DNA of 64,000 bases, from NCBI RefSeq assembly GCF_028368975.1, contig NZ_JAQNDM010000002.1, positions 6,504,425 through 6,568,424 on the forward strand, given 5' to 3'. The notes beneath the pieces were generated by a model. That model ran no database searches, was not told the origin of the DNA, and was given only the letters and a program-made list of their open reading frames with translations. This document shows positions 1 to 64,000 of the stretch, piece by piece. The stretch is from Stigmatella ashevillena. GTDB lineage: Bacteria; Myxococcota; Myxococcia; Myxococcales; Myxococcaceae. Each line of letters begins with the position of its first letter. Within the stretch, counting starts at the first letter, position 1. A program made the position numbers and the translations under genes.

Positions 1-409
1 TGGCGGCGGCCAGCAGGGCGTGCCGCGCCCGTCCGTGCCAGTGCACCAAGTCCAGCCTTCCCACAACGACGGGCACCCGGGCGATCCGGCAGGCCGGCAC
101 CGCCAGCAGGGTCGTATAGAAGTCATGGACATGGAGCAGGTCCACGCGCTGGGCCTTCAGCCACTGGGCGAGCCGGACGATCTGTCGGACCGTCTGCCGA
201 TGGACCAGAGAAGGCCCGAGTGGGAAGGTTTCGGGCTCCAGCCCCAGCTTGCGCACCTCGGGCAGCAGCGGACCGGTGGCCTCCAGCGCGAGCACCTGGA
301 TGTCGTAGCGTGAGCGAGGAAGGCCCCGGAGCAGCTCCAGGAACTGCACTTCTCCGCCTCCCAGATGAAAGGTATTGGTGAACTCCACCAGTCGGATCCG
401 CTTGTCCAT
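1..409 (-). CDS. GT4-family glycosyltransferase, N-terminal part (runs off the window)
   Basis: This frame is open from the window edge to an ATG at 407-409 and encodes the first 136 residues of a glycosyltransferase with the GT-B fold. It begins MDKRIRLVEFTNTF and then carries HLGGGEVQFLELL, the glycine-rich donor/acceptor loop typical of GT4 enzymes, followed by the beta strands LLHVHDFY and VPVVVGRLD. Such enzymes transfer a sugar from a nucleotide donor to a growing polysaccharide on the cytoplasmic face of the membrane. An in-frame GTG at 430 is an alternative start. It is divergent from two further GT4 genes, so the region is probably a surface-polysaccharide locus. The C-terminal catalytic half lies outside the window, so the substrate cannot be inferred. 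Confidence 0.8.
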   Translation of the reverse strand, partial: MDKRIRLVEFTNTFHLGGGEVQFLELLRGLPRSRYDIQVLALEATGPLLPEVRKLGLEPETFPLGPSLVHRQTVRQIVRLAQWLKAQRVDLLHVHDFYTTLLAVPACRIARVPVVVGRLDLVHWHGRARHALLAAA

Positions 410-592
410 ACCGGGAATGGTGGCATGCACTTCGGACGCCAGCTCCGCTCTTCTCAGAGGAACGTCGTCAAGCCACTTTGGAGTGTTGGATTGTAGGAGC
501 CAGCGCCCTGGCACTGAAGTGATTGCAGAACAGTGCGAGGGCTGTTGCGGATCCTGATTGCCGTGCCCAGCTTGCGCAGCCCGGGAGGAAGC

Positions 593-1780
593 ATGGGGCT
601 GCGAATCGCGATGCTGACCGCTGTGTTTCCTCCGTCCGTGGGAGGAATCCAGACACACACCCTGAGGTTGTCCCAGCGGCTCGTGGCACAGGGCGCGCAA
701 GTGGTGGTGCTCACCCGCCATCACCAAGGGCTGCCCCGCCAGGAGTTCATGGAGGGCGTCGAGGTGCTGCGCCTGGGGCAGGGGGATGCTCGCCGCGAGG
801 TGGCCACCGCGACCTACCTGGCCGACAGCCTGCGGGTGCTGGTCTCCCGGCGTGGAGAACTGGATGTGATGCACGCACACCAGATGCTCTCGCCCACCAG
901 CGTTGGACTGCTGGCCCGCAAGGCGCTTGGGATTCCCCTGGTCATCAATCCGCATGCCTGCGGCCCTCAGGGAGACGTTCACTCTCTGAGAAACGCTCAC
1001 TGGCTCGCAGGAGGTTGGCGCCTCGGTGCGGCACGCCGGTGGGCGGATGCCTTCGTCAGCATCAGCGAGCCCATCCGGGAAGAGCTGAGGGCTTCGGGCA
1101 TTGGGGAGGACCGCCTCTGGCGGATCGCCAACGGCGTGGATCTGGACACCTTCCGTCCCGCGGGGGCCGAGGAGCGCCACGCGCTGCGCGCCCGGCTGGG
1201 GCTGCCGCAGGGGCCCGTGGTCACCTATTCCGGGCGACTGGCTCCTGAAAAGGGCGTGGATGTGTTGCTGGAGGCCTGGGCGTTGCTCGTGCGCGCGCGC
1301 CCCGAGGCCACGTTGGTGCTGCTGGGAAATGGACCCGAGGAAGCCGCCCTCCGGGGGCGCGTGGCGCAGCTCGGGGTGGGTGACTCCGTACGCCTGATGG
1401 GTGCGGTCGCCGATGTGCCCGCATGGCTGCGCGCGAGTGATGTCTTCGCCCTGGCCTCGCGGACCGAGGGGTTGCCGGTGGCGCTCCTGGAGGGCATGGC
1501 GTGTGCGTTGCCCTCGGTGGCCACCCGTGTGGGGGGCACCCCGGAGGTGCTGGAAGACGGCGTTCATGGGCGGCTCGTGCCGTCCGAGACTCCCGGCGCC
1601 CTCGCCAAGGGGCTGCTCGAGGCGCTGGATCCCGGCACGGGCTTGCGGTGGGGCGCGGCTGCGCGCGAGCGGGTGGAGGCGCGCTTCTCGCTGGATGCCA
1701 TCGCCCACCGCCTCTTGCAGCTCTATGGCGGGCTGGTTCACGAACGTGCCTTCGCCCGGTCCAGCGCAGGAACTGTCTGA
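593..1780 (+). CDS. GT4-family glycosyltransferase
   Basis: The protein has 395 residues, the normal size for a retaining GT4 enzyme. I chose the ATG at 593 because GGGAGGA sits just upstream; the open frame continues 20 codons further but without a ribosome site. The N-terminus LTAVFPPSVGGIQTHTLRL is the acceptor-side Rossmann domain with its GG loop. The C-terminal domain carries SGRLAPEKGVDVLLEAW and SRTEGLPVALLEGMA, the latter containing the E-x7-E motif that holds the nucleotide sugar. It transfers a sugar from an NDP donor, probably during exopolysaccharide or O-antigen synthesis. The stop lies 10 bases before the next glycosyltransferase, so the two are probably co-transcribed. The donor and acceptor are unknown. 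Confidence 0.88.
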   Translation: MGLRIAMLTAVFPPSVGGIQTHTLRLSQRLVAQGAQVVVLTRHHQGLPRQEFMEGVEVLRLGQGDARREVATATYLADSLRVLVSRRGELDVMHAHQMLSPTSVGLLARKALGIPLVINPHACGPQGDVHSLRNAHWLAGGWRLGAARRWADAFVSISEPIREELRASGIGEDRLWRIANGVDLDTFRPAGAEERHALRARLGLPQGPVVTYSGRLAPEKGVDVLLEAWALLVRARPEATLVLLGNGPEEAALRGRVAQLGVGDSVRLMGAVADVPAWLRASDVFALASRTEGLPVALLEGMACALPSVATRVGGTPEVLEDGVHGRLVPSETPGALAKGLLEALDPGTGLRWGAAARERVEARFSLDAIAHRLLQLYGGLVHERAFARSSAGTV

Positions 1781-1790
1781 GGAGACTCGA

Positions 1791-3140
1791 ATGAGCCGAT
1801 CCGTGTCCGGACGTTCGCGCCGCGTCGCCTATTTGATGTCGTGGTTTCCGGCGGTCACGGAGACGTTCATCCTCTACGAGATCCTCGAACTCGAGCGGCT
1901 GGGCATTGAGGTGGAGGTGTTTCCGCTGTTCGGCCGCCATGGCACGGTGCGGCACCCCGGCGCCAGCAAGCTGATCGCCCGGGCGCACTACCGGCGGATG
2001 GTCTCCTGGGCCTTGGTGTCGGCCCAGCTCTACTGGTTGTGGCACAGCCCCCTGCGCTACCTGGCCGCCTGGTGGATGGCGCTCGCGGGCAACCGGCATT
2101 CGTGGGGCTTTTTCGTGCGGGCTTTCGCGGTGATTCCCAAGGCGGCGCTCTTCGCACGGGAGATGCAGCGGCTCCAGATCGAGCACGTGCACGCGCACTG
2201 GGCCACCCACCCGACGCTGGCCGCCCTCGTCATCCAACGGTTGACGGGCCTGGACTTCAGCTTCACCTGCCACGCGCATGATCTGTTCATGGATCGGACG
2301 ATGCTCGACCAGAAGCTCGCGGCGGCTTCCTTCGCGGTGACCATCTCGGAGTTCAACCGGAACATGCTGGTGGAGCTCTACGGCGAGCAAGCCGCCCGGA
2401 AGGTCACCGTGGTGCGCTGCGGGGTGGACCCGGACATCTTCCGTCCCCGTCCGCGCGCGCGCGGCGTTCACGTGCCGGTCATCCTGTGTGTGGCGAGTCT
2501 GCGCGACTACAAGGGCCACTCCCACCTCATCGAGGCATGCCGCCAGCTCAAGGAAGAGGGGAAGCGCTTCCGGTGCCTGCTGGTCGGGGATGGGCCGCTG
2601 CGGCGGCAGCTCGAAGCCGAGGCCGAGCGGGCGGGGGTTCAGCGAGAGGTCGAGTTCCTGGGCAGTCGGCGCCGCAACGAGGTCGCGGCCTTGATGGCCC
2701 GTGCGGACGTGGTCGTCCAGCCCAGCGTGGTGGCCGCCTCGGGACAGATGGAGGGCATTCCCGTGTCGCTCATGGAGGCGCTGGCAAGCGAAGCGCCCGT
2801 CGTGGCGACCCGCATCTCGGCCATTCCGGAGCTCATCCTCGACGAGGAGACGGGGCTGCTGGTTCCCGAGAAGGATGCCCGGGCGCTGTGTGTCGCCTTG
2901 CTGCGGCTGCTCACCGATCGCCACATGGCTCAGCGGTTGGGCCGCAATGGCCGCCGACGGGTGCTGCAACACTTCAACCTGCGAGGCAACGTCGTCCGTC
3001 TGGCGGAGAGCCTCGCGGCGGGAGCCGCCCTCCCTCCCTCTCCAGAAGAGGCCGCGAGCACTCCGGAAAAGCTCAAGGTCCGCGAGGGGCGCACCTCCCG
3101 CAGGCTCCGGCAGCGCATGCGCATCGAGAAGAGCGCCTGA
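1791..3140 (+). CDS. GT4-family glycosyltransferase
   Basis: This 449-residue GT-B enzyme starts at an ATG preceded by GAGGAGAC and follows the previous glycosyltransferase by 10 bases. The N-terminal domain reads AYLMSWFPAVTETFILYE, the SxTFI-type opening common in colanic-acid and exopolysaccharide transferases (WcaL/AmsK-like). Mid-protein it has IEHVHAHWATHPT and the switch to the second domain at VRCGVDPDIFRP. The C-terminal domain shows GDGPLRRQLE and QMEGIPVSLMEALA, the donor-binding E-x7-E element. The last 40 residues are basic and low-complexity. Together with its neighbours it suggests successive sugar additions in one polysaccharide. The specific sugar is not predictable. Confidence 0.88.
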   Translation: MSRSVSGRSRRVAYLMSWFPAVTETFILYEILELERLGIEVEVFPLFGRHGTVRHPGASKLIARAHYRRMVSWALVSAQLYWLWHSPLRYLAAWWMALAGNRHSWGFFVRAFAVIPKAALFAREMQRLQIEHVHAHWATHPTLAALVIQRLTGLDFSFTCHAHDLFMDRTMLDQKLAAASFAVTISEFNRNMLVELYGEQAARKVTVVRCGVDPDIFRPRPRARGVHVPVILCVASLRDYKGHSHLIEACRQLKEEGKRFRCLLVGDGPLRRQLEAEAERAGVQREVEFLGSRRRNEVAALMARADVVVQPSVVAASGQMEGIPVSLMEALASEAPVVATRISAIPELILDEETGLLVPEKDARALCVALLRLLTDRHMAQRLGRNGRRRVLQHFNLRGNVVRLAESLAAGAALPPSPEEAASTPEKLKVREGRTSRRLRQRMRIEKSA

Positions 3141-3179
3141 CGCCCGGCCGACAGGCAGCACCGGCCGGGAGCGTGTGGG

Positions 3180-3968
3180 CTAGTCGAACGTGGCTTCGGA
3201 GGGGGGGGCGCGGCGGATGGGCCGACCCTCGCCAAACAGGAAGCCCAGCTTGACCTGGAAGAAGCCCCCGTCGAATCCGGAGAGCACCTCCGAGTCCGAG
3301 TCGCTGGAGTTCACCGAGCCCACGACCGGCACGGAGAACGCCACTTCGGGCATCAGTCGGAAGCCGCTGCCGATGCGCAGCGCGTAGCCGATCGACCCAC
3401 CGACGCTCAGCACATTGACGCTGCCGTTGGCGTCATCCCCGCCCACGGAGACACGCGCGCCGCTCACGCGGGGGCCCAGAACAAACTCAGAGCCTCCGTC
3501 CGTCTTGAAGCCGATGAGCAGCGGCAAGGCCAGGTTGGTGTAGCCCACGTCGTCATCGTCCGAGCCGATGTAGACCCCGGAGATGGAGGGTGCCAGCGAG
3601 ATGGCCAGGTCAGGATTGTCGGGGCTGGTGAGCAGGAACTTGGTTTGCAATTCCGCCAGGGAGAACCCAAGCCGTATCCCGAGGTCAAAGCGGTCGGTGA
3701 CACCGTAGCGCAGCGCCAGATCCACGTGCGGATAGGCGGCGCCATCGAAGTCTGAGTCACCGTCGTCGATGTCGTCGAAATCAGCCGCCGAGGCGCTGGA
3801 GTCATCCTCGGACAAGATTCCCACGCCCTGGATGCCGGGCTCGACGGCGAATTGGAATTTGCCCTGGCCGAGCGTGTCCGCTGTCTGCACATGGCTGATG
3901 GAAGCACAGCCAGTTCCCAGCAGCCCCATGAGGAGGGCCGCTGCTGTAATACCCCACTGCATCCGCAT
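3180..3968 (-). CDS. putative outer-membrane lipoprotein, beta-barrel-like
   Basis: This 262-residue protein opens with a lipoprotein signal peptide ending in the lipobox LLGTGC (Cys21). The rest is rich in alternating hydrophobic/polar strands and glycines (for example FQFAVEPGIQGVGIL, DLALRYGVTDRFDLGIRL, VGGSIGYALRIGSGFRL) and ends FQVKLGFLF. That is the pattern of an outer-membrane beta-barrel similar in character to the OmpA/OmpW-like domains of unknown function. An acidic stretch (residues ~55-75, many D and S) probably forms a loop. It is convergent with the glycosyltransferase pair. A role in polysaccharide export is possible but not shown. I recognise no named family. Confidence 0.7.
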   Translation of the reverse strand: MRMQWGITAAALLMGLLGTGCASISHVQTADTLGQGKFQFAVEPGIQGVGILSEDDSSASAADFDDIDDGDSDFDGAAYPHVDLALRYGVTDRFDLGIRLGFSLAELQTKFLLTSPDNPDLAISLAPSISGVYIGSDDDDVGYTNLALPLLIGFKTDGGSEFVLGPRVSGARVSVGGDDANGSVNVLSVGGSIGYALRIGSGFRLMPEVAFSVPVVGSVNSSDSDSEVLSGFDGGFFQVKLGFLFGEGRPIRRAPPSEATFD

Positions 3969-4468
3969 GATGATTCCCCGTTGTTCGGTCGACGCAGGCC
4001 TGAAGGCCTGAAGCGGAGGCCGGTCTGCTTCGGCGCTCTCGCGAACTGCGCTGGCTCATACGGAGGGCAAGCAGCCTTATTCACCGGAGGTTATTTTTGC
4101 AAGGTGTCGATTCCCGGCGCCCAAGACGCTCCGGGGGAACCTGGACCGGCGGCGGATGGACAAACCGGTTGTCCGGTGGCTGACGCACCTTCCCTCCGTG
4201 GCCGGATTTTCTGTACGGGGGGTGCGGAAACAGATGCGTGGGGGACGGCCTCATTCTAAGGGCGTCGCTTCTACGCGATGCGGCTCCTTCGATCCCTCTC
4301 CTCGCGCCTGGCCGTCCCTGCCTTCCCAGCGTTCGCCTTCGGCGCGCCGGATGTTAGGGTGGCCGCGCCCCACGTTGGTTTGGCTGGGGTGACCCGCTCC
4401 GCCTCACCCCCGGCGGCCCCCCGGGCGAGTTCCTCCCTCTTTTCCGTGGGGTATCGAGGCTCTTCGCG
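3969..4468. other. 500-bp gap with divergent promoters; candidate inverted repeat
   Basis: No credible gene is seen in this gap between the divergent lipoprotein and KaiC-like genes. The short open frames here have no recognisable protein features. The centre (about 4075-4110) is locally AT-rich. At 4158-4174 a short inverted repeat, GGACA-N7-TGTCC, could be an operator for either gene. No sigma-54 element was found. Confidence 0.3.
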
Positions 4469-5989
4469 ATGACGGCCGTGGCTGCCCCTTCCCTCCAGCG
4501 CATTCCCAGTGGCGTGCTCGGGCTGGATGCCATCCTCGATGGCGGTTTTCTCCAAGGGGGGACGTACATCATCGCGGGCATGCCGGGCACCGGGAAGACC
4601 ATCCTCGGCAACCAGATCTGCTTCCACCATGTCGCCCATGGCGGCAGGGCCATCTATGTCACCCTGCTGGCGGAGACGCACGGGCGCCTGCTGGCGCACC
4701 TGCGGGGCATGGCCTTCTTCTCCGAGGAGCCGCTGGCCTCCTCGCTCCATTATGTCAGCGCCTACCGGGTGCTCACCGGGGAGGGGCTCACCGGGCTGCT
4801 GGATCTTCTGCGCAAGCTCATCCGGGAACACCGTGCCTCCATGCTGGTGGTGGATGGGCTGGTGAGTGCCAGCGCCTCGGCCCCCAACGAGCTGGCCTTC
4901 AAGGAGTTCATCCACGAGCTCAACACGCTGGTGAGCGTCATCGGCTGCACCACGTTCCTGCTCACCAACGGTCACAGCCCCGAGGACGTCCACCCCGAGC
5001 ACACCATGGTGGATGGCCTCATCGAGCTGACGGACGTGCTCATCGGCGTGCGCGCCGTGCGCGAGCTCATCGTCCGGAAGTTCCGGGGCAGCGCGCACCT
5101 GCGCGGCCGACACGTGTTCCAGATTTCACCCCAGGGCATCACCGTGTATCCGCGCTCGGAGGCGATGCTGGCCGACCCCATCGCCGTGCCGGGCGAGTAC
5201 AAGGCGCGCGCGCTGGTGGGGGTGCCGGAGCTGGACGGGATGCTGCGCGGTGGGCTGCAGCGCGGCAGCGCCACGCTCATCATGGGCCCCTCGGGCAGTG
5301 GCAAGACGCTGCTCGGCTTGCAGTTTCTCTCCCACGGCGCCAACCAGGGCGAGCCCAGCCTCTACTTCGGTTTCTACGAGTCCCCCCCGCGGCTGGTGGG
5401 CAAGGGCGAGTCCATTGGGCTGGACATGGCGGGGGCCATGCGCGGCGGCATGCTGGAGATGATCTGGCAGCCGCCCGTGGAGCTGGTGTTGGATGCGCTG
5501 GCGGTGAAGATCCTCGCGGCCATCCGCCGCCGCGGCGTGCAGCGGCTGCTCATCGACGGGCTGGTCGGCTTCAAGGAATCCACGGTGCACCCGGAGCGCA
5601 TCAACCGCTTCTTCGCCGCCTTTACCAATGAGCTGCGGGCGTTGGACGTGACGACGGTGTTCACGGAGGAGACGCGGGTGCTCTTCGGGCCGGAGATCGA
5701 AACCCCGGTCAAGGGCCTCTCCGCGCTCGTGGAGAATCACCTCTTCCTGCGACAGGTCGAATGGAAGGGAGAGCTGCGGCGGGTGCTCGCCATTCTCAAG
5801 ACGCGAGAGAGTGGGCATGACCCCTCCTTGCGCGAGGTCATCATCGATGACGAGGGGTGGCACGTCGGCGCGCGCTTCGAGGGCAAGGCCGTTCTGACCG
5901 ACTCGCGTCTGCCACGGCCGCCGAAGCGGCGTGGGCAGGAGGGGGCGAAGCGGCTGGGGGCCCGCAAGAAGCCGAGGAGGACCGAGTGA
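4469..5989 (+). CDS. KaiC-like double RecA-domain ATPase
   Basis: This 506-residue protein has two tandem KaiC/RAD55-type ATPase domains. Domain 1 has the opening RIPSGVLGLDAILDGGF, Walker A GMPGTGKT (residues 37-44) and a Walker B-like MLVVDGL. Domain 2 has GVPELDGMLRGG, Walker A GPSGSGKT (273-280) and RLLIDGL. Acidic residues follow the beta strands where KaiC has its catalytic glutamates (AETHG and YESPP). The C-terminal 30 residues are basic. No KaiA or KaiB is nearby, so this is not a clock gene by context. It overlaps a stand-alone response regulator by four bases (GTGA), so they probably act as a signalling pair. A paralogous pair lies at 17563-19457. Confidence 0.88.
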   Translation: MTAVAAPSLQRIPSGVLGLDAILDGGFLQGGTYIIAGMPGTGKTILGNQICFHHVAHGGRAIYVTLLAETHGRLLAHLRGMAFFSEEPLASSLHYVSAYRVLTGEGLTGLLDLLRKLIREHRASMLVVDGLVSASASAPNELAFKEFIHELNTLVSVIGCTTFLLTNGHSPEDVHPEHTMVDGLIELTDVLIGVRAVRELIVRKFRGSAHLRGRHVFQISPQGITVYPRSEAMLADPIAVPGEYKARALVGVPELDGMLRGGLQRGSATLIMGPSGSGKTLLGLQFLSHGANQGEPSLYFGFYESPPRLVGKGESIGLDMAGAMRGGMLEMIWQPPVELVLDALAVKILAAIRRRGVQRLLIDGLVGFKESTVHPERINRFFAAFTNELRALDVTTVFTEETRVLFGPEIETPVKGLSALVENHLFLRQVEWKGELRRVLAILKTRESGHDPSLREVIIDDEGWHVGARFEGKAVLTDSRLPRPPKRRGQEGAKRLGARKKPRRTE

Positions 5990-6357
5990 AGACAGTCCTC
6001 CTCGTCGACGACGAGCACGCCATCCTCGACGCGCTCTCGGGCATCCTCGCGGACGAGGGGTTCCGGGTCCTCACGGCGGGCAACGGCCGGGAGGCGGTGG
6101 CCCGGCTGCAGGAGGAGACGCCGGATGTGGCGCTCGTCGACGTGATGATGCCGGTGATGGATGGGCGGGAGCTGCTGCGGGAGATGGCCGCGGACGCGCG
6201 GTGGAATCGCGTTCCCGTGGTGCTGATGAGCGCCGTGCCGCTGGCCATCCTGAACCGGGAAGCGCCCGTCACTTGTGCGGACTTCTTCCAGAAGCCGTTC
6301 GATCTGTGGAAGCTCATCTCCCGGCTGCGGGAGCTGGCGGAAGGCAGCAATTCCTAG
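5986..6357 (+). CDS. single-domain response regulator coupled to KaiC-like ATPase
   Basis: This is a stand-alone receiver domain of 123 residues with no output domain. The start is a GTG overlapping the TGA of the KaiC-like gene, with AGGAGG at 5975-5980 inside that gene, so translation is coupled. It has the acidic pair in LLVDDE (D8-D9), the phospho-acceptor D52 in VDVMMPVMDG, S82-region LMSA and the lysine of QKPFD. Such CheY-like proteins signal by protein contact. Its partner could be the KaiC-like ATPase, which it would either regulate or receive signals from. No histidine kinase is adjacent; the nearest is the hybrid kinase at 20254-22677. Confidence 0.9.
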   Translation: MKTVLLVDDEHAILDALSGILADEGFRVLTAGNGREAVARLQEETPDVALVDVMMPVMDGRELLREMAADARWNRVPVVLMSAVPLAILNREAPVTCADFFQKPFDLWKLISRLRELAEGSNS

Positions 6358-6375
6358 GGCCGAGCCCGCGGGGAC

Positions 6376-6732
6376 CTACCAGCCGCAGTTGGTCGAAGGG
6401 GCCGTGGCCCGCTGGGCGCCGTTGAGGGACGCCGACTGCCCCCACGAAAACCCCGGCGTATTTCGCCGCACCTCGAAGAAACAGCCCAACTGGTAGTCCG
6501 CCGCACCGATCGATCGGGCCCAATCCGCACACGTATTGGCGTTCCAGCTTGCGGGGACATTGATCGAGTCCCGCCACTCACTGGGGACGACCGCGCTGCA
6601 GACCTTCTGTCCCGCCGCCACTCCAGAGGGAGGCGGCCGGGAGCCCCGGTCGTTCTCGGCAACGGCCGGGTTGGCCAAGAGCATCACCGACAGCATCCAC
6701 GTCGCCGAGATCATTTTCCGATGGCTCATCAT
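6376..6732 (-). CDS. small secreted protein with four cysteines
   Basis: This 118-residue protein starts with a clear Sec signal peptide (hydrophobic segment ATWMLSVMLLANP, cleavage probably after AVA) and ends almost immediately after export-compatible sequence rich in W, N and S. The mature part has four cysteines (KVCSAV, NTCADW, LGCFFE, NCGW), enough for two disulfides, consistent with an extracytoplasmic location. I do not recognise a family. It is convergent with the response-regulator gene, separated by 18 bases. Confidence 0.6.
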   Translation of the reverse strand: MMSHRKMISATWMLSVMLLANPAVAENDRGSRPPPSGVAAGQKVCSAVVPSEWRDSINVPASWNANTCADWARSIGAADYQLGCFFEVRRNTPGFSWGQSASLNGAQRATAPSTNCGW

Positions 6733-6809
6733 GTTGTTGTGCCTTGAGAGGGGGACCCGTTCTTGCCGGGTCGCTGCGTGACGTGGCTCATGACGCGCCC
6801 CTTGCTCTG

Positions 6810-7898
6810 TTATTCAGGCGTACGAGCGGGGGTCGAGAAAATCCGCTGGTCCATGAGCTTGGCGTGTTCCGCGCCGCCGACGGAGTTGAGGATGGCCTGG
6901 CCGCGCTCGTCGACGAGCCGGGTGAAGAGCTGCTGGGCATAGCCGAAGACCACGGCCCAGGCGATGATCTGCGCCGACGAGTCAAGCGCCGAGAGGCCCG
7001 GGAGGAACTCGCCGCGCATGAGCAGCAGCCCGAGGACGGCGGTCAGCGCTCCCGTGGGCAGTTTGAGAAGCGAAAGGGCCAAAGGGACGCTGTAGGGGAC
7101 GGAGGTGCCTCGGAGCTGCCGCAGGGCCGCGGCGGAGGACACCGCGGCGGAGATGAGGCCGACCAGCTCGATGATGAAGTAGTCCGTGCTGTTGGCGAGC
7201 CGGGCGAAGACGGGGTCCGGGTCCATCTGGGCGGAGTGCGGCTCGCTCGCCGTGGGACAGACGATCCGGTTCTCGGGCTGGAAGCAGATGGGCATGATCC
7301 GCGGGTTCACGGCCATGAGGGCGCCCAGGGCGACGGCGAGCAGCGCCAGACTGAGGGTGACGCCGTACACGATGTTGCGGAAGCTGCGCACGCGCACGTA
7401 CTCGCGCTCCTGGGCGTCCAAGGTGGCGCGGATCGCCGTGACGAGGGTCTCGCGCGTCGACTCATCCAGGGCGAGGATTTCCGTTTCCAGGATGCGTTGC
7501 TGGAGGTGCTCCACCGCCGCCCTGCGCGGATCCTGCGCGGGGAGATGGGCCTGAATGAGGGCGCTGAGTTCGGGCAGCCAGCCCCGTAGGTCCTTGGGAG
7601 GCATGTAGCGCAGCAGCAAGCAGATCGCCGCGTGGATGTTCGTCTCGATGGTGTCGATGAAGGCCCCGAGCCGGCCCCAAGGCGGGCGCTTCCGCTCGGC
7701 TGCCAGGCTGGCATTGGCGAGAAATCGCTTGGCCTGCTCGGCGAGCTCGGGCGCTTGAGGGGCCGCGTTCGGACGCTGCGCCATCAGGTCGCAAAGGGCC
7801 CTCAGCTCGGAGATTCGCGTCAGGGAGCGCTGTCCACAGGACCAGCTGCTCAGGCGGAAAAGGGGTCCCCCTGCCGGGGCAAGGGCCGCGGTGCTCAT
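6810..7898 (-). CDS. multi-pass membrane protein of unknown function
   Basis: This 362-residue protein starts at an ATG with AGGAGG five bases upstream. The N-terminal 190 residues are soluble and helical. Four membrane segments follow: TLSLALLAVALGALM (about 205-225), IIELVGLISAAVSSAAAL (about 265-285), TGALTAVLGLLLM and AQIIAWAVVFGYA. A periplasmic or extracytoplasmic loop with two cysteines (ICFQ, IVCP) lies between segments 1 and 2. No enzymatic motif is visible. There is no obvious operon partner. The gene is probably real because of its codon bias and strong ribosome site, but its function is unknown. Confidence 0.65.
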   Translation of the reverse strand: MSTAALAPAGGPLFRLSSWSCGQRSLTRISELRALCDLMAQRPNAAPQAPELAEQAKRFLANASLAAERKRPPWGRLGAFIDTIETNIHAAICLLLRYMPPKDLRGWLPELSALIQAHLPAQDPRRAAVEHLQQRILETEILALDESTRETLVTAIRATLDAQEREYVRVRSFRNIVYGVTLSLALLAVALGALMAVNPRIMPICFQPENRIVCPTASEPHSAQMDPDPVFARLANSTDYFIIELVGLISAAVSSAAALRQLRGTSVPYSVPLALSLLKLPTGALTAVLGLLLMRGEFLPGLSALDSSAQIIAWAVVFGYAQQLFTRLVDERGQAILNSVGGAEHAKLMDQRIFSTPARTPE

Positions 7899-8011
7899 GG
7901 TCGCCTCCTGGGAGAGGCCTCCGCGCGCTCATGCAGGCAGGGTGAACGAGAGCAGGGCCCTCCAGGGCAAACATGGGCAGTGGTGCGCGGGTTGGGGAGG
8001 GGCGCCGCGTC

Positions 8012-8674
8012 TTAGAGGGTCGCGTCCATGTAAGCGCGCCGGGAGGGGACCGAATAGAAGCGGCCCTCGGGCAGCGCGTAGGCGGTGAGCCGACCGCCGT
8101 AGACACAGCCCGAGTCCAGCCCGAGGGCATGGGGGTAGCGCTGGATGCCGCGCATCGCGTCGTGCCCGAAGAGGACGAGCTCCGGGCCCCGCCAATGGCT
8201 CGCCCACGGCTCGCCCCCGTCCACGCGCTTCGAGGGCGTTCCATCCCGGGTGATGCTGCGCAGGTTGAGCAGGTGCTCCCGGTGCTGCGCTTCCAACGGG
8301 ACTCCTGGCACCATCCCCGCGTGCACCGCCACCACGTTGAGCTCAGGCAGGCGCAGGTACAGGGGGAGCGAGGCCAGATAGGCCCAGTCCTCTGGCGCCA
8401 ACGTGTCCAACACCTGCTGGTGCTGGGGCTTGAGCTTCTTTCCCGGCTTCACATACCCCTGGTGCCAGCGCAGCACGTGCTCATCGTGGTTGCCGCGCAC
8501 GGCCAGCAGGCCCCGCTCGCGCGCCCGGGCCAGCACACCGGCCGAGTCGGGCCCCTTGGCCACCAGATCTCCCACGAGGACAACACGGTCACCCGGCTGC
8601 CAGCCGCACACGGCCAGCAACGCGTCGAGCTCCTCGGCACAGCCGTGGACATCTCCGATGAACAGCGTGCGCAT
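8012..8674 (-). CDS. ApaH/PPP-family metallophosphatase
   Basis: This 220-residue protein carries the phosphoprotein-phosphatase metal motifs in order: GDVHGC (residues 8-13), GDLVAKGPDS, GNHDEH and VHAGM. The second motif, GDLxxKGPDS rather than GDxxDRG, is that of ApaH-like and Shewanella-type phosphatases. It therefore probably hydrolyses diadenosine tetraphosphate, capped-RNA-like ends or phosphoprotein. The length fits a compact ApaH-like enzyme (E. coli ApaH is about 280). The gene stands alone in the minus direction, upstream of and divergent from alr. Protein versus nucleotide substrate cannot be decided here. Confidence 0.82.
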   Translation of the reverse strand: MRTLFIGDVHGCAEELDALLAVCGWQPGDRVVLVGDLVAKGPDSAGVLARARERGLLAVRGNHDEHVLRWHQGYVKPGKKLKPQHQQVLDTLAPEDWAYLASLPLYLRLPELNVVAVHAGMVPGVPLEAQHREHLLNLRSITRDGTPSKRVDGGEPWASHWRGPELVLFGHDAMRGIQRYPHALGLDSGCVYGGRLTAYALPEGRFYSVPSRRAYMDATL

Positions 8675-8841
8675 CCGCCCTGCTCCCTACCATGGAACAC
8701 CGGGCGCAGCAGTCGGGCGGACGTGACCCCCCCCAATCCCTGGCATGGCGGGGAAGCACGCAGTGCTCCCCCTGTGTTGACTGCCCCTTCCACCAAGTCC
8801 GGGAATCCATGAACCTGGCGTCTGGGCGCTCCCGTTGTTCT

Positions 8842-8857
8842 TGGCACCCGCGTTGCT
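8842..8857 (+). promoter_or_regulatory. sigma-54 (RpoN) -24/-12 promoter for alr
   Basis: The sequence TGGCAC-CCGCG-TTGCT matches the sigma-54 consensus TGGCAC-N5-TTGCW at every conserved position, with the required five-base spacer. It lies 64 bases upstream of the preferred alr start and points toward it. Transcription would start near 8869. No enhancer site for an NtrC-type activator could be identified by eye. Confidence 0.6.
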
Positions 8858-8921
8858 GATAGGAGCGGAAGCGGCCCCGCGGGTGTGGGCGCGGGGCCAC
8901 GGGAGCCCCGAGGAGACGACT

Positions 8922-10127
8922 GTGGAGCAGGGTGGTGGGAGCAGGGAGCCAGCGGCGCAAGCGTCCTGGTTGGAGGTGAGCGCGGCCAGTGTGCGGCACA
9001 ACGTGGCGGTGTTCCGCGCGCTGGAGGCCACGGGCACGCCTGCCCGGGCCCTGGGCGCGGTGCTCAAGGGCAACGCCTATGGGCACGGCCTGGAGCAGGT
9101 GCTGCCGCTCGTACACCCGCTCGTGGACATTCTCTACTTCATCACGCCCCAGGACGCGCTGGCCGCCCGGGCCTTCGAGCGGGAGCGGGGGCTGGCCCCC
9201 CGGCAGGTGCTGGTCCTCGGTGCCATCTCCCCGGAGGAGGCGGTGGCGCTGGCGCGCGAGGGCGTGGACGCCGTGGTGGCCGACAGCGCCTGGGCGGAGG
9301 CCGGGCAGGTGTTGCGCGCGGCGCGGTTGCAGCGCCCCCTGCGGGTCCACGTCCACATCGACACCGGGCTGGGGCGGGAGGGCTTCACGCTGGAGCAGCT
9401 TCCCCGGGACACCGGCTTCCTGGCGGACTTCCGGGATGTCCTCGAGGTGACGGGGGTGCTCAGCCACTTCGCCAACACCGAGGATGTGACGGAGCAGGCG
9501 TATGCGCTGGCGCAGCTCGAGGCGTTCGAAGCCGGGACGGCGCGGCTGGTGGAACAGCTCGCCTTGAAGGGGCCGCTCCAGCGCCACATCGCCGCCAGCG
9601 CCGCCAGCCTGTCGCTGCCCCGCGCGCGCTATGAGGCGCTCCGGGTGGGCATCTCCCTGTACGGGCTCTGGCCCTCGCCGGAGACGCGCTTGTCGGCGAG
9701 GCTGGTGCTCGGAGGGCTGCCCACCCTCAAGCCCGTGCTCTCCTGGCGGTGCCGGAGCCAGGTGGTGAAGTGGCTGCCCGAGGGCAGCTATGTGGGCTAC
9801 GGGTGCACGTACCGGTGTCCGGAGCCCACGCGCATCGCGGTGCTGCCCGTGGGGTACTTCGATGGCTATCCCCGGCTGGCCTCGGGCAAGGCGCACGTGC
9901 TGGTGAATGGCCGGCGCTGCCCCGTGTTGGGCCGGGTGATGATGAACCACCTCATCGTGGACGTGACGCGCGCCACGGCGGACGAGCGCCCCCTCACGGC
10001 GACGCTGCTGGGCCACGATGGGGCCGAGACGCTGCCGGCCGAGACGCTGGCCGGTTGGGCGCAGACGATTCATTACGAGCTGGTGACGCGCCTGGGCCCG
10101 CACCTGAAGCGGGTGCTCGTGGACTGA
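8922..10127 (+). CDS. alr: alanine racemase
   Basis: PLP-dependent interconversion of L- and D-alanine for peptidoglycan. The PLP lysine is K49 in VLKGNAYGHG, the signature of the family. The C-terminal domain has SYVGYGCTYR, carrying the second catalytic tyrosine, and VLPVGYFDGYPRL. I chose the GTG at 8922, which has GAGGAGA upstream and gives 401 residues, over the ATG at 8835. The earlier start would place the sigma-54 promoter inside the coding region and add an alanine/proline-rich extension. A sigma-54 promoter just upstream suggests that expression is tied to a starvation or developmental activator. It is convergent with the acyltransferase gene, with 13 bases between. Confidence 0.9.
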   Translation: MEQGGGSREPAAQASWLEVSAASVRHNVAVFRALEATGTPARALGAVLKGNAYGHGLEQVLPLVHPLVDILYFITPQDALAARAFERERGLAPRQVLVLGAISPEEAVALAREGVDAVVADSAWAEAGQVLRAARLQRPLRVHVHIDTGLGREGFTLEQLPRDTGFLADFRDVLEVTGVLSHFANTEDVTEQAYALAQLEAFEAGTARLVEQLALKGPLQRHIAASAASLSLPRARYEALRVGISLYGLWPSPETRLSARLVLGGLPTLKPVLSWRCRSQVVKWLPEGSYVGYGCTYRCPEPTRIAVLPVGYFDGYPRLASGKAHVLVNGRRCPVLGRVMMNHLIVDVTRATADERPLTATLLGHDGAETLPAETLAGWAQTIHYELVTRLGPHLKRVLVD

Positions 10128-10140
10128 GCCCCTTCGCCGC

Positions 10141-11103
10141 TCACGCGGGCGGCGGGTACTTCCAGCGGCGGTGCAGCCACATCCACTGCTCGGGGTACTG
10201 GCGGATGATGCGCTCGAGCGCGGCGGTGACCTGCGCGGTGTGCGCGGTGATGATGTCCTGGCCCTCCGAAGGCGCGGGGGGAGGAAAGGGCCCCTCGACG
10301 TGCACGCGCATGCGGGTGCCCCCCTCGCGCACGCCCATCACCACCCAGGCGGGCACCTGGGTGCGCTGGGAGGCGATGGCCATGGCCGGCGTGGTCGAGG
10401 CCAGCCGGCCGAAGAACGGCACGAAGACGCCCTTGGTGGGGATGGCCTGGTCGAGCAGCATGTACACGCTCTCGCCCCGGTGGATGGCCTCTACCGTCTC
10501 CTGCACGGCCCCGCGCGGATAGATGAGCCCCGCGCCCGAGTGCAGGCGGTTCTCCGCGATGCGCAGGTTGATGGCCCCCTTGAGCGGGCGCACCAGCGCA
10601 TTGAGGGGAATCCCCCGGCGGATGAGGATGCCCCCCAGCGTCTCCCAGTTGCCGAAGTGGGCTGTCACCAGCAGGGCGCCCTTGCCCGTGGCCACGTGCG
10701 CCTGGAGCGCTTTCCATGCCTCCTGGCCCACCGTCTCCTCGTGCTCCCAGTTCAGCGGCAGCCGGTCCCTCTCCGCCAGGGACTCCAGCGCCGTGCGCGC
10801 CATGGTGAAGTAGACGCCCTTCGCGATGGCCCGGCGCTCCGCCTCGGAGCGCTCCGGAAGGGCGCGCTCCAGGTTCTCCAGCGCCACCCGGCGCCGGATG
10901 CCCAGCAGGTGGGCCAGTCCTCCCACCCAGCGCACGAGCACCTCCCGGGAGCCTCGGGACAGCCCTGCCAGGATGCGCAGCACGACGTTGCTGAGAAAGC
11001 CGCTGAGCGGTCCCGGCGGCTCGCCGATGATGCGCCGCAGGTGGGGCGATGTCAGCCGGATGGGCGGCGAGGAAGGCGCGGGCGGGAGGGCGGGCGAGGA
11101 CAC
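10141..11103 (-). CDS. LpxL/HtrB-like lysophospholipid acyltransferase
   Basis: Membrane-associated acyltransferase of the lipid A biosynthesis type. The body contains the acyltransferase sequence LLVTAHFGNWETLGG (H-x4-D/E-type catalytic motif, here HFGNWE), followed by RPLKGAINLRIAENR and the block VYMLLDQAIPTKGVFVPFFG. These are hallmarks of LpxL/LpxM enzymes that add a secondary acyl chain to lipid A. The start is uncertain: I used a GTG at 11103 (320 residues, close to the family length of ~300). A GTG at 11118 and the longer frame to 11268 are alternatives without clear ribosome sites. It is divergent from the peptidase gene. Confidence 0.82.
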   Translation of the reverse strand: MSSPALPPAPSSPPIRLTSPHLRRIIGEPPGPLSGFLSNVVLRILAGLSRGSREVLVRWVGGLAHLLGIRRRVALENLERALPERSEAERRAIAKGVYFTMARTALESLAERDRLPLNWEHEETVGQEAWKALQAHVATGKGALLVTAHFGNWETLGGILIRRGIPLNALVRPLKGAINLRIAENRLHSGAGLIYPRGAVQETVEAIHRGESVYMLLDQAIPTKGVFVPFFGRLASTTPAMAIASQRTQVPAWVVMGVREGGTRMRVHVEGPFPPPAPSEGQDIITAHTAQVTAALERIIRQYPEQWMWLHRRWKYPPPA

Positions 11104-11201
11104 GGCGGCGCACTCCACACCGAAGCGGCCAGGGCGGCAAGGCCCGCGAGGCAGGGCCCGCGAGGATGAAGTCGCCGCCCCACTGGGATAGACCGGGGCC
11201 C

Positions 11202-13919
11202 ATGAGCCTTTCTCGCCCCTTTGCCGTCTTGCTGCTGGGTCTGCTGGCTGCCTGTGCTGGCAGTCCACCTGCCGCCAATGGTGCCCTGGCGCCTGCCGTG
11301 GCCCGTCCTGCCCTGGGGGTGCCTCCCACGCCCCCCCCGGCGTTGCGCCTGCCAGGCACCGTGCGTCCCACGGGCTACACCGCCGAGCTCACCGTGGACC
11401 CCCAGTCGCCCACCCTCCAGGGGGTGTTGGACATCGCGCTCGACATCGCCGAGCCCACCTCGGTGATCTGGCTGCACGGCAAGGACTTGACGGTGAAGGA
11501 GGCCTCCTTCACGCAGGCCGGCCAGGCCATCGCGGCGGTGCCGGCCGTGGCGCCGGGGAGCTTCCTGGGCTTCACGCTGGCAAGCCCCGCGGCGCCGGGG
11601 CCCGCGAGCCTGCACATCATTTATGAGGCCGCCGCCTCCGTCCGGGAGGTGGAGGGGGCCTTCCGCACCCAGGAGGCGGGCGACTGGTATGTGTTCACCC
11701 AGTTCGAGCCTCTGGGCGCCCGGCGCGTCTTCCCCTGCTTTGACGAGCCCGGCTTCAAGGTGCCCTGGCAACTCTCGCTCCACGTGCCCGCGGGCAACGT
11801 GGCGGTGACGAACACGCCGCTGCTGGGCGAGGAGGCGCGGGCGGACGGGGGCCGCACCTTCCGCTTCGCGCGCACGCAGCCGCTGCCCAGCTACCTGATT
11901 GCCTTCGGTGTGGGGCCGCTCGAGTTCGTACAGGCCGCGCCCTCGGGGAGCAAGAAGGTCCCCACGCGCATCATTACCCCCAAGGGCCGTACCGCCGAGG
12001 CCGCCTACGCCGCCCGGGTGACGCCGGAAATCCTCGCCCGGCTGGAGGCGTATTTCGGGATGCCCTACCCCTTCGAGAAGCTGGACACCCTGGCCGTGCC
12101 CCTGCTGGGCGGCGCCATGGAGCACCCGGGTCTGGTCACGTTCAACTCCGAGATGTTGCTGGCCGCGGAGGACTCGGTGGAGTCTCAGCGCCGCTTCGCG
12201 GATGTGCAGGTGCATGAGCTGGCGCACCAGTGGTTCGGCAACCTCGTCACCATGGCTTGGTGGGATGACCTGTGGCTCAACGAGTCCTTCGCCTCGTGGA
12301 TGGCACCGCGCATCGTGGAGGACTGGCAGCCCACGTGGGATGCGATGGTGGACCGCGCGCAGGGCCGCTCGGAGGCGCTGGAGGCTGACAGCCTGATGTC
12401 GGCGCGGCGCATCCGCCAGCCCATCGAGAACGAGGGGGACATCCGCACCGCCTTCGATGACATCACCTATGGCAAGGGCTCGGCGGTGCTGGCCATGACA
12501 GAGGAGTGGCTGGGCCGGGAGGTGTTCCAGCGCGGCATCCAGCGCTACCTGCGCGCGCACGTGGGCGGAAACGCCACGGCGGATGACTTCCTGGCGGCCC
12601 TCTCCGCGGAGGCGGGCCAGGACGTGGCGAAGGTGCTGGGCACCTTCCTGGACCAGGGGGGCGCGCCCCTCGTCACCGCCGCGCTGGACTGCTCGGGCAA
12701 GGTGCCGAAGGTGGCGCTCGCCCAGCGCCGCTACCTGCCGGTGGGCTCCTCGGGAGAGGAGGCGCGCTTGTGGCGGGTGCCGCTGTGCATCCGCTATGGG
12801 GTAAAGGCGGGAGCGGGTCGGGCCTGCACCGTCCTGGAGACGGAGCGCGCGGAGCTGCCCCTGCCCGAGGCGAAGGGGTGCCCGGACTGGTTCTTCCCCA
12901 ATGCCGAGGGGGCCGGTTATGTCCGGACCCAGGTGGCGGGCGCGGACTGGCGCCGGTTGATAACGGTGGCCGGTACGCGGTTGACGCGCGCCGAGCGCGT
13001 GACACTGCTCGGGGATGCGCGTGCGCTGGTCCTGGCCGGACAATTGCCCGCGGCGGATGCGCTGGCGCTGGCGGCCCGCTTCGCCGAGGACGCGGACCGG
13101 CAGGTCTTCCTCGCCTCGAGGGAGCTGCTGAATGTGGTGGATCGGCGCATGCTGTCCGAGCCGCGCCGGGCGGACTACGCCCGGTTCCTGCGAGAGACCT
13201 ATGGGCCGCGAGCCCGGAAGCTCGGCTTTGTCCCCCGCGCGGGCGAGAGCGAAGACACCCGCCTGCTGCGTCCGGAGCTGTTGTGGCTGGCGGGGGTCCA
13301 GGGAGAAGACCCCAAGCTCATCTCCGAGGCGCGGAAGCTGACGGACCAGTGGCTGAAGGACCGGCGCGCGGTGTCGCCGGAGCTGGTGTCGCTGGTGCTC
13401 GGCATCACCGCCGCGCACGACGGGCGCGCGCTGGCCCCCCAACTGCGCGAGGCCCTGAAGCATGAGAAGGAGCGCAAGGTGCGCCACCACCTGCTGGGCG
13501 CCCTGGGCGACATCCGGGACCCCGAGGTGATGCGCGAGCAGCTCCCGCTCGTGTTGGACCCGTCCGAGGATCCGCGCGAGACGGTCTGGATGATGTTCAG
13601 CGCTTCCCAGGATCCGCGGACCAGTGGCGTGGTCTACGGCTTCATGAAGGAGAATTACGACGCGCTGGCCGCGCGCATGCCCGAGGAGTTCGCCAGCTAC
13701 ATGGTCATGCTGGGAGGCGGCTTCTGTGATGCGGAGCACCGCAAGGACGTGGAGTCCTTCTTCACGGAGCGCGCAGCGCGCACGTCCAGTGGCTCGCGCA
13801 GGCTGGCCCAGACCTTGGAGCATATCGACCTGTGCATCGCCCTGAAGCAGGCCCAGGGCGCCAGCATCGATGCCTACCTCACGAAGGGGCCCGTGAAGAT
13901 GCCCCCTCCGGCCCAGTAG
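11202..13919 (+). CDS. M1-family aminopeptidase lipoprotein
   Basis: Zinc aminopeptidase of 905 residues, anchored as a lipoprotein (signal peptide ending LLAAC). The metal site is complete: HELAHQW followed 18 residues later by NESFASWM, giving HExxH-x18-E. The exopeptidase motif is GGAMEHPG, where most family members have GAMEN, so the final Asn is replaced by His. The first domain starts with RPTGYTAELTVDPQSP, as in aminopeptidase N. The C-terminal 350 residues form an alpha-helical ERAP1-like domain. It would trim N-terminal residues from peptides in the periplasm or at the cell surface, fitting a predatory/proteolytic lifestyle. The start is the ATG right before the signal peptide. Confidence 0.92.
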   Translation: MSLSRPFAVLLLGLLAACAGSPPAANGALAPAVARPALGVPPTPPPALRLPGTVRPTGYTAELTVDPQSPTLQGVLDIALDIAEPTSVIWLHGKDLTVKEASFTQAGQAIAAVPAVAPGSFLGFTLASPAAPGPASLHIIYEAAASVREVEGAFRTQEAGDWYVFTQFEPLGARRVFPCFDEPGFKVPWQLSLHVPAGNVAVTNTPLLGEEARADGGRTFRFARTQPLPSYLIAFGVGPLEFVQAAPSGSKKVPTRIITPKGRTAEAAYAARVTPEILARLEAYFGMPYPFEKLDTLAVPLLGGAMEHPGLVTFNSEMLLAAEDSVESQRRFADVQVHELAHQWFGNLVTMAWWDDLWLNESFASWMAPRIVEDWQPTWDAMVDRAQGRSEALEADSLMSARRIRQPIENEGDIRTAFDDITYGKGSAVLAMTEEWLGREVFQRGIQRYLRAHVGGNATADDFLAALSAEAGQDVAKVLGTFLDQGGAPLVTAALDCSGKVPKVALAQRRYLPVGSSGEEARLWRVPLCIRYGVKAGAGRACTVLETERAELPLPEAKGCPDWFFPNAEGAGYVRTQVAGADWRRLITVAGTRLTRAERVTLLGDARALVLAGQLPAADALALAARFAEDADRQVFLASRELLNVVDRRMLSEPRRADYARFLRETYGPRARKLGFVPRAGESEDTRLLRPELLWLAGVQGEDPKLISEARKLTDQWLKDRRAVSPELVSLVLGITAAHDGRALAPQLREALKHEKERKVRHHLLGALGDIRDPEVMREQLPLVLDPSEDPRETVWMMFSASQDPRTSGVVYGFMKENYDALAARMPEEFASYMVMLGGGFCDAEHRKDVESFFTERAARTSSGSRRLAQTLEHIDLCIALKQAQGASIDAYLTKGPVKMPPPAQ

Positions 13920-13963
13920 GGCGTCCCCGCTTCTGCAGGCGCCCCCGCTTGCTGCAGATGGGC

Positions 13964-14713
13964 CTACTTCTTGCGGTTGAGGAACGCCATCAGCGTCTCG
14001 CGCGCCTCATCGGAGTGCAGGCGTTTGACGAACTCGATGCCCTCCTTGCGGAGCGCAGCGTTCACCTCGGCGCGCAGGGGCTCTCGCAGGAGGCTCTTGC
14101 TCACCCGGAGCGCCTCGACGGGCTTGGCGGCGAGGGCCTGGGCGCGCTCGGCCACCACCTCGGTGAGCTGGGCGGCGGGGACCACCCGGTTGATGAGGCC
14201 CGCGCGCAGGGCGGTGGCCGCGTCGAAGGGCTCGCCGAACAGCAGCAGCTCCGAGGCCAGCGCCATGCCCGCCTGGCGCGGCAGCAACAGGCTGGAGGCG
14301 CCCTCGGGGCAGAGGCCCAGGTTGATGAAGGGCATCGAGAAGCGGGCCCGGTCCGAGGCCACCACGTAATCGCAGTGCAGCAGCAGCGTCGTGCCGATGC
14401 CGACCGCGACTCCATCCACCGCGGCCACCACCGGCTTGGATTGGTCGACCAGGGCCTTCAAGAAGAGGAGCGGGGGCGCGTGCTCGCCCGTGGCGGGGTT
14501 TCTGACAAAGTCGCCGATGTCATTGCCCGCGGTGAACGCAGCTCCCGCGCCGGTGAGCACCACCACGTGAATGGCGGGGTCCACCTCCGCGGTGCGCAGC
14601 GCCTCGGTGGCGGCCTCGTACATCTCCTGGGTGAAGGCGTTCTTCTTCTCTGGCCGGTTGAAAGTGAGGGTGCGGATCTTCCCGGCATCATGTGTCTGCA
14701 GAGTGGTGGACAT
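13964..14713 (-). CDS. crotonase-family enzyme, delta3,delta2-enoyl-CoA isomerase/hydratase-like
   Basis: This 249-residue crotonase-fold protein has the oxyanion-hole sequence AFTAGNDIGDF and the later CPEGASSLLLPR with a single catalytic Glu. The combination AGND plus PEG-S-S is typical of enoyl-CoA isomerases (Eci type), whereas hydratases usually have two acidic catalytic residues. It acts on fatty acyl-CoA in beta-oxidation of unsaturated chains. A hydratase activity is the alternative. It has no adjacent partner enzymes; the next gene (14735) is on the same strand, 21 bases upstream, and unrelated in function. Confidence 0.85.
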   Translation of the reverse strand: MSTTLQTHDAGKIRTLTFNRPEKKNAFTQEMYEAATEALRTAEVDPAIHVVVLTGAGAAFTAGNDIGDFVRNPATGEHAPPLLFLKALVDQSKPVVAAVDGVAVGIGTTLLLHCDYVVASDRARFSMPFINLGLCPEGASSLLLPRQAGMALASELLLFGEPFDAATALRAGLINRVVPAAQLTEVVAERAQALAAKPVEALRVSKSLLREPLRAEVNAALRKEGIEFVKRLHSDEARETLMAFLNRKK

Positions 14714-14734
14714 GGCGGGAACGTATCACCAAGG

Positions 14735-16018
14735 TCACAGGTCCACGCCCGTGGCCCGCTTGAGTTTCATCGCGCGGAGCACTTCCTCGTCGTGAGCCAG
14801 GCGCGTGAAGCCGTGGTCTGTCACTGTGAGTAACGTCAACGCCTCCGGCCCCAGGCTGCGCGCCTGATTCGCCGCCCAGCGGGGGACGAAAACCGCATCT
14901 CCCGGTTTCACCTCCACCTCGGTGCCGCGCACGTGGATCCGACCCCTCCCGGACATCACGACCAGCAGGACTTCGTGAGCATGCTCGCGCAGCTCCGTGG
15001 TGTGGCCGGGCGCCACCCGCACCACGTTCGTCTCCAGGACTTCGGAGGGAAAGGGCACCCGGTCCACGGAGAAGTCGATTCCCTCTTCCTCGTGTGCGTG
15101 CTGGTAGAAGGACAGGACGTTGGAGAGATCCTCCAGGTGCAGGGTGCCCGGATCCGGGTGCTCCGGGGTGAGGGGCGTCCGTGCCTGGATGCGCTCCAGC
15201 AGCGGGCGCAGCCTGCGGTGCTGCACCGCCTCGAAGAGGTTCTCCAGGAAGTTGCCGTGCAGCTCCAGCGCCCGCTCCATGGCGCTCAGGCACGTGTCGG
15301 CCCAGCCCGGCTCGTGCGCGTGCGAGAGCACCAGCGCCTCGAGGTTGCTGATGCGGCCGGGGCTTGCCGCCATGTGCCAGTAGAAGAAGGGCAGGTACCG
15401 GTCGGACACGTTGGCTTGGAGCAGCCCGTCGACAAAGATGCTGTACAGCCGGGGCACCAGCGCCTCCATGCCGAGCGTCACGAAGGCGCTGGCGGAGGAC
15501 TGCGAGGCCCCCAGGCACGTGTCCAGGCACTCGCGCACGAAATAACGCGTGGCGTCCTGGAACCGGATGCTGTCCGCATTCACTCCCAGTCCGTCCTTCA
15601 GGAAGCGGCGGAAGAGGGCCGCGGGCCGCTTCTCGGGCGTCAGTCCCACCTCCTCCCAGAGGGTCTGCGTGAGGCGGATGCGCTCCGGCTCGGTCTCGCA
15701 CTGGGCCACCAGCGCGTGGAGGAAGCGCGTGTGAGAGCCCAGGAGCAGTGCATATTGTGAGAAGACGAGCGCGTAGTCCTCGCGGGAGAGGTGCCCACGG
15801 CGGCAGGCCTTCAACAGGGGCTTCTCCCAGAAGGGGTGGGTGGCGAGCTTCACGTGCAGCTGCTCCACCAGGGCTTCCGCCGTCATCGGCGGCACGGCGG
15901 ACAGCGGGGGGCTGCGCGGCGGGGGGGAAGAACGAAGAGCGGTCCCTGTCTCGAGAACTCCAGGCTGCGTCATCACCGAGCTGATGGAGAGGACCGGACC
16001 GGCGGAGGGCTGTCTCAT
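14735..16018 (-). CDS. heme-oxygenase-fold (TenA/HDO-like) plus cupin fusion
   Basis: This 427-residue protein is a fusion of two domains. Residues ~45-270 form an all-helical heme-oxygenase-like domain (TenA/PqqC/HDO superfamily): HPFWEKPLLKA, SQYALLLGSHTRFLHAL, LWEEVG, LGMEALVPRLYSIF and FFYWHMA. Residues ~300-420 form a cupin: REHAHEVLLVVMSGRG and PGDAVFVPRWAANQ. The HDO-type diiron set looks incomplete: the His normally following the EE-G motif is Pro (KRPAALF), and the final HxxxDxxH reads HMAASPGR, so the Asp and second His are lost. In the cupin, the last metal His position reads Asn. SznF, which makes the N-nitrosourea of streptozotocin, also joins an HDO to a cupin, but the ligand changes here argue against the same diiron chemistry. 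The start is the first ATG; later ATGs at 15973 and 15886 are possible. Confidence 0.7.
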   Translation of the reverse strand: MRQPSAGPVLSISSVMTQPGVLETGTALRSSPPPRSPPLSAVPPMTAEALVEQLHVKLATHPFWEKPLLKACRRGHLSREDYALVFSQYALLLGSHTRFLHALVAQCETEPERIRLTQTLWEEVGLTPEKRPAALFRRFLKDGLGVNADSIRFQDATRYFVRECLDTCLGASQSSASAFVTLGMEALVPRLYSIFVDGLLQANVSDRYLPFFYWHMAASPGRISNLEALVLSHAHEPGWADTCLSAMERALELHGNFLENLFEAVQHRRLRPLLERIQARTPLTPEHPDPGTLHLEDLSNVLSFYQHAHEEEGIDFSVDRVPFPSEVLETNVVRVAPGHTTELREHAHEVLLVVMSGRGRIHVRGTEVEVKPGDAVFVPRWAANQARSLGPEALTLLTVTDHGFTRLAHDEEVLRAMKLKRATGVDL

Positions 16019-16066
16019 GGCGGGACCCGGGAAACTGGAGATTTACAGTCTTTCCAAACTGTGCAC

Positions 16067-16085
16067 GCTTGCCGGACAGGCAAGC
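16067..16085. promoter_or_regulatory. perfect inverted repeat, candidate operator
   Basis: GCTTGCC-GGACA-GGCAAGC is a perfect 7-bp inverted repeat with a 5-base centre. It lies in the 239-bp gap between the divergent HDO/cupin and phosphoribosyltransferase-like genes, 49 bases before the former. Its position suits an operator for a dimeric regulator, but no regulator is identified. It could also form a short RNA hairpin. Confidence 0.35.
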
Positions 16086-16257
16086 CCAAAGGTCCTTGTC
16101 CCGGGGACCCAGCCGACTGTCCGCGAGAGGGCCCTGAGCCTTCCGGGCACCCTGGCAGGGAAGCCTTCGCTTGCTTCCTCGACACAATGCGCGGGCGGCG
16201 GGCTTTTCCTTGAGCCGTTCGAGCGCAGGTTGGAAGAGGAGCAGCCACGGGGGTGTC

Positions 16258-16947
16258 ATGCGGTTTCGAGACCGGGCGGAGGCGGGCCGGAGGCTGGCGA
16301 TGTTGCTGCGGCCGTACCGCGAGGAGGCCCTGCAGGTGTTCGGCTTGGGAGGCAGCGGGGTCCGCGTGGGCTACGAGGTGGCCCGGACGCTGGAGGCCCC
16401 CCTGGACATCTGGGTGGCCCAGCAGGTGGAGGCGCCGGCCCAGCCTGGGTTGGAGGTGGGGGCGGTGTCGGAAGGGGAGGGGTTCTTCCTGGATGTGGAC
16501 GGGGTGCGCGCGGCCGCGGCGCCTGCCTCCGAGCTGACCCGGTGGATGGATGGGCATGCGGGCGAGGTGGCCCTCAGGGCGCAGCGCCTGAGGGGGATCC
16601 ACTCCCGGTGGGTGCCCACGGGGGTGACGGCGGTGCTGGTGGTGGATGGCATCGCGGCGGGAGACTTGCGGATTCATGCGGCCCTGCGCGGGCTGCGGCG
16701 GCAGGTGCCCAAGCGGCTGCTGCTGGCGGCGCCCGTGGGCGTGGCAGGGGAGCTGGAGCGGCTCCGGGTGGAGGCGGACGAGGTGCTGTGCGTGCAGTTC
16801 TCCTGGGAGCTGGGCTCGGTGGCGCAGGCCTATGAGGCGTTTGCTCCGGTGCAGTCCTCCGAGGTGCGGCAGTTGCTGGCCCGGGCGCGGCAGTGGGCGC
16901 CACCGCCCGGAGAAGGGGTGCCGGAGCAGGGCGGTGGGTGGATGTGA
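16258..16947 (+). CDS. phosphoribosyltransferase-like protein
   Basis: This 229-residue protein has the type-I phosphoribosyltransferase layout: an N-terminal VFGLGGSGVRVGYEVA, then VLVVDGIAAGDLRIHAAL in the position of the PRPP loop. The usual DD-G-(I/V)-A-T-G-x-T loop is degraded: only one acidic residue remains and the TG is AG, so PRPP binding may be altered or absent. Related stand-alone proteins fused or adjacent to dienelactone hydrolases are known in many bacteria. The start is the ATG at 16258, 30 residues into the open frame, where similarity begins. The next gene, orn, follows after 30 bases. Confidence 0.65.
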   Translation: MRFRDRAEAGRRLAMLLRPYREEALQVFGLGGSGVRVGYEVARTLEAPLDIWVAQQVEAPAQPGLEVGAVSEGEGFFLDVDGVRAAAAPASELTRWMDGHAGEVALRAQRLRGIHSRWVPTGVTAVLVVDGIAAGDLRIHAALRGLRRQVPKRLLLAAPVGVAGELERLRVEADEVLCVQFSWELGSVAQAYEAFAPVQSSEVRQLLARARQWAPPPGEGVPEQGGGWM

Positions 16948-16977
16948 CGCGCCAGCCCGTGTATAGCTCTGGCATCC

Positions 16978-17538
16978 ATGACTTTGTCTGCCCCCTGTTT
17001 CGTCTGGCTGGACCTCGAGATGACGGGTCTAGACCCGGAGACGTGCGCCATCATCGAGGTTGGCGTCATCATCACCGGGCCCGATCTGGTGCCCCTCGCG
17101 GAGATTGAACGCGTCATCTGGCAGCCGGAGGAGGCCCTGGCGCGGATGGAGCCGGTGGTGCGGGACATGCACACGCGCAACGGGCTGCTCACCAAGGTGA
17201 GGGCCTCCAGCACGTCCCTGCGGGTGGCGGAGCGGGACGTGATGGCGCTGGTGGCGTCCTACTGCGCGCTGGGCGAGGGCATCCTCTGTGGCAACTCCAT
17301 CCACACGGACCGGCGTTTCCTCATCCGGTACATGCCGATGCTGGAGCGGTTCCTCCACTACCGGATGGTGGATGTGACGAGCCTGAAGGTGCTGTCGCGG
17401 GCGTGGTACCCGGAGGTGTTCGAGCCCCGCAAGGGCAGCCCGGGGCACACGGCGCTGGCGGACATCCGCGCGAGCATCACGGAGCTGTCGTTCTACCGGG
17501 ACACCTTCTTCCGGGCGAACCCGGGCTCCATCGACTGA
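16978..17538 (+). CDS. orn: oligoribonuclease
   Basis: This 186-residue 3'-to-5' exonuclease of the DEDDh family degrades very short RNAs, including pGpG from c-di-GMP breakdown. The catalytic acids are visible: D12 and E14 in LDLEMTG, the D in GNSIHTDRRFL, and the H and D of GHTALADIRASI. Length and motif order match Orn of proteobacteria (about 180). The start codon is an ATG just after a stretch of GTG/GGC-rich sequence. It is convergent with the response regulator at 17563. Confidence 0.93.
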   Translation: MTLSAPCFVWLDLEMTGLDPETCAIIEVGVIITGPDLVPLAEIERVIWQPEEALARMEPVVRDMHTRNGLLTKVRASSTSLRVAERDVMALVASYCALGEGILCGNSIHTDRRFLIRYMPMLERFLHYRMVDVTSLKVLSRAWYPEVFEPRKGSPGHTALADIRASITELSFYRDTFFRANPGSID

Positions 17539-17562
17539 AAGAGGGGGGGCCGGGCCCGGGCT

Positions 17563-17931
17563 TCAGGTGCCGGAGGCCTTGCCCTGGAGTTGCGCGTCGA
17601 GGGTGCTCAGCAGCAGGTCCAGCTCGAAGGGCTTGGCGAGCGTGGCGGAGGCCGCCCGGCGTTCCTCTTCGGAGATGCGGCCGGCGCTCATCACCACCAC
17701 GGGCAGATCCTGGAGCGCGGGGTCCTCGCGCACGCGGCGCAGGAGCTCCCGGCCATCCATCACCGGCATCATCAGGTCGAGCAACAGCAGGTCGGGCCGG
17801 GATTCCTTCAGCCGCTTGAGCCCCTCCGCGCCGTTGAAGGCGGTGGCCACGCTGTACCCTTCGTCGGTGAGGAGCTCCTGGAGCGCTTCGATGATGGCGG
17901 CCTCGTCATCCACGATGAGCAGGCGCTTCAT
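17563..17931 (-). CDS. single-domain response regulator coupled to KaiC-like ATPase
   Basis: CheY-like receiver of 122 residues without an output domain. It shows LLIVDDE (D8-D9), the phospho-acceptor D52 in LLDLMMPVMDGREL, VVMSAG and the AKPFE lysine. Its ATG overlaps the stop of the upstream KaiC-like gene by four bases (ATGA), so translation is coupled. This repeats the arrangement at 4469-6357, and the two receivers share the unusual MMPVMDGRELLR block. A shared origin by duplication is likely, with the pairs now in opposite orientation. Confidence 0.9.
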   Translation of the reverse strand: MKRLLIVDDEAAIIEALQELLTDEGYSVATAFNGAEGLKRLKESRPDLLLLDLMMPVMDGRELLRRVREDPALQDLPVVVMSAGRISEEERRAASATLAKPFELDLLLSTLDAQLQGKASGT

Positions 17932-19457
17932 GAGCTTCCCCGTCGGCGAGCGGGACGCTTGGGCAAGGACTTCCGCTTGGCGCGCTTCGGTCTGGAGGTC
18001 AGGGGGCTGGGCTGGCCGGTGAGGACGGCCTCCGCGCTCTCGAAGGTCTGCGTCACGTCGACGCCCTGGGAGGTGATGGAGAACAGGTGCATCGCCGGGT
18101 GGCTCATGCTCTCGCGCATCTTGAGCACGGAGAGTGTGCGGTGGAGCTGCGAGCGCAGCTCCACGAAGCGCAGGAAGAGGATGTTGTCCACGATGGACTC
18201 GAACCCCTCCAGCGGCGTGTGCAGTTCGGGCCCAAAGAGGAGGTTCGTCTGCTGCGTCATGGCCGAGGTGATGCGGCGCTCGCGCAGCGCATGGGTCAGC
18301 GCCGTGAGGAAGCCGGCGGTGCGGTGGCGCTCGAAGGCGCTGCCCAGGACGAAGGGCTCCAGGCCATCGATAAGGAGGCGCTGAGGGCGGAAGCGGTCCA
18401 CCTGGGTGAGCAGGTCATCCACCAGGGCATCCGGCAACGTCTCCAAGGCCCCCCGTGTCTCGAACCGCAGCAGGCCCCTGTTCCGCAAGGGCTCGAGCTC
18501 CAGTCCCACCTGGGCGGCCTTCGCCACCAGCCGGGGAGCGGTCTCGTTGAAGCCGTAGTAGAGGCAGGATTCGCCCTGCTGGGCGCCCTGTGCCAGGAAA
18601 TGCAGCCCCAGCAGTGTCTTTCCACCGCCGGGAGAGCCGAAGAGGAGGGTGGAGGAGTGCGCCACCAGGCCGCCGTCGATCATGGCGTCCAGCCGGGGGA
18701 TCCCGAAGGGCATGCGGCGCTCGGGCTCTGGGACGGTCTCTGCCGGGGCAGCATAGAGGGCTTCGGTCCGGGGAAAGACGCGCAGGCCCTGGTGGGTGAT
18801 GTGGAAGGAGTGCTTGCCGGACAGCTGCGCGCCCCCCCGGAACTTCTGGATCTCGATGCCGCGCACGCACTGGAGGCCCCGGCGCTCCGTCTCCAGCGCG
18901 ATGATTCCGTCCACGGTGGTGAACTTCGGATCCGACGCGTTCTCCTGCGGGCCGGTGAGCAGCAGCGCGGTGCAGCCGGCGAGCGCGTTGTGCACACACA
19001 GCGAATGGATGAACTCCCGGAACGCCAGGCGGGATTCGGCGTGCTCTTCCAGCGCGGCCAGCCCATCCACCACCATCACCTGGGCCCCGTACTCTCGCAC
19101 CGAGCGGAACAGCAGCCGACTCAGGCCCGTGAGCCCCTCGGTCTTCAGCGTCGCATGGGCGCTGATGTAGTGGAGCGTCTTGCCCACCGCCTCGCGGTGG
19201 AAGAAGTGCATGGGCTGGAGGTGCGCCAGCATCTGCCCGTGGGACTCGGAGAGCACCGTGACGTAGACGGCCCGGGCTCCGCCCGCGATGGCCGCGAAGC
19301 AGAACTGGTTGCCGAGCACGGTCTTCCCCGTTCCCGACGCCCCAGTGACGATGTACGTCCCGCCGTGCAACCACCCACCGCCCAGCAGGGTATCCAGGCC
19401 TTGGACGCCCGAAGGGATACGTGGGACAGGCTCGTTGGGAATCTCTGCTTCGCTCAC
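17928..19457 (-). CDS. KaiC-like double RecA-domain ATPase (second copy)
   Basis: This 509-residue protein has two KaiC/RAD55 ATPase domains like the one at 4469. Domain 1: RIPSGVQGLDTLLGGGW, Walker A GASGTGKT (residues 39-46) and MVVDGL. Domain 2: GIPRLDAMIDGG, Walker A GSPGGGKT (274-281) and RLLIDGL. Acidic residues sit after the switch strands (SESHG, NETAP). The tail is strongly basic (RPKRAKRKSLPKRP), which could bind nucleic acid. I chose the GTG at 19457 because TTGGAGGCAC places a good ribosome site five bases before it; the frame runs on to a TTG at 19469. It is followed in an overlapping operon by its response regulator, and DUF2378 and hybrid-kinase genes lie next to it. Confidence 0.88.
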   Translation of the reverse strand: MSEAEIPNEPVPRIPSGVQGLDTLLGGGWLHGGTYIVTGASGTGKTVLGNQFCFAAIAGGARAVYVTVLSESHGQMLAHLQPMHFFHREAVGKTLHYISAHATLKTEGLTGLSRLLFRSVREYGAQVMVVDGLAALEEHAESRLAFREFIHSLCVHNALAGCTALLLTGPQENASDPKFTTVDGIIALETERRGLQCVRGIEIQKFRGGAQLSGKHSFHITHQGLRVFPRTEALYAAPAETVPEPERRMPFGIPRLDAMIDGGLVAHSSTLLFGSPGGGKTLLGLHFLAQGAQQGESCLYYGFNETAPRLVAKAAQVGLELEPLRNRGLLRFETRGALETLPDALVDDLLTQVDRFRPQRLLIDGLEPFVLGSAFERHRTAGFLTALTHALRERRITSAMTQQTNLLFGPELHTPLEGFESIVDNILFLRFVELRSQLHRTLSVLKMRESMSHPAMHLFSITSQGVDVTQTFESAEAVLTGQPSPLTSRPKRAKRKSLPKRPARRRGSS

Positions 19458-19569
19458 ACGTGCCTCCAAGCCTCCATTCCCAGGCTAGGTCTGGATCCCT
19501 CGTAGGGAAGTGGTCTGTCCGTGGGGTGTCCGGAAACGGTCGTTCACCTGCGGGCTGCCGTGCCCCGGC

Positions 19570-20214
19570 TTACTCACGGGGAGGGGGAGGGGGGGCGGGC
19601 AGGGGCTGCGCCTGGGAGAGTTTCACGTGGTAGACGTAGCGGCGCTCCACGGGACCCGAAGGGGGCATCAGGAGGACCGGTGCGCGCGTGCCGCCGACTT
19701 CGACCAGCTGAGCGATGATGCCCCGGAGGAAGTGGGCATCCATCAGGCGCCGCGAGCTTGCCTGGTCCAGGTACTCGGGGAGGATCTCCGTCGTCAGCTC
19801 CACGTCCCCATTGGGCAGGTCCGCCGCGTGGGAGCGCGCATAGTTGATGGCCGTCTGGAAGGCGCGCGTCATGTGGCCCAGCAGCTTCCGGGGCCCCCAC
19901 ACCCGTGCCATTCCGAAGAGCGCCCGGCCCATCGCCGTGCCGCCGAAGCCCTCCAGGCTCCGGCGCCCCATCAGGTACCACGCCTCGTCCCGGGGCCGGT
20001 CCGGGTAGAGCACGTCCGCGCAGATGCGGATGGCTTCAATCAGGACCGACAGGGGATAGGCGCTGCTCAGCGGCTGGTCCATGTCCACGCCGATGTCCAG
20101 CAGCCGCCGCCGGGCTTCACCGTCCAGCCGCCCCTTCATGGCGTGAAGGAGCAGGCCCTCCATCATCTGGTCGAATGCGACGGGCTCCTTGCGGCGGGAC
20201 GTCTCGAGGGGCAT
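19570..20214 (-). CDS. DUF2378 (TIGR02265) family protein, Myxococcales-specific
   Basis: This 214-residue protein matches the DUF2378/TIGR02265 pattern: an N-terminal helix with VAFDQMMEGLLLHAMKG, LYPDRPRDEAWYLMGRRSLEG in the middle and a helical C-terminal half containing LTTEILPEY. The family is large, variable and known almost only from myxobacteria; no biochemical function is established. The C-terminus ends in a proline run. It lies 40 bases downstream of the hybrid histidine kinase on the same strand, so the two may be co-transcribed and functionally linked. Confidence 0.8.
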   Translation of the reverse strand: MPLETSRRKEPVAFDQMMEGLLLHAMKGRLDGEARRRLLDIGVDMDQPLSSAYPLSVLIEAIRICADVLYPDRPRDEAWYLMGRRSLEGFGGTAMGRALFGMARVWGPRKLLGHMTRAFQTAINYARSHAADLPNGDVELTTEILPEYLDQASSRRLMDAHFLRGIIAQLVEVGGTRAPVLLMPPSGPVERRYVYHVKLSQAQPLPAPPPPPRE

Positions 20215-20253
20215 GGCGCACGCGTTTCTCCAAGGATTCGCGCGGGCAGCCTA

Positions 20254-22677
20254 TCAGGTGGCCGAGCGGCGGGGCAGACGGACCGTGAAGGTTGTCCCGG
20301 CCGCCTCGCTGGAGGCCACTTCGATGGTTCCGCCATGGCCGCCGAGGATTTCGCGGACGATGTAGAGCCCCAGGCCGATGCTGCGGCTGGGCAGGGCCTC
20401 TCCGGGGGAGCCCCGGGTGAGGGGCTCGAAGAGCCGGGGCAGGAGCTCGGCGGGAATCGGCGTGCCCTGGTTGTGGACCTCGAGCCGGGCGCCCTCGGGT
20501 TCGCCGAAGGTGCTCACCCGCACGGGGGTATGGGCGGGGCTGTAGGCCAGCGCGTTTCCCAGCAGGTTGGTCAGCACTTGGGCGATGCGGTCTGGATCCC
20601 ACTCGCCCCCCCCCTCGCCGCTCGACTCCACCTGGACGTGCCGCCCCGGGTGGGTCAGCAGCACCTCGTCCACCACGTGGCGCGTGATGTCGTGCAGGTC
20701 CATGGGGCGGCGGCTCAGGGGAATGCCGGTGCCCAGGCGCGCCTGGGTGAAGTCCAGCAGGTCCCGGATGAGGCGCGTGGCGCGCTCGCACGAGGAGGCG
20801 ATGCGCTGGGCCGCCTTGAGCTGGCGCTCGTTCAGCCCCGGGCTGGCCCGGAGCAGGCCCGCGGCCATGGTGATGGCGCCCAGGGGGTTGCGTAGGTCAT
20901 GGGACACGATGCCGATGAGCTGCTGCTCGAACTCGGTGCGGCGGCGCAGCTCCTCCTGGGAGCGCTGCTGCTGCTGGAAGAGGCGCGCGTTCTCGATGGA
21001 CATCGCCGCCTTGCCGGCCAGCTCCTCCATCAGCCGCAGCTCCTCCTGGGTGAAGGAGATGCCCGGGGTGGAGCGCGCGCAGGCCAGCGTGCCGATGACG
21101 CGCCCTTGGGCCCACAGGGGCACGACGAGGCAGGTGTGGATGGGGATGCGCTCCAGCGAGTCGCGGTACTCCGCCTGGAGGAGGCCGTTCAGCTCCTCTG
21201 GGGTGACGGTCGGGAGGAGCACGGACTGGCCCGTCTGGGCCACCTGTCCCAGGAGCCCCTCGCCGAACCGCGCGGGGTGGGCCCCCATGAGCTGGAGGAG
21301 GTACGCCTGGTGGGCGGGCTCGACGTGGCGCACGGAGGCCAGCTCCATGCGGTCTCCGCTCGCGGAGAGCAGGTGGAGGATGCTCGAGTCCCCCATGTGC
21401 CGCACCACTTGGTGGGAGATGGCCTCGAACAGCGCGGGGAGGTCCCGGTTGGCGGCGCTGAACGCGTCGGTGGCCTCGGCGAGCACCTTGAGGCGCGCGG
21501 CGGCGTTGCGCACCCGCTCATGGGCCAGCCGCTCCTCGTCGTACAGGCGCGCCCGGTCGATGGCCTGGGCGCTGATGTGGGCCACGGCGTTGAGGAAGGC
21601 CCGGTCGTCCTCGCTGAAGGTACGCTCCTGGGGGAACGACAGCCCGAGGACGCCAATGGCCTGTCCCCGGACGATGAGGGGCAGGGCCGCCATGGAAGGG
21701 AACAGCAGTGAACTGCTCAGGGCGGGGTAGCGCGCCAGGCTCTCCGCGCGCGAGGACACCCACTGGGAGCGGCCCTCTCGCACGGCATCGGTCAAGGGCA
21801 CGGAGTAGGTCAGGGGGATGCGCTCCAACCCCTTCAGGGCCTCCGGGGGGTAGCCCACCATCTGGACGAGCTCGAGCTCCTGCCGCGAGGGATCCAACAG
21901 GCACAGCGAGGTGGCGTTGGACTCCAGGGTCACCAGCCCATGCTCGAAGAGCGCCTGGACGACCTGCGTGACGGAGGTGGCCTCCGCCAGCAGGGAGGTG
22001 AGCGCCTGGAGCCGGGCGATGTAGTCCGCGGACCGCGTGGCGGCCTCGCGCGCCTGGGCTTCCTGGTGCCGCAGCAGGTCCGCCTGGTAGCGCACCTTGT
22101 TCTGGGCCCGGAACAGCTCGATGAAGACACTGACCTTCGAGCGCAGCACGTCGGGCGACAGGGGCTTGCGCAGGTAGTCCACCGCCCCTTGCGCGTAGCC
22201 GGCGAGCACCTCCGTCTCATCCTGGCCGTGAGCGGTCAGGAAGATGATGGGGATGTTGCGGGTGCGCTCGCGCTGCTTGATGAGCGCGGCCGTCTCGTAC
22301 CCGTTCAGCCCCGCCATCTGGACATCCAGGAGGATGACGGCGAACTCCTGGGAGAGCAGCAGCCGCAGGGCCTGCTCACCGGAGGGGGCCTTGGTCAGAC
22401 GGACGCCCAGCGGGGAGAGGATGGCCTCCAGGGCCACGAGGTTCGCGGGATGATCGTCCACCAGCAGGACGCCTGGCTCCTCCGCGTGCTGGCGGGAAGG
22501 GGCCTTGTCAGGGCGGGTGGGGTCCTCCGGCCGCACCGGGGCCGCCTGAAACGTCCGGCCGCTCAGCCAGGGTCCGGGAGGCCCCGGTGGAAGAGCGCCG
22601 CGGACGGAGGTTTTTTTTCCAGGGTGGAGCAACGGCGGGCCTTTCTCATCCTTCGCGAAGGAGCATACCTGCGGCAC
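20254..22677 (-). CDS. hybrid sensor kinase: receiver, two GAF domains, histidine kinase
   Basis: Layout of the 807-residue protein: a receiver domain at ~68-185 (GVLLVDDHPANLVALEAIL, phospho-acceptor Asp in VILLDVQMAGLNGYE, KPLSPDVL), a coiled linker, GAF 1 (~230-370), GAF 2 (~395-555), then HisKA with the phospho-acceptor His in GIVSHDLRNPLGAI and an HATPase with VLTNLLGNALAYSP and SIGLGLYIVREILGG. It probably senses small molecules through the GAF domains. The first 47 residues are low-complexity and contain an A8 tract on the coding strand, so translation may really begin at a GTG at 22536. A neighbouring KaiC-like ATPase and response regulator are plausible partners, since no output regulator is fused. 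Confidence 0.9.
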   Translation of the reverse strand: MPQVCSFAKDEKGPPLLHPGKKTSVRGALPPGPPGPWLSGRTFQAAPVRPEDPTRPDKAPSRQHAEEPGVLLVDDHPANLVALEAILSPLGVRLTKAPSGEQALRLLLSQEFAVILLDVQMAGLNGYETAALIKQRERTRNIPIIFLTAHGQDETEVLAGYAQGAVDYLRKPLSPDVLRSKVSVFIELFRAQNKVRYQADLLRHQEAQAREAATRSADYIARLQALTSLLAEATSVTQVVQALFEHGLVTLESNATSLCLLDPSRQELELVQMVGYPPEALKGLERIPLTYSVPLTDAVREGRSQWVSSRAESLARYPALSSSLLFPSMAALPLIVRGQAIGVLGLSFPQERTFSEDDRAFLNAVAHISAQAIDRARLYDEERLAHERVRNAAARLKVLAEATDAFSAANRDLPALFEAISHQVVRHMGDSSILHLLSASGDRMELASVRHVEPAHQAYLLQLMGAHPARFGEGLLGQVAQTGQSVLLPTVTPEELNGLLQAEYRDSLERIPIHTCLVVPLWAQGRVIGTLACARSTPGISFTQEELRLMEELAGKAAMSIENARLFQQQQRSQEELRRRTEFEQQLIGIVSHDLRNPLGAITMAAGLLRASPGLNERQLKAAQRIASSCERATRLIRDLLDFTQARLGTGIPLSRRPMDLHDITRHVVDEVLLTHPGRHVQVESSGEGGGEWDPDRIAQVLTNLLGNALAYSPAHTPVRVSTFGEPEGARLEVHNQGTPIPAELLPRLFEPLTRGSPGEALPSRSIGLGLYIVREILGGHGGTIEVASSEAAGTTFTVRLPRRSAT

Positions 22678-22785
22678 CTGTGAGGCGAAGGGAGGAACAT
22701 CCCAGGAAGCCTCGAAGCAACGAAAGGGGGCCCCAGGATGTGGCCCTCGCCTGGAAGTCCAGCCGCCGGCCCTGCTCCGGGTGCT

Positions 22786-23244
22786 TCAGGGAATAGAGAT
22801 GAGTTCCACGTCGAAGATGAGGACCGACCGGGGCGGGATGGCCCCGACGCTTCGGTCCCCATACCCCAGGGCAGAGGGCAGGATGAGCCTGCGGACGCCT
22901 CCCACTTTCATTCCCGGGACGCCTTGCTCCCATCCGGCGATGACATCTCCCCGGCCCGGGGTGAACGAGAAGGGGTTGCGTCCCCGGCTGCTGTCGAACT
23001 GGGTGCCATTCGGTAGCCACCCCGTGTAGTGCACGGTCACCGGGCGGCCCCGGACGGCCTCCGCTCCGGTGCCCGCCGACTTGTCCTGGAGGTAGAGCCC
23101 GCTGTCCAGGCGCTGCATCGCCCCCAGGTCCACCCCGAGGGACTGCACATAGGTGACCTGGGCGGGATCTCCTGAGGGGAGCGGGGGGTCCTCTCCACAA
23201 CCGAGCAGCCACAGCAAGGGAACGGCCAAGAGCAGACGGGTCAT
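22786..23244 (-). CDS. FKBP-type peptidyl-prolyl isomerase lipoprotein
   Basis: This 152-residue protein has a lipoprotein signal peptide (LLWLLGC, Cys16) and a single FKBP domain: VTVHYTGWLPNGTQFDSSRG, GDVIAGWEQGVPGMKVGG, LPSALGYG and the closing FDVELISI. It catalyses cis-trans isomerisation of prolyl bonds and would act in the periplasm or at the outer membrane as a folding helper. It starts close to and divergent from the GRAS-domain gene. A second, larger FKBP lipoprotein lies at 40552. Confidence 0.92.
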   Translation of the reverse strand: MTRLLLAVPLLWLLGCGEDPPLPSGDPAQVTYVQSLGVDLGAMQRLDSGLYLQDKSAGTGAEAVRGRPVTVHYTGWLPNGTQFDSSRGRNPFSFTPGRGDVIAGWEQGVPGMKVGGVRRLILPSALGYGDRSVGAIPPRSVLIFDVELISIP

Positions 23245-23315
23245 CTAAGCCTCAGGGGCAGCGGAAACGCTGAAAAGGGTGAGCGCGGTGCCCCCCGCGC
23301 CCTCTTGGAGGGAAC

Positions 23316-24500
23316 GTGGTGGGCTGGTTACACTGCTTCATATTCGAGGAGGCGGCAGGTTGTCCGCTCCCTCTCCGGATGGTGAAGGAGCTGGGTGTGA
23401 ACTCACCGAAGTTCTCGTTGCTATCCCAAGGCCTGGAGCACGTCCTGGCGGGCCGTTGGGAAGAGGCGGACCGGACGCTCGCCTCCCTCCGGGCCCGGTT
23501 GGATGTCGATGCGCACGCCGAGGACATGCAGTACCTCATCTTCGCCGCGGCGCTCTCCAAGCGCATGGGAGGGGAGGCGGCCACGGAGTTCAATCTCTAC
23601 CGGCGCCGCTTCGAGCAATCCCAGATTGGTCTCTTCAGCCTGCTGGCCTCGAAGCTGCCGTTCGTCTCCATGGCGAGCGCCATCGCCAACGAGATGTTGA
23701 CGGGCTTCATCCGGGGGCAGGAGGCCATCACCGTGCTGGATATCGGCATTGGCCGGGGGTTGCAGGAGGTGGCGCTGCTGGACCGGCTGGCCGCGGCCGA
23801 TGCGTTGCCCCAGCGGATCCACTTCTTCGCGGTGGAGCCGGACCAGGACTCCCTGAACACGGCGCGGGAGGCCCTGAGCGCGGCGGCGCAGCGGCTGGGC
23901 GTCGTGCTGGGCTTCCACGGCGTCGCCTGCGTGGCCGAGGACCTGGGCGAGGAGCAATGGCGCCTTCTGGAGAGCCTGCCCGGGCGCCGGCTCGCCACCG
24001 CGGCCTTCGCCCTGCACCACATCGCCGAGCGGCCCTCGCCGGAGGCGGACGCGCGCGAGGGCTTCTTCCACCGGCTGGCCCGATGGGCCCCGGCGGGCGT
24101 GGTGTTGTGCGAGCCCTGCTCCGACCACCACCGCGTTTCCCTGGAGGAGCGCTTCCAAAACTCCTGGCGCCACTTCTTCTTCATCTTCCAGCTCTTGGAG
24201 GAACTGGACATCTCCCGCCAGGAGAAGAACGCCATCAAGCTGTTCTTCAGCCGCGAGGTGGAGGACATCGTGGGCACCGAGGAGGAGACGCGGCGCTCGG
24301 AGCGGCATGAGCACGTGAGTGCTTGGCTGAATCGGCTGGTCCGCACCGGCTTCCAGCCCGCGCAGGGGTTGGAGCGGGCGTGGCCCGCCGCGCACCCCGC
24401 GATCGCCGTCCGTCCCCACGCCGGTTACGTGGGGCTGGAGTACCGAGAGGAGACCATCGTGGCCATCCTCTGTGCCAGCGCCTCGCCCCCCGCTGCATGA
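23316..24500 (+). CDS. bacterial GRAS-domain protein (Rossmann methyltransferase-like)
   Basis: The 394-residue protein follows the order of plant GRAS proteins. Residues ~95-165 read PFVSMASAIANEML then ITVLDIGIGRGLQEVALL, matching the LHR and VHIID blocks (A-N-x-x-I and VHVIDF-x-x-x-x-G-x-Q). Residues ~245-290 have CEPCSDHHRVSLEERFQNSW, corresponding to the PFYRE region. Residues ~305-345 read SREVEDIVGTEEETRRSERH, then GF, matching REIxNIVxCEGxxRxERHE-x-GF of the SAW region. GRAS folds derive from SAM-dependent methyltransferases and bind small ligands. Bacterial members exist but are little studied. I used the GTG with GGAGGGA six bases upstream; an ATG at 23379 lacks a ribosome site. The stop overlaps the CinA-like start (ATGA). 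Confidence 0.8.
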   Translation: MVGWLHCFIFEEAAGCPLPLRMVKELGVNSPKFSLLSQGLEHVLAGRWEEADRTLASLRARLDVDAHAEDMQYLIFAAALSKRMGGEAATEFNLYRRRFEQSQIGLFSLLASKLPFVSMASAIANEMLTGFIRGQEAITVLDIGIGRGLQEVALLDRLAAADALPQRIHFFAVEPDQDSLNTAREALSAAAQRLGVVLGFHGVACVAEDLGEEQWRLLESLPGRRLATAAFALHHIAERPSPEADAREGFFHRLARWAPAGVVLCEPCSDHHRVSLEERFQNSWRHFFFIFQLLEELDISRQEKNAIKLFFSREVEDIVGTEEETRRSERHEHVSAWLNRLVRTGFQPAQGLERAWPAAHPAIAVRPHAGYVGLEYREETIVAILCASASPPAA

Positions 24501-24997
24501 CGGAGCCCGCGGAGCTGGAAGCGCGGGCCCGGGCCGTGTTGGCGCATTGCCGCGAGGCCCAGATACGGCTGGCCCTCGCCGAGGCCTGCACGGGTGGGCT
24601 CATCGCCGCCAGCCTGACGGCGGTGCCCGGTTCCTCCGCCGTGCTGGAGCGGGCCCTCGTGCCCTACTCCAATGAGTCCAAGGAGGACCTGCTGGGAGTC
24701 CCCAACGCCCTCATGCGGGAGCACGGCGCCGTCAGCGCGGAGGTGGCCCAGGCCATGGCGGAAGGGCTGCTGGCCCGGGCCCCCGTGGAGCTCGCGCTGG
24801 CCGAGACGGGCATCGCCGGCCCGGGGGGAGGCTCTGCCCTCAAGCCGGTGGGGCTCGTCTTCCTCGCGTGGGCCCGCCGGGACGGCGCCGTGAAGGTGGA
24901 ACGGCACGTTTTCCCGGGAGATCGAACGGCGGTGCGCCACGCCGCCGCGGCGCGCGGACTCGCACTCCTCCTTGAGGCTTTCGCGGAAAAGTCGTAG
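24497..24997 (+). CDS. CinA C-terminal-domain amidohydrolase (PncC-like)
   Basis: This 166-residue protein is a stand-alone CinA/PncC domain. It shows LALAEACTGGLIAASLT with the active-site ACTGG, then VPYSNESKEDLLGVP and LAETGIAGPGGGS, the usual S-N-x-x-K and T-G-I-A-G-P-x-G signatures. PncC deamidates nicotinamide mononucleotide to nicotinic acid mononucleotide in pyridine-nucleotide salvage. The start overlaps the stop of the GRAS-domain gene by four bases, so the two are translationally coupled; the functional link is unknown. Confidence 0.9.
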   Translation: MTEPAELEARARAVLAHCREAQIRLALAEACTGGLIAASLTAVPGSSAVLERALVPYSNESKEDLLGVPNALMREHGAVSAEVAQAMAEGLLARAPVELALAETGIAGPGGGSALKPVGLVFLAWARRDGAVKVERHVFPGDRTAVRHAAAARGLALLLEAFAEKS

Positions 24998-25101
24998 AGA
25001 AGGCGAGCGAGGCCTACATGCCCGGCCAGATAGAGTCCGCCGGGGGTGGAAGGTACAGTGGGCCCCTACCACTTCGTCAGACGCTGTGCGGGAGGATCGA
25101 A

Positions 25102-25497
25102 GTGTACGAACTCCAGATCGACAGAGGGCACGCCATCGTGGACTTCATCCTCGATGGCTACATCCGGGTGGAGGAGATGGAGCGGTTCGTCAAGGACTTG
25201 CGAGTCGCCACGCAGAGCCTCACGGGCCGTGAAATCAAAATCAAAGCGGACCTGCGGACCTTCAAACCGGCCTCGCCCGAGGCGGCGCAGATGATTCGCG
25301 AGGTCCAGGAGTTCGGCCTTCGCTCGGGCGTGAAGCGGGTGGCGGAGCTGGTGGAGAGCCAGATTGTCGCGCTTCAGCTCAACCGGCTGGCCCGCGAGAG
25401 CGGTACGGACAAGATTCTCCGGCGTTTCTGGGAAGAGGCCTCGGCGCGCCAGTGGCTCATCCACGGCGACACGGACACGGACGAGACCAAGGCTTGA
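25102..25497 (+). CDS. small alpha/beta protein of unknown function, STAS-like fold suspected
   Basis: The chosen start is a GTG at 25102 with GGGAGGAT eight bases before it; the longer frame from 25018 lacks a ribosome site. The 131-residue product has short beta strands (ELQIDRGHAIVDFIL, EIKIKADLRTF) alternating with amphipathic helices, similar in outline to the STAS/SpoIIAA-like proteins that occur widely in myxobacteria. The protein at 43645 has the same outline. No enzymatic residues stand out. It is convergent with the helicase gene at 25520. Confidence 0.65.
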   Translation: MYELQIDRGHAIVDFILDGYIRVEEMERFVKDLRVATQSLTGREIKIKADLRTFKPASPEAAQMIREVQEFGLRSGVKRVAELVESQIVALQLNRLARESGTDKILRRFWEEASARQWLIHGDTDTDETKA

Positions 25498-25519
25498 GCC
25501 CGGCACGGCGCTCCTGGCG

Positions 25520-27622
25520 CTAAGGGCTGGGCAGCAGACGTGAGCGGAGCCCCGACGAGACGACCCACAGCTGGTGGGAGGTGCGGGTGATGGCCACGTG
25601 GAGCTTTCGCCGGGATTCGTCCGCCTGGGGCCAGGCCCGCGCCGTGGCATCCGGGAGGATGACGTAGTCGAACTCGAGCCCCTTGATGCTCTCCACGTCC
25701 GTCACGTCCACGCCGGGCTCGAACGTGAAGCCGCCGTCCAGGACGAGCCGCACGGCGGACATGTCATTCACCACCTTATAGAAGGTGCGGGCCGCTTCCG
25801 GGGTGCTGGCGATGACGGCCACCGAGGCCTTCGGCTCCCGGTCGAGCAGGTCCTTCAGCGCATCGCGCACGAACAGCCAGGCCTGTGCCTCCTCCGGGAA
25901 GTGGTGGAAGCCCACCGGCACGCCTTCACGTCCCATCCGGGGCGAAGCCTCGGGGGCGAGCGGACCGAGCACGTGCCGCGCCAGCTCGATGACGGGCCGG
26001 GGACAGCGGTAGGACACCGAGAGCCGCACGGTGGCCGCGTCCTGGATGCCCAGCTCCGCCAGGGCCGCGGGCCAGCCCGCGAAGCTCGAAGAGGTCTGCT
26101 GCATCTCATCGCCCGCGAGCGTGCAGCTGCGCGTCTTGCCGAGCTGGCGGCCCATCACGGACAGCTCGAAGAGGGAGAAGTCCTCCGCCTCGTCGATGAC
26201 GGCGTGGGCCAGGGGGTCCGTGCCCAGGTGCCCGTGGCGGGCCTTGAGGAAGAGCAGGAGCGGCAGGTCCTCCACGTCCACGGTGTTCGCCAGCGAGTCC
26301 GGCGTGGAGTCCTCGATGGCGAGCCCATCCACCGTCTTCATGGCCTCCGGATCAAACCCATCGAACTCCCGCGTGAGCGGCGTGGCGAGCTGGAGCATGG
26401 TGTGGCGCACCGTGTCCTCGATGGCGGGCCAGGGCACGTCTTCTCTCGAGGTGGTCACCACCTCCTCGAGCAGCGTCCGGTCGGTGAGCAGCTCCGCGAG
26501 CTTGCGGCGCAGACGCTTGAAGCTGAGGTCCGTCAGCTTCTTCTTGCCGAGCCGCTTCTCCAGCACGGGCCGCAGCGCCGGGTGGCGCTTGAGCTTCGAG
26601 GCGAGGGCGGGCTTGTCGGAGGAGAGCGCGATGGACTTCAGCCCGAAGGCCGTGCAGGCCGAGGCATAGGCCCACGCGTCCAGCGTCTCCACGGAGACGT
26701 TGCGCAGCTCCAGCGGCGCGAGCAAGCGCCGGGACAGCCGCGCCAGCCCCTCTTCGGGCACCACCACCTTCATGCGGGAGGGGGCCGAGGCGGCCCTCAG
26801 GTTGAAGGTCAGCTGCGCCAGCCGGTGCAGGGCCACCGTCGTCTTGCCGCTGCCGGCGCTGCCCAGCACGAGCAGGGGCTTTTCCGGATGGGTCTGGAGC
26901 GCCTCGAACTGCTCGGTGTCGAGCTGGGCGGTGATGTCGAACCGGGCCGCGCGCCCCGCCTCGCCACTGCCAGTCCCCAGGCTGCCCGCGCGCACCGCCG
27001 TCCCCGCGCCTCCCGCGAGGGAGGACGTGGCCAGGGCGCCCACCTCGTGCCACTCGCCATTGGGGACGCGCTCGAGGTGGAGCGTGCCCGCGCGGATGCG
27101 GGTGAGCACCCCGCGCTCGATGACCACCAGCCGCCGGGCCTCCACTACCCCCTCGGACAGCCGCTCGCCGAACCACTCCTCGTAGTCGTCGCCCTCCGCG
27201 TATCCATAGAAGACGCGCGCCACGGGGGCGAACCGCCAGTCGATGATGCGCACGCTGCTGGCCGCATGGGTGAAGGTGGTCCGCCCCAGCAGGTACTCGT
27301 TCGTGCCACCCTCGTGCTTGCGCAGCCGCAGGTGCGCGAAGTAGGGCGTGTGAGGCTCGGGCAGTTGGGCGGTGTCCTTGCGCTCCAGGATGGCGCGCTC
27401 GGTGTCCATCTGCTGGAACAGCGCGGGCAGATCGCTCTCCACGGCGGTGCTCGCCTCGTCGCGCAGGTGGGTGAGCCGTGCCAGTGCCTCGCTCCGGCCC
27501 CGTTCCCGTCCGGCCTGCTGGCGCGCGGCCTCGATGGCCAGGAGCACCCGCTTCAGCAGGGCCTCCTCCTCGGCGATGAGGGCCCGCGCCTGCTCGCTGA
27601 GGCCTTCGGTCGGCTCGTTCAT
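25520..27622 (-). CDS. HelD/UvrD-like superfamily 1 helicase
   Basis: This 700-residue protein has the SF1A helicase layout interrupted by inserts: a coiled N-terminus, Walker A LGSAGSGKTTVALHRL (residues ~265-280), motif II AVIDEAEDFS, SVSYRCPRPVIEL, then near the C-terminus SIKGLEFDYVILPD and HVAITRTSHQLWV. An N-terminal coiled coil plus a WRFAPVARVFYGY region is typical of HelD-type proteins that release RNA polymerase from DNA, rather than DNA-repair UvrD. The start is an ATG with no strong ribosome site. It is divergent from the large membrane protein at 27747. Confidence 0.82.
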   Translation of the reverse strand: MNEPTEGLSEQARALIAEEEALLKRVLLAIEAARQQAGRERGRSEALARLTHLRDEASTAVESDLPALFQQMDTERAILERKDTAQLPEPHTPYFAHLRLRKHEGGTNEYLLGRTTFTHAASSVRIIDWRFAPVARVFYGYAEGDDYEEWFGERLSEGVVEARRLVVIERGVLTRIRAGTLHLERVPNGEWHEVGALATSSLAGGAGTAVRAGSLGTGSGEAGRAARFDITAQLDTEQFEALQTHPEKPLLVLGSAGSGKTTVALHRLAQLTFNLRAASAPSRMKVVVPEEGLARLSRRLLAPLELRNVSVETLDAWAYASACTAFGLKSIALSSDKPALASKLKRHPALRPVLEKRLGKKKLTDLSFKRLRRKLAELLTDRTLLEEVVTTSREDVPWPAIEDTVRHTMLQLATPLTREFDGFDPEAMKTVDGLAIEDSTPDSLANTVDVEDLPLLLFLKARHGHLGTDPLAHAVIDEAEDFSLFELSVMGRQLGKTRSCTLAGDEMQQTSSSFAGWPAALAELGIQDAATVRLSVSYRCPRPVIELARHVLGPLAPEASPRMGREGVPVGFHHFPEEAQAWLFVRDALKDLLDREPKASVAVIASTPEAARTFYKVVNDMSAVRLVLDGGFTFEPGVDVTDVESIKGLEFDYVILPDATARAWPQADESRRKLHVAITRTSHQLWVVSSGLRSRLLPSP

Positions 27623-27746
27623 GGGGGCTGAAGGTGCCGCCCGCGGCGGAAATGGTCAACCCCTTGGATTTCCTGGGGGATTTGCTAATTTAAGGGCTCG
27701 CGGATCCATTCTTGCCCCAGGCTGCGCCCCAGGGCACGGTCCGGCC

Positions 27747-30017
27747 ATGGCCGCTTCCCTTGTGTACCGCCGCCATGGCGGATCCCTCCAGGTCGACATT
27801 CCCCACTTCGACGCGCTCGTCGAGGCCGTCCGCATTCCCGAGACGCAGTGGATCGCCACCGCGTGCCCCATCGAGGGGCTGCACTGCGATCCGCGCTTCC
27901 TGGCCTTGCTGGACAGGGATGGCAACCGACGCATCCGGGTGGCGGAGCTGCGTGCCGCCGTGGACTACACGGCGAAGTTCCTCCAGTCGCGCAAAGGGGC
28001 GGATGCCAAGAGCGACGTGCTGGAGCTGGAGGCGCTCTCGGCCGAGGGGGCCCCGCTGAAGGCGGCGGCCCTGCGGGTGCTCGGGGTGCTGAAGTCCTCC
28101 GACATGGGGCGCATCTCCCTGGAGCAGGTGCTCGCCAGTGCGCCGGTGTTGCGCAAGGCGGGCGTCAACGGAGATGGCATCGTCGAGCCCGCGTTCCTTC
28201 CGGAAGCGGTGCGGCCTCTGGCCACGCGCATCATGGCCTCCTTCCCGGAGGTGAAGAACCGCGCGGAGCAGCCCGGCATTGACGTGGCCATGCTGCATCG
28301 CTTCCGCATGGAGCGGGCCGCGTTCCTGGCACACCAGGGAACGAAGAACGCCGTCCATGTGTGGGGCGAGGCGAGCCTGGGGCATGCCCAGCGCATCCGC
28401 GAGGTGAAGCCCCTGCTGGATGCGTACTTCCTGCAATGCCGCCTGGTGGCGGCCCAGCCGGATGCCGCCGCGAGCCTCAAGCTGCCCGTGAGCCGGGTCG
28501 AGGGCGTGCTCGGTGACACCGCCGCGCTGGAGAAGGCCGCGGCGCTGCTGCCCATCGCGGGGGCGAACCCGGCGGGTGTGCTCACCTGGTCCCGGCTCTT
28601 CCGGGGCCCGGCCTTCGAGGTCCTCGACGCCTTTCGCAAGGAGGTGGTCTTCCCCACGCTGGGCGAAGCGGAGACGCTGAGTGACGCGGAGTGGAGGAAG
28701 CTGTCCGCCCAGGCGGATGCCGTGCTGGCGTGGCAGGCCGCGTTCGACGCGAGCCCCGTGCGGGCGATGCTGTCCGAGCTGCCTTCGCTGGCCGAGGCGG
28801 ACCTGGACACGATCGAGGCGGCGAGCAAGGCGGATCTGGCGCTCAAGGAGGAACTGGATGCCATCACCGAGTTGGAGCGGCTCATTCTCTACCAGCGGTG
28901 GTTGCTGACGTTCGCCAACAACTTCATCAGCATGCCGGACCTCTACACCGCGAAGCGGCACGCGCTGTATGAGCAGGGGACGCTCATCCTCGGGGGGCGC
29001 AAGTACACGCTGGCGGTGCTCGTACGCGCCCACGATGAGCACGCGGCCCTGACCACCCAGGGCACCACGTGCATCCTCTACGTCAAGGTGGTGCCCAAGG
29101 ATGGGGCCGTGGGCTACGAGGTGGCGGTGCCCGTGACGCGGGGCCGCAGCACCCACCTGGAGGTGGGCAAGCGCGGCATCTTCCATGACGTGCAGGGCCA
29201 GGAGCACGACGCCATCGTCACCCAGGTGGTCCGTCAGCCCGTCTCCTTGTGGGAGGCGATGACGATGCCCTTCCAGCGCATTGGCCGCTTCATCACCTCG
29301 AAGGTGGAGGCGCTGGCGGCCTCGGGGGACAAGGCCTTCGATGAGCAACTGGAGAAGGGCTATGCCCATACCGTCCAGGCAGGGGCTGCGGTGGCCGCCG
29401 CGCCCACTGCGCCCGCCGCGCCCGCCGCGTCGGCTCCCGCGGCGGGGACGCCCGGAGGACTTGGAGGGCTCGTCGTCGCGGGAGGCATCGCGTTCGCGGC
29501 GCTCGGCTCGGCGTTGGCCTTCATCGTGTCGCAGGTCCGGTCGCTCTCGCTGGGAGACGTCTTCTCAGCGGTCATCATCATCGCCAGCATCGTCATGCTG
29601 CCCTCTGGCCTGCTCGGGTGGCTGAAGCTGCGCAACCGCAACCTGGCGCTGTTGCTGGAGGGCTCGGGGTGGGCGCTCAACGACCGGTTGATGCTCACGC
29701 GGGAGTTGGCCACGCTCATCACCCGGAAGCCCCGGTTGCCTCAGGGCGCCACGATTGATCACGCCGATCACCTCCGCTCGAGCCTGGAGCGCATCCGGGG
29801 CGAAGAGGACGAGAAGGACACGGAGGCGGAGGTGCCTGGGAGCGTGAAGCTCCTGGTGGTGCTGTTCATCTTCTTCGCGCTGCTCTGGCAGTTCCGCGCG
29901 CCCATGGCCCGTCTGGCGTGCGGCCGGGGCTGGCTGTCGGGCACCACCTGCGACGCGGTGTTGCCCTCGGTGGAAGAGCCGTCTGCAACGCAACGCGTTG
30001 CGCCCCCGGCGCCATGA
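27747..30017 (+). CDS. large membrane protein with EF-hand-like loops, unknown function
   Basis: The 756-residue protein starts at an ATG where the conserved-looking reading begins; 125 extra upstream codons in the frame are antisense to the helicase gene. Residues ~51-65 (LLDRDGNRRIRVAEL) and a later VNGDGIVEPAFL resemble EF-hand calcium loops. The long middle part is soluble and helical. After an alanine/proline linker (about 545-570), three hydrophobic segments follow: LVVAGGIAFAALGSALAF, AVIIIASIVMLPSG and LLVVLFIFFALLW, with the helical loop between. The C-terminus carries two cysteines. I recognise no named family, and the topology suggests a large cytoplasmic domain. Confidence 0.7.
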   Translation: MAASLVYRRHGGSLQVDIPHFDALVEAVRIPETQWIATACPIEGLHCDPRFLALLDRDGNRRIRVAELRAAVDYTAKFLQSRKGADAKSDVLELEALSAEGAPLKAAALRVLGVLKSSDMGRISLEQVLASAPVLRKAGVNGDGIVEPAFLPEAVRPLATRIMASFPEVKNRAEQPGIDVAMLHRFRMERAAFLAHQGTKNAVHVWGEASLGHAQRIREVKPLLDAYFLQCRLVAAQPDAAASLKLPVSRVEGVLGDTAALEKAAALLPIAGANPAGVLTWSRLFRGPAFEVLDAFRKEVVFPTLGEAETLSDAEWRKLSAQADAVLAWQAAFDASPVRAMLSELPSLAEADLDTIEAASKADLALKEELDAITELERLILYQRWLLTFANNFISMPDLYTAKRHALYEQGTLILGGRKYTLAVLVRAHDEHAALTTQGTTCILYVKVVPKDGAVGYEVAVPVTRGRSTHLEVGKRGIFHDVQGQEHDAIVTQVVRQPVSLWEAMTMPFQRIGRFITSKVEALAASGDKAFDEQLEKGYAHTVQAGAAVAAAPTAPAAPAASAPAAGTPGGLGGLVVAGGIAFAALGSALAFIVSQVRSLSLGDVFSAVIIIASIVMLPSGLLGWLKLRNRNLALLLEGSGWALNDRLMLTRELATLITRKPRLPQGATIDHADHLRSSLERIRGEEDEKDTEAEVPGSVKLLVVLFIFFALLWQFRAPMARLACGRGWLSGTTCDAVLPSVEEPSATQRVAPPAP

Positions 30018-30075
30018 CGCACCAGGACATTGCGTGAAACGAGCAAGAGTAGACTGAATTGCGAAAATGATTTAA

Positions 30076-30300
30076 CCCGAAAAACAGGTAGCCCTCCTCT
30101 CTACCGCGATTCCCTCGGAAGGGGAGCCGTGGGCCATTCGAGTTCAATGGCATCTCGGCTTCGTCTCCGACCCCCCGCACTTCGGCTTCGAGGTGCGTGG
30201 CTCGGGCGCCATCACGGGCCTGGGGGTGAACGGGGCGGAGGGCTGCAACTCGGGCTGTGAGGTCCCGAGGGTTTTTCAGTTGAGGATCGGACGCGGGGGC
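30076..30300 (+). pseudogene. possible truncated gene fragment (secreted-protein repeat)
   Basis: After a stop at 30073-30075 the frame is open without a credible start. It encodes EPWAIRVQWHLGFVSDPP followed by FEVRGSGAITGLGVNGAEGC, and then NSGCEV. The G-x-G-x-x-x-x-G plus paired Cys pattern resembles the small beta repeats of secreted myxobacterial lipoproteins. Similarity ends before the terminator hairpin at 30318. The upstream ~60 bases are AT-rich for this genome. Evidence is weak; it may instead be a non-coding leader. Confidence 0.25.
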
Positions 30301-30317
30301 CCCTTGCACCGCGTCAG

Positions 30318-30358
30318 GAGGGGTCGGCCATCGGGGGATGGGCCGGCCCCTCTTTTTT
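30318..30358 (+). terminator. rho-independent terminator
   Basis: GAGGGGTCGGCC and GGCCGGCCCCTC form a 12-bp stem with one G-T pair and a loop of about 11 bases, followed by a run of seven Ts. This is the clearest intrinsic terminator in the window. It lies 300 bases beyond the membrane-protein gene and 130 before the EF-hand gene, so it ends the upstream transcript or an unannotated short RNA. Confidence 0.75.
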
Positions 30359-30485
30359 TGGGTCACGGGCCGAGTGCCTGGCGCGCGTGCTTTGAGCGCC
30401 CGCAACGATTTCGAAGGGACGGGGTTTCGAGTCATCGCGGCGGCCAAACGCGGCTGTGCCGATGCTCAGACAGGAAACCAACGCC

Positions 30486-31343
30486 ATGACGCTGATCCGT
30501 TCTCGTTTTGTGGGTGCAGTCCTTTGTTCCTCTCTCCTCATGGGCAGCGTGGGCTGTGGCGATGAGGCCTCCAGCGAGGAAGCGCTCATCGTGGGAGAGG
30601 CCACAGCGGCCCTTACCAGCTCCGAGGAGGACGGCGAGGCGGGCGCGGAGGAGTCGGTGGGCTATGCGAGTGACGCGGAGCTGACGGCCGCCGCGGAAGA
30701 GGAGGCGGAGGCCACGCAGCCGGTGCCCGAAGAGGCGGGCAGCGTGTGTGATTTCGAGGCGAAGAAGCAGCAGGTGCGTGACGAGTACGACGCTGACGGG
30801 GATGGGAGCCTGAGCCGGAGCGAGCTGGCCACGTTGAAGAGGGAGCTCGATTTCACGCCGGTGCGTCCGCGCTTCGCACGCTTCGCGTGGCGTCTGCGCA
30901 CGAGCGCCTTCCTGCGCATCCGCTGGGTGTTCGACGAGAACGGGGACCGGCGGTTGTCAGAGGAGGAGCGCGCGGCGCTCGTGGATTCCTTCGAGGCGCG
31001 CTGCACCCGGCTGCGCCAGCAGGCCCTGGCCGCCTTTGACGCGAATGGCGACGGCACGTTGGAGGCGTCCGAGCGGGAGGCCGCGCGCCAGGCGGCCCGT
31101 GCGCGGCTGGTGGCGAAGTACCAGGAGGTGCTGGCCGAGTACGACAGCAACGGCAGTGGCACGCTGGATGTGGCCGAGCGGGCGCAGCTGCGCGCGGATC
31201 TCCTCGCTCAGGCTCGGAACCGGCGCGCGGCGGTCTTCGCGCAGTACGACACGAACGACGATGGCATGCTGAGCGCCGAGGAGAAGCAGGTGCTCGCGGC
31301 CGCCATCCGCCAGCGCATCGAGGAAGGCCGCTCGGCCAACTAA
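30486..31343 (+). CDS. EF-hand calcium-binding lipoprotein
   Basis: This 285-residue protein has a lipoprotein signal peptide ending MGSVGC (Cys20 or so), an acidic, disordered region to ~residue 85, then five EF-hand loops: DADGDGSLSRSE, DENGDRRLSEEE, DANGDGTLEASE, DSNGSGTLDVAE and DTNDDGMLSAEE. The loops keep the Asp at positions 1, 3 and 5 and Glu at 12 or nearly so. It would bind calcium at the cell surface, plausibly as a sensor or buffer for calcium-dependent exopolysaccharide or motility functions. The ATG at 30486 is preceded by AGGAAA; an ATG at 30456 is less likely. Confidence 0.88.
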   Translation: MTLIRSRFVGAVLCSSLLMGSVGCGDEASSEEALIVGEATAALTSSEEDGEAGAEESVGYASDAELTAAAEEEAEATQPVPEEAGSVCDFEAKKQQVRDEYDADGDGSLSRSELATLKRELDFTPVRPRFARFAWRLRTSAFLRIRWVFDENGDRRLSEEERAALVDSFEARCTRLRQQALAAFDANGDGTLEASEREAARQAARARLVAKYQEVLAEYDSNGSGTLDVAERAQLRADLLAQARNRRAAVFAQYDTNDDGMLSAEEKQVLAAAIRQRIEEGRSAN

Positions 31344-31368
31344 TCCCTTCGGGGAAAAGACGTGGGCG

Positions 31369-32589
31369 TCATGGCTTGTGACGGAGCAGAGGGAGCCCAG
31401 CCAAGTGGGCTTCGATGCACCCGCGATAGGTGGAACTGACCTGGCTGCGATGGGCTGCCCACTCGTCCATGCACTTCGTCACGAAGGTCTTCGCGAGCCC
31501 CTCGAAATCGACGTCATGTCCTTGGGCCTTGAGGTATTTGTCTACACGGCGAATGTGTCCCCACTCGATGCGCTCGGGCGAGCGTTCCTTCGCGAGGGGG
31601 AGCGCCAGCTGATCGCTGGGAAGGTATTGGCGCACACAAACGAAGTCGTACGCAGGCGAGAGCCGTGCTCGGCGGCCGTCCGGGTAGACAAGGGACCAAT
31701 TCTTCAGGTGCCCGTCCGTATTGCCTGAGAGCAACAAGAAGAGAACCCGGTGGAGGAACTCATGGAGATCGTTGGGTCCACACAGGTCACCGACGAGCCG
31801 TGCCAGTTGCTCCAGGCTCGCGCCTTGGTATTTCAAGTCCGGAGGCACTCCACGGATTTGCGCGAAGTCCTCTTGATGAATGCGTATCCCGTTGGCGTGC
31901 CGATCATACCGTTCGATGGCGAAGACGTTCTCTCCGAGTGCGGCAAATCGCGGGTCGAGTGACGCGATGGTGCTGACCGGAACGAGCTGATGGTGCGGCA
32001 CGGTCAACCCGCAGCGTGCGGCCCACTGCATGGTGAAGTGCTCGTTCTCCGGAAGCTCTGGGTAGACCACCGACCCGAACTTGAGAATCCAGCGTCCACC
32101 CTGCCCACTGAATGGCAGGGTAAACCGGCTGTCTTCGGAGCGGACTGCTGAGAACTTTAGTTGCACCCCGGCGAGCGAGAAGCGGAGGTTCGGCGTGGCA
32201 GAGGAGGGCGCACGCGGTGGCTCATCGAAAGTCTTGGTCCCAGGAGGGGGCACAGAGGCATCGCCAGATCGCCGGACCCGCACGGCTCCTGGCAGATCCT
32301 CACCGAGGAACGCGAGCTTCGCGGCAGCATCCTCGGTTCCAAGCTGTGCCTGGATGAGCTCGTCCAGCGCTCCCTCGGGGAGGAGGTTGGCGAAGAACGT
32401 AGGGAGCTGACCCGGATGAGCGGCCTGACGGAAGAAACGGTGGTGGCGGCGCTCTTCGAATTGCTGCCCCAGCACAGGGCGCTCGGCGTCCTCTGCATAG
32501 GTCTCATCGAGCAGGAAGGAGGCAATGGAGGTCGCCTCCTCGCGCAAGATCTTGCCGACGAGACGGTTCTCCAGGAAGACGTCGAGCAT
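31369..32589 (-). CDS. HipA-like serine/threonine kinase (toxin family)
   Basis: This 406-residue HipA-family kinase has an N-terminal HipA_N-type domain (VFLENRLVGKILREE; residues 63-72 PTFFANLLPE). Its kinase core contains FSLAGVQLKFS (137-147), the lysine strand GGRWILK (K170), PENEHF, the catalytic D292 in GNTDGHLKNWSL and the metal-binding D315 in SPAYDF. All kinase essentials are present, so it should phosphorylate a protein target; E. coli HipA phosphorylates GltX and causes dormancy. There is no HipB-like antitoxin or helix-turn-helix gene. Instead the start ATG overlaps the stop of a DUF262 gene by one base (TGATG), which makes a translationally coupled pair. A convergent EF-hand gene follows 25 bases away. 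GC content is a little lower than in the flanks. Confidence 0.85.
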   Translation of the reverse strand: MLDVFLENRLVGKILREEATSIASFLLDETYAEDAERPVLGQQFEERRHHRFFRQAAHPGQLPTFFANLLPEGALDELIQAQLGTEDAAAKLAFLGEDLPGAVRVRRSGDASVPPPGTKTFDEPPRAPSSATPNLRFSLAGVQLKFSAVRSEDSRFTLPFSGQGGRWILKFGSVVYPELPENEHFTMQWAARCGLTVPHHQLVPVSTIASLDPRFAALGENVFAIERYDRHANGIRIHQEDFAQIRGVPPDLKYQGASLEQLARLVGDLCGPNDLHEFLHRVLFLLLSGNTDGHLKNWSLVYPDGRRARLSPAYDFVCVRQYLPSDQLALPLAKERSPERIEWGHIRRVDKYLKAQGHDVDFEGLAKTFVTKCMDEWAAHRSQVSSTYRGCIEAHLAGLPLLRHKP

Positions 32590-34199
32590 CAGGCGCCCTC
32601 TTCCTCGAAATAGGCCTCGAGGGGTTGCCGGTCTTGGTCGCTGGAGTGCAGCCCTGCCGCATCCGTCAGGAAACGGCGCAGGTGGGTGAGGAGCTGTGCG
32701 GAGCGCAACGAGACGAACACTTGGGTGTCTCCGGTGGCCCACGCCCGGAGGCTGGGCCCGTCCAAGCCGTGCGATGCGAGAAGGGGCTCCGCCATCCCGG
32801 TGAGCAAGAAGGGATCCAACGGGATGTCCGTGGGATGGAGAAGGATCGACGCGATCGTCCGGTCGCTGCCCGGAAGGGACTCCACCTCGAAGAAGCCGTG
32901 TTGACGCTCGATGAGCGACGCGAGGGGTACATCCTTGCCAAGCGCTTCGCCGACGAGCACTTTGGGCTCCAGCGAGGCGAGGCTGATGTATTCCGTAGAG
33001 CGCCGTGCGCTTCGTCCCCCGACGAGGGGTTGGAGGGCGGAAGGCAGGTCTTCTTCAGTCACAGGACTCAGGAGCTTGAGGAGCCGCTGGACCGAGCCGT
33101 GCTCATCTTCGTCAATCGCCCTCCACTTCGGGAGGTCGAGATAATTGTCCGTACGGTGCTCTCTTGTCAGCGTGCCGCGCCAGAACCAGCGCACCAGCAG
33201 CTCCCGGTTACGGGGATGCGGAGCGGGGTGAAGCGAAAGGAACCGCGCCAACGCGGGAATGACCCCTGCGTAAGGAAGCCAGGACACATGCGGCACACCG
33301 GCATCGCCCGAGAGAGATTCGATGGTCAATGCGAGGCTTTTTGAGGTTCGTTCCAGCAACTCTGCGACGGGCTTGCCGTTGACTTGGTCTTGAAGCGGCT
33401 TGCGGGGATCCCCGCCTGCGACGGCGATGGCCGCCTTCTCGATTTGGCTGCCATCCAGTTCTCCGAAGCCGAGCTGGACAAGCTCATCCCTGACCCGGTC
33501 AATCGGTCCTTTCCCGCCCATCACGCTGGAGTGCAGCGCTTGGAAGACCTCGTGTTTCTCCAGTGCCCGGCCACGCTGGTTGACGCGCGCGAAGATTTCC
33601 TGGAGCAGCTGATCGTTCTGCCCATCGTACGGGATGAGGTAGGCAGGAACGGCATATTCACGCAGGCGGCTGGCGATGGCGTCTGCACGGTCGGACATCT
33701 CGGCGGAGATCGCTGTCTCGCGCAGCCACTTGTTCAGCACCGCCGAACTCGACAGCACATGGGTCGGAACCCAATAAGGAGGAGCGGATCGGCGGCGGGG
33801 CCCGGTGACGAACCGGTTGGCTTCCAGGTCGAAGAACAGTGGCCGGTAGGCGCCTGAGTGGTCCTCGAGCAAAGCCATGGCCAGCGTCACCAGACGTTGT
33901 TGCCCGTCTACTACCCAGAGCGCATCCGGAGTCTGGGGCACATTCGCGGCGAATCCACCCAGCATGATGTGAGCCGCCGGAGCCTCTCCCCGTGCGAGGA
34001 GCAGGGTTCCAATGGGGAATCCCGATTGGAGGCTGTCGAAGAGGAGCCGACGATCCTCGTCATTCCAGCGGAAGCCGCGCTGAAAATGCGGGATGCGGAC
34101 CCGGCCCTTGCGGATGGCGTCGAGCAGGGCCGAGACGCTGAAGGTCTTGGTCTCAAGCTCGGTCGGCACGAGGGTCGTTCCCGACGGCGTTTGGGGCAT
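32589..34199 (-). CDS. DUF262-domain protein (GmrSD N-terminal type)
   Basis: This 536-residue protein has the DUF262 (ParB/GmrS-like) domain at its N-terminus: IPHFQRGFRW (residues 36-45), then SGFPIGTLLLARGE and the DGQQR element in ALWVVDGQQRLVTL (~95-106). In GmrSD and related type IV restriction systems this domain binds and hydrolyses nucleotides and controls a C-terminal DUF1524 HNH nuclease. Here the HNH half is absent; the remaining 350 residues contain IFARVNQRGRALEKHEVFQA (typical of DUF262 proteins) and an unassigned C-terminal region. It directly precedes a HipA-like kinase with a one-base overlap. It probably senses or controls, with the kinase acting as effector; this is an inference. 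Confidence 0.85.
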   Translation of the reverse strand: MPQTPSGTTLVPTELETKTFSVSALLDAIRKGRVRIPHFQRGFRWNDEDRRLLFDSLQSGFPIGTLLLARGEAPAAHIMLGGFAANVPQTPDALWVVDGQQRLVTLAMALLEDHSGAYRPLFFDLEANRFVTGPRRRSAPPYWVPTHVLSSSAVLNKWLRETAISAEMSDRADAIASRLREYAVPAYLIPYDGQNDQLLQEIFARVNQRGRALEKHEVFQALHSSVMGGKGPIDRVRDELVQLGFGELDGSQIEKAAIAVAGGDPRKPLQDQVNGKPVAELLERTSKSLALTIESLSGDAGVPHVSWLPYAGVIPALARFLSLHPAPHPRNRELLVRWFWRGTLTREHRTDNYLDLPKWRAIDEDEHGSVQRLLKLLSPVTEEDLPSALQPLVGGRSARRSTEYISLASLEPKVLVGEALGKDVPLASLIERQHGFFEVESLPGSDRTIASILLHPTDIPLDPFLLTGMAEPLLASHGLDGPSLRAWATGDTQVFVSLRSAQLLTHLRRFLTDAAGLHSSDQDRQPLEAYFEEEGA

Positions 34200-34318
34200 G
34201 CCCTCAGCTTACCGCACTCCTCCGTGGGCTCAGACTTCTCCCGGCTCTGGACAGGCTCCCTGCGTTCAAGGAAGGTGGGCTTCGGCCCTCGCCCGCGCGG
34301 GTTGGCGCGCACGGAGAC

Positions 34319-36556
34319 ATGCTTCCCGGTAACGACACGTGGCCTGAGTCCCTTCAGGCACTCTATGAGCAAGTGGTGGCCGCTCCCCGCGAGGCCGTCC
34401 TGGCCGCGCGGCCCCAGTGGGCGGAGCAACTCGGAGGATGGGTTCAGCGGGCCTCCTTGGACGAACGGGAGATGGCGCGGGTCGCCACCTGGTCCCGGTT
34501 GGAGGCGGGGCCGCGCTCCGCGGGTGAGTTGGTGTTCCTGCTGAGCCACTGCGGCGAGCTGCTGTGGCCCTACTCGGAGGCGCCCGGCCAGTTGCTCCAG
34601 CGGCTGCTCTTGCGGCAAGGGCAACTCTTTCACGCGCTGAAGTCCGAGGGCCCGGACGAGGGCCTTGCCCTGCTCGCGCGTCAGGTCTCTGCGGAACTCT
34701 CCAAGGTCGTGTTGCGCTACCTCAAGCGCCACCCCGAGGCTTTGCTGTCCCTGGTGGGCGGGGTGGGCTGCACCTTCGACGGCAGGGTGCTCCGGTTTCA
34801 AGAGGCCGTGGAAGTGGATCTGAAGGTCTTCCTCGGGCCGGAGAAGCGGCTCACCGGTCGGCTCGACCAGTTGAGGATGCTGCTGCCCCACCTGCGCGAG
34901 GGCCGCTACAAGCTCGTGGCCTTCATCCGCGAGCGGGCCTCGAAGCTCCCCTGGCGCGAGTGCCGCGACATCCTGGAGGAGAAGCTCTTCCAGGTGGTGA
35001 CGGCTCCGGACAGCCGGGGCGAGCTGCGAGGCTTCCTGGGCTGCTACGCGAAGGGCAAGGGGGAGGCCCGCTGGTGCACGCGGGCGAGCTTGCTGCTCTC
35101 CAGGAACCTCGAAGAAGGAGGACCGTTGGCCGTTGCCGAGAACCTCAGTGAGTTGCTGGCGTACTTCGAGGCACCCGTCCCGGGATTGCGAGGCGCGTTG
35201 CAGGCGCTGGTGGCGAATCTTCCGGAGGACCAGGAGCTCGACCGGCACCGGCTCGTGGCGGACAAGTGCTGGGAGCACCTGAAGCCCCAGGAGGACCCAG
35301 GGCTGGCACTCGTGCTGCTGTGGGTGGAGGAGCGTCTCTTCCGGTGGGCGCTGCGCCGGGGACTGGAAGATGTCTTCGAGCGGCGCAACCGGGCCCGCGA
35401 GCGGGTGGGGAGCCTGCCCGTGGCGGAGGCCCTGAGCTGGCTGGCCGAGGAATGCGCGGACCTGTGGCCCCGGTTCGAGACCGAGCGGCGGCCCGGAGCG
35501 GATGAGCTCGCCGCGTGGCGTAAGGAAGTCACCCGCCGAGTCGTGAAGAAGCCCGTGCTCCGCAAGGCGGCGATGGAGTTCTTCCTGTGGTGCGCGCCGG
35601 ACGCGGCGGCCTCCGAGGCCGAACTGGTGACGCTCTCGCTGGTGAAGACCTCCACGGATCGCCGTCTGCTGCGCCGCCTGGGGGAGCATCCCTCCACGCG
35701 GGTGCGGTTCCGCGTGCGTGCCATTCATGCGTGGCTCGAGGCGGGCGCCGAGCAGGGGGCGGGCCCTCAGACCCCCGCGACGCTGACAGGGGCCTTGCGC
35801 CACCTGCGGGCCTCCGGGGCGATGACGCTCGGCGGGGGCCGGACGTGGCTGAGGGACCGGGACCTGGAGGAACTGCTCCTGGGGGCGTTCAGCCGGGTGG
35901 AGCGAGACTTCTCCGCGCGGTACCCACAGCACTGCCGGGAGGACGAAGCCCAGCTGGTCACTCGGCTCCTGGAGGATCTGAGACACGAATTCGAGAGCAT
36001 CCGCTCAGACTTGGGGCTGCTGCTCTCGCAGGGACAACCGATCCCCCTGGAACTGGACCTGCGATTCCGCCAGGGCCCAACATCAGAAGGTCCAAGGCCT
36101 TCGGGCGTGGAGCTGATGTTCGTGCTGAGCGTCGAGGTGGACGCCTTCCTGAAGACGAAGCGCGCGGTGCTGGTGCGGGCGCGGAAGCTGGAGCCGTGGG
36201 GCGAGGGACAGTGGGCGCCCAACCTCCGGCTGGGGCGGGAGCAGGTGGACGGGCTGCTGGGGCTGAGCGAGTCGGCGTATTGCCTGTTCCTGGTGCCGCC
36301 GTCGCTGCGGGCCGAGTGCTGGATGGTGCCCGCGCGGCTGGTGCGCGGGTTGATGGAGGCCCAGGGCTCGCTCTCGTCGGTGTCTCGCGAGGGTGCGCAG
36401 CGGGTGGCGCGCTCGCTGTCCCAGTGGATGACTTACGACTTGCTGGGCCTGTGGAGCGGGGACGACCGGCCCGAGGTTCTGGCTCGGGCAGGGGAGAATG
36501 TCGAAGGGGGCCCGGACTTCGTCGTGGAGATCTCCGTCCGCAAGAGCGGGAAGTGA
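34319..36556 (+). CDS. 745-residue protein with nuclease-like C-terminus
   Basis: This long protein, divergent from the DUF262-HipA pair, has no recognised domain over its first ~580 residues, which look helical and repeat-rich (many LExL and WxxR helices). The region ~590-640 reads VELMFVLSVEVD then KRAVLVRARKLEPWG and, after ~15 residues, LGREQVDGLLGL. That resembles the E/D ... K core of PD-(D/E)XK-type nucleases attached to defence effectors, although the usual Q-A-K reads R-A-R-K here. Its place between a DUF262-HipA pair and an HNH endonuclease supports a defence role. Start: ATG with GGAGA upstream. Function unproven. Confidence 0.55.
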   Translation: MLPGNDTWPESLQALYEQVVAAPREAVLAARPQWAEQLGGWVQRASLDEREMARVATWSRLEAGPRSAGELVFLLSHCGELLWPYSEAPGQLLQRLLLRQGQLFHALKSEGPDEGLALLARQVSAELSKVVLRYLKRHPEALLSLVGGVGCTFDGRVLRFQEAVEVDLKVFLGPEKRLTGRLDQLRMLLPHLREGRYKLVAFIRERASKLPWRECRDILEEKLFQVVTAPDSRGELRGFLGCYAKGKGEARWCTRASLLLSRNLEEGGPLAVAENLSELLAYFEAPVPGLRGALQALVANLPEDQELDRHRLVADKCWEHLKPQEDPGLALVLLWVEERLFRWALRRGLEDVFERRNRARERVGSLPVAEALSWLAEECADLWPRFETERRPGADELAAWRKEVTRRVVKKPVLRKAAMEFFLWCAPDAAASEAELVTLSLVKTSTDRRLLRRLGEHPSTRVRFRVRAIHAWLEAGAEQGAGPQTPATLTGALRHLRASGAMTLGGGRTWLRDRDLEELLLGAFSRVERDFSARYPQHCREDEAQLVTRLLEDLRHEFESIRSDLGLLLSQGQPIPLELDLRFRQGPTSEGPRPSGVELMFVLSVEVDAFLKTKRAVLVRARKLEPWGEGQWAPNLRLGREQVDGLLGLSESAYCLFLVPPSLRAECWMVPARLVRGLMEAQGSLSSVSREGAQRVARSLSQWMTYDLLGLWSGDDRPEVLARAGENVEGGPDFVVEISVRKSGK

Positions 36557-36599
36557 CGGAGCGCCCCGTGCTCACGGCTACGGGAGACGGGCGAGAAAG

Positions 36600-36855
36600 C
36601 CATAGGAAACGGGGGCCTCGCCCATAGTCCGTGCCGTGCCCCCAGTGGCGCAGCCAGCGAAGTTGGCCCTCCGGAGTGAACCGGGCCACGAGCACATCTC
36701 CTGCGCCCGAGGACATCCGATTCTGTCCTCCCACCGCAAGGGTTCCCTAAACGCTCCACTCTGAAGAGGGGCTGAGAGGCCGTCGAGCAGTTGCACAGCG
36801 CTACCACGAGACTGCTCCAAACGGCTCGATAGCGAGTGTGGCTCATCCCGTTCAT
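36600..36855 (-). pseudogene. broken propeller-repeat lipoprotein gene
   Basis: On the minus strand an ATG at 36855 opens a signal-peptide-like stretch, ending WSSLVVALCNCS, with no continuation in its own frame. About 35 codons later another frame reads GTLAVGGQNRMSSGAGDVLV then ARFTPEGQLRWLRHWG, which is the SBBP-type propeller repeat of secreted myxobacterial lipoproteins. The middle of the gene has been deleted and the reading frame lost; the remainder ends near the 3' end of the 745-residue gene. The remnant occupies the gap before the HNH gene. Confidence 0.6.
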
Positions 36856-36969
36856 TTTAGACGAGTGCCGCTGAGCAAGAGTGACCAGCCTATCTAAAGG
36901 GGAGGCGGCAACCTGTCCAACACCCCAGGTCCTTCATCCGCGCGCTTGGGCCCATCATCACTTCAGCGC

Positions 36970-37953
36970 ATGGAACATCAGCGTGCGTGGCTGGCCCTCT
37001 CGCTCGGTGCGGAGCGTGAGTATGCAGGGAACGAGGGATATGCCGACGAGCTGGATACCGTCTACCGCTACGACAGCTTCGTCCCGAACCACCGGCGAGT
37101 GGCTGAGGGAGATCTTCTGGTCCTCTGCAATCGGAAAGTCGTCCTGCGGGTGGCTCAGATCAACAAGATCCATTCCCGCGAGAGTTCCAAGGAATTGAGG
37201 CGCTGTCCGGAGTGCCACATTGCGACCATCAAGGGCCGCAAGGCCAAGCGGCCCATGTTCAGGTGCAAGGCTGGACATGTGTTCGACACGCCGAAGGTAA
37301 CGTCCGAGGATTGCACACAGTACGAGGCCCATTTCGAGGGAGCATCCCGTACGGTCCTTGGAAACCTCTCGGTTCAGGAGGTGCGCCGAGCGTGTCCGGA
37401 CTTCAATGGCCAACTTGCCATTCAGAAGTTGGAACTGGCGCTCCTGACGGACAAGGCCAGGAGCCTGCTCCGGTCGGGGCCAGTTGTTGACTCAGTGCCG
37501 CAAGCCCCTCTCTTGCTGGCGCAAGACGCATTGGATGCCGCCTATGTGCCGGACGGGCAAGACGAACGGGAGCGCATCGAGCGTCAGATACGGGCTCGCC
37601 GCGGGCAGAAGGAGTTCCGTCAGGCACTGCGGAAGCGTTTCGATGACACCTGTCTCGTGACCCGGTGCAGGCTCCCAGACTTGTTGGAGGCAGCGCACAT
37701 CTCGCCTTACCGGGGTGACAAGGACAACCACCCGTCGAACGGGTTACTCCTGCGTGCAGACATCCACACGCTCTTTGACCTGGACCTTCTCGGAATTGAG
37801 CCCACGACGCTCAAAGTCCATCTGCATCCGAAGCTTCGAGGGATGGGGTACGACGCTGTAGAGGGGACAGTTCTGGCGGGCAATGCGGAGGGATTGAGCC
37901 GCGAGGCGTTGGAGTCCCGGTGGAGGAGGTTCGCGTCCAAAACCCCTCAGTAG
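36970..37953 (+). CDS. HNH endonuclease with PUA/EVE-like N-terminus
   Basis: This 327-residue protein has an N-terminal half reading VYRYDSFVPNHRRVAEGDLL then VLCNRKVVLRVAQI, a beta-rich segment similar to the PUA/EVE modules that recognise modified bases. A zinc knuckle follows (CPEC at 79-82, FRCKAGHVF at 97-105), then a C-terminal HNH domain: LLEAAHISPYRGD, NHPSNGLLLRADIHTLFD. The N-H-x-H arrangement of this HNH subfamily is intact. Modification-dependent restriction enzymes with this order are known, so the target may be methylated or hypermodified phage DNA. It lies in the same region as a DUF262-HipA pair. Start: ATG at 36970 (frame open from 36946). Confidence 0.78.
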   Translation: MEHQRAWLALSLGAEREYAGNEGYADELDTVYRYDSFVPNHRRVAEGDLLVLCNRKVVLRVAQINKIHSRESSKELRRCPECHIATIKGRKAKRPMFRCKAGHVFDTPKVTSEDCTQYEAHFEGASRTVLGNLSVQEVRRACPDFNGQLAIQKLELALLTDKARSLLRSGPVVDSVPQAPLLLAQDALDAAYVPDGQDERERIERQIRARRGQKEFRQALRKRFDDTCLVTRCRLPDLLEAAHISPYRGDKDNHPSNGLLLRADIHTLFDLDLLGIEPTTLKVHLHPKLRGMGYDAVEGTVLAGNAEGLSREALESRWRRFASKTPQ

Positions 37954-37998
37954 TCCATCCACCTCGATGCCGCCGGACGGGCTGAGATGTTTCTGGGT

Positions 37999-38027
37999 GG
38001 CCATAAATTCTGCTCTGGCCGTTTTTT
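37999..38027 (+). terminator. weak intrinsic terminator after the HNH gene
   Basis: A 5-bp stem GGCCA/TGGCC with a 12-base loop is followed by G and six Ts, 46 bases beyond the HNH stop. The stem is short, so efficiency is uncertain, but position and orientation suit the HNH transcript and separate it from the CARDB lipoprotein. Confidence 0.4.
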
Positions 38028-38136
38028 CTGGACTGGTCCGACGGGTTCCTTCAAGATTCCATCCCAGCAGATTCTTGCAGTGTCCGTGTTCGTAGGTGCC
38101 TGTGGTGGCGTGGCGCCTCTCCTGGGAGGAAACGGC

Positions 38137-40062
38137 ATGAGGACTGCGCGTCGTCTGCGAAGGCTCGCCTCGGGAGTGATGGCCTGTGGCTGGCTGGCGG
38201 GTTGTGGCGGGCAAGGGGAGGTCGGGCCCGCGGAACTCTTCGTGGACACCCTGCTGGGCGCGGTCGCTTCCTCGAATGCGGCGGACCTGTGGGTCTCCTC
38301 GGTGAATGGCCCCTCCAGCGCGCTGCCGGGCAGTGCCTTCTGGGCCACCGTCACCGCGTGCAACCAGGGGGTTCGCAGCGCCCGCTCCACCGTTCACCTT
38401 CTGCTCTCGGTGGACGCGAGCATCTCCGCCACGGACTTGCGCATCGGCACCGCGGAGACGGGGCTGTTGCACCCGAACCAGTGCGCCACGCTGCACGTGC
38501 CCGTGCTCGGAGAGACCGCTGTCCCCGAGGGGCGCTGGTACGTGGGGGCTCTCATCGACCCGGAGGACTCGGTCGAGGAGTTGTCCGAGTCGAACAACGC
38601 GCGGGCCGGTCTGCCCATGGCCTTCGGTGTGGGGCCGGACTTCCTCCTCGCCCAGGTGGAGGCCCCGGACAGCCTCCTTCCCTCGGGGGAATTCCTGACA
38701 GAAGTCACGGTGTGCAACACGGGCACCGTCAGCGCTCCCGCCCACATCGATGTCTTCCTTTCCCCGGAAGCGGCCCCCACCGAGGCGGGCCTCGGGGTGG
38801 GCAGTGCCTCAACGGGTCCGTTGTCCGAGGGCCAGTGCGAGGTGCTGCGGATTCCCTCCCTGGCCGCCGCGCTGCCCGAAGGCACCTACTCCGTGACCGC
38901 GCGGGTGGATCCCGCCCATGCCGTGAGCGAGTTGGAGGAGGGCAACAACCTCCGGCTCGGCAACCGCGTGACCGTGGGCACCCGCCCGGATTTCGTCATC
39001 TCCGGCGTGAGGGGCCCCGCCAGCCTCGAGGGCACCGCCCCCCTCACCGTCACGGTGTGCAACCAGGGCACCACGAAGGGCTCGGCCCAGGTGGAGGCGT
39101 TTCTCTCCGCGGATGCGCGGCTCACGGCCTCGGACTTCCAGGTGGGGGCGGCCTCCCTCGACGCCCTGGCGCCGGGCCAGTGCGCTCCGGTGAATCTCCA
39201 GGGGCCCGTGGGGCTCCCTCCGGGGGCCTATTTCATGGCGGCCTGGGTGGATCGCTCCGAGGCCGTGCAAGAACTCGTGGAGGACAACAACATTCGTGTC
39301 GGCACCCGCGTCACCGTGGGCTCAGGGCCGGACCTCGTGGTCACCACCGTGAGCGCGCTCCGAAGCGGGGAGTCCGCCCTGTTTCTGAGGGCTACCGCCA
39401 CGGTGTGCAACCAGGGCACCGCGCCCAGTCCCGCCACCGCCTTGGCGTTCGCGCTGTCACCCAGCGCGTCCCTCTCCGCCTCGGCCCCGGTGTTGGTGAG
39501 CACCGAGGTGCCCGCGTTGCTGGCAGGGGCCTGCGCTTCGGTGACCGGTTCGGGGCGGGCGAAGGTGGCGGAGGGAACGTGGTTCATCGGCGCTTGGGTG
39601 GACCGTCTCGACACGGTGCGCGAGTTGGTGGAAGCGAACAACACGCGGACCGGACCCCGGCTGGGCATGGGCTCGGGCCCGGATTTGGTCCTCACCTCGG
39701 TCGAGGGCCCCTCGGAGGCACCGGCCCACAGCCGCCTGGAGGGGCGCGTGACGGTGTGCAACGAGGGCACCCTGCCCATCCGGGGCCTCACCCGCGTGGC
39801 CCTCTATCTGTCGTCCGATACCTTCATCCGTGCCTCGGACCGGCGCATCGGCGAGGTGGCAGTCCCCGTCCTGTCTCCGGGACAGTGCGTCACGGTGGCC
39901 CCTCCCAGCAACGGTGGGCTTCCTGAGGGGCGCTGGTTCCTGGGGGCCCTGGTGGACCGGGGCCAGGACGAGGCGGAGCTCATCGAGGACAACAATGCCC
40001 TCACGGGGAGCCCCCTCACCGTGGGCACACCCGAGCGTTGGGTGGTCTCCTCACGGCTGTAA
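38137..40062 (+). CDS. CARDB-repeat lipoprotein
   Basis: This 641-residue lipoprotein (signal ending LAGC; ATG at 38137 with GGGAGGA six bases upstream) consists of five tandem CARDB-type beta domains of about 115 residues. Repeats begin ADLWVSSVNGP, GPDFLLAQVEAP, RPDFVISGVRGP, GPDLVVTTVSAL and GPDLVLTSVEGP, and each contains V-T-V/A-C-N-x-G-T and a late ESNN or EDNN block with a conserved Cys. CARDB domains are cell-adhesion-type beta sandwiches found on secreted myxobacterial proteins. It would be displayed at the cell surface. The five-fold internal repetition is visible without computation. Confidence 0.85.
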   Translation: MRTARRLRRLASGVMACGWLAGCGGQGEVGPAELFVDTLLGAVASSNAADLWVSSVNGPSSALPGSAFWATVTACNQGVRSARSTVHLLLSVDASISATDLRIGTAETGLLHPNQCATLHVPVLGETAVPEGRWYVGALIDPEDSVEELSESNNARAGLPMAFGVGPDFLLAQVEAPDSLLPSGEFLTEVTVCNTGTVSAPAHIDVFLSPEAAPTEAGLGVGSASTGPLSEGQCEVLRIPSLAAALPEGTYSVTARVDPAHAVSELEEGNNLRLGNRVTVGTRPDFVISGVRGPASLEGTAPLTVTVCNQGTTKGSAQVEAFLSADARLTASDFQVGAASLDALAPGQCAPVNLQGPVGLPPGAYFMAAWVDRSEAVQELVEDNNIRVGTRVTVGSGPDLVVTTVSALRSGESALFLRATATVCNQGTAPSPATALAFALSPSASLSASAPVLVSTEVPALLAGACASVTGSGRAKVAEGTWFIGAWVDRLDTVRELVEANNTRTGPRLGMGSGPDLVLTSVEGPSEAPAHSRLEGRVTVCNEGTLPIRGLTRVALYLSSDTFIRASDRRIGEVAVPVLSPGQCVTVAPPSNGGLPEGRWFLGALVDRGQDEAELIEDNNALTGSPLTVGTPERWVVSSRL

Positions 40063-40155
40063 TGCGGTGGCACTCCGTGCCCCCAACGCGCTCCGGGTGG
40101 GGCAGACTGCGCCGCGTCGACGCGGGGAAATGCCCCACGCACGCGAGGAGTCACC

Positions 40156-40416
40156 ATGGGGTTGTGTAGCTGGATCGTCTTCGGCTTCATTGTGGGATTG
40201 CTCGCCCGCGCCATCATGCCGGGTGAACAGAAGATGGGCCTCATCCGCACCACGCTGCTGGGAGTGGGAGGCGCCTTCGTGGGAGGCTTTCTGGCGGCCC
40301 TCATCCGCGGAGGCAACTGGAAGTCCCCCTCACCCGCGGGCTTCATCGGCGCCCTGCTCGGCGCGGTGGTGTTGCTGTGGCTTTCCGAGCTGATTGCCCC
40401 CAGCCGCCGCCGTTAG
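40156..40416 (+). CDS. GlsB/YeaQ/YmgE-family stress-response membrane protein
   Basis: This 86-residue protein consists of three hydrophobic segments: CSWIVFGFIVGLLARAIMPG, TTLLGVGGAFVGGFLAAL and GFIGALLGAVVLLWL, with glycine-rich turns. That matches the transglycosylase-associated/GlsB family, small inner-membrane proteins induced by stress. The start is an ATG preceded by GAGGAG. It stands alone and its biochemical role is unknown. Confidence 0.92.
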   Translation: MGLCSWIVFGFIVGLLARAIMPGEQKMGLIRTTLLGVGGAFVGGFLAALIRGGNWKSPSPAGFIGALLGAVVLLWLSELIAPSRRR

Positions 40417-40551
40417 GCGTTCTCGGCCGTGGGAGTGATTGGAGCGCAAAGAGATAGAGGGAAAGCGCGAGTCAGCGCCCGTTCTGTAGTAAGTGGCCCC
40501 TGGTGGCGGCGGAGACGCTGCCGATGAGGCAAGGCAAGGAGAGCCGAAGAT

Positions 40552-41367
40552 ATGCGGAAGATGTGGGCAGTGGCGGCCCTGTCACTGATTGTGACGGGTT
40601 GCCAGAAGCAGGAGGCCAAGAGCGCGGAGACCGCGACCGCGGCCACGGGCACGGGTGCGGGTGCGAGTGCCAACCCGCAGACCGACGATCAGAAGACGCT
40701 GTACGCGCTGGGCCTGTCCGTCGGCCGGAGCGTGGGCGTGTTCAACCTCACCCCGGAGGAGCTGTCCTTCGTCCAGGCCGGCCTTGCCGCCCAGGTGAAG
40801 GGCGACAAGCCCGTGGTGGACATCGAGACCTTCGGGCCGAAGATCCAGCAGCTCGCCATGGCGCGCCAGACGGCCAAGTCGGCCGGTGAGAAGGAGAAGG
40901 GCAAGGCCTTCCTGGAGCAGGCCGCCAAGGAAGAGGGCGCGTCGAAGACCGAGTCGGGCCTCATCTACAAGGAGACGCAGGCGGGCACGGGCGAGTCCCC
41001 GCAGCCCACGGACATCGTCAAGGTGCACTACAAGGGCACGCTCACCGACGGCAAGGAGTTCGACAGCTCCTACAAGCGGGGCGAGCCGGCGACCTTCCCG
41101 CTCAACGGCGTCATCCGCTGCTGGACGGAGGGCGTGCAGAAGATGAAGGTGGGCGGCAAGGCCCGCCTCGTGTGCCCGTCCGACCTGGCCTACGGCGATC
41201 GCGGCGCCCCTCCGGACATCCCGGGTGGCGCGACCCTCGTGTTCGAGGTGGAACTGCTGGAGATCACCAAGGGCGGCAACCCGCCCGGTGCGCCCGGTGC
41301 GCCCGGTGCGCCGCCTCCTCCGGCGCCGGCCAAGCCGGACGCCAAGCCCGCGGCCCCCAAGAAGTAA
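40552..41367 (+). CDS. FKBP-type peptidyl-prolyl isomerase lipoprotein with N-terminal domain
   Basis: This 271-residue protein has a lipoprotein signal peptide (LIVTGC, Cys17). An alanine/threonine linker follows, then an FKBP_N-type helical domain (DDQKTLYALGLSVGRSVGVF; residues ~45-140, which mediates dimerisation in FkpA and Mip) and an FKBP domain (~150-245): VKVHYKGTLTDGKEFDSSY, PLNGVIRCWTEGVQKMKVGG, and VFEVELLEIT. The tail is a repeat of Gly-Ala-Pro then Pro/Ala/Lys. It acts as a periplasmic folding chaperone and resembles FkpA. It ends 26 bases before a hairpin terminator. Confidence 0.93.
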   Translation: MRKMWAVAALSLIVTGCQKQEAKSAETATAATGTGAGASANPQTDDQKTLYALGLSVGRSVGVFNLTPEELSFVQAGLAAQVKGDKPVVDIETFGPKIQQLAMARQTAKSAGEKEKGKAFLEQAAKEEGASKTESGLIYKETQAGTGESPQPTDIVKVHYKGTLTDGKEFDSSYKRGEPATFPLNGVIRCWTEGVQKMKVGGKARLVCPSDLAYGDRGAPPDIPGGATLVFEVELLEITKGGNPPGAPGAPGAPPPPAPAKPDAKPAAPKK

Positions 41368-41392
41368 TCTCTCGCCCGCGCGAGTGATACGA

Positions 41393-41434
41393 GGCCCCCG
41401 GCCGGTTCCTTCCCTGGAGACCGGCGCGGGGGCC
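41393..41434 (+). terminator. strong hairpin after the FKBP gene
   Basis: GGCCCCCGGCCGGT and ACCGGCGCGGGGGCC form a long GC-rich stem with a 13-base loop. It is followed by TTGCT rather than a T-run, so it is a stable 3' hairpin or terminator without the usual poly-U tail. It begins 26 bases beyond the FKBP stop. Confidence 0.5.
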
Positions 41435-41574
41435 TTGCTCATGCGGGGCAGACGGGGCCCAGGCCTGGGAGGCTTCCCAGGGGAGTTCTCCCCGCCGCGT
41501 TTGTCTGTGGCGCGGGGCGTCTGCCCGCGTTACGCGGGGGGGGTCGGAACGCGAGCCGCCTGGAGGAGACATCG

Positions 41575-42600
<1,026 letters not shown>

Positions 42601-42612
42601 GGAGGCGCGCCG

Positions 42613-43443
42613 GTGCTTCGACGCGGGGGATGGGGAGTGGCCGCGCTGGTGTTGGGTGCGTGCGCGGCGGGGCAGCCTGTCGAGGTGTCTCGCGAGCCGT
42701 CCGACATGGGGGCCATGTCCGAGCAGGAGTTCCGGGCGCTGCATCGGCCGAGGTCCGAGGCCGCGGGGCCTCACCAGGGGGAGGAGCTCGTGGTGGGCGG
42801 GGCCCGCGCCTACCTGCGCCTGCCGGAGGGCGCGCCCGGCCCCACGCCCGCGGTGCTCGTGCTCCATGACGTGGGAGGGCTGAGCGAGCACTTCCTCCTG
42901 TGGTCGGACCGGCTGGCCGCCGAGGGCTACGCCGCGCTGGCGGTGGACCTGTATGGCACGCAGGAGGCCACCGCGCCGGATGGGACGGTGACGGCGGTGA
43001 AGACACTGGACGCGGCGCGGGCCTGGAAGGTGCTCCAGGCGGCGCACGCGTTCCTGGTGAAGGACGAGCGGGTGCGGGCGCCCCGCACGGCGGTCATCGG
43101 CTGGGGGCTCGGGGGCAGCTGGGCGCTTCGCCTGGGCATGGGGGAACCCACGCTGGACGCGGTGGTCTCGTACTCGGGCCTGGTGGAGGCGGATCCGGAG
43201 GCGCTCTCGCACCTCCGTGCGCCACTGCTGGTGCTGCTGGGCACGAAGGACGCCACGCTCCCCGCCGAGCAGCAAGAGGCCTTCGTGCAGGCGTTGGATG
43301 AGGCGCAGGGGCTTCACCGGGTGCTGCGGTACGAGGCGGAGCATGGGTTCGAGAACCCCGCGAGTGGCCAGTATGACGCGCGCGTGGCCGCCGCGGCGTG
43401 GCAGGCGGTGGACCTCTTCCTGGAGCGCCAACTGAAGCGGTGA
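42613..43443 (+). CDS. dienelactone-hydrolase-like lipoprotein, nucleophile replaced by Gly
   Basis: This 276-residue protein has a lipobox LVLGAC (Cys17) and an alpha/beta-hydrolase domain: PAVLVLHDVGGLSEHFLLW, then VIGWGLGGSW where the nucleophile elbow (G-x-C-x-G-G in dienelactone hydrolases) would lie, and a late LRYEAEHGFENP with the catalytic His. The elbow reads G-W-G-L-G-G, so the nucleophilic Cys is Gly. The protein may have lost hydrolase activity, or the mechanism differs. It would face the periplasm. It follows the aldo/keto reductase closely. Confidence 0.75.
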   Translation: MLRRGGWGVAALVLGACAAGQPVEVSREPSDMGAMSEQEFRALHRPRSEAAGPHQGEELVVGGARAYLRLPEGAPGPTPAVLVLHDVGGLSEHFLLWSDRLAAEGYAALAVDLYGTQEATAPDGTVTAVKTLDAARAWKVLQAAHAFLVKDERVRAPRTAVIGWGLGGSWALRLGMGEPTLDAVVSYSGLVEADPEALSHLRAPLLVLLGTKDATLPAEQQEAFVQALDEAQGLHRVLRYEAEHGFENPASGQYDARVAAAAWQAVDLFLERQLKR

Positions 43444-43553
43444 GCCTCGGGGGAAGAAGGCCGATGTGCGCCAACATGGCCGGCTCTCCCGTGCACTCCT
43501 CCTCATGTGTTGCTGGCTGAGCACGTGGAAGTTTCTCCACCGCACACCCTCGT

Positions 43554-43574
43554 GCCCTCCGGTCCCCGGAGGGC
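43554..43574 (+). terminator. hairpin between hydrolase and next gene
   Basis: GCCCTCCGG-TCC-CCGGAGGGC is a perfect 9-bp inverted repeat, 111 bases after the hydrolase stop and 71 before the next start. Only a short pyrimidine tract follows. A smaller hairpin, GTGGA...TCCAC, lies at about 43525-43540. It could be a terminator or part of the leader of the next gene. Confidence 0.4.
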
Positions 43575-43644
43575 GGGCCCCCTCTTGGATGGATCCGGAA
43601 TCGCTCTAGGCTTTCAGGGCAGTGTCTGAAAGGGGGGGAGTTCC

Positions 43645-44097
43645 ATGAATGTGCTCAAAGAGTGGACGGTGGGGACCCATCATTTCCGGAGGGAGGCGCC
43701 GGATCTGCTGTGGTGCACCTACAAAGGGCCGACGCGGGCCTCGGACATCGAGCGGTTCGTCACCGTCGCTCGGGAAATGGCCGCCAATGACCGGGTCTTC
43801 GTCGTCTCGGACATCCGCCTGTCCACCATCGAGAAGGACGCCCGGGAGCTGCTCTCCCAGAGCCTTCGTCCCGAGTGGCTCCGGGGGCTGGTCTACGTGG
43901 GCGCGGACGCGCTCCAGAAGGCCGTCGTCAAGGCGATGATGATCGCGCTCTACTTCACGGGGAAGTGCAAGGTGGACATTGAGTTCGCCCGGAGCGAGGA
44001 GGAGGCACGGGACATCATCTCGCGCATCCGGCAGGCCCAGAGCAGCCCGCCGGACCTCTCCTCCAGCACCTCCTCGGGCCAGTCGAAGAATCCGTGA
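43645..44097 (+). CDS. small alpha/beta protein, STAS/SpoIIAA-like outline
   Basis: This 150-residue protein begins at an ATG preceded by GGGGGGAG. Strands and helices alternate (LLWCTYKGPTRASDIERF, VFVVSDIRLSTIEKDARE, WLRGLVYVGADALQKAV), which resembles the SpoIIAA/STAS-like proteins common in myxobacteria. The ~20-residue tail is polar and serine-rich. The protein at 25102 has a similar outline. No catalytic residues are seen; a regulatory role is conjecture. Confidence 0.7.
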   Translation: MNVLKEWTVGTHHFRREAPDLLWCTYKGPTRASDIERFVTVAREMAANDRVFVVSDIRLSTIEKDARELLSQSLRPEWLRGLVYVGADALQKAVVKAMMIALYFTGKCKVDIEFARSEEEARDIISRIRQAQSSPPDLSSSTSSGQSKNP

Positions 44098-44153
44098 CCC
44101 CAGACTTGAGCCCGCGCGTGTGCCGCGCGCGGGTCCAGGATAGGGTGCGCCTC

Positions 44154-44507
44154 ATGACACGTCTGACCCTCTCTCAAGACAAAGTCGCCCCAGCCGTCCA
44201 GGAGCTTGTTGGCCAGTTCCACCGTTCCGTCGTCGAGACCGTGGCCAGCACGGTGGCGCGCGAGCACGTCGTGGTGGTGGGCATGGCGACGAACACTTTC
44301 GTGAAGCGGGCGCGCAAACTGCTGGACGAGGAGAAGGTGAAGTTCACCTACCTGGAGTACGGTGGCTACTTCTCGATGTGGCAGAAGCGCCTGGCGCTGA
44401 AGCTGTGGGCGGGCTTCCCCACGTTCCCGATGGTGTTCATCGATGGGACGCTGGTGGGAGGCTTCACCGAGCTGAAGGCGCTGAAGGAGAAGGGGCAGCT
44501 CCGGTAG
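44154..44507 (+). CDS. glutaredoxin-fold protein without active-site cysteines
   Basis: This 117-residue protein shows the glutaredoxin layout after a 38-residue N-terminal extension: HVVVVGMATNTFVKRARKLL, then TYLEYGG, FPTFPMVFIDGTLVGG and ELKALKEKG. The glutathione-binding block (T-F-P-x-V-F-I-D-G, L-V-G-G) is conserved. Positions normally holding the CPYC cysteines read N-T-F-V, so no redox cysteine remains anywhere in the domain. It could be a glutathione- or cluster-binding adaptor. The start is the ATG at 44154; the frame runs upstream but through a GC hairpin. Confidence 0.75.
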   Translation: MTRLTLSQDKVAPAVQELVGQFHRSVVETVASTVAREHVVVVGMATNTFVKRARKLLDEEKVKFTYLEYGGYFSMWQKRLALKLWAGFPTFPMVFIDGTLVGGFTELKALKEKGQLR

Positions 44508-44519
44508 CGTCCCCGGGCC

Positions 44520-45143
44520 TCAGTAGGGCCGCTGACCGGCGAAGTTGCCCGGAGGCGAGTAGTTGCACACCCAGAAGTTCCAGCGCGTAAAGCCCTGGAA
44601 GGGTGAGTTCTCGCTGCACTCCTTCATCGCGCAGCCCACCTGGGTGGTGTTCCTCCAGACGAGCTGCGTGTAGTGGCCGCACACCTTGCCGGGGCTGCAC
44701 GTGTTCCGGGCGTAATCGAAGTCCGAGGCCTCGGCGGCCCAGGTGCGCACCACGCCCAGGGTGTTCAAGCCGCCTGGCGTGGCGGCGGCGATGTTCTCAC
44801 CGAAGTTGCCCCGGTTGGGATTGTGCGCGAAGCGGCACCCGTCCACCCACTTCTGGGCCGTGCTGGCCGCGGTCTCGGACCAGGTGAGCACCGGCAAGGC
44901 CGGGCTGGGCGTGGGGTTGGCGACGGCCCGGACCCGGTTGTGCTCGGTGAGCATGTCGCGTGCGAACTCGCTCGTTCCGTCCGGCGAGCCGCCATCCGAC
45001 GTGCCGCCATCCGACGTGCCGCCATCCGGTGCATCGGGCGTCTCGCTCTCTCCGGAGTCACACCCTCCGGAAATCACGGCGAGGCAGAGGGAAAGAAGGA
45101 GGGACGGGAAGAAAGGCCGCAGGGCCCCTGGGACAGAGCGCAT
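44520..45143 (-). CDS. CAP/SCP-domain lipoprotein
   Basis: This 207-residue protein has a lipoprotein signal (VISGGC), a short DGGTSDGGT repeat linker, and a CAP (SCP/PR1) domain: LTEHNRVRA, GENIAAATPGG, then VCGHYTQLVWRNTTQVGCAM and FWVCNYSPPGN. The pattern H...E...H of the CAP cavity and the cysteines are in the right order. CAP proteins bind lipids or act extracellularly, often in microbial antagonism or predation. It faces the SpoIIIAA-like gene in divergent orientation, sharing about 100 bases of control region. Confidence 0.9.
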   Translation of the reverse strand: MRSVPGALRPFFPSLLLSLCLAVISGGCDSGESETPDAPDGGTSDGGTSDGGSPDGTSEFARDMLTEHNRVRAVANPTPSPALPVLTWSETAASTAQKWVDGCRFAHNPNRGNFGENIAAATPGGLNTLGVVRTWAAEASDFDYARNTCSPGKVCGHYTQLVWRNTTQVGCAMKECSENSPFQGFTRWNFWVCNYSPPGNFAGQRPY

Positions 45144-45249
45144 TCAAGGCAGTATGGCGCAATCCAGGCTTGCCTGCCTCCCCCAGGAACGGGCGTGTGC
45201 AGCCCCCCTGGGCCGGGTACATCCTTCCAGGGCAGGCCGAGACCACGCC

Positions 45250-46707
45250 ATGACCCAGACGCGCGCCGAGCCCGATGATGACTTCCTGCTCCTGGTGGCA
45301 GTGCTTCCTTCCCACTTGCAAGACGCGGTGCGCGGGCGGTCCCCCGCCGAGGTGCTGGAAGTGGTGATGGACCTGGGCCGTCCTGCCGAGGCCCGGCTTG
45401 TCCACGGTTCCGTGCGCTTGACCGAGGCGCCCATCGTTCAAGCGGATCTGGAACACGTGCTGGCCCAGGTCGGCCCACCGGGAGAGGACAACCGGGCTGG
45501 CATCGAGCGCACGCTTCACCGGGTCTCGGCCATTCGCAACCGCAAGGGCCGCGTGGTGGGGCTCACGCTGCGGGTGGGCCGGGCGGTGTTCGGCACCATC
45601 GACATGTTGAAGGATCTCATTGGCACGGGACGCAACGTGCTGCTGCTGGGCAGGCCCGGCGTGGGCAAGACGACGAAGCTGCGCGAGGTGGCGCGGGTGC
45701 TCGCCGATGACCTGCTCAAGCGGGTGATGGTGGTGGATACCTCCAACGAGATCGGCGGGGACGGGGACATTCCCCACCCGGGCATCGGCGGTGCGCGCCG
45801 CATGCAGGTGTCCCGGCCGGACCGGCAGCACGACGTGATGATCGAGGCGGTGGAGAACCACATGCCCGAGGCCATCATCGTCGACGAGATTGGCACCTCG
45901 GCGGAGGCGGCGGCGGCTCGGACCATCGCCGAGCGCGGGGTACAACTCGTGGCGACGGCCCACGGCAACATGCTGGAGAACCTGGTGCTCAACCCCACGC
46001 TGTCGGACCTCGTGGGCGGGGTGCACACGGTGACGCTGAGCGACGAGGAGGCGCGCCGCCGCAACACCCAGAAGACGGTCAGCGAACGCAAGGCCCCGCC
46101 CACCTTCGACATGGTGGTGCAGATGGTGGGCCGGGACGAGGTGCTCGTGCACCTCGACACGGCGGAGGCGGTGGACCGGCTGCTCGCCGGACGTGAGGTG
46201 GGAGGGGAACGCAGGCTGCTGCACGAGGGCGAGGTGCGCGTGGAGCCAGTGCCTCAGGCCGTGGCCCCGCTGCCCGCGCCACGCTCCAAGATGGGCCCTC
46301 CGGCCCCCGCCCCGGCCCAGGGGCCTCCGCGCCTCTATGCCCACGCGGTGAGCCGGGACGTGCTGGACCGGGTGCTGCGCGAGCTGAAGGTGGAGGCGCG
46401 CGTGGTGGGACGGCTGGAGTCCGCGGACATCATCCTGACGGTGCGCTCCCGGGCGAATGATCCGAAGATGCGGCGCGTGGTGGAGCGCACCGGGGCGCGC
46501 GTGGAGGTGGTGAAGCGCGGCAGCTCGGCGGAGCTGCGACGTGTGTTGCGGGGGGCCTTCCTGCTGGCCGAAGGCGTGGACGAGGAACTGCTGCGCGAGG
46601 CCGTGGCGGAGGCGGAGCACGCCATCCAGCGCGTCTTGAACGAAGGGGTCTCGGTCCCCTGGCCCCCCGTCCTCCCCGGCTGCGCAAGCTCCAACACCGG
46701 CTGGTGA
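45250..46707 (+). CDS. SpoIIIAA/Ycf45-like AAA ATPase, C-terminal R3H domain out of frame
   Basis: The 485-residue frame encodes an AAA-type ATPase with Walker A GRPGVGKT (about residues 134-141), VMVVDTSNEIGGDG, then AIIVDEIGTSAEA (Walker B) and VQLVATAHGNMLENL. It matches the R3H-domain ATPases related to SpoIIIAA and plastid Ycf45. The frame ends at 46707 with SNTGW, which is not a normal end: from 46668 the -1 frame continues with RLRKLQHRLVSRYPLE, the missing R3H domain. Start: the ATG at 45250 where similarity begins, although an ATG at 45154 is in frame. Confidence 0.85.
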   Translation: MTQTRAEPDDDFLLLVAVLPSHLQDAVRGRSPAEVLEVVMDLGRPAEARLVHGSVRLTEAPIVQADLEHVLAQVGPPGEDNRAGIERTLHRVSAIRNRKGRVVGLTLRVGRAVFGTIDMLKDLIGTGRNVLLLGRPGVGKTTKLREVARVLADDLLKRVMVVDTSNEIGGDGDIPHPGIGGARRMQVSRPDRQHDVMIEAVENHMPEAIIVDEIGTSAEAAAARTIAERGVQLVATAHGNMLENLVLNPTLSDLVGGVHTVTLSDEEARRRNTQKTVSERKAPPTFDMVVQMVGRDEVLVHLDTAEAVDRLLAGREVGGERRLLHEGEVRVEPVPQAVAPLPAPRSKMGPPAPAPAQGPPRLYAHAVSRDVLDRVLRELKVEARVVGRLESADIILTVRSRANDPKMRRVVERTGARVEVVKRGSSAELRRVLRGAFLLAEGVDEELLREAVAEAEHAIQRVLNEGVSVPWPPVLPGCASSNTGW

Positions 46708-46829
46708 GCCGCTACCCCCTGGAGACGGTGAGCCTGGGCAGTGAGCCGCTGCGGCACCTGGTCATCTACCCCCTGGGCGCGGAAGTAGAGGCCGCACTCC
46801 AGGGAGGCGAAGCCGAGGGAACTGCCTGA
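46668..46829 (+). pseudogene. out-of-frame R3H single-strand-binding tail of the preceding ATPase
   Basis: In the -1 frame relative to the upstream ATPase this stretch encodes RPPRLRKLQHRLVSRYPLE, then TVSLGSEPLRHLVIYPLG, ending at TGA 46827-46829. R-x3-H and the S-x-G-x-E-P-x-R-x-L-x-I-x-P block are the R3H domain that usually closes this ATPase. The frame change falls at the six-C run at 46663-46668; one extra C would restore the full protein. Confidence 0.75.
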
Positions 46830-46909
46830 GCGCCTGGCTGGCCTCCCGTCACACGAGGGAGGTGCACAGCCCCGGCCATTCAAGGGTAGGATGAGGAGAG
46901 CCTGCCTTC

Positions 46910-47503
46910 ATGAAACCTCCTCTCTACCTCTTCCTGCCAGTGGCTGGCGCCATGGTGCTCGTGGCGGCGGTGGTGGGCACTTCCCTGTGGCCCGAAGCGC
47001 CCCTGCCGGAGGTGAGCTTCGCCTCCACTCCGCGGCCTCCGCCTCCCCCCGTCCCACAGGCCGCTCCAGCCCTTCCGCGCCCCGCGCCCAAGCCCATCGC
47101 AGCCCGTCCCCAACCCGTCCCCGCGCCCCTGCCTCCCCCCGTGGCGATGCCTCCCCCGGTGGAGATGCCGGAACGGCGCGTCGAGGCTCCGGTGCCGCCC
47201 CGGGACGAGGAGCCCCGGCAGGATGCCGCCGACTCAGTGCGCCGGGAGCCCTACTCGGATCAAAAGGAGCGGGTCGTGGAGCGGCCGTGGATGGGAAGGT
47301 CCATGGAGAGAATCGCTCAGCGGCTGGGAGAGGACGAGGCGCGCTTGGCACGTGAGCGCCAGGAGGCCCTGTCCCGGGGAGACGACGCCGAGATTCAGCG
47401 CCTGGAAACGCGCATCGAGCTCAACCGCAAGCGGATTGGCATCATGCGCAACAAGTTCCCGGCCTACTTCGAGGAAGGCAAAGCCCCCGCGCCCCTCCAG
47501 TGA
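46910..47503 (+). CDS. membrane-anchored proline-rich protein of unknown function
   Basis: This 197-residue protein has an N-terminal hydrophobic segment LYLFLPVAGAMVLVAAVVG (signal anchor), a proline/alanine-rich periplasmic linker to about residue 115, then a charged helical C-terminus with coiled-coil character (ARLARERQEALSRG, QRLETRIELNRKRI). It resembles TonB- or envelope-spanning linkers but has no TonB box. Function unknown. It follows the SpoIIIAA-like gene by 80 bases. Confidence 0.6.
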   Translation: MKPPLYLFLPVAGAMVLVAAVVGTSLWPEAPLPEVSFASTPRPPPPPVPQAAPALPRPAPKPIAARPQPVPAPLPPPVAMPPPVEMPERRVEAPVPPRDEEPRQDAADSVRREPYSDQKERVVERPWMGRSMERIAQRLGEDEARLARERQEALSRGDDAEIQRLETRIELNRKRIGIMRNKFPAYFEEGKAPAPLQ

Positions 47504-47533
47504 GCACCGGGCCTGCCGTGTTCAGGCAAGGGC

Positions 47534-47830
47534 TCACCCTCCGTGGAGGAGACTCCGCCGGGCCGGTCCTCCCGAACCCTTGACGCCCATCTGGCTGGGA
47601 GCCTTCTTGCGGCCCTGCACCGGGGTTCTCCGCCGGTGGCTCTTGGGCTCGTGGGTTTCCGACGCGGGGCCCAACGTCACCCGCTCGAGCGCCTTCTCTC
47701 TCCGAAGCAGCGCGGCCTCGTCGCGTGGCAGTGTCTTCTTTCCTTTGCTGGCCTGCTGACTGGGCTGCGCCGCGTGTACGTCCACGGTCCGCCTGTTCTT
47801 CATTCCTGCCAGTGTTGTCCGCACCGCCAT
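47534..47830 (-). CDS. small basic protein of unknown function
   Basis: This 98-residue, highly basic protein (many K and R, few hydrophobics) begins at an ATG preceded by AAAGGGAGG with a six-base spacer, one of the better ribosome sites in the region. No domain is recognised; sequence such as GKKTLPRDEAALLRREKALE looks helical and charged. It could bind nucleic acid, but that is inference. It is convergent with the proline-rich gene. Confidence 0.5.
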   Translation of the reverse strand: MAVRTTLAGMKNRRTVDVHAAQPSQQASKGKKTLPRDEAALLRREKALERVTLGPASETHEPKSHRRRTPVQGRKKAPSQMGVKGSGGPARRSLLHGG

Positions 47831-47930
47831 GAGTGCCTCCCTTTGAGCTGAGTTAGGGATGGTTCCCTGGCTTTGGCAGTCCAGCGCGGGGTGGGCGGGA
47901 CGTGCCCCCGGTGCCCGGGCGGGGAGGCGA

Positions 47931-48443
47931 TCAGCCCTGACGTTTCTTGGCTTTGCGCGGCTTGGCCCGCAGCGTCTCGGGGGGAAAGAGCCAGCCGTCG
48001 GCGGAGCCCTCGGAGGCTGCGTTCCCCGCAGAGCTGCCGGTGGACCACTTGAGGGGCACCGGGGCCGTGGTGGGGACCGTGACGCCCTGGGAGCGGCAGC
48101 CGCGGCACCACGACTGGGGACGGCGCTCGCCGCGGATGATGCGGTAGCCGAAGTCCTGGGCGGTGGGGCCCTCGTGGTTGCAGCGCGGGCACCGGGTCAT
48201 CGAGGTGACGCCCGTCTCCTTCGCCTTCTGCCGCCCGTGCTCCACCACCAGGGCCAGGGCCACGGCGAAGCCCACCCGCCCCTCCGAGGCGATGTGGAAC
48301 TGCCGGGCCTTCTTGCCCTTGCCCGCTTTCAGGATCGGAACGAGGTCGCTACCGCCCAGCAAGTTGCGCTGCTCGATGACGTGCTTCGCGCTCTGAGAAG
48401 TCGAGTGGCTCACGACACCACTCATACTAGGGACGTCTGACAT
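47931..48443 (-). CDS. zinc-ribbon protein of unknown function
   Basis: This 170-residue protein has a CxxC-CxxC zinc ribbon in the middle (RCPRCNHEGP, then WCRGCRSQG) with an intervening GYRIIRGERRPQ segment. The C-terminus is rich in K and R. Such short ribbons occur in nucleic-acid-binding and modification proteins. The N-terminal 80 residues are unlike anything I can name. Start is an ATG without a strong ribosome site. Confidence 0.55.
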   Translation of the reverse strand: MSDVPSMSGVVSHSTSQSAKHVIEQRNLLGGSDLVPILKAGKGKKARQFHIASEGRVGFAVALALVVEHGRQKAKETGVTSMTRCPRCNHEGPTAQDFGYRIIRGERRPQSWCRGCRSQGVTVPTTAPVPLKWSTGSSAGNAASEGSADGWLFPPETLRAKPRKAKKRQG

Positions 48444-48541
48444 GCCCTTCGGAGGGGCTCCCCGCCCCCTCTGCCTGGTTGTCTGCCCTTCGGCCAGGCA
48501 CCCCTGAAAACCCGTGGATTTTCAGGGGCTTGGACAGGGCC

Positions 48542-50032
48542 TCAGGGGTTGGGTCCGCTGGTGGCATCCGTGGAGGGGAACACGGGGGTTCCCCCAGGGA
48601 GGTTGGGATCATGCGGCAGGCTGCCGCGAGGACTCCGCAGGTAGACGAAGGGGCTGGCGAACAGGAAGTTGGAGACGCGCGAGGTGTAGATGTCCGCGTA
48701 GCGCTCCACCTGCCGCGCCAGGTGGCTCTTGTCGTTGCCGGCGCGGGTGAGCAGCCCCCAGTGCGGATTGGACAGCTCGCTGGCGGCGCGGGCCATGGGG
48801 CCCAGCTCCGCGTCCAGCGCCTCCAACTGGGTGCGGATCGCCGTCAGTCGGGACAGCAGCTCGTCCTCGGGCATCTGGGAGCGCGGGCCGTAGTGGGCCC
48901 GGCGCCGCTGGAGCTCCAACCGGAGCTGGCACGACTCGGCCTCCAACTGCTCCTTGACCACCATGCGCTCGGCCAGCCGGGCCTCGGTGGAGCGGAAGGC
49001 GGCGATGGCACGCACCTCGTCCTCCAACTCGCGCAGGATGAGCGCGGTGCGCCAGCGCAACACGTTCTTCGTCACGTGCACGTCGCCAAACATGTGGTCG
49101 CCCACGTAGAGAATCTCATCTCCGCTCAGGCCCAGGTGCCGCTCCAACTCCACCGCGCTGCCCCCGAAGTAGGGCGTCCGCGGCTTGAGCAGCCCCGAGT
49201 AGGGCCGCAGCAGCGCCTCGCCGCCCGTGTCCACCACCTCGAACAGGGGCGAGCGCGTGGTGAAGAACTCGGGCTTGCGCGCGCTGACGATGACGACGTC
49301 GAACAGCTCCCGCCACGTCATGCCCGAGGGCAGGTAGGGGTCGAACGCCGCGTGCATCATCGGCACGGAGTAGGCCCACTCACTGTTGGTGATGAGCAGG
49401 AGCTTCTTGCCCGCGTTGCGCTGGTCCAGCAGCGCGAGCGCCGTCTCGGGCTCGGGCAGCACGTAGCGCTCGGGGTCGGCGATGATCTCCGCCTTGAGAC
49501 GGCCCGCCATGTGGGCGGCATCCAGGGAGCGGCGCACGATTTCGTAGAGATCGCTGTAGCCCATGGGGCCCGGCAGCTTGCCCTCATCCAGCAGGTCCAC
49601 GAGCTGGGCGTAGATGCAGGCCTCAGAGAGCGAGAAGAGGGTGTTGAGGAACATCCACCGCCGCTCGGAGAGATCGACGATGGTGCGGGCATACTCGGTG
49701 CGCTGCGCCTCGAAGCCCATGGGGCGGGTGCCGTGCAGGGCCTTCTTCACGAAGCCGAAGCGGTTGGCCTTGAGGAGGTTGCCCTTCTCCGTGTCGATGA
49801 TGAGGCCTCGGATGACCAGCTCCGGCTCGAAGGCGAGGTGGCCCACGGGCCAGTTCTGGGCCAGGAGCCCCTCGCGGATGTACTCGTATGCCCGGCGCTC
49901 CCACGCTTCCACCCGGTAGTGGACGAGCGTGTAGTCCATGTCGTAGCCGATGGCCTTGATGGCTCGCATGTTGAGGGTGCGGTTGCAGTAGATGCCGCGT
50001 TCCGGAGGGGGGGCTGTGAAATGGCCGCTCAT
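48542..50032 (-). CDS. HAD-family 5'-nucleotidase (HAD-IG type)
   Basis: The 496-residue protein begins at an ATG with AGGAAG upstream (50032). It has the HAD motif I GYDMDYTLVHY (Asp nucleophile and general acid), then motif II LLLITNS, and motif III/IV RKPEFF and EILYVGDHMFGDV with its acidic residues. The large cap region before the C-terminal coiled coil fits the HAD-IG 5'-nucleotidase family (cN-II-like). It dephosphorylates nucleoside monophosphates. The C-terminal 130 residues are helical. Confidence 0.88.
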   Translation of the reverse strand: MSGHFTAPPPERGIYCNRTLNMRAIKAIGYDMDYTLVHYRVEAWERRAYEYIREGLLAQNWPVGHLAFEPELVIRGLIIDTEKGNLLKANRFGFVKKALHGTRPMGFEAQRTEYARTIVDLSERRWMFLNTLFSLSEACIYAQLVDLLDEGKLPGPMGYSDLYEIVRRSLDAAHMAGRLKAEIIADPERYVLPEPETALALLDQRNAGKKLLLITNSEWAYSVPMMHAAFDPYLPSGMTWRELFDVVIVSARKPEFFTTRSPLFEVVDTGGEALLRPYSGLLKPRTPYFGGSAVELERHLGLSGDEILYVGDHMFGDVHVTKNVLRWRTALILRELEDEVRAIAAFRSTEARLAERMVVKEQLEAESCQLRLELQRRRAHYGPRSQMPEDELLSRLTAIRTQLEALDAELGPMARAASELSNPHWGLLTRAGNDKSHLARQVERYADIYTSRVSNFLFASPFVYLRSPRGSLPHDPNLPGGTPVFPSTDATSGPNP

Positions 50033-50134
50033 GCCTGCTTCCTGCCTGGGCCCGGCACGAATGTCGAGCCACGAGGTGGCCACGCAAGGGCGCTTTCCCC
50101 TCAGCCAACAGCTTCCTTGTTAGGGTGTCGAGCC

Positions 50135-50632
50135 ATGTACACTTTCTCACGCGTGGGCCCGAGCGTGCTCCTGTCCCTTGTCCTCCTGGCCTGTGGGGGA
50201 GGAGACGGCGGGGGGGGCCCGGACAGCACCACCCCCGTGTCCTCCCAGCCCCTGAGCGGCACCGTGGCGGGGCGGCCCTTCACGGCGGTGTCGGCCATCG
50301 CCTTCGAGGACATGGCTGTCCCGGGCGACAAGCTCATCCAAATCTCCGAAGTTCCTCAGGAGTGCACCAACCTGGGGGACCTGTCGGAGGGCCGGAGGGA
50401 TCTCACCCTCGTCGGCCCCTGGAACGTGCACTCGGCGCCGCTCTCCTTGGAGAACATCCTGGGCGTCATCGTCTACCGGGACGAGAAGCCAGACATCTCA
50501 TTGATGGTGGCGGGCCGGGTGGAGTTCATCGAGACGCCCACGGCCGTGGGGGCGCTGGGCACGCTCCGCGTCCGGGGGGCGAACTCGACGGATTCGGTGG
50601 AGGGGGAGGTGAGCGTCAGGGTGTGCGAGTAA
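50135..50632 (+). CDS. small lipoprotein of unknown function
   Basis: This 165-residue protein has a lipoprotein signal (LSLVLLAC, Cys20) followed by a glycine-rich linker and a beta-rich domain with one internal cysteine pair (ECTNLG, RVCE). No family is recognised. The start is the ATG just before the signal peptide. It is divergent from the HAD nucleotidase, with about 100 bases between. Confidence 0.65.
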   Translation: MYTFSRVGPSVLLSLVLLACGGGDGGGGPDSTTPVSSQPLSGTVAGRPFTAVSAIAFEDMAVPGDKLIQISEVPQECTNLGDLSEGRRDLTLVGPWNVHSAPLSLENILGVIVYRDEKPDISLMVAGRVEFIETPTAVGALGTLRVRGANSTDSVEGEVSVRVCE

Positions 50633-50710
50633 GCCCGGGCCTGGCGGCTGGGCTGCCCTCCGATCAAGGCCCGTGCGTCCCCCGGGGCTCACGGGTTATA
50701 GACAGCACCG

Positions 50711-51703
50711 ATGACCACCCAAGTCGCTCGCCAGCCGCCCGCTGTTCTCCCAGCCCCCAATGAGGTCTGCTGGTGTGGCAGCGGCTCCAAGTACAAGAAG
50801 TGCCACCGGGGCGCGGACGCCGCCGAGGCCCGCAAGCTGGGCGTCAACGTCCAGCGCCGGGGCATCCGCCCGGGCATCATCAGCCCTCGCCGTTCGGTGC
50901 CCGCGAACATCCCGCGCCCGGACTACGCCGAGACGGGGCGTCCCGGACGGGGCGAGATGTCCGATGTGAAGACCCCGGAGGTGATTGCCCGCATGCGCCG
51001 CGCGGGCAAGGCCGCCGCCCAGGTGCTGCAAATCACCGCCGCCGCGGTGCGTCCGGGCATCACCACCGACGAACTCGACGCCATCGCCCACGAGGCCTAC
51101 ATCCAGCTGGGCGGCTACCCGAGCACCCTCAACTACCACGGCTTCCCCAAGTCGCTGTGCACCTCGGTCAACGAGGTCATCTGCCATGGCATCCCGGACA
51201 GCCGGGCCCTGGAAGAGGGGGACATCGTCAACCTCGACATCACCATCTTCTTGGAGGGGGTTCACGGGGACTGCTCGGCCACGTACTTCGTGGGCAAGGT
51301 GGACCCGGACTCCGAGCGCCTGGTGCGGGTGGCGCGCGAGTGCCTGGACGTGGGCCTCCAGGCGGTGAAGCCCGGCCGACCCATCAACGACATCGGCCGA
51401 GCCATCGAGGACCACGCGGCGAAGAACCACATGAGCGTGGTGCGGGCCTACTGTGGCCACGGCATTGGCGAGAAGTTCCACAGCGCGCTGCAGATTCCTC
51501 ACTATTACGAGGAGGACGCGAACACGATCATGCAGCCGGGGATGACGTTCACCGTGGAGCCGATGATCAACCTCGGCCACTGGCAGCATCGCTCGTGGGA
51601 TGACGGCTGGACGGCGGTCACCGCCGACGGCAGCCGCAGCGCTCAGTTCGAGCACATGCTGGTCGTCACCGAGCAGGGCTACGAGCTGCTCACGCTGCCC
51701 TGA
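50711..51703 (+). CDS. map: methionine aminopeptidase with SEC-C zinc motif
   Basis: This 330-residue type I methionine aminopeptidase carries an N-terminal SEC-C zinc motif (CWCGSGSKYKKCH, residues 20-32) and the pita-bread catalytic domain: YHGFPKSLCTSVNEVICHG, NLDITIFLEG (metal Asp), CGHGIGEKFH (His) and TFTVEPMI (Glu). It removes the initiator methionine from new proteins at the ribosome. The zinc motif is typical of type Ic enzymes. Start: ATG with AT-rich leader sequence just upstream. Confidence 0.95.
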   Translation: MTTQVARQPPAVLPAPNEVCWCGSGSKYKKCHRGADAAEARKLGVNVQRRGIRPGIISPRRSVPANIPRPDYAETGRPGRGEMSDVKTPEVIARMRRAGKAAAQVLQITAAAVRPGITTDELDAIAHEAYIQLGGYPSTLNYHGFPKSLCTSVNEVICHGIPDSRALEEGDIVNLDITIFLEGVHGDCSATYFVGKVDPDSERLVRVARECLDVGLQAVKPGRPINDIGRAIEDHAAKNHMSVVRAYCGHGIGEKFHSALQIPHYYEEDANTIMQPGMTFTVEPMINLGHWQHRSWDDGWTAVTADGSRSAQFEHMLVVTEQGYELLTLP

Positions 51704-51839
51704 GCTGCCGCTGCGATTGTTCCACGCACGGAACGGAGCATGCCGGACGGAGGTCTTCTGGGAAGGGGGGCGGGGCTCTATATCTGTGGCATCGGCAGCC
51801 GGGAAGCAGCCCAGCGCCCCAACCGCAGAGGATACGAAC

Positions 51840-52487
51840 ATGAGCAAGCCCTATCGCCGTCTCGACATCAACAACGCCGCGGTGCTGCTGGTGGACCATC
51901 AGGCAGGCCTGCTGTCGCTGGTCCGCGATTTCCACCCGGACCAGTTCAGGAACAACGTGATGGCGCTGGCGGACTTGGCAGCCTACTTCAAGCTGCCGGT
52001 GGTGCTGACGACGAGCTTCGAGGAAGGGCCCAATGGGCCGCTGATGCCGGAGCTGAAGGAGAAGTTTCCGGATGCGCCCTTCATTCCGCGCCCGGGGCAG
52101 ATCAATGCCTGGGACAACGAGGACTTCGTCAAGGCGGTGAAGGCCACGGGGCGCAAGCAGCTCATCATCGCGGGAGTGGTGACCGAGGTGTGCGTGGCGT
52201 TTCCGGCGCTGTCGGCGCTGGAGGAGGACTTCGAGGTGTTCGTCGTGACGGATGCCTCGGGCACGTTCAACGAGGTTTCCCGCCACGCCTCGTGGGACCG
52301 GATGTCCCAGGCAGGGGCACAGCTCATGACGTGGTTCGGCGTCGCTGGGGAGCTGCACCGTGACTGGCGCCGGGACGTCGAGGGGCTGGGGGCGCTGTTC
52401 TCCAACCACATCCCCGATTACCGCAACCTCATCAACAGCTACAACACGTTCAAGGCCCCCAAGTCCCAGCAGAAGGCAGCGCCGTAA
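51840..52487 (+). CDS. isochorismatase-family hydrolase
   Basis: This 215-residue protein matches the YcaC-like branch of the isochorismatase family: AVLLVDHQAGLLSLV (Asp), PVVLTTSFEEGPNG, and GVVTEVCVAFPAL with the catalytic Cys. The usual Lys position is retained in the PVV-T-T strand region. It hydrolyses an amide or ester substrate of unknown identity. The gene stands alone; the ATG at 51840 begins the recognisable domain. Confidence 0.88.
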   Translation: MSKPYRRLDINNAAVLLVDHQAGLLSLVRDFHPDQFRNNVMALADLAAYFKLPVVLTTSFEEGPNGPLMPELKEKFPDAPFIPRPGQINAWDNEDFVKAVKATGRKQLIIAGVVTEVCVAFPALSALEEDFEVFVVTDASGTFNEVSRHASWDRMSQAGAQLMTWFGVAGELHRDWRRDVEGLGALFSNHIPDYRNLINSYNTFKAPKSQQKAAP

Positions 52488-52499
52488 GGGCAGGCTCTC

Positions 52500-52964
52500 T
52501 TACAAGACGGGGAAGTGCTTCATCGTGTACGGCATGTCCACCTGCTTCAGCCGCTCAGGTGTCCAGATGCCGGTGCGCTCGTCCAAAAACAGTTGCCCTT
52601 GCCTGCGCAGGAGCAGGACGGTCTCTCCGATGAACAAGAGGACAGCATCTCCCGGGACTTGGCGCAGCACCGCCAGTCCCGCCTGAAGCATCGATGTAAT
52701 GGCAGCATGTCTCTCCTCTCCGCTGTCAATCCAGAAGTGGAGATTGACGGAGGGAGCAATTCCCAAGTCTTCCTGGAGGATGGTTTGACTCAAGGGGGCA
52801 ACAGGCCCGGCGCTGGCGAGAAAGCCGGGACCTGCCGTCTCTTTGAACACCCCTGGACTGTCAAGCGCCGTCTCAGGTTCCAAGCCAAGTTCCGCAAGGG
52901 CTATCCGCAGCACCTGCTGTGGGGTCAATGCAGTCTTGATGTTGAAGCCATAATCCAGAGACAC
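52500..52964 (-). CDS. SitI3-like immunity-family protein
   Basis: This 154-residue acidic protein opens with SLDYGFNIKTALTPQQVLRI, the arrangement I associate with the SitI3 immunity family of Myxococcus (swarm-inhibition toxin/immunity pairs). No SitA toxin is adjacent. It would neutralise a contact-delivered toxin if the assignment is right. Low-complexity hydrophobic blocks (AVLLFIGETVLLL) suggest a globular, not membrane, protein. The family call rests on weak recall of a pattern and should be tested by search. Confidence 0.4.
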   Translation of the reverse strand: MSLDYGFNIKTALTPQQVLRIALAELGLEPETALDSPGVFKETAGPGFLASAGPVAPLSQTILQEDLGIAPSVNLHFWIDSGEERHAAITSMLQAGLAVLRQVPGDAVLLFIGETVLLLRRQGQLFLDERTGIWTPERLKQVDMPYTMKHFPVL

Positions 52965-52990
52965 AGTTTCTCCTGGCTCCTATTGCCCTC

Positions 52991-55900
52991 TCAGGACAGC
53001 GTGATCGCGTACACCTCGAACCGGGCGTCGTTCGGCAGGCTCATGGAGTGCACCTGCTTTGCCGGATCGAGTGAGAGGGATTGGCCAAACAAGCGCACCG
53101 GCGGTCCGTCCACGCCGCTCCCGGCCTTGATCCGGTGAGGCATGTCGAGCAACACGCGGGTGCCAGACGGCGCGCTTCCTGCCCAATCCCCGGCGGTGAC
53201 TGGGAGGTCCACCACGCTGCCATCGGTGTACCGGACGGAGACCGTCGTCGTCACGGGGCCGTTGTGCGACGTGGAGACCAGGTGGAGCGTCTGGTAGTTG
53301 CCTCCTGGAAGCAGGATTCCCTGGCCTCGTGCCTCCACGAAGTTGTTCGCGGTCCCGCTCGGGTCGGGCGCCGAGTACTTCACGCCCGCCCAGGTGACGG
53401 AGCCGGCCGCGGGCAACAGGGTGGCGTCATAGCTCCAGCCCTGGCCGTCGAAGTCGCCCTCTCGCGATTGGGCGACCGTCGCGGTGCCGTCATGGTTGCG
53501 GTCGTTCGTCAGATCCACGGCGCATTGTCCGGAAACGTCGGGCAGACAGGCGCCCGCTGGCCGCAGCTCGAGCGTCACGTTCCGGGTGACGGTGTTCGCC
53601 CCCGCCGCCGAGACGACCACCTGGAGGGGATACACGCCCGCGGGCGTGTGGGCGGGCACGGTGATGGCGAGGGGCCCCGTCCACTGCACGGGCAGACGCT
53701 GTGACGACAATGCGAAGGACGTCGCCGAGGCAGACCAGCCCGCCGGGACGGTCGGCGTCACGGTGATGTCCAGCCCCTGGGGCGCCTGGCCGAGCACGTC
53801 CAGCGCCAGCTCGATCGTCTGGGCCTCGCTGCGGATGGGCAGGACGGCTGCGGACGGCCGCACAGAGGCGTCGACATGGCGACGGGAGTCCCCCTCACCT
53901 TGATTGATCGATGGAGGCCTCGCGCTGCTCCCGGTGCCCCAGATTGAGGGCTCGTCGCCGAGCGCATAGGCCAGCAGGCCGCCCCGGAGGATCTCGGTCC
54001 ACTCGACATAGGTCCGAGTGAGCTCCTGGTCGCCGAGCGTCACGCGCTGGATGTACCGCCGGGTGTCGCTGGCGCCGGGCGCCGTGAGGGTCAGCGTGCT
54101 GGCCTGACGGGTGCCGAAGGCCCCGATGCGGACCACGGCGGACTCGAACTGGGGGCTGGACAGGGCGAGGAAGTTCGCGCCACTCATCGTCGGATACAAA
54201 CCGAGCGAGGAGAACACGTACCACGCGGACATGGTGCCCAGGTCGTCGTTGCCCGTCATTCCGTCCGGCCCCGTGGTGAACAACGTCATCGCCGCGCGCA
54301 CGACGGTGGCCGTCTTCGCGGGCGCTCCCACCCACAGGTAGATGTAAGGCGCGAGCAGGTCGGGCTCGTTGTTGGGGTTGTACGTGGGTTTGCCGTAGTA
54401 ATCGTAGGGTTGGGTAATCCAATCCGCGCGAGCGGTCCCTGCCGGATCCGCGAGCAGCTTGTCGTAGGCGAAGAAGGCATCCAGGCGCTGTTCGGTCGCG
54501 TGCTCACCGCCCATGAGCGCGACCAGCCCGGCCGGATCCTGGGGCACCAGCCACTGGTACTGGTAAGCCCCTCCCTCGTGGAACTGGTGGGAGGCTTCCA
54601 CCGGATCATACGGCGTCAGCCACGTGCCATCGGCCGTGCGCGGACGGAACTGGTCGATGGAGGCGTCCCACAGGTTTCGGTACCACTGCCCGCGCTCGGC
54701 GAACATCCGTGCATCGTCCTCGTGTCCGAGCCCTCGCGCCATCAACGCGAGCGCCGCATCGGCCGCCGCGTACTCGAGTGTCGCCGAGGCCGGGTGCACG
54801 CAGTCGTTGTCCCCGCCCTTGTGCGCGCAGTCGACACCCAGCTTCAAGCCAGAGGGGATGTATCCCCGGCCGTTGTAGAACTCGATGCCCGAGCGGCCGT
54901 TGTAGGGCGAATCGGAGGGCGGTGTCTGGAGCGCGTTCTTGCGCAGCAACGCGTAGGCCTCCTGCGCATGACCCTCGAGGAGTCCCCGGGCCCAGACATC
55001 GACGAGGAAGGGCGTCACGGGATCCCCCGTCATGATGTTGGTCTCGCTGTTGGCGAGAGACCAGCGGGGCAGCCAGCCCCCATGTCGGCCGATGGCGAGG
55101 ATCGACAGCGCGACGTCCCGGGCGACCTGCGGCTCGATCACTTCCAACAAATGGTTCTGGGGACGGTACGTGTCCCACAGCGAGAAGTTCTGGTACGGCG
55201 TGTAGTCGCTCGCCTCGTGGACTTGGTTGTCGAAACCGACGTACCGGCCGTCCACGTCACCGGCCAGGTTCGGGTGCAGCTGCGCATGGTACAGGGCACT
55301 GTAGAAGGCGACCTGCCGGTCGCGGGTGCCTCCGCTGATCTGGATGGCTCTGAGTTTGTCGACCCACGCGTCATGCAGCCGGGTCCGCGTGGCCTCGAAG
55401 TCGAAGGACTCTTCCGTCTCCTTCGCGAGGTTCTTCCTGGCGCCCTCGAGCCCGGTATAGGACAGGCCGACCTTCACCGTGACGTCGAGGTCCGTGGTCG
55501 CATCGAACGTCACCCAGGCGCCGTTGTTCCCCGAACCGGCCGCGTCCCGAGAGCCCGGACTCCGGGTGGAGCCGCGCCATGTGCCGTGGGACGCGAAGGG
55601 CCGGTCGAACGTGGCCGTGAAGTACACCGTGTGCTGGTCCCGCCCGGCGCAGAAGCCGCCAGCCCTGACGCGGCCCTCGAGGGTCCGGTCCCCGACGACG
55701 TGGATCTCCGAGTCCTGGACGGCCTGGTTGGCCTTGCCGGTGTTGAACAGGACGTTCGCGGTGGCCGTGGACGGGAAAGTGAAGCGCAACCAGCCGGTCC
55801 GCTCGGTGGCGGTGAGCTCGGCGTTGATGCCGTAGCGCGAGAGTCCGACGCGGTAATATCCTGGCGTGGCCTGCTCGTCGTCATGCGAGTACTTCGACTT

Positions 55901-56311
55901 GTAGCCGTTGATGTCGACGGACTCGACGGCACCGGTCGTGGGCATGATGGGCAATTCGCCCATGACGCCGCAGCCGACGCCCGACAGGTGCGTCTGGCTG
56001 AAGCCGTAGATGGCGTCCTGTTGGTAGTCGTATCCGCCCTGTCCGCCTGTGTCCGGACTGAGCTGCACCATGCCGAAGGGCGCGCTCGCGCCGGGAAAGG
56101 TGTTGCCGAAGTTCTGGGTGCCGATGAAGGGATTGACGAGCTGGGTGGGATCCACCGGAGGCGGCGGAGGTGGAGGCGGAGGGGGAGGGGGGGGCTCCTC
56201 CTCCCCTGGAACGTCGGGCTCATCGGTGGGGGGCGACGAACTCTTGCATCCGGCGAACAGGAATCCGGCGATGGCCAGACCCACCAAGCTTCTCCTGTGA
56301 AGCAACCACAT
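52991..56311 (-). CDS. GH92 alpha-mannosidase lipoprotein with C-terminal carbohydrate-binding domains
   Basis: This 1106-residue protein begins at an ATG preceded by GAGGAG; the lipobox is FLFAGC, followed by a long proline/glutamate linker. The catalytic region has VNPFIGTQNFGNTFPGASAP, GYRVGL and HFHEGGAYQYQWLVPQD (the acid Glu region), with NDDLGTMSAWYVFSSLGLYP near the end of the catalytic domain. GH92 enzymes are calcium-dependent exo-alpha-mannosidases. A C-terminal NEW3-type beta domain and an NPCBM-like domain follow (to ~residue 1106). It probably trims mannans released from prey or fungal walls. Confidence 0.9.
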   Translation of the reverse strand: MWLLHRRSLVGLAIAGFLFAGCKSSSPPTDEPDVPGEEEPPPPPPPPPPPPPVDPTQLVNPFIGTQNFGNTFPGASAPFGMVQLSPDTGGQGGYDYQQDAIYGFSQTHLSGVGCGVMGELPIMPTTGAVESVDINGYKSKYSHDDEQATPGYYRVGLSRYGINAELTATERTGWLRFTFPSTATANVLFNTGKANQAVQDSEIHVVGDRTLEGRVRAGGFCAGRDQHTVYFTATFDRPFASHGTWRGSTRSPGSRDAAGSGNNGAWVTFDATTDLDVTVKVGLSYTGLEGARKNLAKETEESFDFEATRTRLHDAWVDKLRAIQISGGTRDRQVAFYSALYHAQLHPNLAGDVDGRYVGFDNQVHEASDYTPYQNFSLWDTYRPQNHLLEVIEPQVARDVALSILAIGRHGGWLPRWSLANSETNIMTGDPVTPFLVDVWARGLLEGHAQEAYALLRKNALQTPPSDSPYNGRSGIEFYNGRGYIPSGLKLGVDCAHKGGDNDCVHPASATLEYAAADAALALMARGLGHEDDARMFAERGQWYRNLWDASIDQFRPRTADGTWLTPYDPVEASHQFHEGGAYQYQWLVPQDPAGLVALMGGEHATEQRLDAFFAYDKLLADPAGTARADWITQPYDYYGKPTYNPNNEPDLLAPYIYLWVGAPAKTATVVRAAMTLFTTGPDGMTGNDDLGTMSAWYVFSSLGLYPTMSGANFLALSSPQFESAVVRIGAFGTRQASTLTLTAPGASDTRRYIQRVTLGDQELTRTYVEWTEILRGGLLAYALGDEPSIWGTGSSARPPSINQGEGDSRRHVDASVRPSAAVLPIRSEAQTIELALDVLGQAPQGLDITVTPTVPAGWSASATSFALSSQRLPVQWTGPLAITVPAHTPAGVYPLQVVVSAAGANTVTRNVTLELRPAGACLPDVSGQCAVDLTNDRNHDGTATVAQSREGDFDGQGWSYDATLLPAAGSVTWAGVKYSAPDPSGTANNFVEARGQGILLPGGNYQTLHLVSTSHNGPVTTTVSVRYTDGSVVDLPVTAGDWAGSAPSGTRVLLDMPHRIKAGSGVDGPPVRLFGQSLSLDPAKQVHSMSLPNDARFEVYAITLS

Positions 56312-56458
56312 GAACAGAACTCCTCGTGGTGACGACGTTGTCGGGGAGGGAAGAGAGGACACTACTGCGCCAGGGGCCCAAAGGGTGAACGGGTCGTGTT
56401 AGCCTCTCGTGCACTGTCTAACGAGAAGGGTCGAGGAGTCCCCCAGGGCGGGGTGAAG

Positions 56459-57052
56459 ATGTCCTCATTCATCGGACACGGTTTGGCCGCTCTCACGGTC
56501 TACGCAATGGCGCGGCCCGCGCGTCCAGTGCACTGGAACTGGCTGATCTGGCTCGCGGTGCTGGCGCTGGCACCGGACGTGGACTACCTCGTCGCTTCGC
56601 TGAGGCTGCCGGGAACACCCCTCATCCGGGTCACCCACTCGCTGGCAGGGTGCTTGGCGCTCCCAGCGCTGACATCTGCGGTGCTCTTTCTTCGCGGCGA
56701 GCGTGGAGCGAGGTTGGGGTGGCAGAGCCTGCAGGCCGCCTGCGCGGGGCTCTCGCACGTCGCCCTGGATGTGTTGGTAGGGGTGACTCCGGCAGCCCTG
56801 CTGTGGCCCTTCTCACGCGCCACATTCGTCTTCCCGGTGGGCGTGTTGCCGAGCGCCGGCTGGCCCAGGCTCAGCAATCCCTATTTCTACCGGAACCTCC
56901 TGATCGAGCTGGGGGTGCTCGTGCCGAGCATCGCGAGTCTTCTTCTTCTGCGTCACGGTGCCCTTGGCGTCAGAGCCCGGGTGCTCTGGGGGGCGGGGCT
57001 CGCGCTCCTGAGCCTCGGCTTCATGGTGTGGGCCGCGAGCCTCTCTCGCTGA
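56459..57052 (+). CDS. membrane metal-dependent hydrolase, YdjM-like
   Basis: This 197-residue protein has metal residues in family order: IGHGLAAL (His), LAPDVDYL (Asp), THSLAG and SHVALDVL (His, Asp). Five or six hydrophobic segments follow the pattern of the inner-membrane YdjM family. The biochemical role is unknown in most members. Start: ATG at 56459 with a purine-rich leader; the frame is open from 56396. It lies near the mobile-element scar at 57.1 kb. Confidence 0.75.
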   Translation: MSSFIGHGLAALTVYAMARPARPVHWNWLIWLAVLALAPDVDYLVASLRLPGTPLIRVTHSLAGCLALPALTSAVLFLRGERGARLGWQSLQAACAGLSHVALDVLVGVTPAALLWPFSRATFVFPVGVLPSAGWPRLSNPYFYRNLLIELGVLVPSIASLLLLRHGALGVRARVLWGAGLALLSLGFMVWAASLSR

Positions 57053-57075
57053 GCGCAACCATGGTGTTGCCATAA

Positions 57076-57113
57076 AGCCCCAGCGCACGCCACGAGCCCC
57101 AGCGCACGCCACG
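57076..57113. repeat. 19-bp tandem duplication
   Basis: AGCCCCAGCGCACGCCACG occurs twice in tandem without mismatch. It is 30 bases upstream of a tRNA-Ser 3' fragment and 62 bases before a broken gene, so it looks like a local scar of recombination rather than a regulatory element. Confidence 0.6.
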
Positions 57114-57143
57114 TCCGCCATTAGAGGTTTCGCACCGCCCGAC

Positions 57144-57168
57144 GCGGGTTCGAAACCCGCCGCTTCCG
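57144..57168 (+). other. 3' end of a tRNA-Ser (T-arm plus acceptor), truncated
   Basis: GCGGG-TTCGAAA-CCCGC is a perfect tRNA T-arm with the canonical TTCRANY loop, followed by CGCTTCC and G, which is the 3' acceptor strand of a serine tRNA (its partner GGAAGCG opens most tRNA-Ser genes). No anticodon arm, D-arm or 5' acceptor occurs upstream, so this is a truncated gene. Integrases commonly use the 3' end of tRNA genes as attachment sites, so this is probably a leftover att site. Confidence 0.55.
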
Positions 57169-57174
57169 AGTATC

Positions 57175-57443
57175 GTGTTCGTTTCCTTTGCGAACGCGAA
57201 AGCCAACGAAGACATGGTGGACTCCCTCCGCCTCAACATCGGGTTCAACGGCAGGATGCCGCAACGCTTCACGCTGGATACGGGATCAACCGGTATCTTG
57301 GCATCGCCGGATCTCTTCACGCCGCTCAACGCTCAGACGGCACTTGGTACCAGACAGCGGTCCATATCTACGATAGCGACAACATCCAGGCTACGGATGG
57401 ACGCGTTTCGAAACAAGCGTGGGCCGACATAGAGTGCCACCTC
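57175..57443 (+). pseudogene. degraded aspartic-protease-like gene, two frames
   Basis: The first frame encodes DSLRLNIGFNGRMPQRFTLD, then TGSTGILASPDLF, i.e. an aspartic-protease-like DTGS motif after a strand. Around 57330 the reading moves to another frame that gives YQTAVHIYDSDNIQATDG, then RVSKQAWADIECH, which looks like the continuation of the same protein. The second piece runs in-frame into the next gene. Nothing is left of the rest of the protease. It is a truncated, frameshifted remnant beside the tRNA-Ser scar. Confidence 0.55.
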
Positions 57444-58850
57444 GTGCTCATCTCCTCTGGACTCATGCTCGTTGCCGTGGTTGCTGGTGCGTCTCCATCA
57501 CCACCGACTGCTTCCCAACGCGAGGCCCAGCTCGACCTCGACGGTGATGGCAAGAGCGAGCGCGTCGTCGTCGAACCCGCGAAGCCGGGGACCTTCCGGC
57601 TTCGCGTGGGCGAGGTGCAGGTCGAGGGCGAGCTGCCCGGCGTCCAGGGGTTCACCGCGCTGGACCTGGACAGCGGCGACAAGAGGCAGGAAGTGCTCGT
57701 CCAGGGGGAGGGACAGGGCACGCCGCGTTGGCGCCTCTTCCGCTATGTGAATGGGGCGCTCCAGGAGGTGCCTCTGCCTCCAGGAGCACCCAGCACCTCG
57801 GGAAATGGCATCTTGCTCTCCGACGTGGCCATGGACGGCTGGGTCCGCCGCGACAAATACCTCTATGACGCGAAGAAGCCTGGCTTCACCGAGGTGCCTC
57901 AAGAGCTCTACTTCGTCGCGCAAACGGTCACCGCGCCAGCGCCCCTCCAACTCCTGCGCGCTCCAGGGAACCCGGGGGCAGTCGCCATGGCTCGGCCTGG
58001 GGAATCCCTCTCCCTCATCGCCTTCAAGCCGGAAGCGAGCGCCGGGAGCGGAGGATGGTATCTGGCCGATAGCGGAGGCGTGCTCGGCTGGCTGCAGGCC
58101 TCATCCCTCCGGGGAGCGCCTCCCGCCGCCTCGCCTCCCGCCAGCCCGGGGACACCTGCCGCCCCGGAGGCCCGGCCGGAGTTGTACCCCGTGAACGCGG
58201 AGCTACGAGTCACCACCTCGTTCCCGCTTCGTTACACACGCCAGGCGGATGCGCCCATCGTGGCCAGGACCCGCCAGGAGAGCCACCTCACGCTCCTGGC
58301 GACGGACGGCCACTGGTACTTGGTCCGCTCTGAAACGAAGCTGCTTGGCTGGGCGAACACCGACACGCTCGCGACAAGTCTGAGCACCTTGCAGGAGGGA
58401 CGTGCCTCTGCTCGAAGCATCCAGCTCCTTCTGCTTCAGCTGCGGTGGTTGGCGTTGGAGTCGAGCCCTGAGAGCCCACGGCAGCGAGGGCTCCCCTCGA
58501 CACAAGGTTTCGTTCTTGATTCCTCATACGCCAGCTCCGACGACACCTACCACTTCTGCGCCAATGGCCAGGTGACGCTCGAACTCTACGACGCCACGAA
58601 ATACGGCAAATGGACGCTCGAAGAGGACACCCTGAAGATGGTCTTCACTCGGAAGACAGGGCGCTACGGAGTGGGAAAAGTTCTGAATGCCGACGATGGC
58701 CAGAAGAACACCGTGTTGAATTACGAGCGCTCTGAGAACTACGACAGGAAGATCTCCGACACGGACTCGCTGAGCTGGAGCGAAGTCGTGGATGATGCGA
58801 AGGGCAGGATCAACTACGGTCTACGCTCCGGTGCCCCCACGTGTCTCTGA
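57444..58850 (+). CDS. SH3-like secreted protein, possible fusion with upstream remnant
   Basis: This 468-residue protein starts with a hydrophobic signal-like segment (LMLVAVVAG). It carries a segment with the D-x-D-G-D-G calcium-like motif LDLDGDGKSERVVVE, then two bacterial SH3-like modules (residues ~160-230 and 245-310), each with W-Y and G-W-L/A signatures (SGGWYLADSGGVLGWL; GHWYLVRSETKLLGWA). The C-terminal part has a beta-rich region with one Cys. SH3 domains of this kind bind cell-wall glycans. Start is GTG 57444 or ATG 57465; the upstream broken gene is in the same frame. Confidence 0.7.
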   Translation: MLISSGLMLVAVVAGASPSPPTASQREAQLDLDGDGKSERVVVEPAKPGTFRLRVGEVQVEGELPGVQGFTALDLDSGDKRQEVLVQGEGQGTPRWRLFRYVNGALQEVPLPPGAPSTSGNGILLSDVAMDGWVRRDKYLYDAKKPGFTEVPQELYFVAQTVTAPAPLQLLRAPGNPGAVAMARPGESLSLIAFKPEASAGSGGWYLADSGGVLGWLQASSLRGAPPAASPPASPGTPAAPEARPELYPVNAELRVTTSFPLRYTRQADAPIVARTRQESHLTLLATDGHWYLVRSETKLLGWANTDTLATSLSTLQEGRASARSIQLLLLQLRWLALESSPESPRQRGLPSTQGFVLDSSYASSDDTYHFCANGQVTLELYDATKYGKWTLEEDTLKMVFTRKTGRYGVGKVLNADDGQKNTVLNYERSENYDRKISDTDSLSWSEVVDDAKGRINYGLRSGAPTCL

Positions 58851-58883
58851 GCAAGAGAACCCGAGAAGCGGGTGGGGTGAGGG

Positions 58884-59384
58884 CTACAGCAAGCGGCAGA
58901 GCCACACGCTCGGGATGGCCGCGTTGAAGCCGACCTTCTCGTAGGCTCGCCGTGCCGCTGCGTGGCTCGCATCGCCGCCGGTTCCAACGGTGGCAACGCG
59001 TGCGCCGGCGCGCTTCATGTGGGCGAGCGCGAACTCGTAGAGCGCCGTCCCGGTGCCTTGTCCGGCGTGAGCTGGGTGGACCGCGTTGAGACCGATCTCG
59101 CCGATGCACGTCTCCGCGTCGACCTTCACCGCGACGAAGCCGATCACGTTCGCGTCGACCTCCGCCACGAACACATCCCAGCCGGAGCCTGGGGCGATGA
59201 GGCCACGAAGCATGTCAGCCTGGCCTGCGTCCTCTTTCGCCTGCGCCAATTCGTAGATCTCGTCGCCCAGGAGCGCGCGGAATGACGCGAACACCGGCGC
59301 GAAGGCCGCGCGGCGGATGTCCTCAAGGGTGACTTCGTCGGAGGGCGTTACGGGGCGGATGCTGATGTGGGTTGTGTCGCTCAC
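58884..59384 (-). CDS. GNAT-family N-acetyltransferase
   Basis: This 166-residue protein has the GNAT core: ISIRPVTPSDEVTLEDIRRA, VFVAEVDANVIGFVAV, the acetyl-CoA loop AVHPAHAGQGTGTALYEF (Q/R-x-x-G-x-G/A), and the C-terminal AARRAYEKVGF. It transfers an acetyl group to an amine, but the acceptor is unknown. Start: GTG at 59384; longer open frame upstream overlaps the SDR control region and lacks features. It is divergent from the SDR gene. Confidence 0.9.
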   Translation of the reverse strand: MSDTTHISIRPVTPSDEVTLEDIRRAAFAPVFASFRALLGDEIYELAQAKEDAGQADMLRGLIAPGSGWDVFVAEVDANVIGFVAVKVDAETCIGEIGLNAVHPAHAGQGTGTALYEFALAHMKRAGARVATVGTGGDASHAAARRAYEKVGFNAAIPSVWLCRLL

Positions 59385-59460
59385 GGTTGATTCACTTGTA
59401 CCACGCGTCGCGAAGCTCTCCGCACTTCCCCTATCCTTGACGGAGCGAAAGGAGCAAGCG

Positions 59461-60213
59461 GTGAAGGATTTCCCGGGCAAGGTGGCGGTCGTGACAGGGG
59501 CGGGTTCTGGCATCGGCGAAGCCATCGCGGAGCGGTTGCTGGCGGGCGGCGCGCACGTCGTGCTCGCGGACATCGATGCGGGCCGCGCCCGTTCCGTGGC
59601 GGCCCGGATCGATCCTGCGGGCGGGTCGACCCTGGCGGTGACGGCCGACGTCTCCGATGCCAAGGCAGTCGAGGAACTGGTGGCTCATACCCTCACTCGA
59701 TTTGGTGCGCTTCACCTCGCCGTCAACAATGCAGGCTTCCCAGGGCAGCGGGAGGTGAGCACCGGTGCGTACGCGCTCGATGAATGGCGCCGCGTCCTCG
59801 CCACCAACCTGGACGGCATCTTTCATGGTCTTCGCTTCGAGATTCCGGCCATTCAGGCTTCCGGTGGGGGGGCGATCCTCAACATGTCCTCGGTCGCGGG
59901 GCTCGTTGGGGTCGAAGGCGAACCCGCCTATGTCGCGGCCAAGCACGGCATTGTCGGGCTGACCCGGGCAGCCGCGCTCGAGTACGCGGCGAAAGGCATC
60001 CGGGTCAACGCCATCGCGCCGGGCTTCATCGCCACACCCGAGATCCTCGCTGCCTCCCAGGAGGAGCGGGCGGCGCTGGCCGCGCTCCATCCGATGAACC
60101 GTTTGGGCGAGCCCCGCGAGGTGGCCGAGCTCGCCGCCTTCCTGCTCTCGGACCGGGCGGCGTTCATCACGGGCAGCGTGCACGTGATTGACGGCGGCTA
60201 CTCGGCCCGCTGA
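59461..60213 (+). CDS. short-chain dehydrogenase/reductase (SDR)
   Basis: This 250-residue classical SDR has the NAD(P) motif VVTGAGSGIGEAIAE, VNNAG, the catalytic Ser in LNMSSVAGLVG, and Y-x3-K in AYVAAKHGIVG, then NAIAPGFI. It oxidises or reduces an alcohol/ketone. The start is a GTG with AAAGGAG eight bases upstream. The last ~120 bases are duplicated at 63063-63183, where they mark the far edge of a Septu-like insertion. The gene itself is intact. Confidence 0.93.
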   Translation: MKDFPGKVAVVTGAGSGIGEAIAERLLAGGAHVVLADIDAGRARSVAARIDPAGGSTLAVTADVSDAKAVEELVAHTLTRFGALHLAVNNAGFPGQREVSTGAYALDEWRRVLATNLDGIFHGLRFEIPAIQASGGGAILNMSSVAGLVGVEGEPAYVAAKHGIVGLTRAAALEYAAKGIRVNAIAPGFIATPEILAASQEERAALAALHPMNRLGEPREVAELAAFLLSDRAAFITGSVHVIDGGYSAR

Positions 60214-60225
60214 GAGGCAATCGGC
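60105..60225. repeat. direct repeat, left copy (3' end of SDR gene)
   Basis: This 121-bp stretch, covering the last 36 codons and the stop of the SDR gene plus 12 bases, recurs at 63063-63183 with a single mismatch (GGCAATCGGC versus GGCAGTCGGC). The two copies bracket a Septu-like defence module of about 2.8 kb. Confidence 0.9.
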
Positions 60226-60258
60226 CATGCTTCGCCTCGCACCGAGGTAGGTTGTTGG

Positions 60259-60642
60259 ATGCACGCTCGGCGCGGCTTCGAACGGGCTACCGAGGCGAGT
60301 CTGTCCTGCCAAGCCTGTCCGGCGCTTGGAGAAGAGTACCTCCGTTTCCCGGCCTCCCGCCTGGCCGAGCTCTTCCCAGAGGCGTGGGCCCAGCAACAGG
60401 CCCAGCAAAGAGAGGCTCGTCGACTCTCCGTCTCTCACCCTCTCAACGTGCCACGTTCTCCGGTAAACGGCACCTTGGTGCGGACCGGAGGCTTTGCTTG
60501 GGAGAACCTCTATACCGGGCGCAGGCGAACACGTCTCCCGTCGCATCCTCCGCCGACCAGCTCACCTCTTCCGGTTTCGGCTCTGACCTACTTCAGGGAG
60601 TTGGCTCGCTTGTCTCGTGAGCCGGTAGGTCTGCAACGCTGA
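60259..60642 (+). CDS. possible small protein in the island edge
   Basis: A 127-codon frame with an ATG, preceded by a weak AGGTAGG, occupies most of the gap between the SDR and the Septu-like HNH gene. The product (CQACPALGEEYLRFPAS, then LAELFPEAWAQQQAQQREAR) has no family I recognise. Codon use is not clearly that of a native gene. It may be a fragment of a mobile-element gene or not a gene at all. Confidence 0.25.
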   Translation: MHARRGFERATEASLSCQACPALGEEYLRFPASRLAELFPEAWAQQQAQQREARRLSVSHPLNVPRSPVNGTLVRTGGFAWENLYTGRRRTRLPSHPPPTSSPLPVSALTYFRELARLSREPVGLQR

Positions 60643-60688
60643 GTGGTTCTGTTCAGAGCATGCTGTGGAGGACGGGCATTCGGAGCAG

Positions 60689-61423
60689 CTATGGCACGCC
60701 CCGCTGGCGAAGTTTGTGCCCGACGTACCAGAGGCCAACGTTGGCGTAGGAGCGCAATCGCCCGTTGCCGTCCTTCTGTGCGTAGTCTTGGCGGAGCTTG
60801 AGTAACCGTGCGGTGCTGTCGTCTACTTCAAGTTGTCTGCGGATCATGTCGAGCACAGCCAATCGGTTGCGCTTGAGCCGAGCGAGGTTGAGATTCAATC
60901 GCGCGATGTCCTGCGTAGCGTCAGCATTGTCGCTTAGGATCCTCCCCTGGGCCTTGTCGTAGCGGTAGAGCGCGCCGACATCCGGCGGCACTTTGGCTGG
61001 GCTGTACGCAAGAGCCTGTTGCGCTGTCGGCAAATTTCCCCGGTACGTGTCGCAATGCGCCGTACCTGTCTCATCGGTCCCGGTCTCGTCGACCGATTGT
61101 CCGACGACGACGCCAGGACACACGCCGAGCAGATTGTCCCAGGCGAGCGTGCGATGGCCTGCGGCATTTCTGGCCTCGAAATGCTCCAGTTTCATGCCAC
61201 CCATTTGGGGATGCTGGGATTTGGCGGCGTGGTCACCTGAGAGCGGCGACATGCAGTACGCACACAATCCGCCCTGCTCGCGCCACGCCACCTCGCGCAT
61301 CGCCTGCTTGCATGTTCCGGCTAGCGATTCCCAGGCGCCATCGTCCACCGCACCGTGCGTCGCCCTGTATTGCGTACGCGTCGCCGTGAGGCACGTCGGC
61401 TCAGCGCCCTTCGTGATCTTCAT
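60689..61423 (-). CDS. HNH nuclease, Septu PtuB-like (TIGR02646-type)
   Basis: This 244-residue protein has the metal-bound HNH nuclease of the TIGR02646/PtuB type: CAYCMSPLSG (C54, C57), KLEHFEARN (E80-H81), LAWDNLLGVCPG (N97, C102), and later C124. The remainder is helical (LNLNLARLKRNRLAVLDM). In Septu systems PtuB works with the PtuA ATPase to cut nucleic acid on phage infection. Its ATG lies 23 bases inside the 3' end of the ATPase gene, so it is translationally coupled to it. No reverse transcriptase is present, so it is not a retron. GC content is lower than in the flanks. Confidence 0.85.
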   Translation of the reverse strand: MKITKGAEPTCLTATRTQYRATHGAVDDGAWESLAGTCKQAMREVAWREQGGLCAYCMSPLSGDHAAKSQHPQMGGMKLEHFEARNAAGHRTLAWDNLLGVCPGVVVGQSVDETGTDETGTAHCDTYRGNLPTAQQALAYSPAKVPPDVGALYRYDKAQGRILSDNADATQDIARLNLNLARLKRNRLAVLDMIRRQLEVDDSTARLLKLRQDYAQKDGNGRLRSYANVGLWYVGHKLRQRGVP

Positions 61424-62726
61424 CACGCCGGTTGTCCTCCATATCGCGCACCGCCCACTCGGCACGCACGATGTCCGCGTCATCCGTACCGAGCTGTTCT
61501 TGTAGCGAGCCCAAGAGGCTGCGCGCTTCCTCCAGCTTCGCCTCGTCGATGAGCTTGGCGAGCCGATCGAGCTCCCTCTGCATTTCCTGAGGTCGCGACG
61601 GCTCACCGAAGATGTCTTCGAGCAGCGCGTTCGTGTCCTTCCCTTTCACTCGCGAGACGTGCCTGGGCCTCGTCTCCCCGGGAACGAGCAGCCGCACCCA
61701 CGAGTCATTCGCCGTCGATAACACCTGCGGCGAGTGCGTCGTCGCCACGAACTGCACGCCAGGAAAGGTCTTTCGGAGATCGCCGATGACACGTCGCTGC
61801 CAGTGCGGGTGCAGGTGCAGGTCGATCTCGTCGATGAGCACGATGCCGCGCGTGCGCGGAGGGGCATTGGCTCCGTGGTGCGGGTTGAGCTGCACGCATC
61901 GCCAGGCGAGGTCAGCAGCCAGAGCGACGAGGTTTTTATAGCCGTCCGACAGGAGGTGGAATGGCAGGGTGCGGCCGTCTTCAAGATCCACCAGCACTGA
62001 CTTGGTGTTCAAGCTAAAGTAGAGGTTCTTCGCTCCCGGGAGACACGCCGCTGCTGCGCGCTGTACCGCCTCGAGCTGTGGCTCGTGCACCGCCGAGGCA
62101 TCCTGCCCCGCCTGAAGTGCCGCAGCCACGCGCTCAATGCGAGCCTGCTCCCGCCACTGCATCCACGCCTCGAACTGCCACGTCGATGAGGCCGGCTCCA
62201 GGCTCGCGTGGTAGCCGTGCAGGCGCGATGTCACCGTGGCGTCTTCACGATCACGCTTCTTGAGCCACAGCCGAGCTGTGCCGTAGAAGCCGATGACCGG
62301 CAGGTCGACATCTTCGCCGCGGACGACGGCCGCCTCTAGGCTTTCCGCGCGTCCGCTCACCGGAGTTCCGCCGGTCGAGCGCGCCCGCTTGGCCCGCGCG
62401 AGAATATGCCTCGTCCATTCAACCGACTGGTCTTCAGCAACCGTCCCCTGCGCCGTCACTTTGACCGGGTAGACCTTCTCGATCGAGGGCACCCCCTCGG
62501 ACATATGGCCAACCTGGCGGACGTCGTCGTCTTTAAGGTATCGCGCTTGGCCGACAACTTGGCGCAGCCCCGTGAACCATTCACCGATGGCGACCGCGAG
62601 CGCCTCTAATACTGCCGTCTTGCCAGCCCCGTTGCGACCGAGCAGGAGCGTGAAGTCCGGGTCGAGGTCGAGCGCGAAGCGCTCAAACCCGCGGAAATTC
62701 TGCAGCTCGAGTTTGTCGATGCGCAT
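61401..62726 (-). CDS. AAA/ABC-type ATPase, Septu PtuA-like
   Basis: This 441-residue SMC/RecF-like ATPase has Walker A GRNGAGKT (residues 30-37), LLSDGYKNLVALAADLAWR (signature/Q-loop region), and Walker B plus catalytic residue IVLIDEIDLHLHPHWQ, then VATTHSPQVL. It is an AAA_15/21-type ATPase of the kind used in Septu, Gabija-like and retron defence. It is shorter than PtuA of B. thuringiensis or retron Ec78 (roughly 540-600), mainly lacking an insertion. Start: ATG at 62726 with GAGGAG upstream. The HNH partner overlaps its 3' end. Confidence 0.85.
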   Translation of the reverse strand: MRIDKLELQNFRGFERFALDLDPDFTLLLGRNGAGKTAVLEALAVAIGEWFTGLRQVVGQARYLKDDDVRQVGHMSEGVPSIEKVYPVKVTAQGTVAEDQSVEWTRHILARAKRARSTGGTPVSGRAESLEAAVVRGEDVDLPVIGFYGTARLWLKKRDREDATVTSRLHGYHASLEPASSTWQFEAWMQWREQARIERVAAALQAGQDASAVHEPQLEAVQRAAAACLPGAKNLYFSLNTKSVLVDLEDGRTLPFHLLSDGYKNLVALAADLAWRCVQLNPHHGANAPPRTRGIVLIDEIDLHLHPHWQRRVIGDLRKTFPGVQFVATTHSPQVLSTANDSWVRLLVPGETRPRHVSRVKGKDTNALLEDIFGEPSRPQEMQRELDRLAKLIDEAKLEEARSLLGSLQEQLGTDDADIVRAEWAVRDMEDNRRDEDHEGR

Positions 62727-62995
62727 CCGGCTCCTCGGGAGGGCGTGCACCGTAGCATAGGAGCATCAGATGGGCAGGGGCTCTGTTGAGCGTGGTGGGC
62801 CGCTGACGGGAGACACGTGGGCGAGTAAGAGTTCGCCGTGCCTCGTCGGTGTGCCGGTTAAACCGGCAGAAGGATGCAGGTGATGCAAGAAGAGGTTGCT
62901 TGGAGAGTCCTGATCCAGGAGGAACTCGCCCCTGGGACGCCGAGCCTTGCGGCGGTGGAGATAACTCCCATGAGGAATCGGACAGAGCGGGGAGC

Positions 62996-63174
62996 GTCGA
63001 CCCTGGCGGTGACGGTCGACGTCTCCGATGTCGGGCTGATCCGGGCGGCCGCGCTTGAGTGTGGGCGAGCCCCGCGAGGTGGCCGAGCTCGCCGCCTTCC
63101 TGCTCTCGGACCGGGCGGCGTTCATCACGGGCAGCGTGCACGTGATTGACGGCGGCTACTCGGCCCGCTGAGAG
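62996..63174 (+). pseudogene. decayed SDR copy, with two internal deletions
   Basis: Three SDR segments are fused in order: 62996-63030 corresponds to SDR positions 59625-59659, 63031-63060 to 59953-59983, and 63063-63174 to 60105-60216. The reading frame is lost across the joins. The last segment is a near-perfect copy of the SDR 3' end. It lies just beyond the Septu-like pair and ends at the same stop as the intact gene. The 270 bases upstream of 62996 hold no recognised gene. Confidence 0.85.
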
Positions 63175-63183
63175 GCAGTCGGC
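63063..63183. repeat. direct repeat, right copy (SDR 3' end)
   Basis: This copy matches 60105-60225 in 120 of 121 positions. It is the right edge of the segment carrying the Septu-like genes. It overlaps the decayed SDR copy. Confidence 0.9.
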
Positions 63184-63186
63184 TGC

Positions 63187-64000
63187 TCAGGGCACGAGGC
63201 TGACCGAACCCGAGGGCAGCGCCGTGCCCGTGGGCCACAACACATAGGCGGCGCCTCCCGAGTGGCGCCAAGCCTGCCAGAGCTCGGCCCGCTTGTACGT
63301 CACCCCGACCTTCTCATCGCTGGGGAAGGCAGGATCATTGCACACGACATCTCCCTGAGGGGTGAAGCCCTTCACGACGATGAGGTGGCCATCCGAGGAG
63401 TACGCCGCGGAACCGGTGAGCATGCCCGGCGTGTAGGCGATGCTGATGCTGACCGGAATGCCTGCGGCGATGAACCGCCCCACCTGGGCGAAGCCATCGA
63501 GCCGCACCACCGCGCCGTGGAGAGCGCCATCGCCCCGGGCGGCGGCATAGGCGGTGTTGAAGCTCCAGTTGCCGGTGCCCCGGTAGACCTCGTCATAGAC
63601 GTGCTCGGCGGCGGTGGGGACGGGTTCTGCCAGATCGTTGCGGCCCAGCTTCCGGTTCCAGTAGCCGAGCAGCATCGTGGTGGAGGTGGGCGAGCACCAC
63701 ACCGGCCCCCCGTTCGGGTAGGGCATCTGGGAGAGGCCCGGCACGTCCAGCACGGTCCCCCAGCCCGTCTGATCCGAGAGGCTGTCCACCGGCATGCGTG
63801 TCCCATCACTCAGCGCCACCGAGAGCGCCCGGACGCGGGGGCTCACCCCCGGTTGGGTGGAGTAGAGCCACACCGTGGCGCGCAGGGCATCCGCCTTCCG
63901 CTTGAGCACGAGCGTGTCGGTGAGGACGCGCCCCTGGGAATCCTCCTGTCCATCCACGCTGCGCCGGGAGACAGTGCTCTTGTCGAGTGCCCAGGGGCCG
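63187..64000 (-). CDS. C39-like peptidase, partial
   Basis: The frame is open from the window edge on the minus strand and encodes about 271 residues. A papain-like cysteine peptidase core is visible: GGPVWCSPTSTTMLLGYWNR (Cys nucleophile), then SDGHLIVVKGFTPQG (His) and VVCNDPAFPSDEKVG (Asp/Asn). This is the C39-like family of secreted bacterial peptidases. The N-terminus, probably a signal peptide, is outside the window. It lies against the repeat that closes the Septu-like insertion. Confidence 0.85.
   Translation of the reverse strand, partial: GPWALDKSTVSRRSVDGQEDSQGRVLTDTLVLKRKADALRATVWLYSTQPGVSPRVRALSVALSDGTRMPVDSLSDQTGWGTVLDVPGLSQMPYPNGGPVWCSPTSTTMLLGYWNRKLGRNDLAEPVPTAAEHVYDEVYRGTGNWSFNTAYAAARGDGALHGAVVRLDGFAQVGRFIAAGIPVSISIAYTPGMLTGSAAYSSDGHLIVVKGFTPQGDVVCNDPAFPSDEKVGVTYKRAELWQAWRHSGGAAYVLWPTGTALPSGSVSLVP

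Follow-up and report, generated by a model that had tools for sequence, protein, structure and literature searches.

The window, a 64,000-nt stretch of the 10.95 Mb genome of Stigmatella ashevillena (G000:C2:6504425–6568424; host family Myxococcaceae), carries three consecutive genes on its forward strand. The first (23397..24500, +) encodes a probable GRAS-family methyltransferase of 367 aa with the SAM motif LDIGIGRG. It is followed by a stand-alone CinA/PncC-like gene (24497..24997, +; 166 aa), assigned by PF02464 and an AlphaFold model and predicted to lack the NMN-deamidase nucleophile, and by a third gene for a SpoIIAA-like small protein of 131 aa (25102..25497, +). The GRAS open reading frame was first read as 23316–24500 (+), giving a 394-residue protein; the frame is there, and its start most likely lies at GTG 23397, yielding 367 rather than 394 residues, with a probable Shine–Dalgarno sequence AAGGAG (23385..23390, +) 6 nt upstream and homologues starting at the same place. 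As originally predicted, the GRAS stop and the CinA start overlap in an ATGA (24497..24500, +, from the reading-frame positions), and the CinA frame runs from 24497 to its stop at 24997 (+). The mechanical reading frame of the third gene opens at 25018, with a probable start at GTG 25102 preceded by the Shine–Dalgarno sequence GGGAGG at 25090–25095. Near the cassette lie genes for a KaiC-like ATPase (PF06745; 17928–19469, −) and a HelD-like helicase (25520–27622, −); further along, a predicted protein (30456–31343, +) displays several D-x-D-x-D/N-G repeats that by eye resemble calcium-binding EF hands.

On sequence grounds, the product of the first gene is a genuine GRAS protein whose SAM motif is intact. 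It scores 123.9 bits against the Pfam GRAS profile PF03514 (cut-off 27), with residues 35–357 aligned to profile positions 4–335 of 374. Among PDB sequences matching at E ≤ 1, 12 of 13 are plant GRAS proteins (DELLA, SCL3, SCL7, SCR and NSP2; best E 3e-13), the thirteenth being a chance match (E 0.37), and the best plant match reaches 53 bits. The predicted R-E-x-x-x-I-V motif is present as SREVEDIVG, and ERHEHVSAW, like it aligned to DELLA 1, supplies the predicted E-R-H-E motif with four rather than three residues before the tryptophan, a spacing common to the aligned DELLA protein. Both are motifs of the GRAS PFYRE/SAW region. GRAS-specific blocks are thus present, the GRAS identity was borne out, and a generic class I methyltransferase is ruled out by the PF03514 score together with the plant GRAS matches in the PDB. 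Plant contamination is likewise excluded, since the same neighbor recurs in 44 genomes. No GRAS relative was found in one scan of viral contigs, made with a viral origin in mind. Nothing was found that ties the protein to gibberellin or any other hormone.

The D-x-G-x-G SAM motif is kept in all 44 GRAS copies that form a pair with CinA. Within these copies D115, G117 and G119 are invariant, as is an acidic residue (D/E) at position 147, and G121 is kept in 42/44; Q123, His207, His208 and Glu239 are also conserved throughout. Family membership and the SAM motif indicate that the GRAS protein is probably an AdoMet-dependent class I methyltransferase, with a small molecule as its probable substrate.

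The pairing of GRAS with CinA recurs across the family. A PF03514 search detected GRAS in 45 of 96 Myxococcaceae genomes, distributed over 5 of 26 genera, and in none of 14 control genomes. We compared 51 GRAS places, namely the window and 50 fetched loci. In 44 of the 51 the next gene downstream, on the same strand, is CinA, and 44 of the 45 GRAS-bearing genomes hold the pair. The seven GRAS places lacking CinA are second copies (L075–L080) from six genomes in which the pair is present elsewhere and the single GRAS gene (L054) of genome G003. In 36/44 pairs, the window's among them, the GRAS stop is overlapped by a start codon whose frame reads through into CinA; the other eight have no such overlap. 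Three of the 36 (L051, L052 and L070) may have their real start elsewhere, because the conserved part of CinA begins 75–177 bases further downstream. The SpoIIAA-like gene follows CinA in every testable locus (39/39), the contigs of the remaining 5 of 44 ending inside CinA. Genes flanking the pair vary between genera, and the pair itself spans five of them: in the window's genus an FKBP gene lies upstream in 6/6 loci and a HelD-like gene downstream in 4/6, whereas the upstream neighbors in g3 loci are KaiC-like genes and genes that by eye resemble acyl ligases. These loci define a cassette of at least three genes, GRAS, CinA-like and SpoIIAA-like. Recurrence of the pair in other genomes, an outcome on which the original prediction depended, was therefore observed, and within Myxococcaceae only: none of 30 stretches from outside the family (3.6–16 kb each; 27 distinct GRAS loci, given the duplicate places L140/L146, L131/L153 and L138/L159) contains CinA. 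Separately, g19 genomes contain a second, shorter GRAS type (L075, L076, L077, L079 and L080), followed by a conserved gene of ~560–590 aa and no CinA.

The third gene product is predicted to adopt a SpoIIAA/STAS fold. Its AlphaFold model (pLDDT 78.8) best matches PDB entry 2q3l, a DUF3478/SpoIIAA-like protein (E 1.9e-5, TM 0.73), with SpoIIAA and RsbV-type proteins next. The likeness lies in the predicted fold, whereas identity to 2q3l, itself uncharacterized, is 19%. At E ≤ 1, PF11964 picks up 18 of 21 third-gene proteins, the best with 2.3e-7 and the window's own not included; the member from genome G040 attains 26.7 bits against a cut-off of 25. Assignment to the autoinducer-binding domain PF03472 (12.8 bits, below the cut-off) was rejected in favor of the fold match.

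The CinA-like protein closely resembles single-domain NMN deamidases. It scores 172.8 bits against PF02464, and its AlphaFold model (pLDDT 92.9) superimposes on A. tumefaciens CinA (2a9s) with 0.8–0.9 Å rmsd and a TM score of 0.91. With PncC/CinA deamidases of this type (A. tumefaciens 2A9S and E. coli PncC) it shares the fold, the phosphate-binding residues and the pocket lysine; it differs in carrying Ala for Ser31, Glu for Val104 and Pro at position 57, and in its pairing with GRAS. In the window, alignments place Ala30 (codon GCC, 24584..24586, +; context AEACTGG) at the position of catalytic Ser31 of A. tumefaciens CinA, whose role is described in PMC5384747. Across 52 CinAs of this lineage the position is occupied by Ala in 49, Ser in 2 and Asp in 1. 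By contrast, each of the pocket residues E30, G46, S48, Y58, K63, T105 and R145 is kept in 52/52. Glu replaces Val104 in all 52 (Glu103 in the window; codon 24803..24805, +), forming the lineage signature E-TGIAGP, and position 57 (Pro56 in the window) is Pro in all 52 and T, V or S in five Ser-type copies. Ser and Val occur together only in two copies from genome G051 and in three full-length CinAs examined, one of them from the window's genome. Of 195 genomes of the phylum searched for the seven-residue motif E-TGIAGP, 59 contain it, and these belong to 9 genera of a single family, CinA identity being confirmed for part of the places and the second place in G071 excepted; a reversed control pattern gave no match in the same 195 genomes. 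Two family-wide searches covered 92 genomes, with no more than 46 or 40 candidates scored per genome. The CinA tree and counts leave out truncated or damaged cassette CinAs (L035, L041, L056, L059, L060, L066 and L071), near copies (L098–L100, all Ala), contig-end fragments (L106, L107, L111 and L112) and a decayed second copy in G034 (L091). The L060 cassette CinA (2441–2800), from a metagenome-assembled genome, lacks an internal stretch.

The CinA-like gene is not decaying, as dN/dS values of 0.08–0.31 over 10 pairs reveal purifying selection. Biochemistry of related enzymes illuminates what the substitution may mean. In A. tumefaciens CinA, the S31A, K63A, Y58A and R145A mutants are inactive and S31/K63 is the favored catalytic dyad (PMC5384747); E. 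coli PncC S29A is inactive and binds NMN with a Kd of 37–64 μM and NaMN with 12–59 μM (PMC8231969). By analogy with these mutants, the lineage is predicted to lack Ser-dependent NMN deamidation and likely binds NMN or NaMN. The retained NMN/NaMN pocket and the loss of the amide-attacking serine together argue that the protein would bind without hydrolyzing. Ser is nevertheless tolerated, so that the evidence falls short of a strictly non-catalytic role for every member: 2 of 37 cassette CinAs carry it (L044 and L048), and their differing codons (TCC and TCG), set against Ala GCG in four relatives inspected, indicate that Ser probably returned twice.

This CinA lineage also occurs outside the pair. 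Eighteen genomes hold a lineage CinA with no adjoining GRAS; 17 of them have no GRAS match at all, and G003 has GRAS elsewhere. Among these CinAs, the contigs of G074 and G080 begin within 350 bases upstream of the gene. In G019 and G023, which lack a GRAS match, CinA pieces sit at contig ends, so that GRAS may have been lost in assembly there. CinA and the SpoIIAA-like gene are both kept without adjoining GRAS in G003, G040 and G079. An intact Ser31 had been expected in such CinAs; the expectation failed, as the 15 of the 18 placed in the tree comprise 14 with Ala and 1 with Asp. Loss of the serine is therefore older than, or independent of, the pairing. On the CinA tree the GRAS label changes 8 times, at least 5 of the changes being forced by well-supported branches, and a single clade of GRAS-bearing CinAs is rejected (p 7e-7). 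Since the lineage occurs without GRAS and its GRAS-bearing members do not form one clade, the loss is not an adaptation to GRAS. A single clade of all lineage CinAs excluding G051 is not rejected (p 0.24). The unconstrained tree nests the two Ser- and Val-bearing G051 copies within the lineage on weakly supported branches; that placement would imply that the active residues can be regained. The base of the tree is unsure, because the long G001 branch meets the outgroup. CinAs of genus g7 (L088, L089 and L090) nest within those of g19, a pattern that transfer of CinA by itself, with GRAS staying behind, would produce. Dependence is thus one-sided: this GRAS type is nearly always found with CinA, and CinA needs no GRAS. 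Its persistence where GRAS is absent means that the CinA-like protein must have a use of its own too.

In G040, which bears the code of the window's genus, a swapped METHYLTRANSFERASE occupies the GRAS slot between FKBP and CinA. The gene there encodes a non-GRAS class I methyltransferase (PF08241, 52.3 bits, cut-off 21.2) and overlaps CinA by 4 bp. In this one case the slot seems to require a methyltransferase, suggesting that methyl transfer is the function needed. No comparable replacement gene was noticed by eye at 16 other gene-called loci.

GRAS genes in other bacteria keep different company. In the order of Taibaiella, 7 of 8 GRAS-bearing genomes among 298 searched (L154–L160) have an aminotransferase gene after GRAS, assigned by PF00155 in the Taibaiella copy and HisC-like by eye. 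In the order of Xanthocytophaga, 2 of 12 GRAS-bearing genomes among 291 searched encode GRAS and an aminotransferase domain as one fused protein. The fusions (L141 436–2595, +; L142 1492–3639, −) place PF00155 N-terminal to GRAS, and their GRAS parts score 304–318 bits on PF03514, every other bacterial copy seen scoring at most 137; the L141 part matches plant SCL7 at E 4e-46 (161 bits), compared with 53 bits for the window protein and its best plant match. This company of Bacteroidota GRAS supports a small-molecule reading in general and points to no particular substrate. Within a 396-genome sample of the phylum of Streptosporangium, GRAS was found in the starting genome only. Three genomes have a phosphotriesterase-family gene 15 bp after GRAS (L144, L147 and L148; PF02126 for L144). 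A ~130-aa gene lies beside GRAS at L143, L145, L146, L149, L150 and L151, three of them co-directional with GRAS and three convergent to it; four of these neighbors were tested, and one (L149) matches SpoIIAA-like at 19.8 bits, below the cut-off. Membership of these ~130-aa genes, from the order of Xanthocytophaga, in the third-gene family gained no support from a profile comparison (probability 0.2%, E 0.38). Histidine kinase and response regulator genes lie upstream of GRAS in Ectobacillus panaciterrae (L130 2769–6065) and Taibaiella (L138 898–5939), both by Pfam, and by eye in a relative (L158).

Two components of this system are already known, namely bacterial GRAS methylases and inactive PncC lineages. 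Bacterial GRAS methyltransferases were reportedly described by Zhang, Iyer and Aravind in 2012 (Bioinformatics 28:2407); like them, the window protein is a GRAS domain with an AdoMet motif in a bacterium, and its cassette adds a nucleophile-less CinA and a SpoIIAA-like gene. An origin of GRAS from "a bacterial methylase" is cited in PMC6232258. PncC lineages 2.2.1.2 (YfaY type), 2.2.2.2 (YdeJ type) and the eukaryotic 2.2.3.4 are called inactive in PMC3855486. According to that paper, 2.2.1.2 and 2.2.3.4 share the Ser31-to-Ala change with the CinA-like lineage, and the inactive lineages have lost further pocket residues, whereas seven other pocket residues are invariant here. The engineered NMN-binding probe E. 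coli PncC S29A carries the same single change in an otherwise retained pocket (PMC8231969); the CinA-like protein differs in being natural, conserved over a bacterial family and altered at further positions, its binding being a prediction. Our literature search, whose coverage did not extend to the 2012 bacterial-GRAS paper, found no paper joining a GRAS domain with CinA, and the matches listed showed neither the conserved cassette nor a CinA lineage with changed nucleophile and kept pocket. No GRAS pair appeared among the matches listed for CinA, Myxococcus xanthus and nicotinamide, and no substrate of a bacterial GRAS protein among the matches listed in the literature searches.

We tentatively favor, at a little short of an even chance, a small-molecule methyltransferase that uses SAM and is co-produced with a pseudo-amidase, which would bind pyridine nucleotides and sense or hold its ligand, plus a SpoIIAA-like protein; ligand, substrate and complex are the conjectural parts. 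In this proposal the GRAS protein would use AdoMet to methylate what is probably a small molecule, and the CinA-like protein would probably be produced alongside it through translational coupling. The latter would most likely bind a pyridine mononucleotide, or a phosphorylated ribosyl compound like it, with no hydrolysis, either sensing the ligand on behalf of the methyltransferase or holding it for that enzyme. The SpoIIAA-like protein may serve as a small binding or switch protein in the unit. A bolder and rather improbable version takes the CinA-like protein to be a natural pyridine-mononucleotide receptor, an NMN deamidase minus its nucleophile, that gates the GRAS methyltransferase.

It is equally unlikely, in our judgment, that the lineage has instead acquired new catalysis by Lys62 and the lineage-specific Glu103, serving the pathway of the methyltransferase and possibly using a different phosphorylated ribosyl compound as substrate. 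The invariance of Glu103 and Pro56 (52/52) where the tested NMN-deamidase nucleophile is gone in 50/52 would fit such a change, as would the retained Lys, Tyr and Arg and the purifying selection. However, the adjacent Thr104 is expected to be turned toward the pocket, in which case Glu103 may be directed outward, and PncC chemistry is not known to use Glu at position 103.

Less probable still is the pathway of the original prediction, in which the CinA-like protein removes the amide of a small molecule after GRAS has modified it, now by a Ser-free mechanism with water, Lys and Thr. PMC4246079 proposes, for T. thermophilus CinA, that NMN is deamidated by Lys301-activated water with Thr340. Counterparts of both residues are present in the lineage CinAs, so the Lys and Thr of this asparaginase-like mechanism are kept; two lineage members carry Ser, and the pairing is conserved. 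Against amide removal, Ala occupies the serine position in 49/52 lineage CinAs, and two enzymes no longer deamidate NMN once mutated to S31A or S29A (PMC5384747 and PMC8231969), which counts against this component of the prediction.

A similarly low probability attaches to the absence of any working link, whereby GRAS came to lie next to a CinA-like gene that was there before it, and the two have transcription and translation in common and nothing more. The 18 genomes with CinA but no adjoining GRAS and the 8 label changes on the CinA tree, at least 5 of them forced, are what such a history would leave. Chance adjacency fits poorly with a pair held by 44/45 GRAS-bearing genomes in differing surroundings across five genera, mostly with a 4-bp overlap, and with the other methyltransferase that fills the GRAS slot in G040. 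That the GRAS protein is a non-enzymatic regulator like its plant homologues is very improbable: homology to plant GRAS regulators and a neighbor whose SpoIIAA-like fold is common among regulators speak for it, but the SAM motif is present in 44/44 copies, whereas tested plant GRAS domains lack SAM motifs and SAM binding (PMC5873383), and the replacement in G040 is a generic methyltransferase.

Under the favored reading of a methyltransferase with a ligand-binding pseudo-amidase, a conserved neighbor with a known ligand pocket narrows the notion of a small-molecule methylase to testable ligands, namely NMN, NaMN and their relatives. The CinA-like lineage is a clear natural example of how an enzyme probably became a binder through change of a single residue, and the change is that of a mutant built for an NMN biosensor (PMC8231969). 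Were the CinA-like protein indeed a receptor gating the methyltransferase, a bacterial GRAS domain would already work with a small-molecule-sensing partner, and methylation would be tied to NAD turnover.
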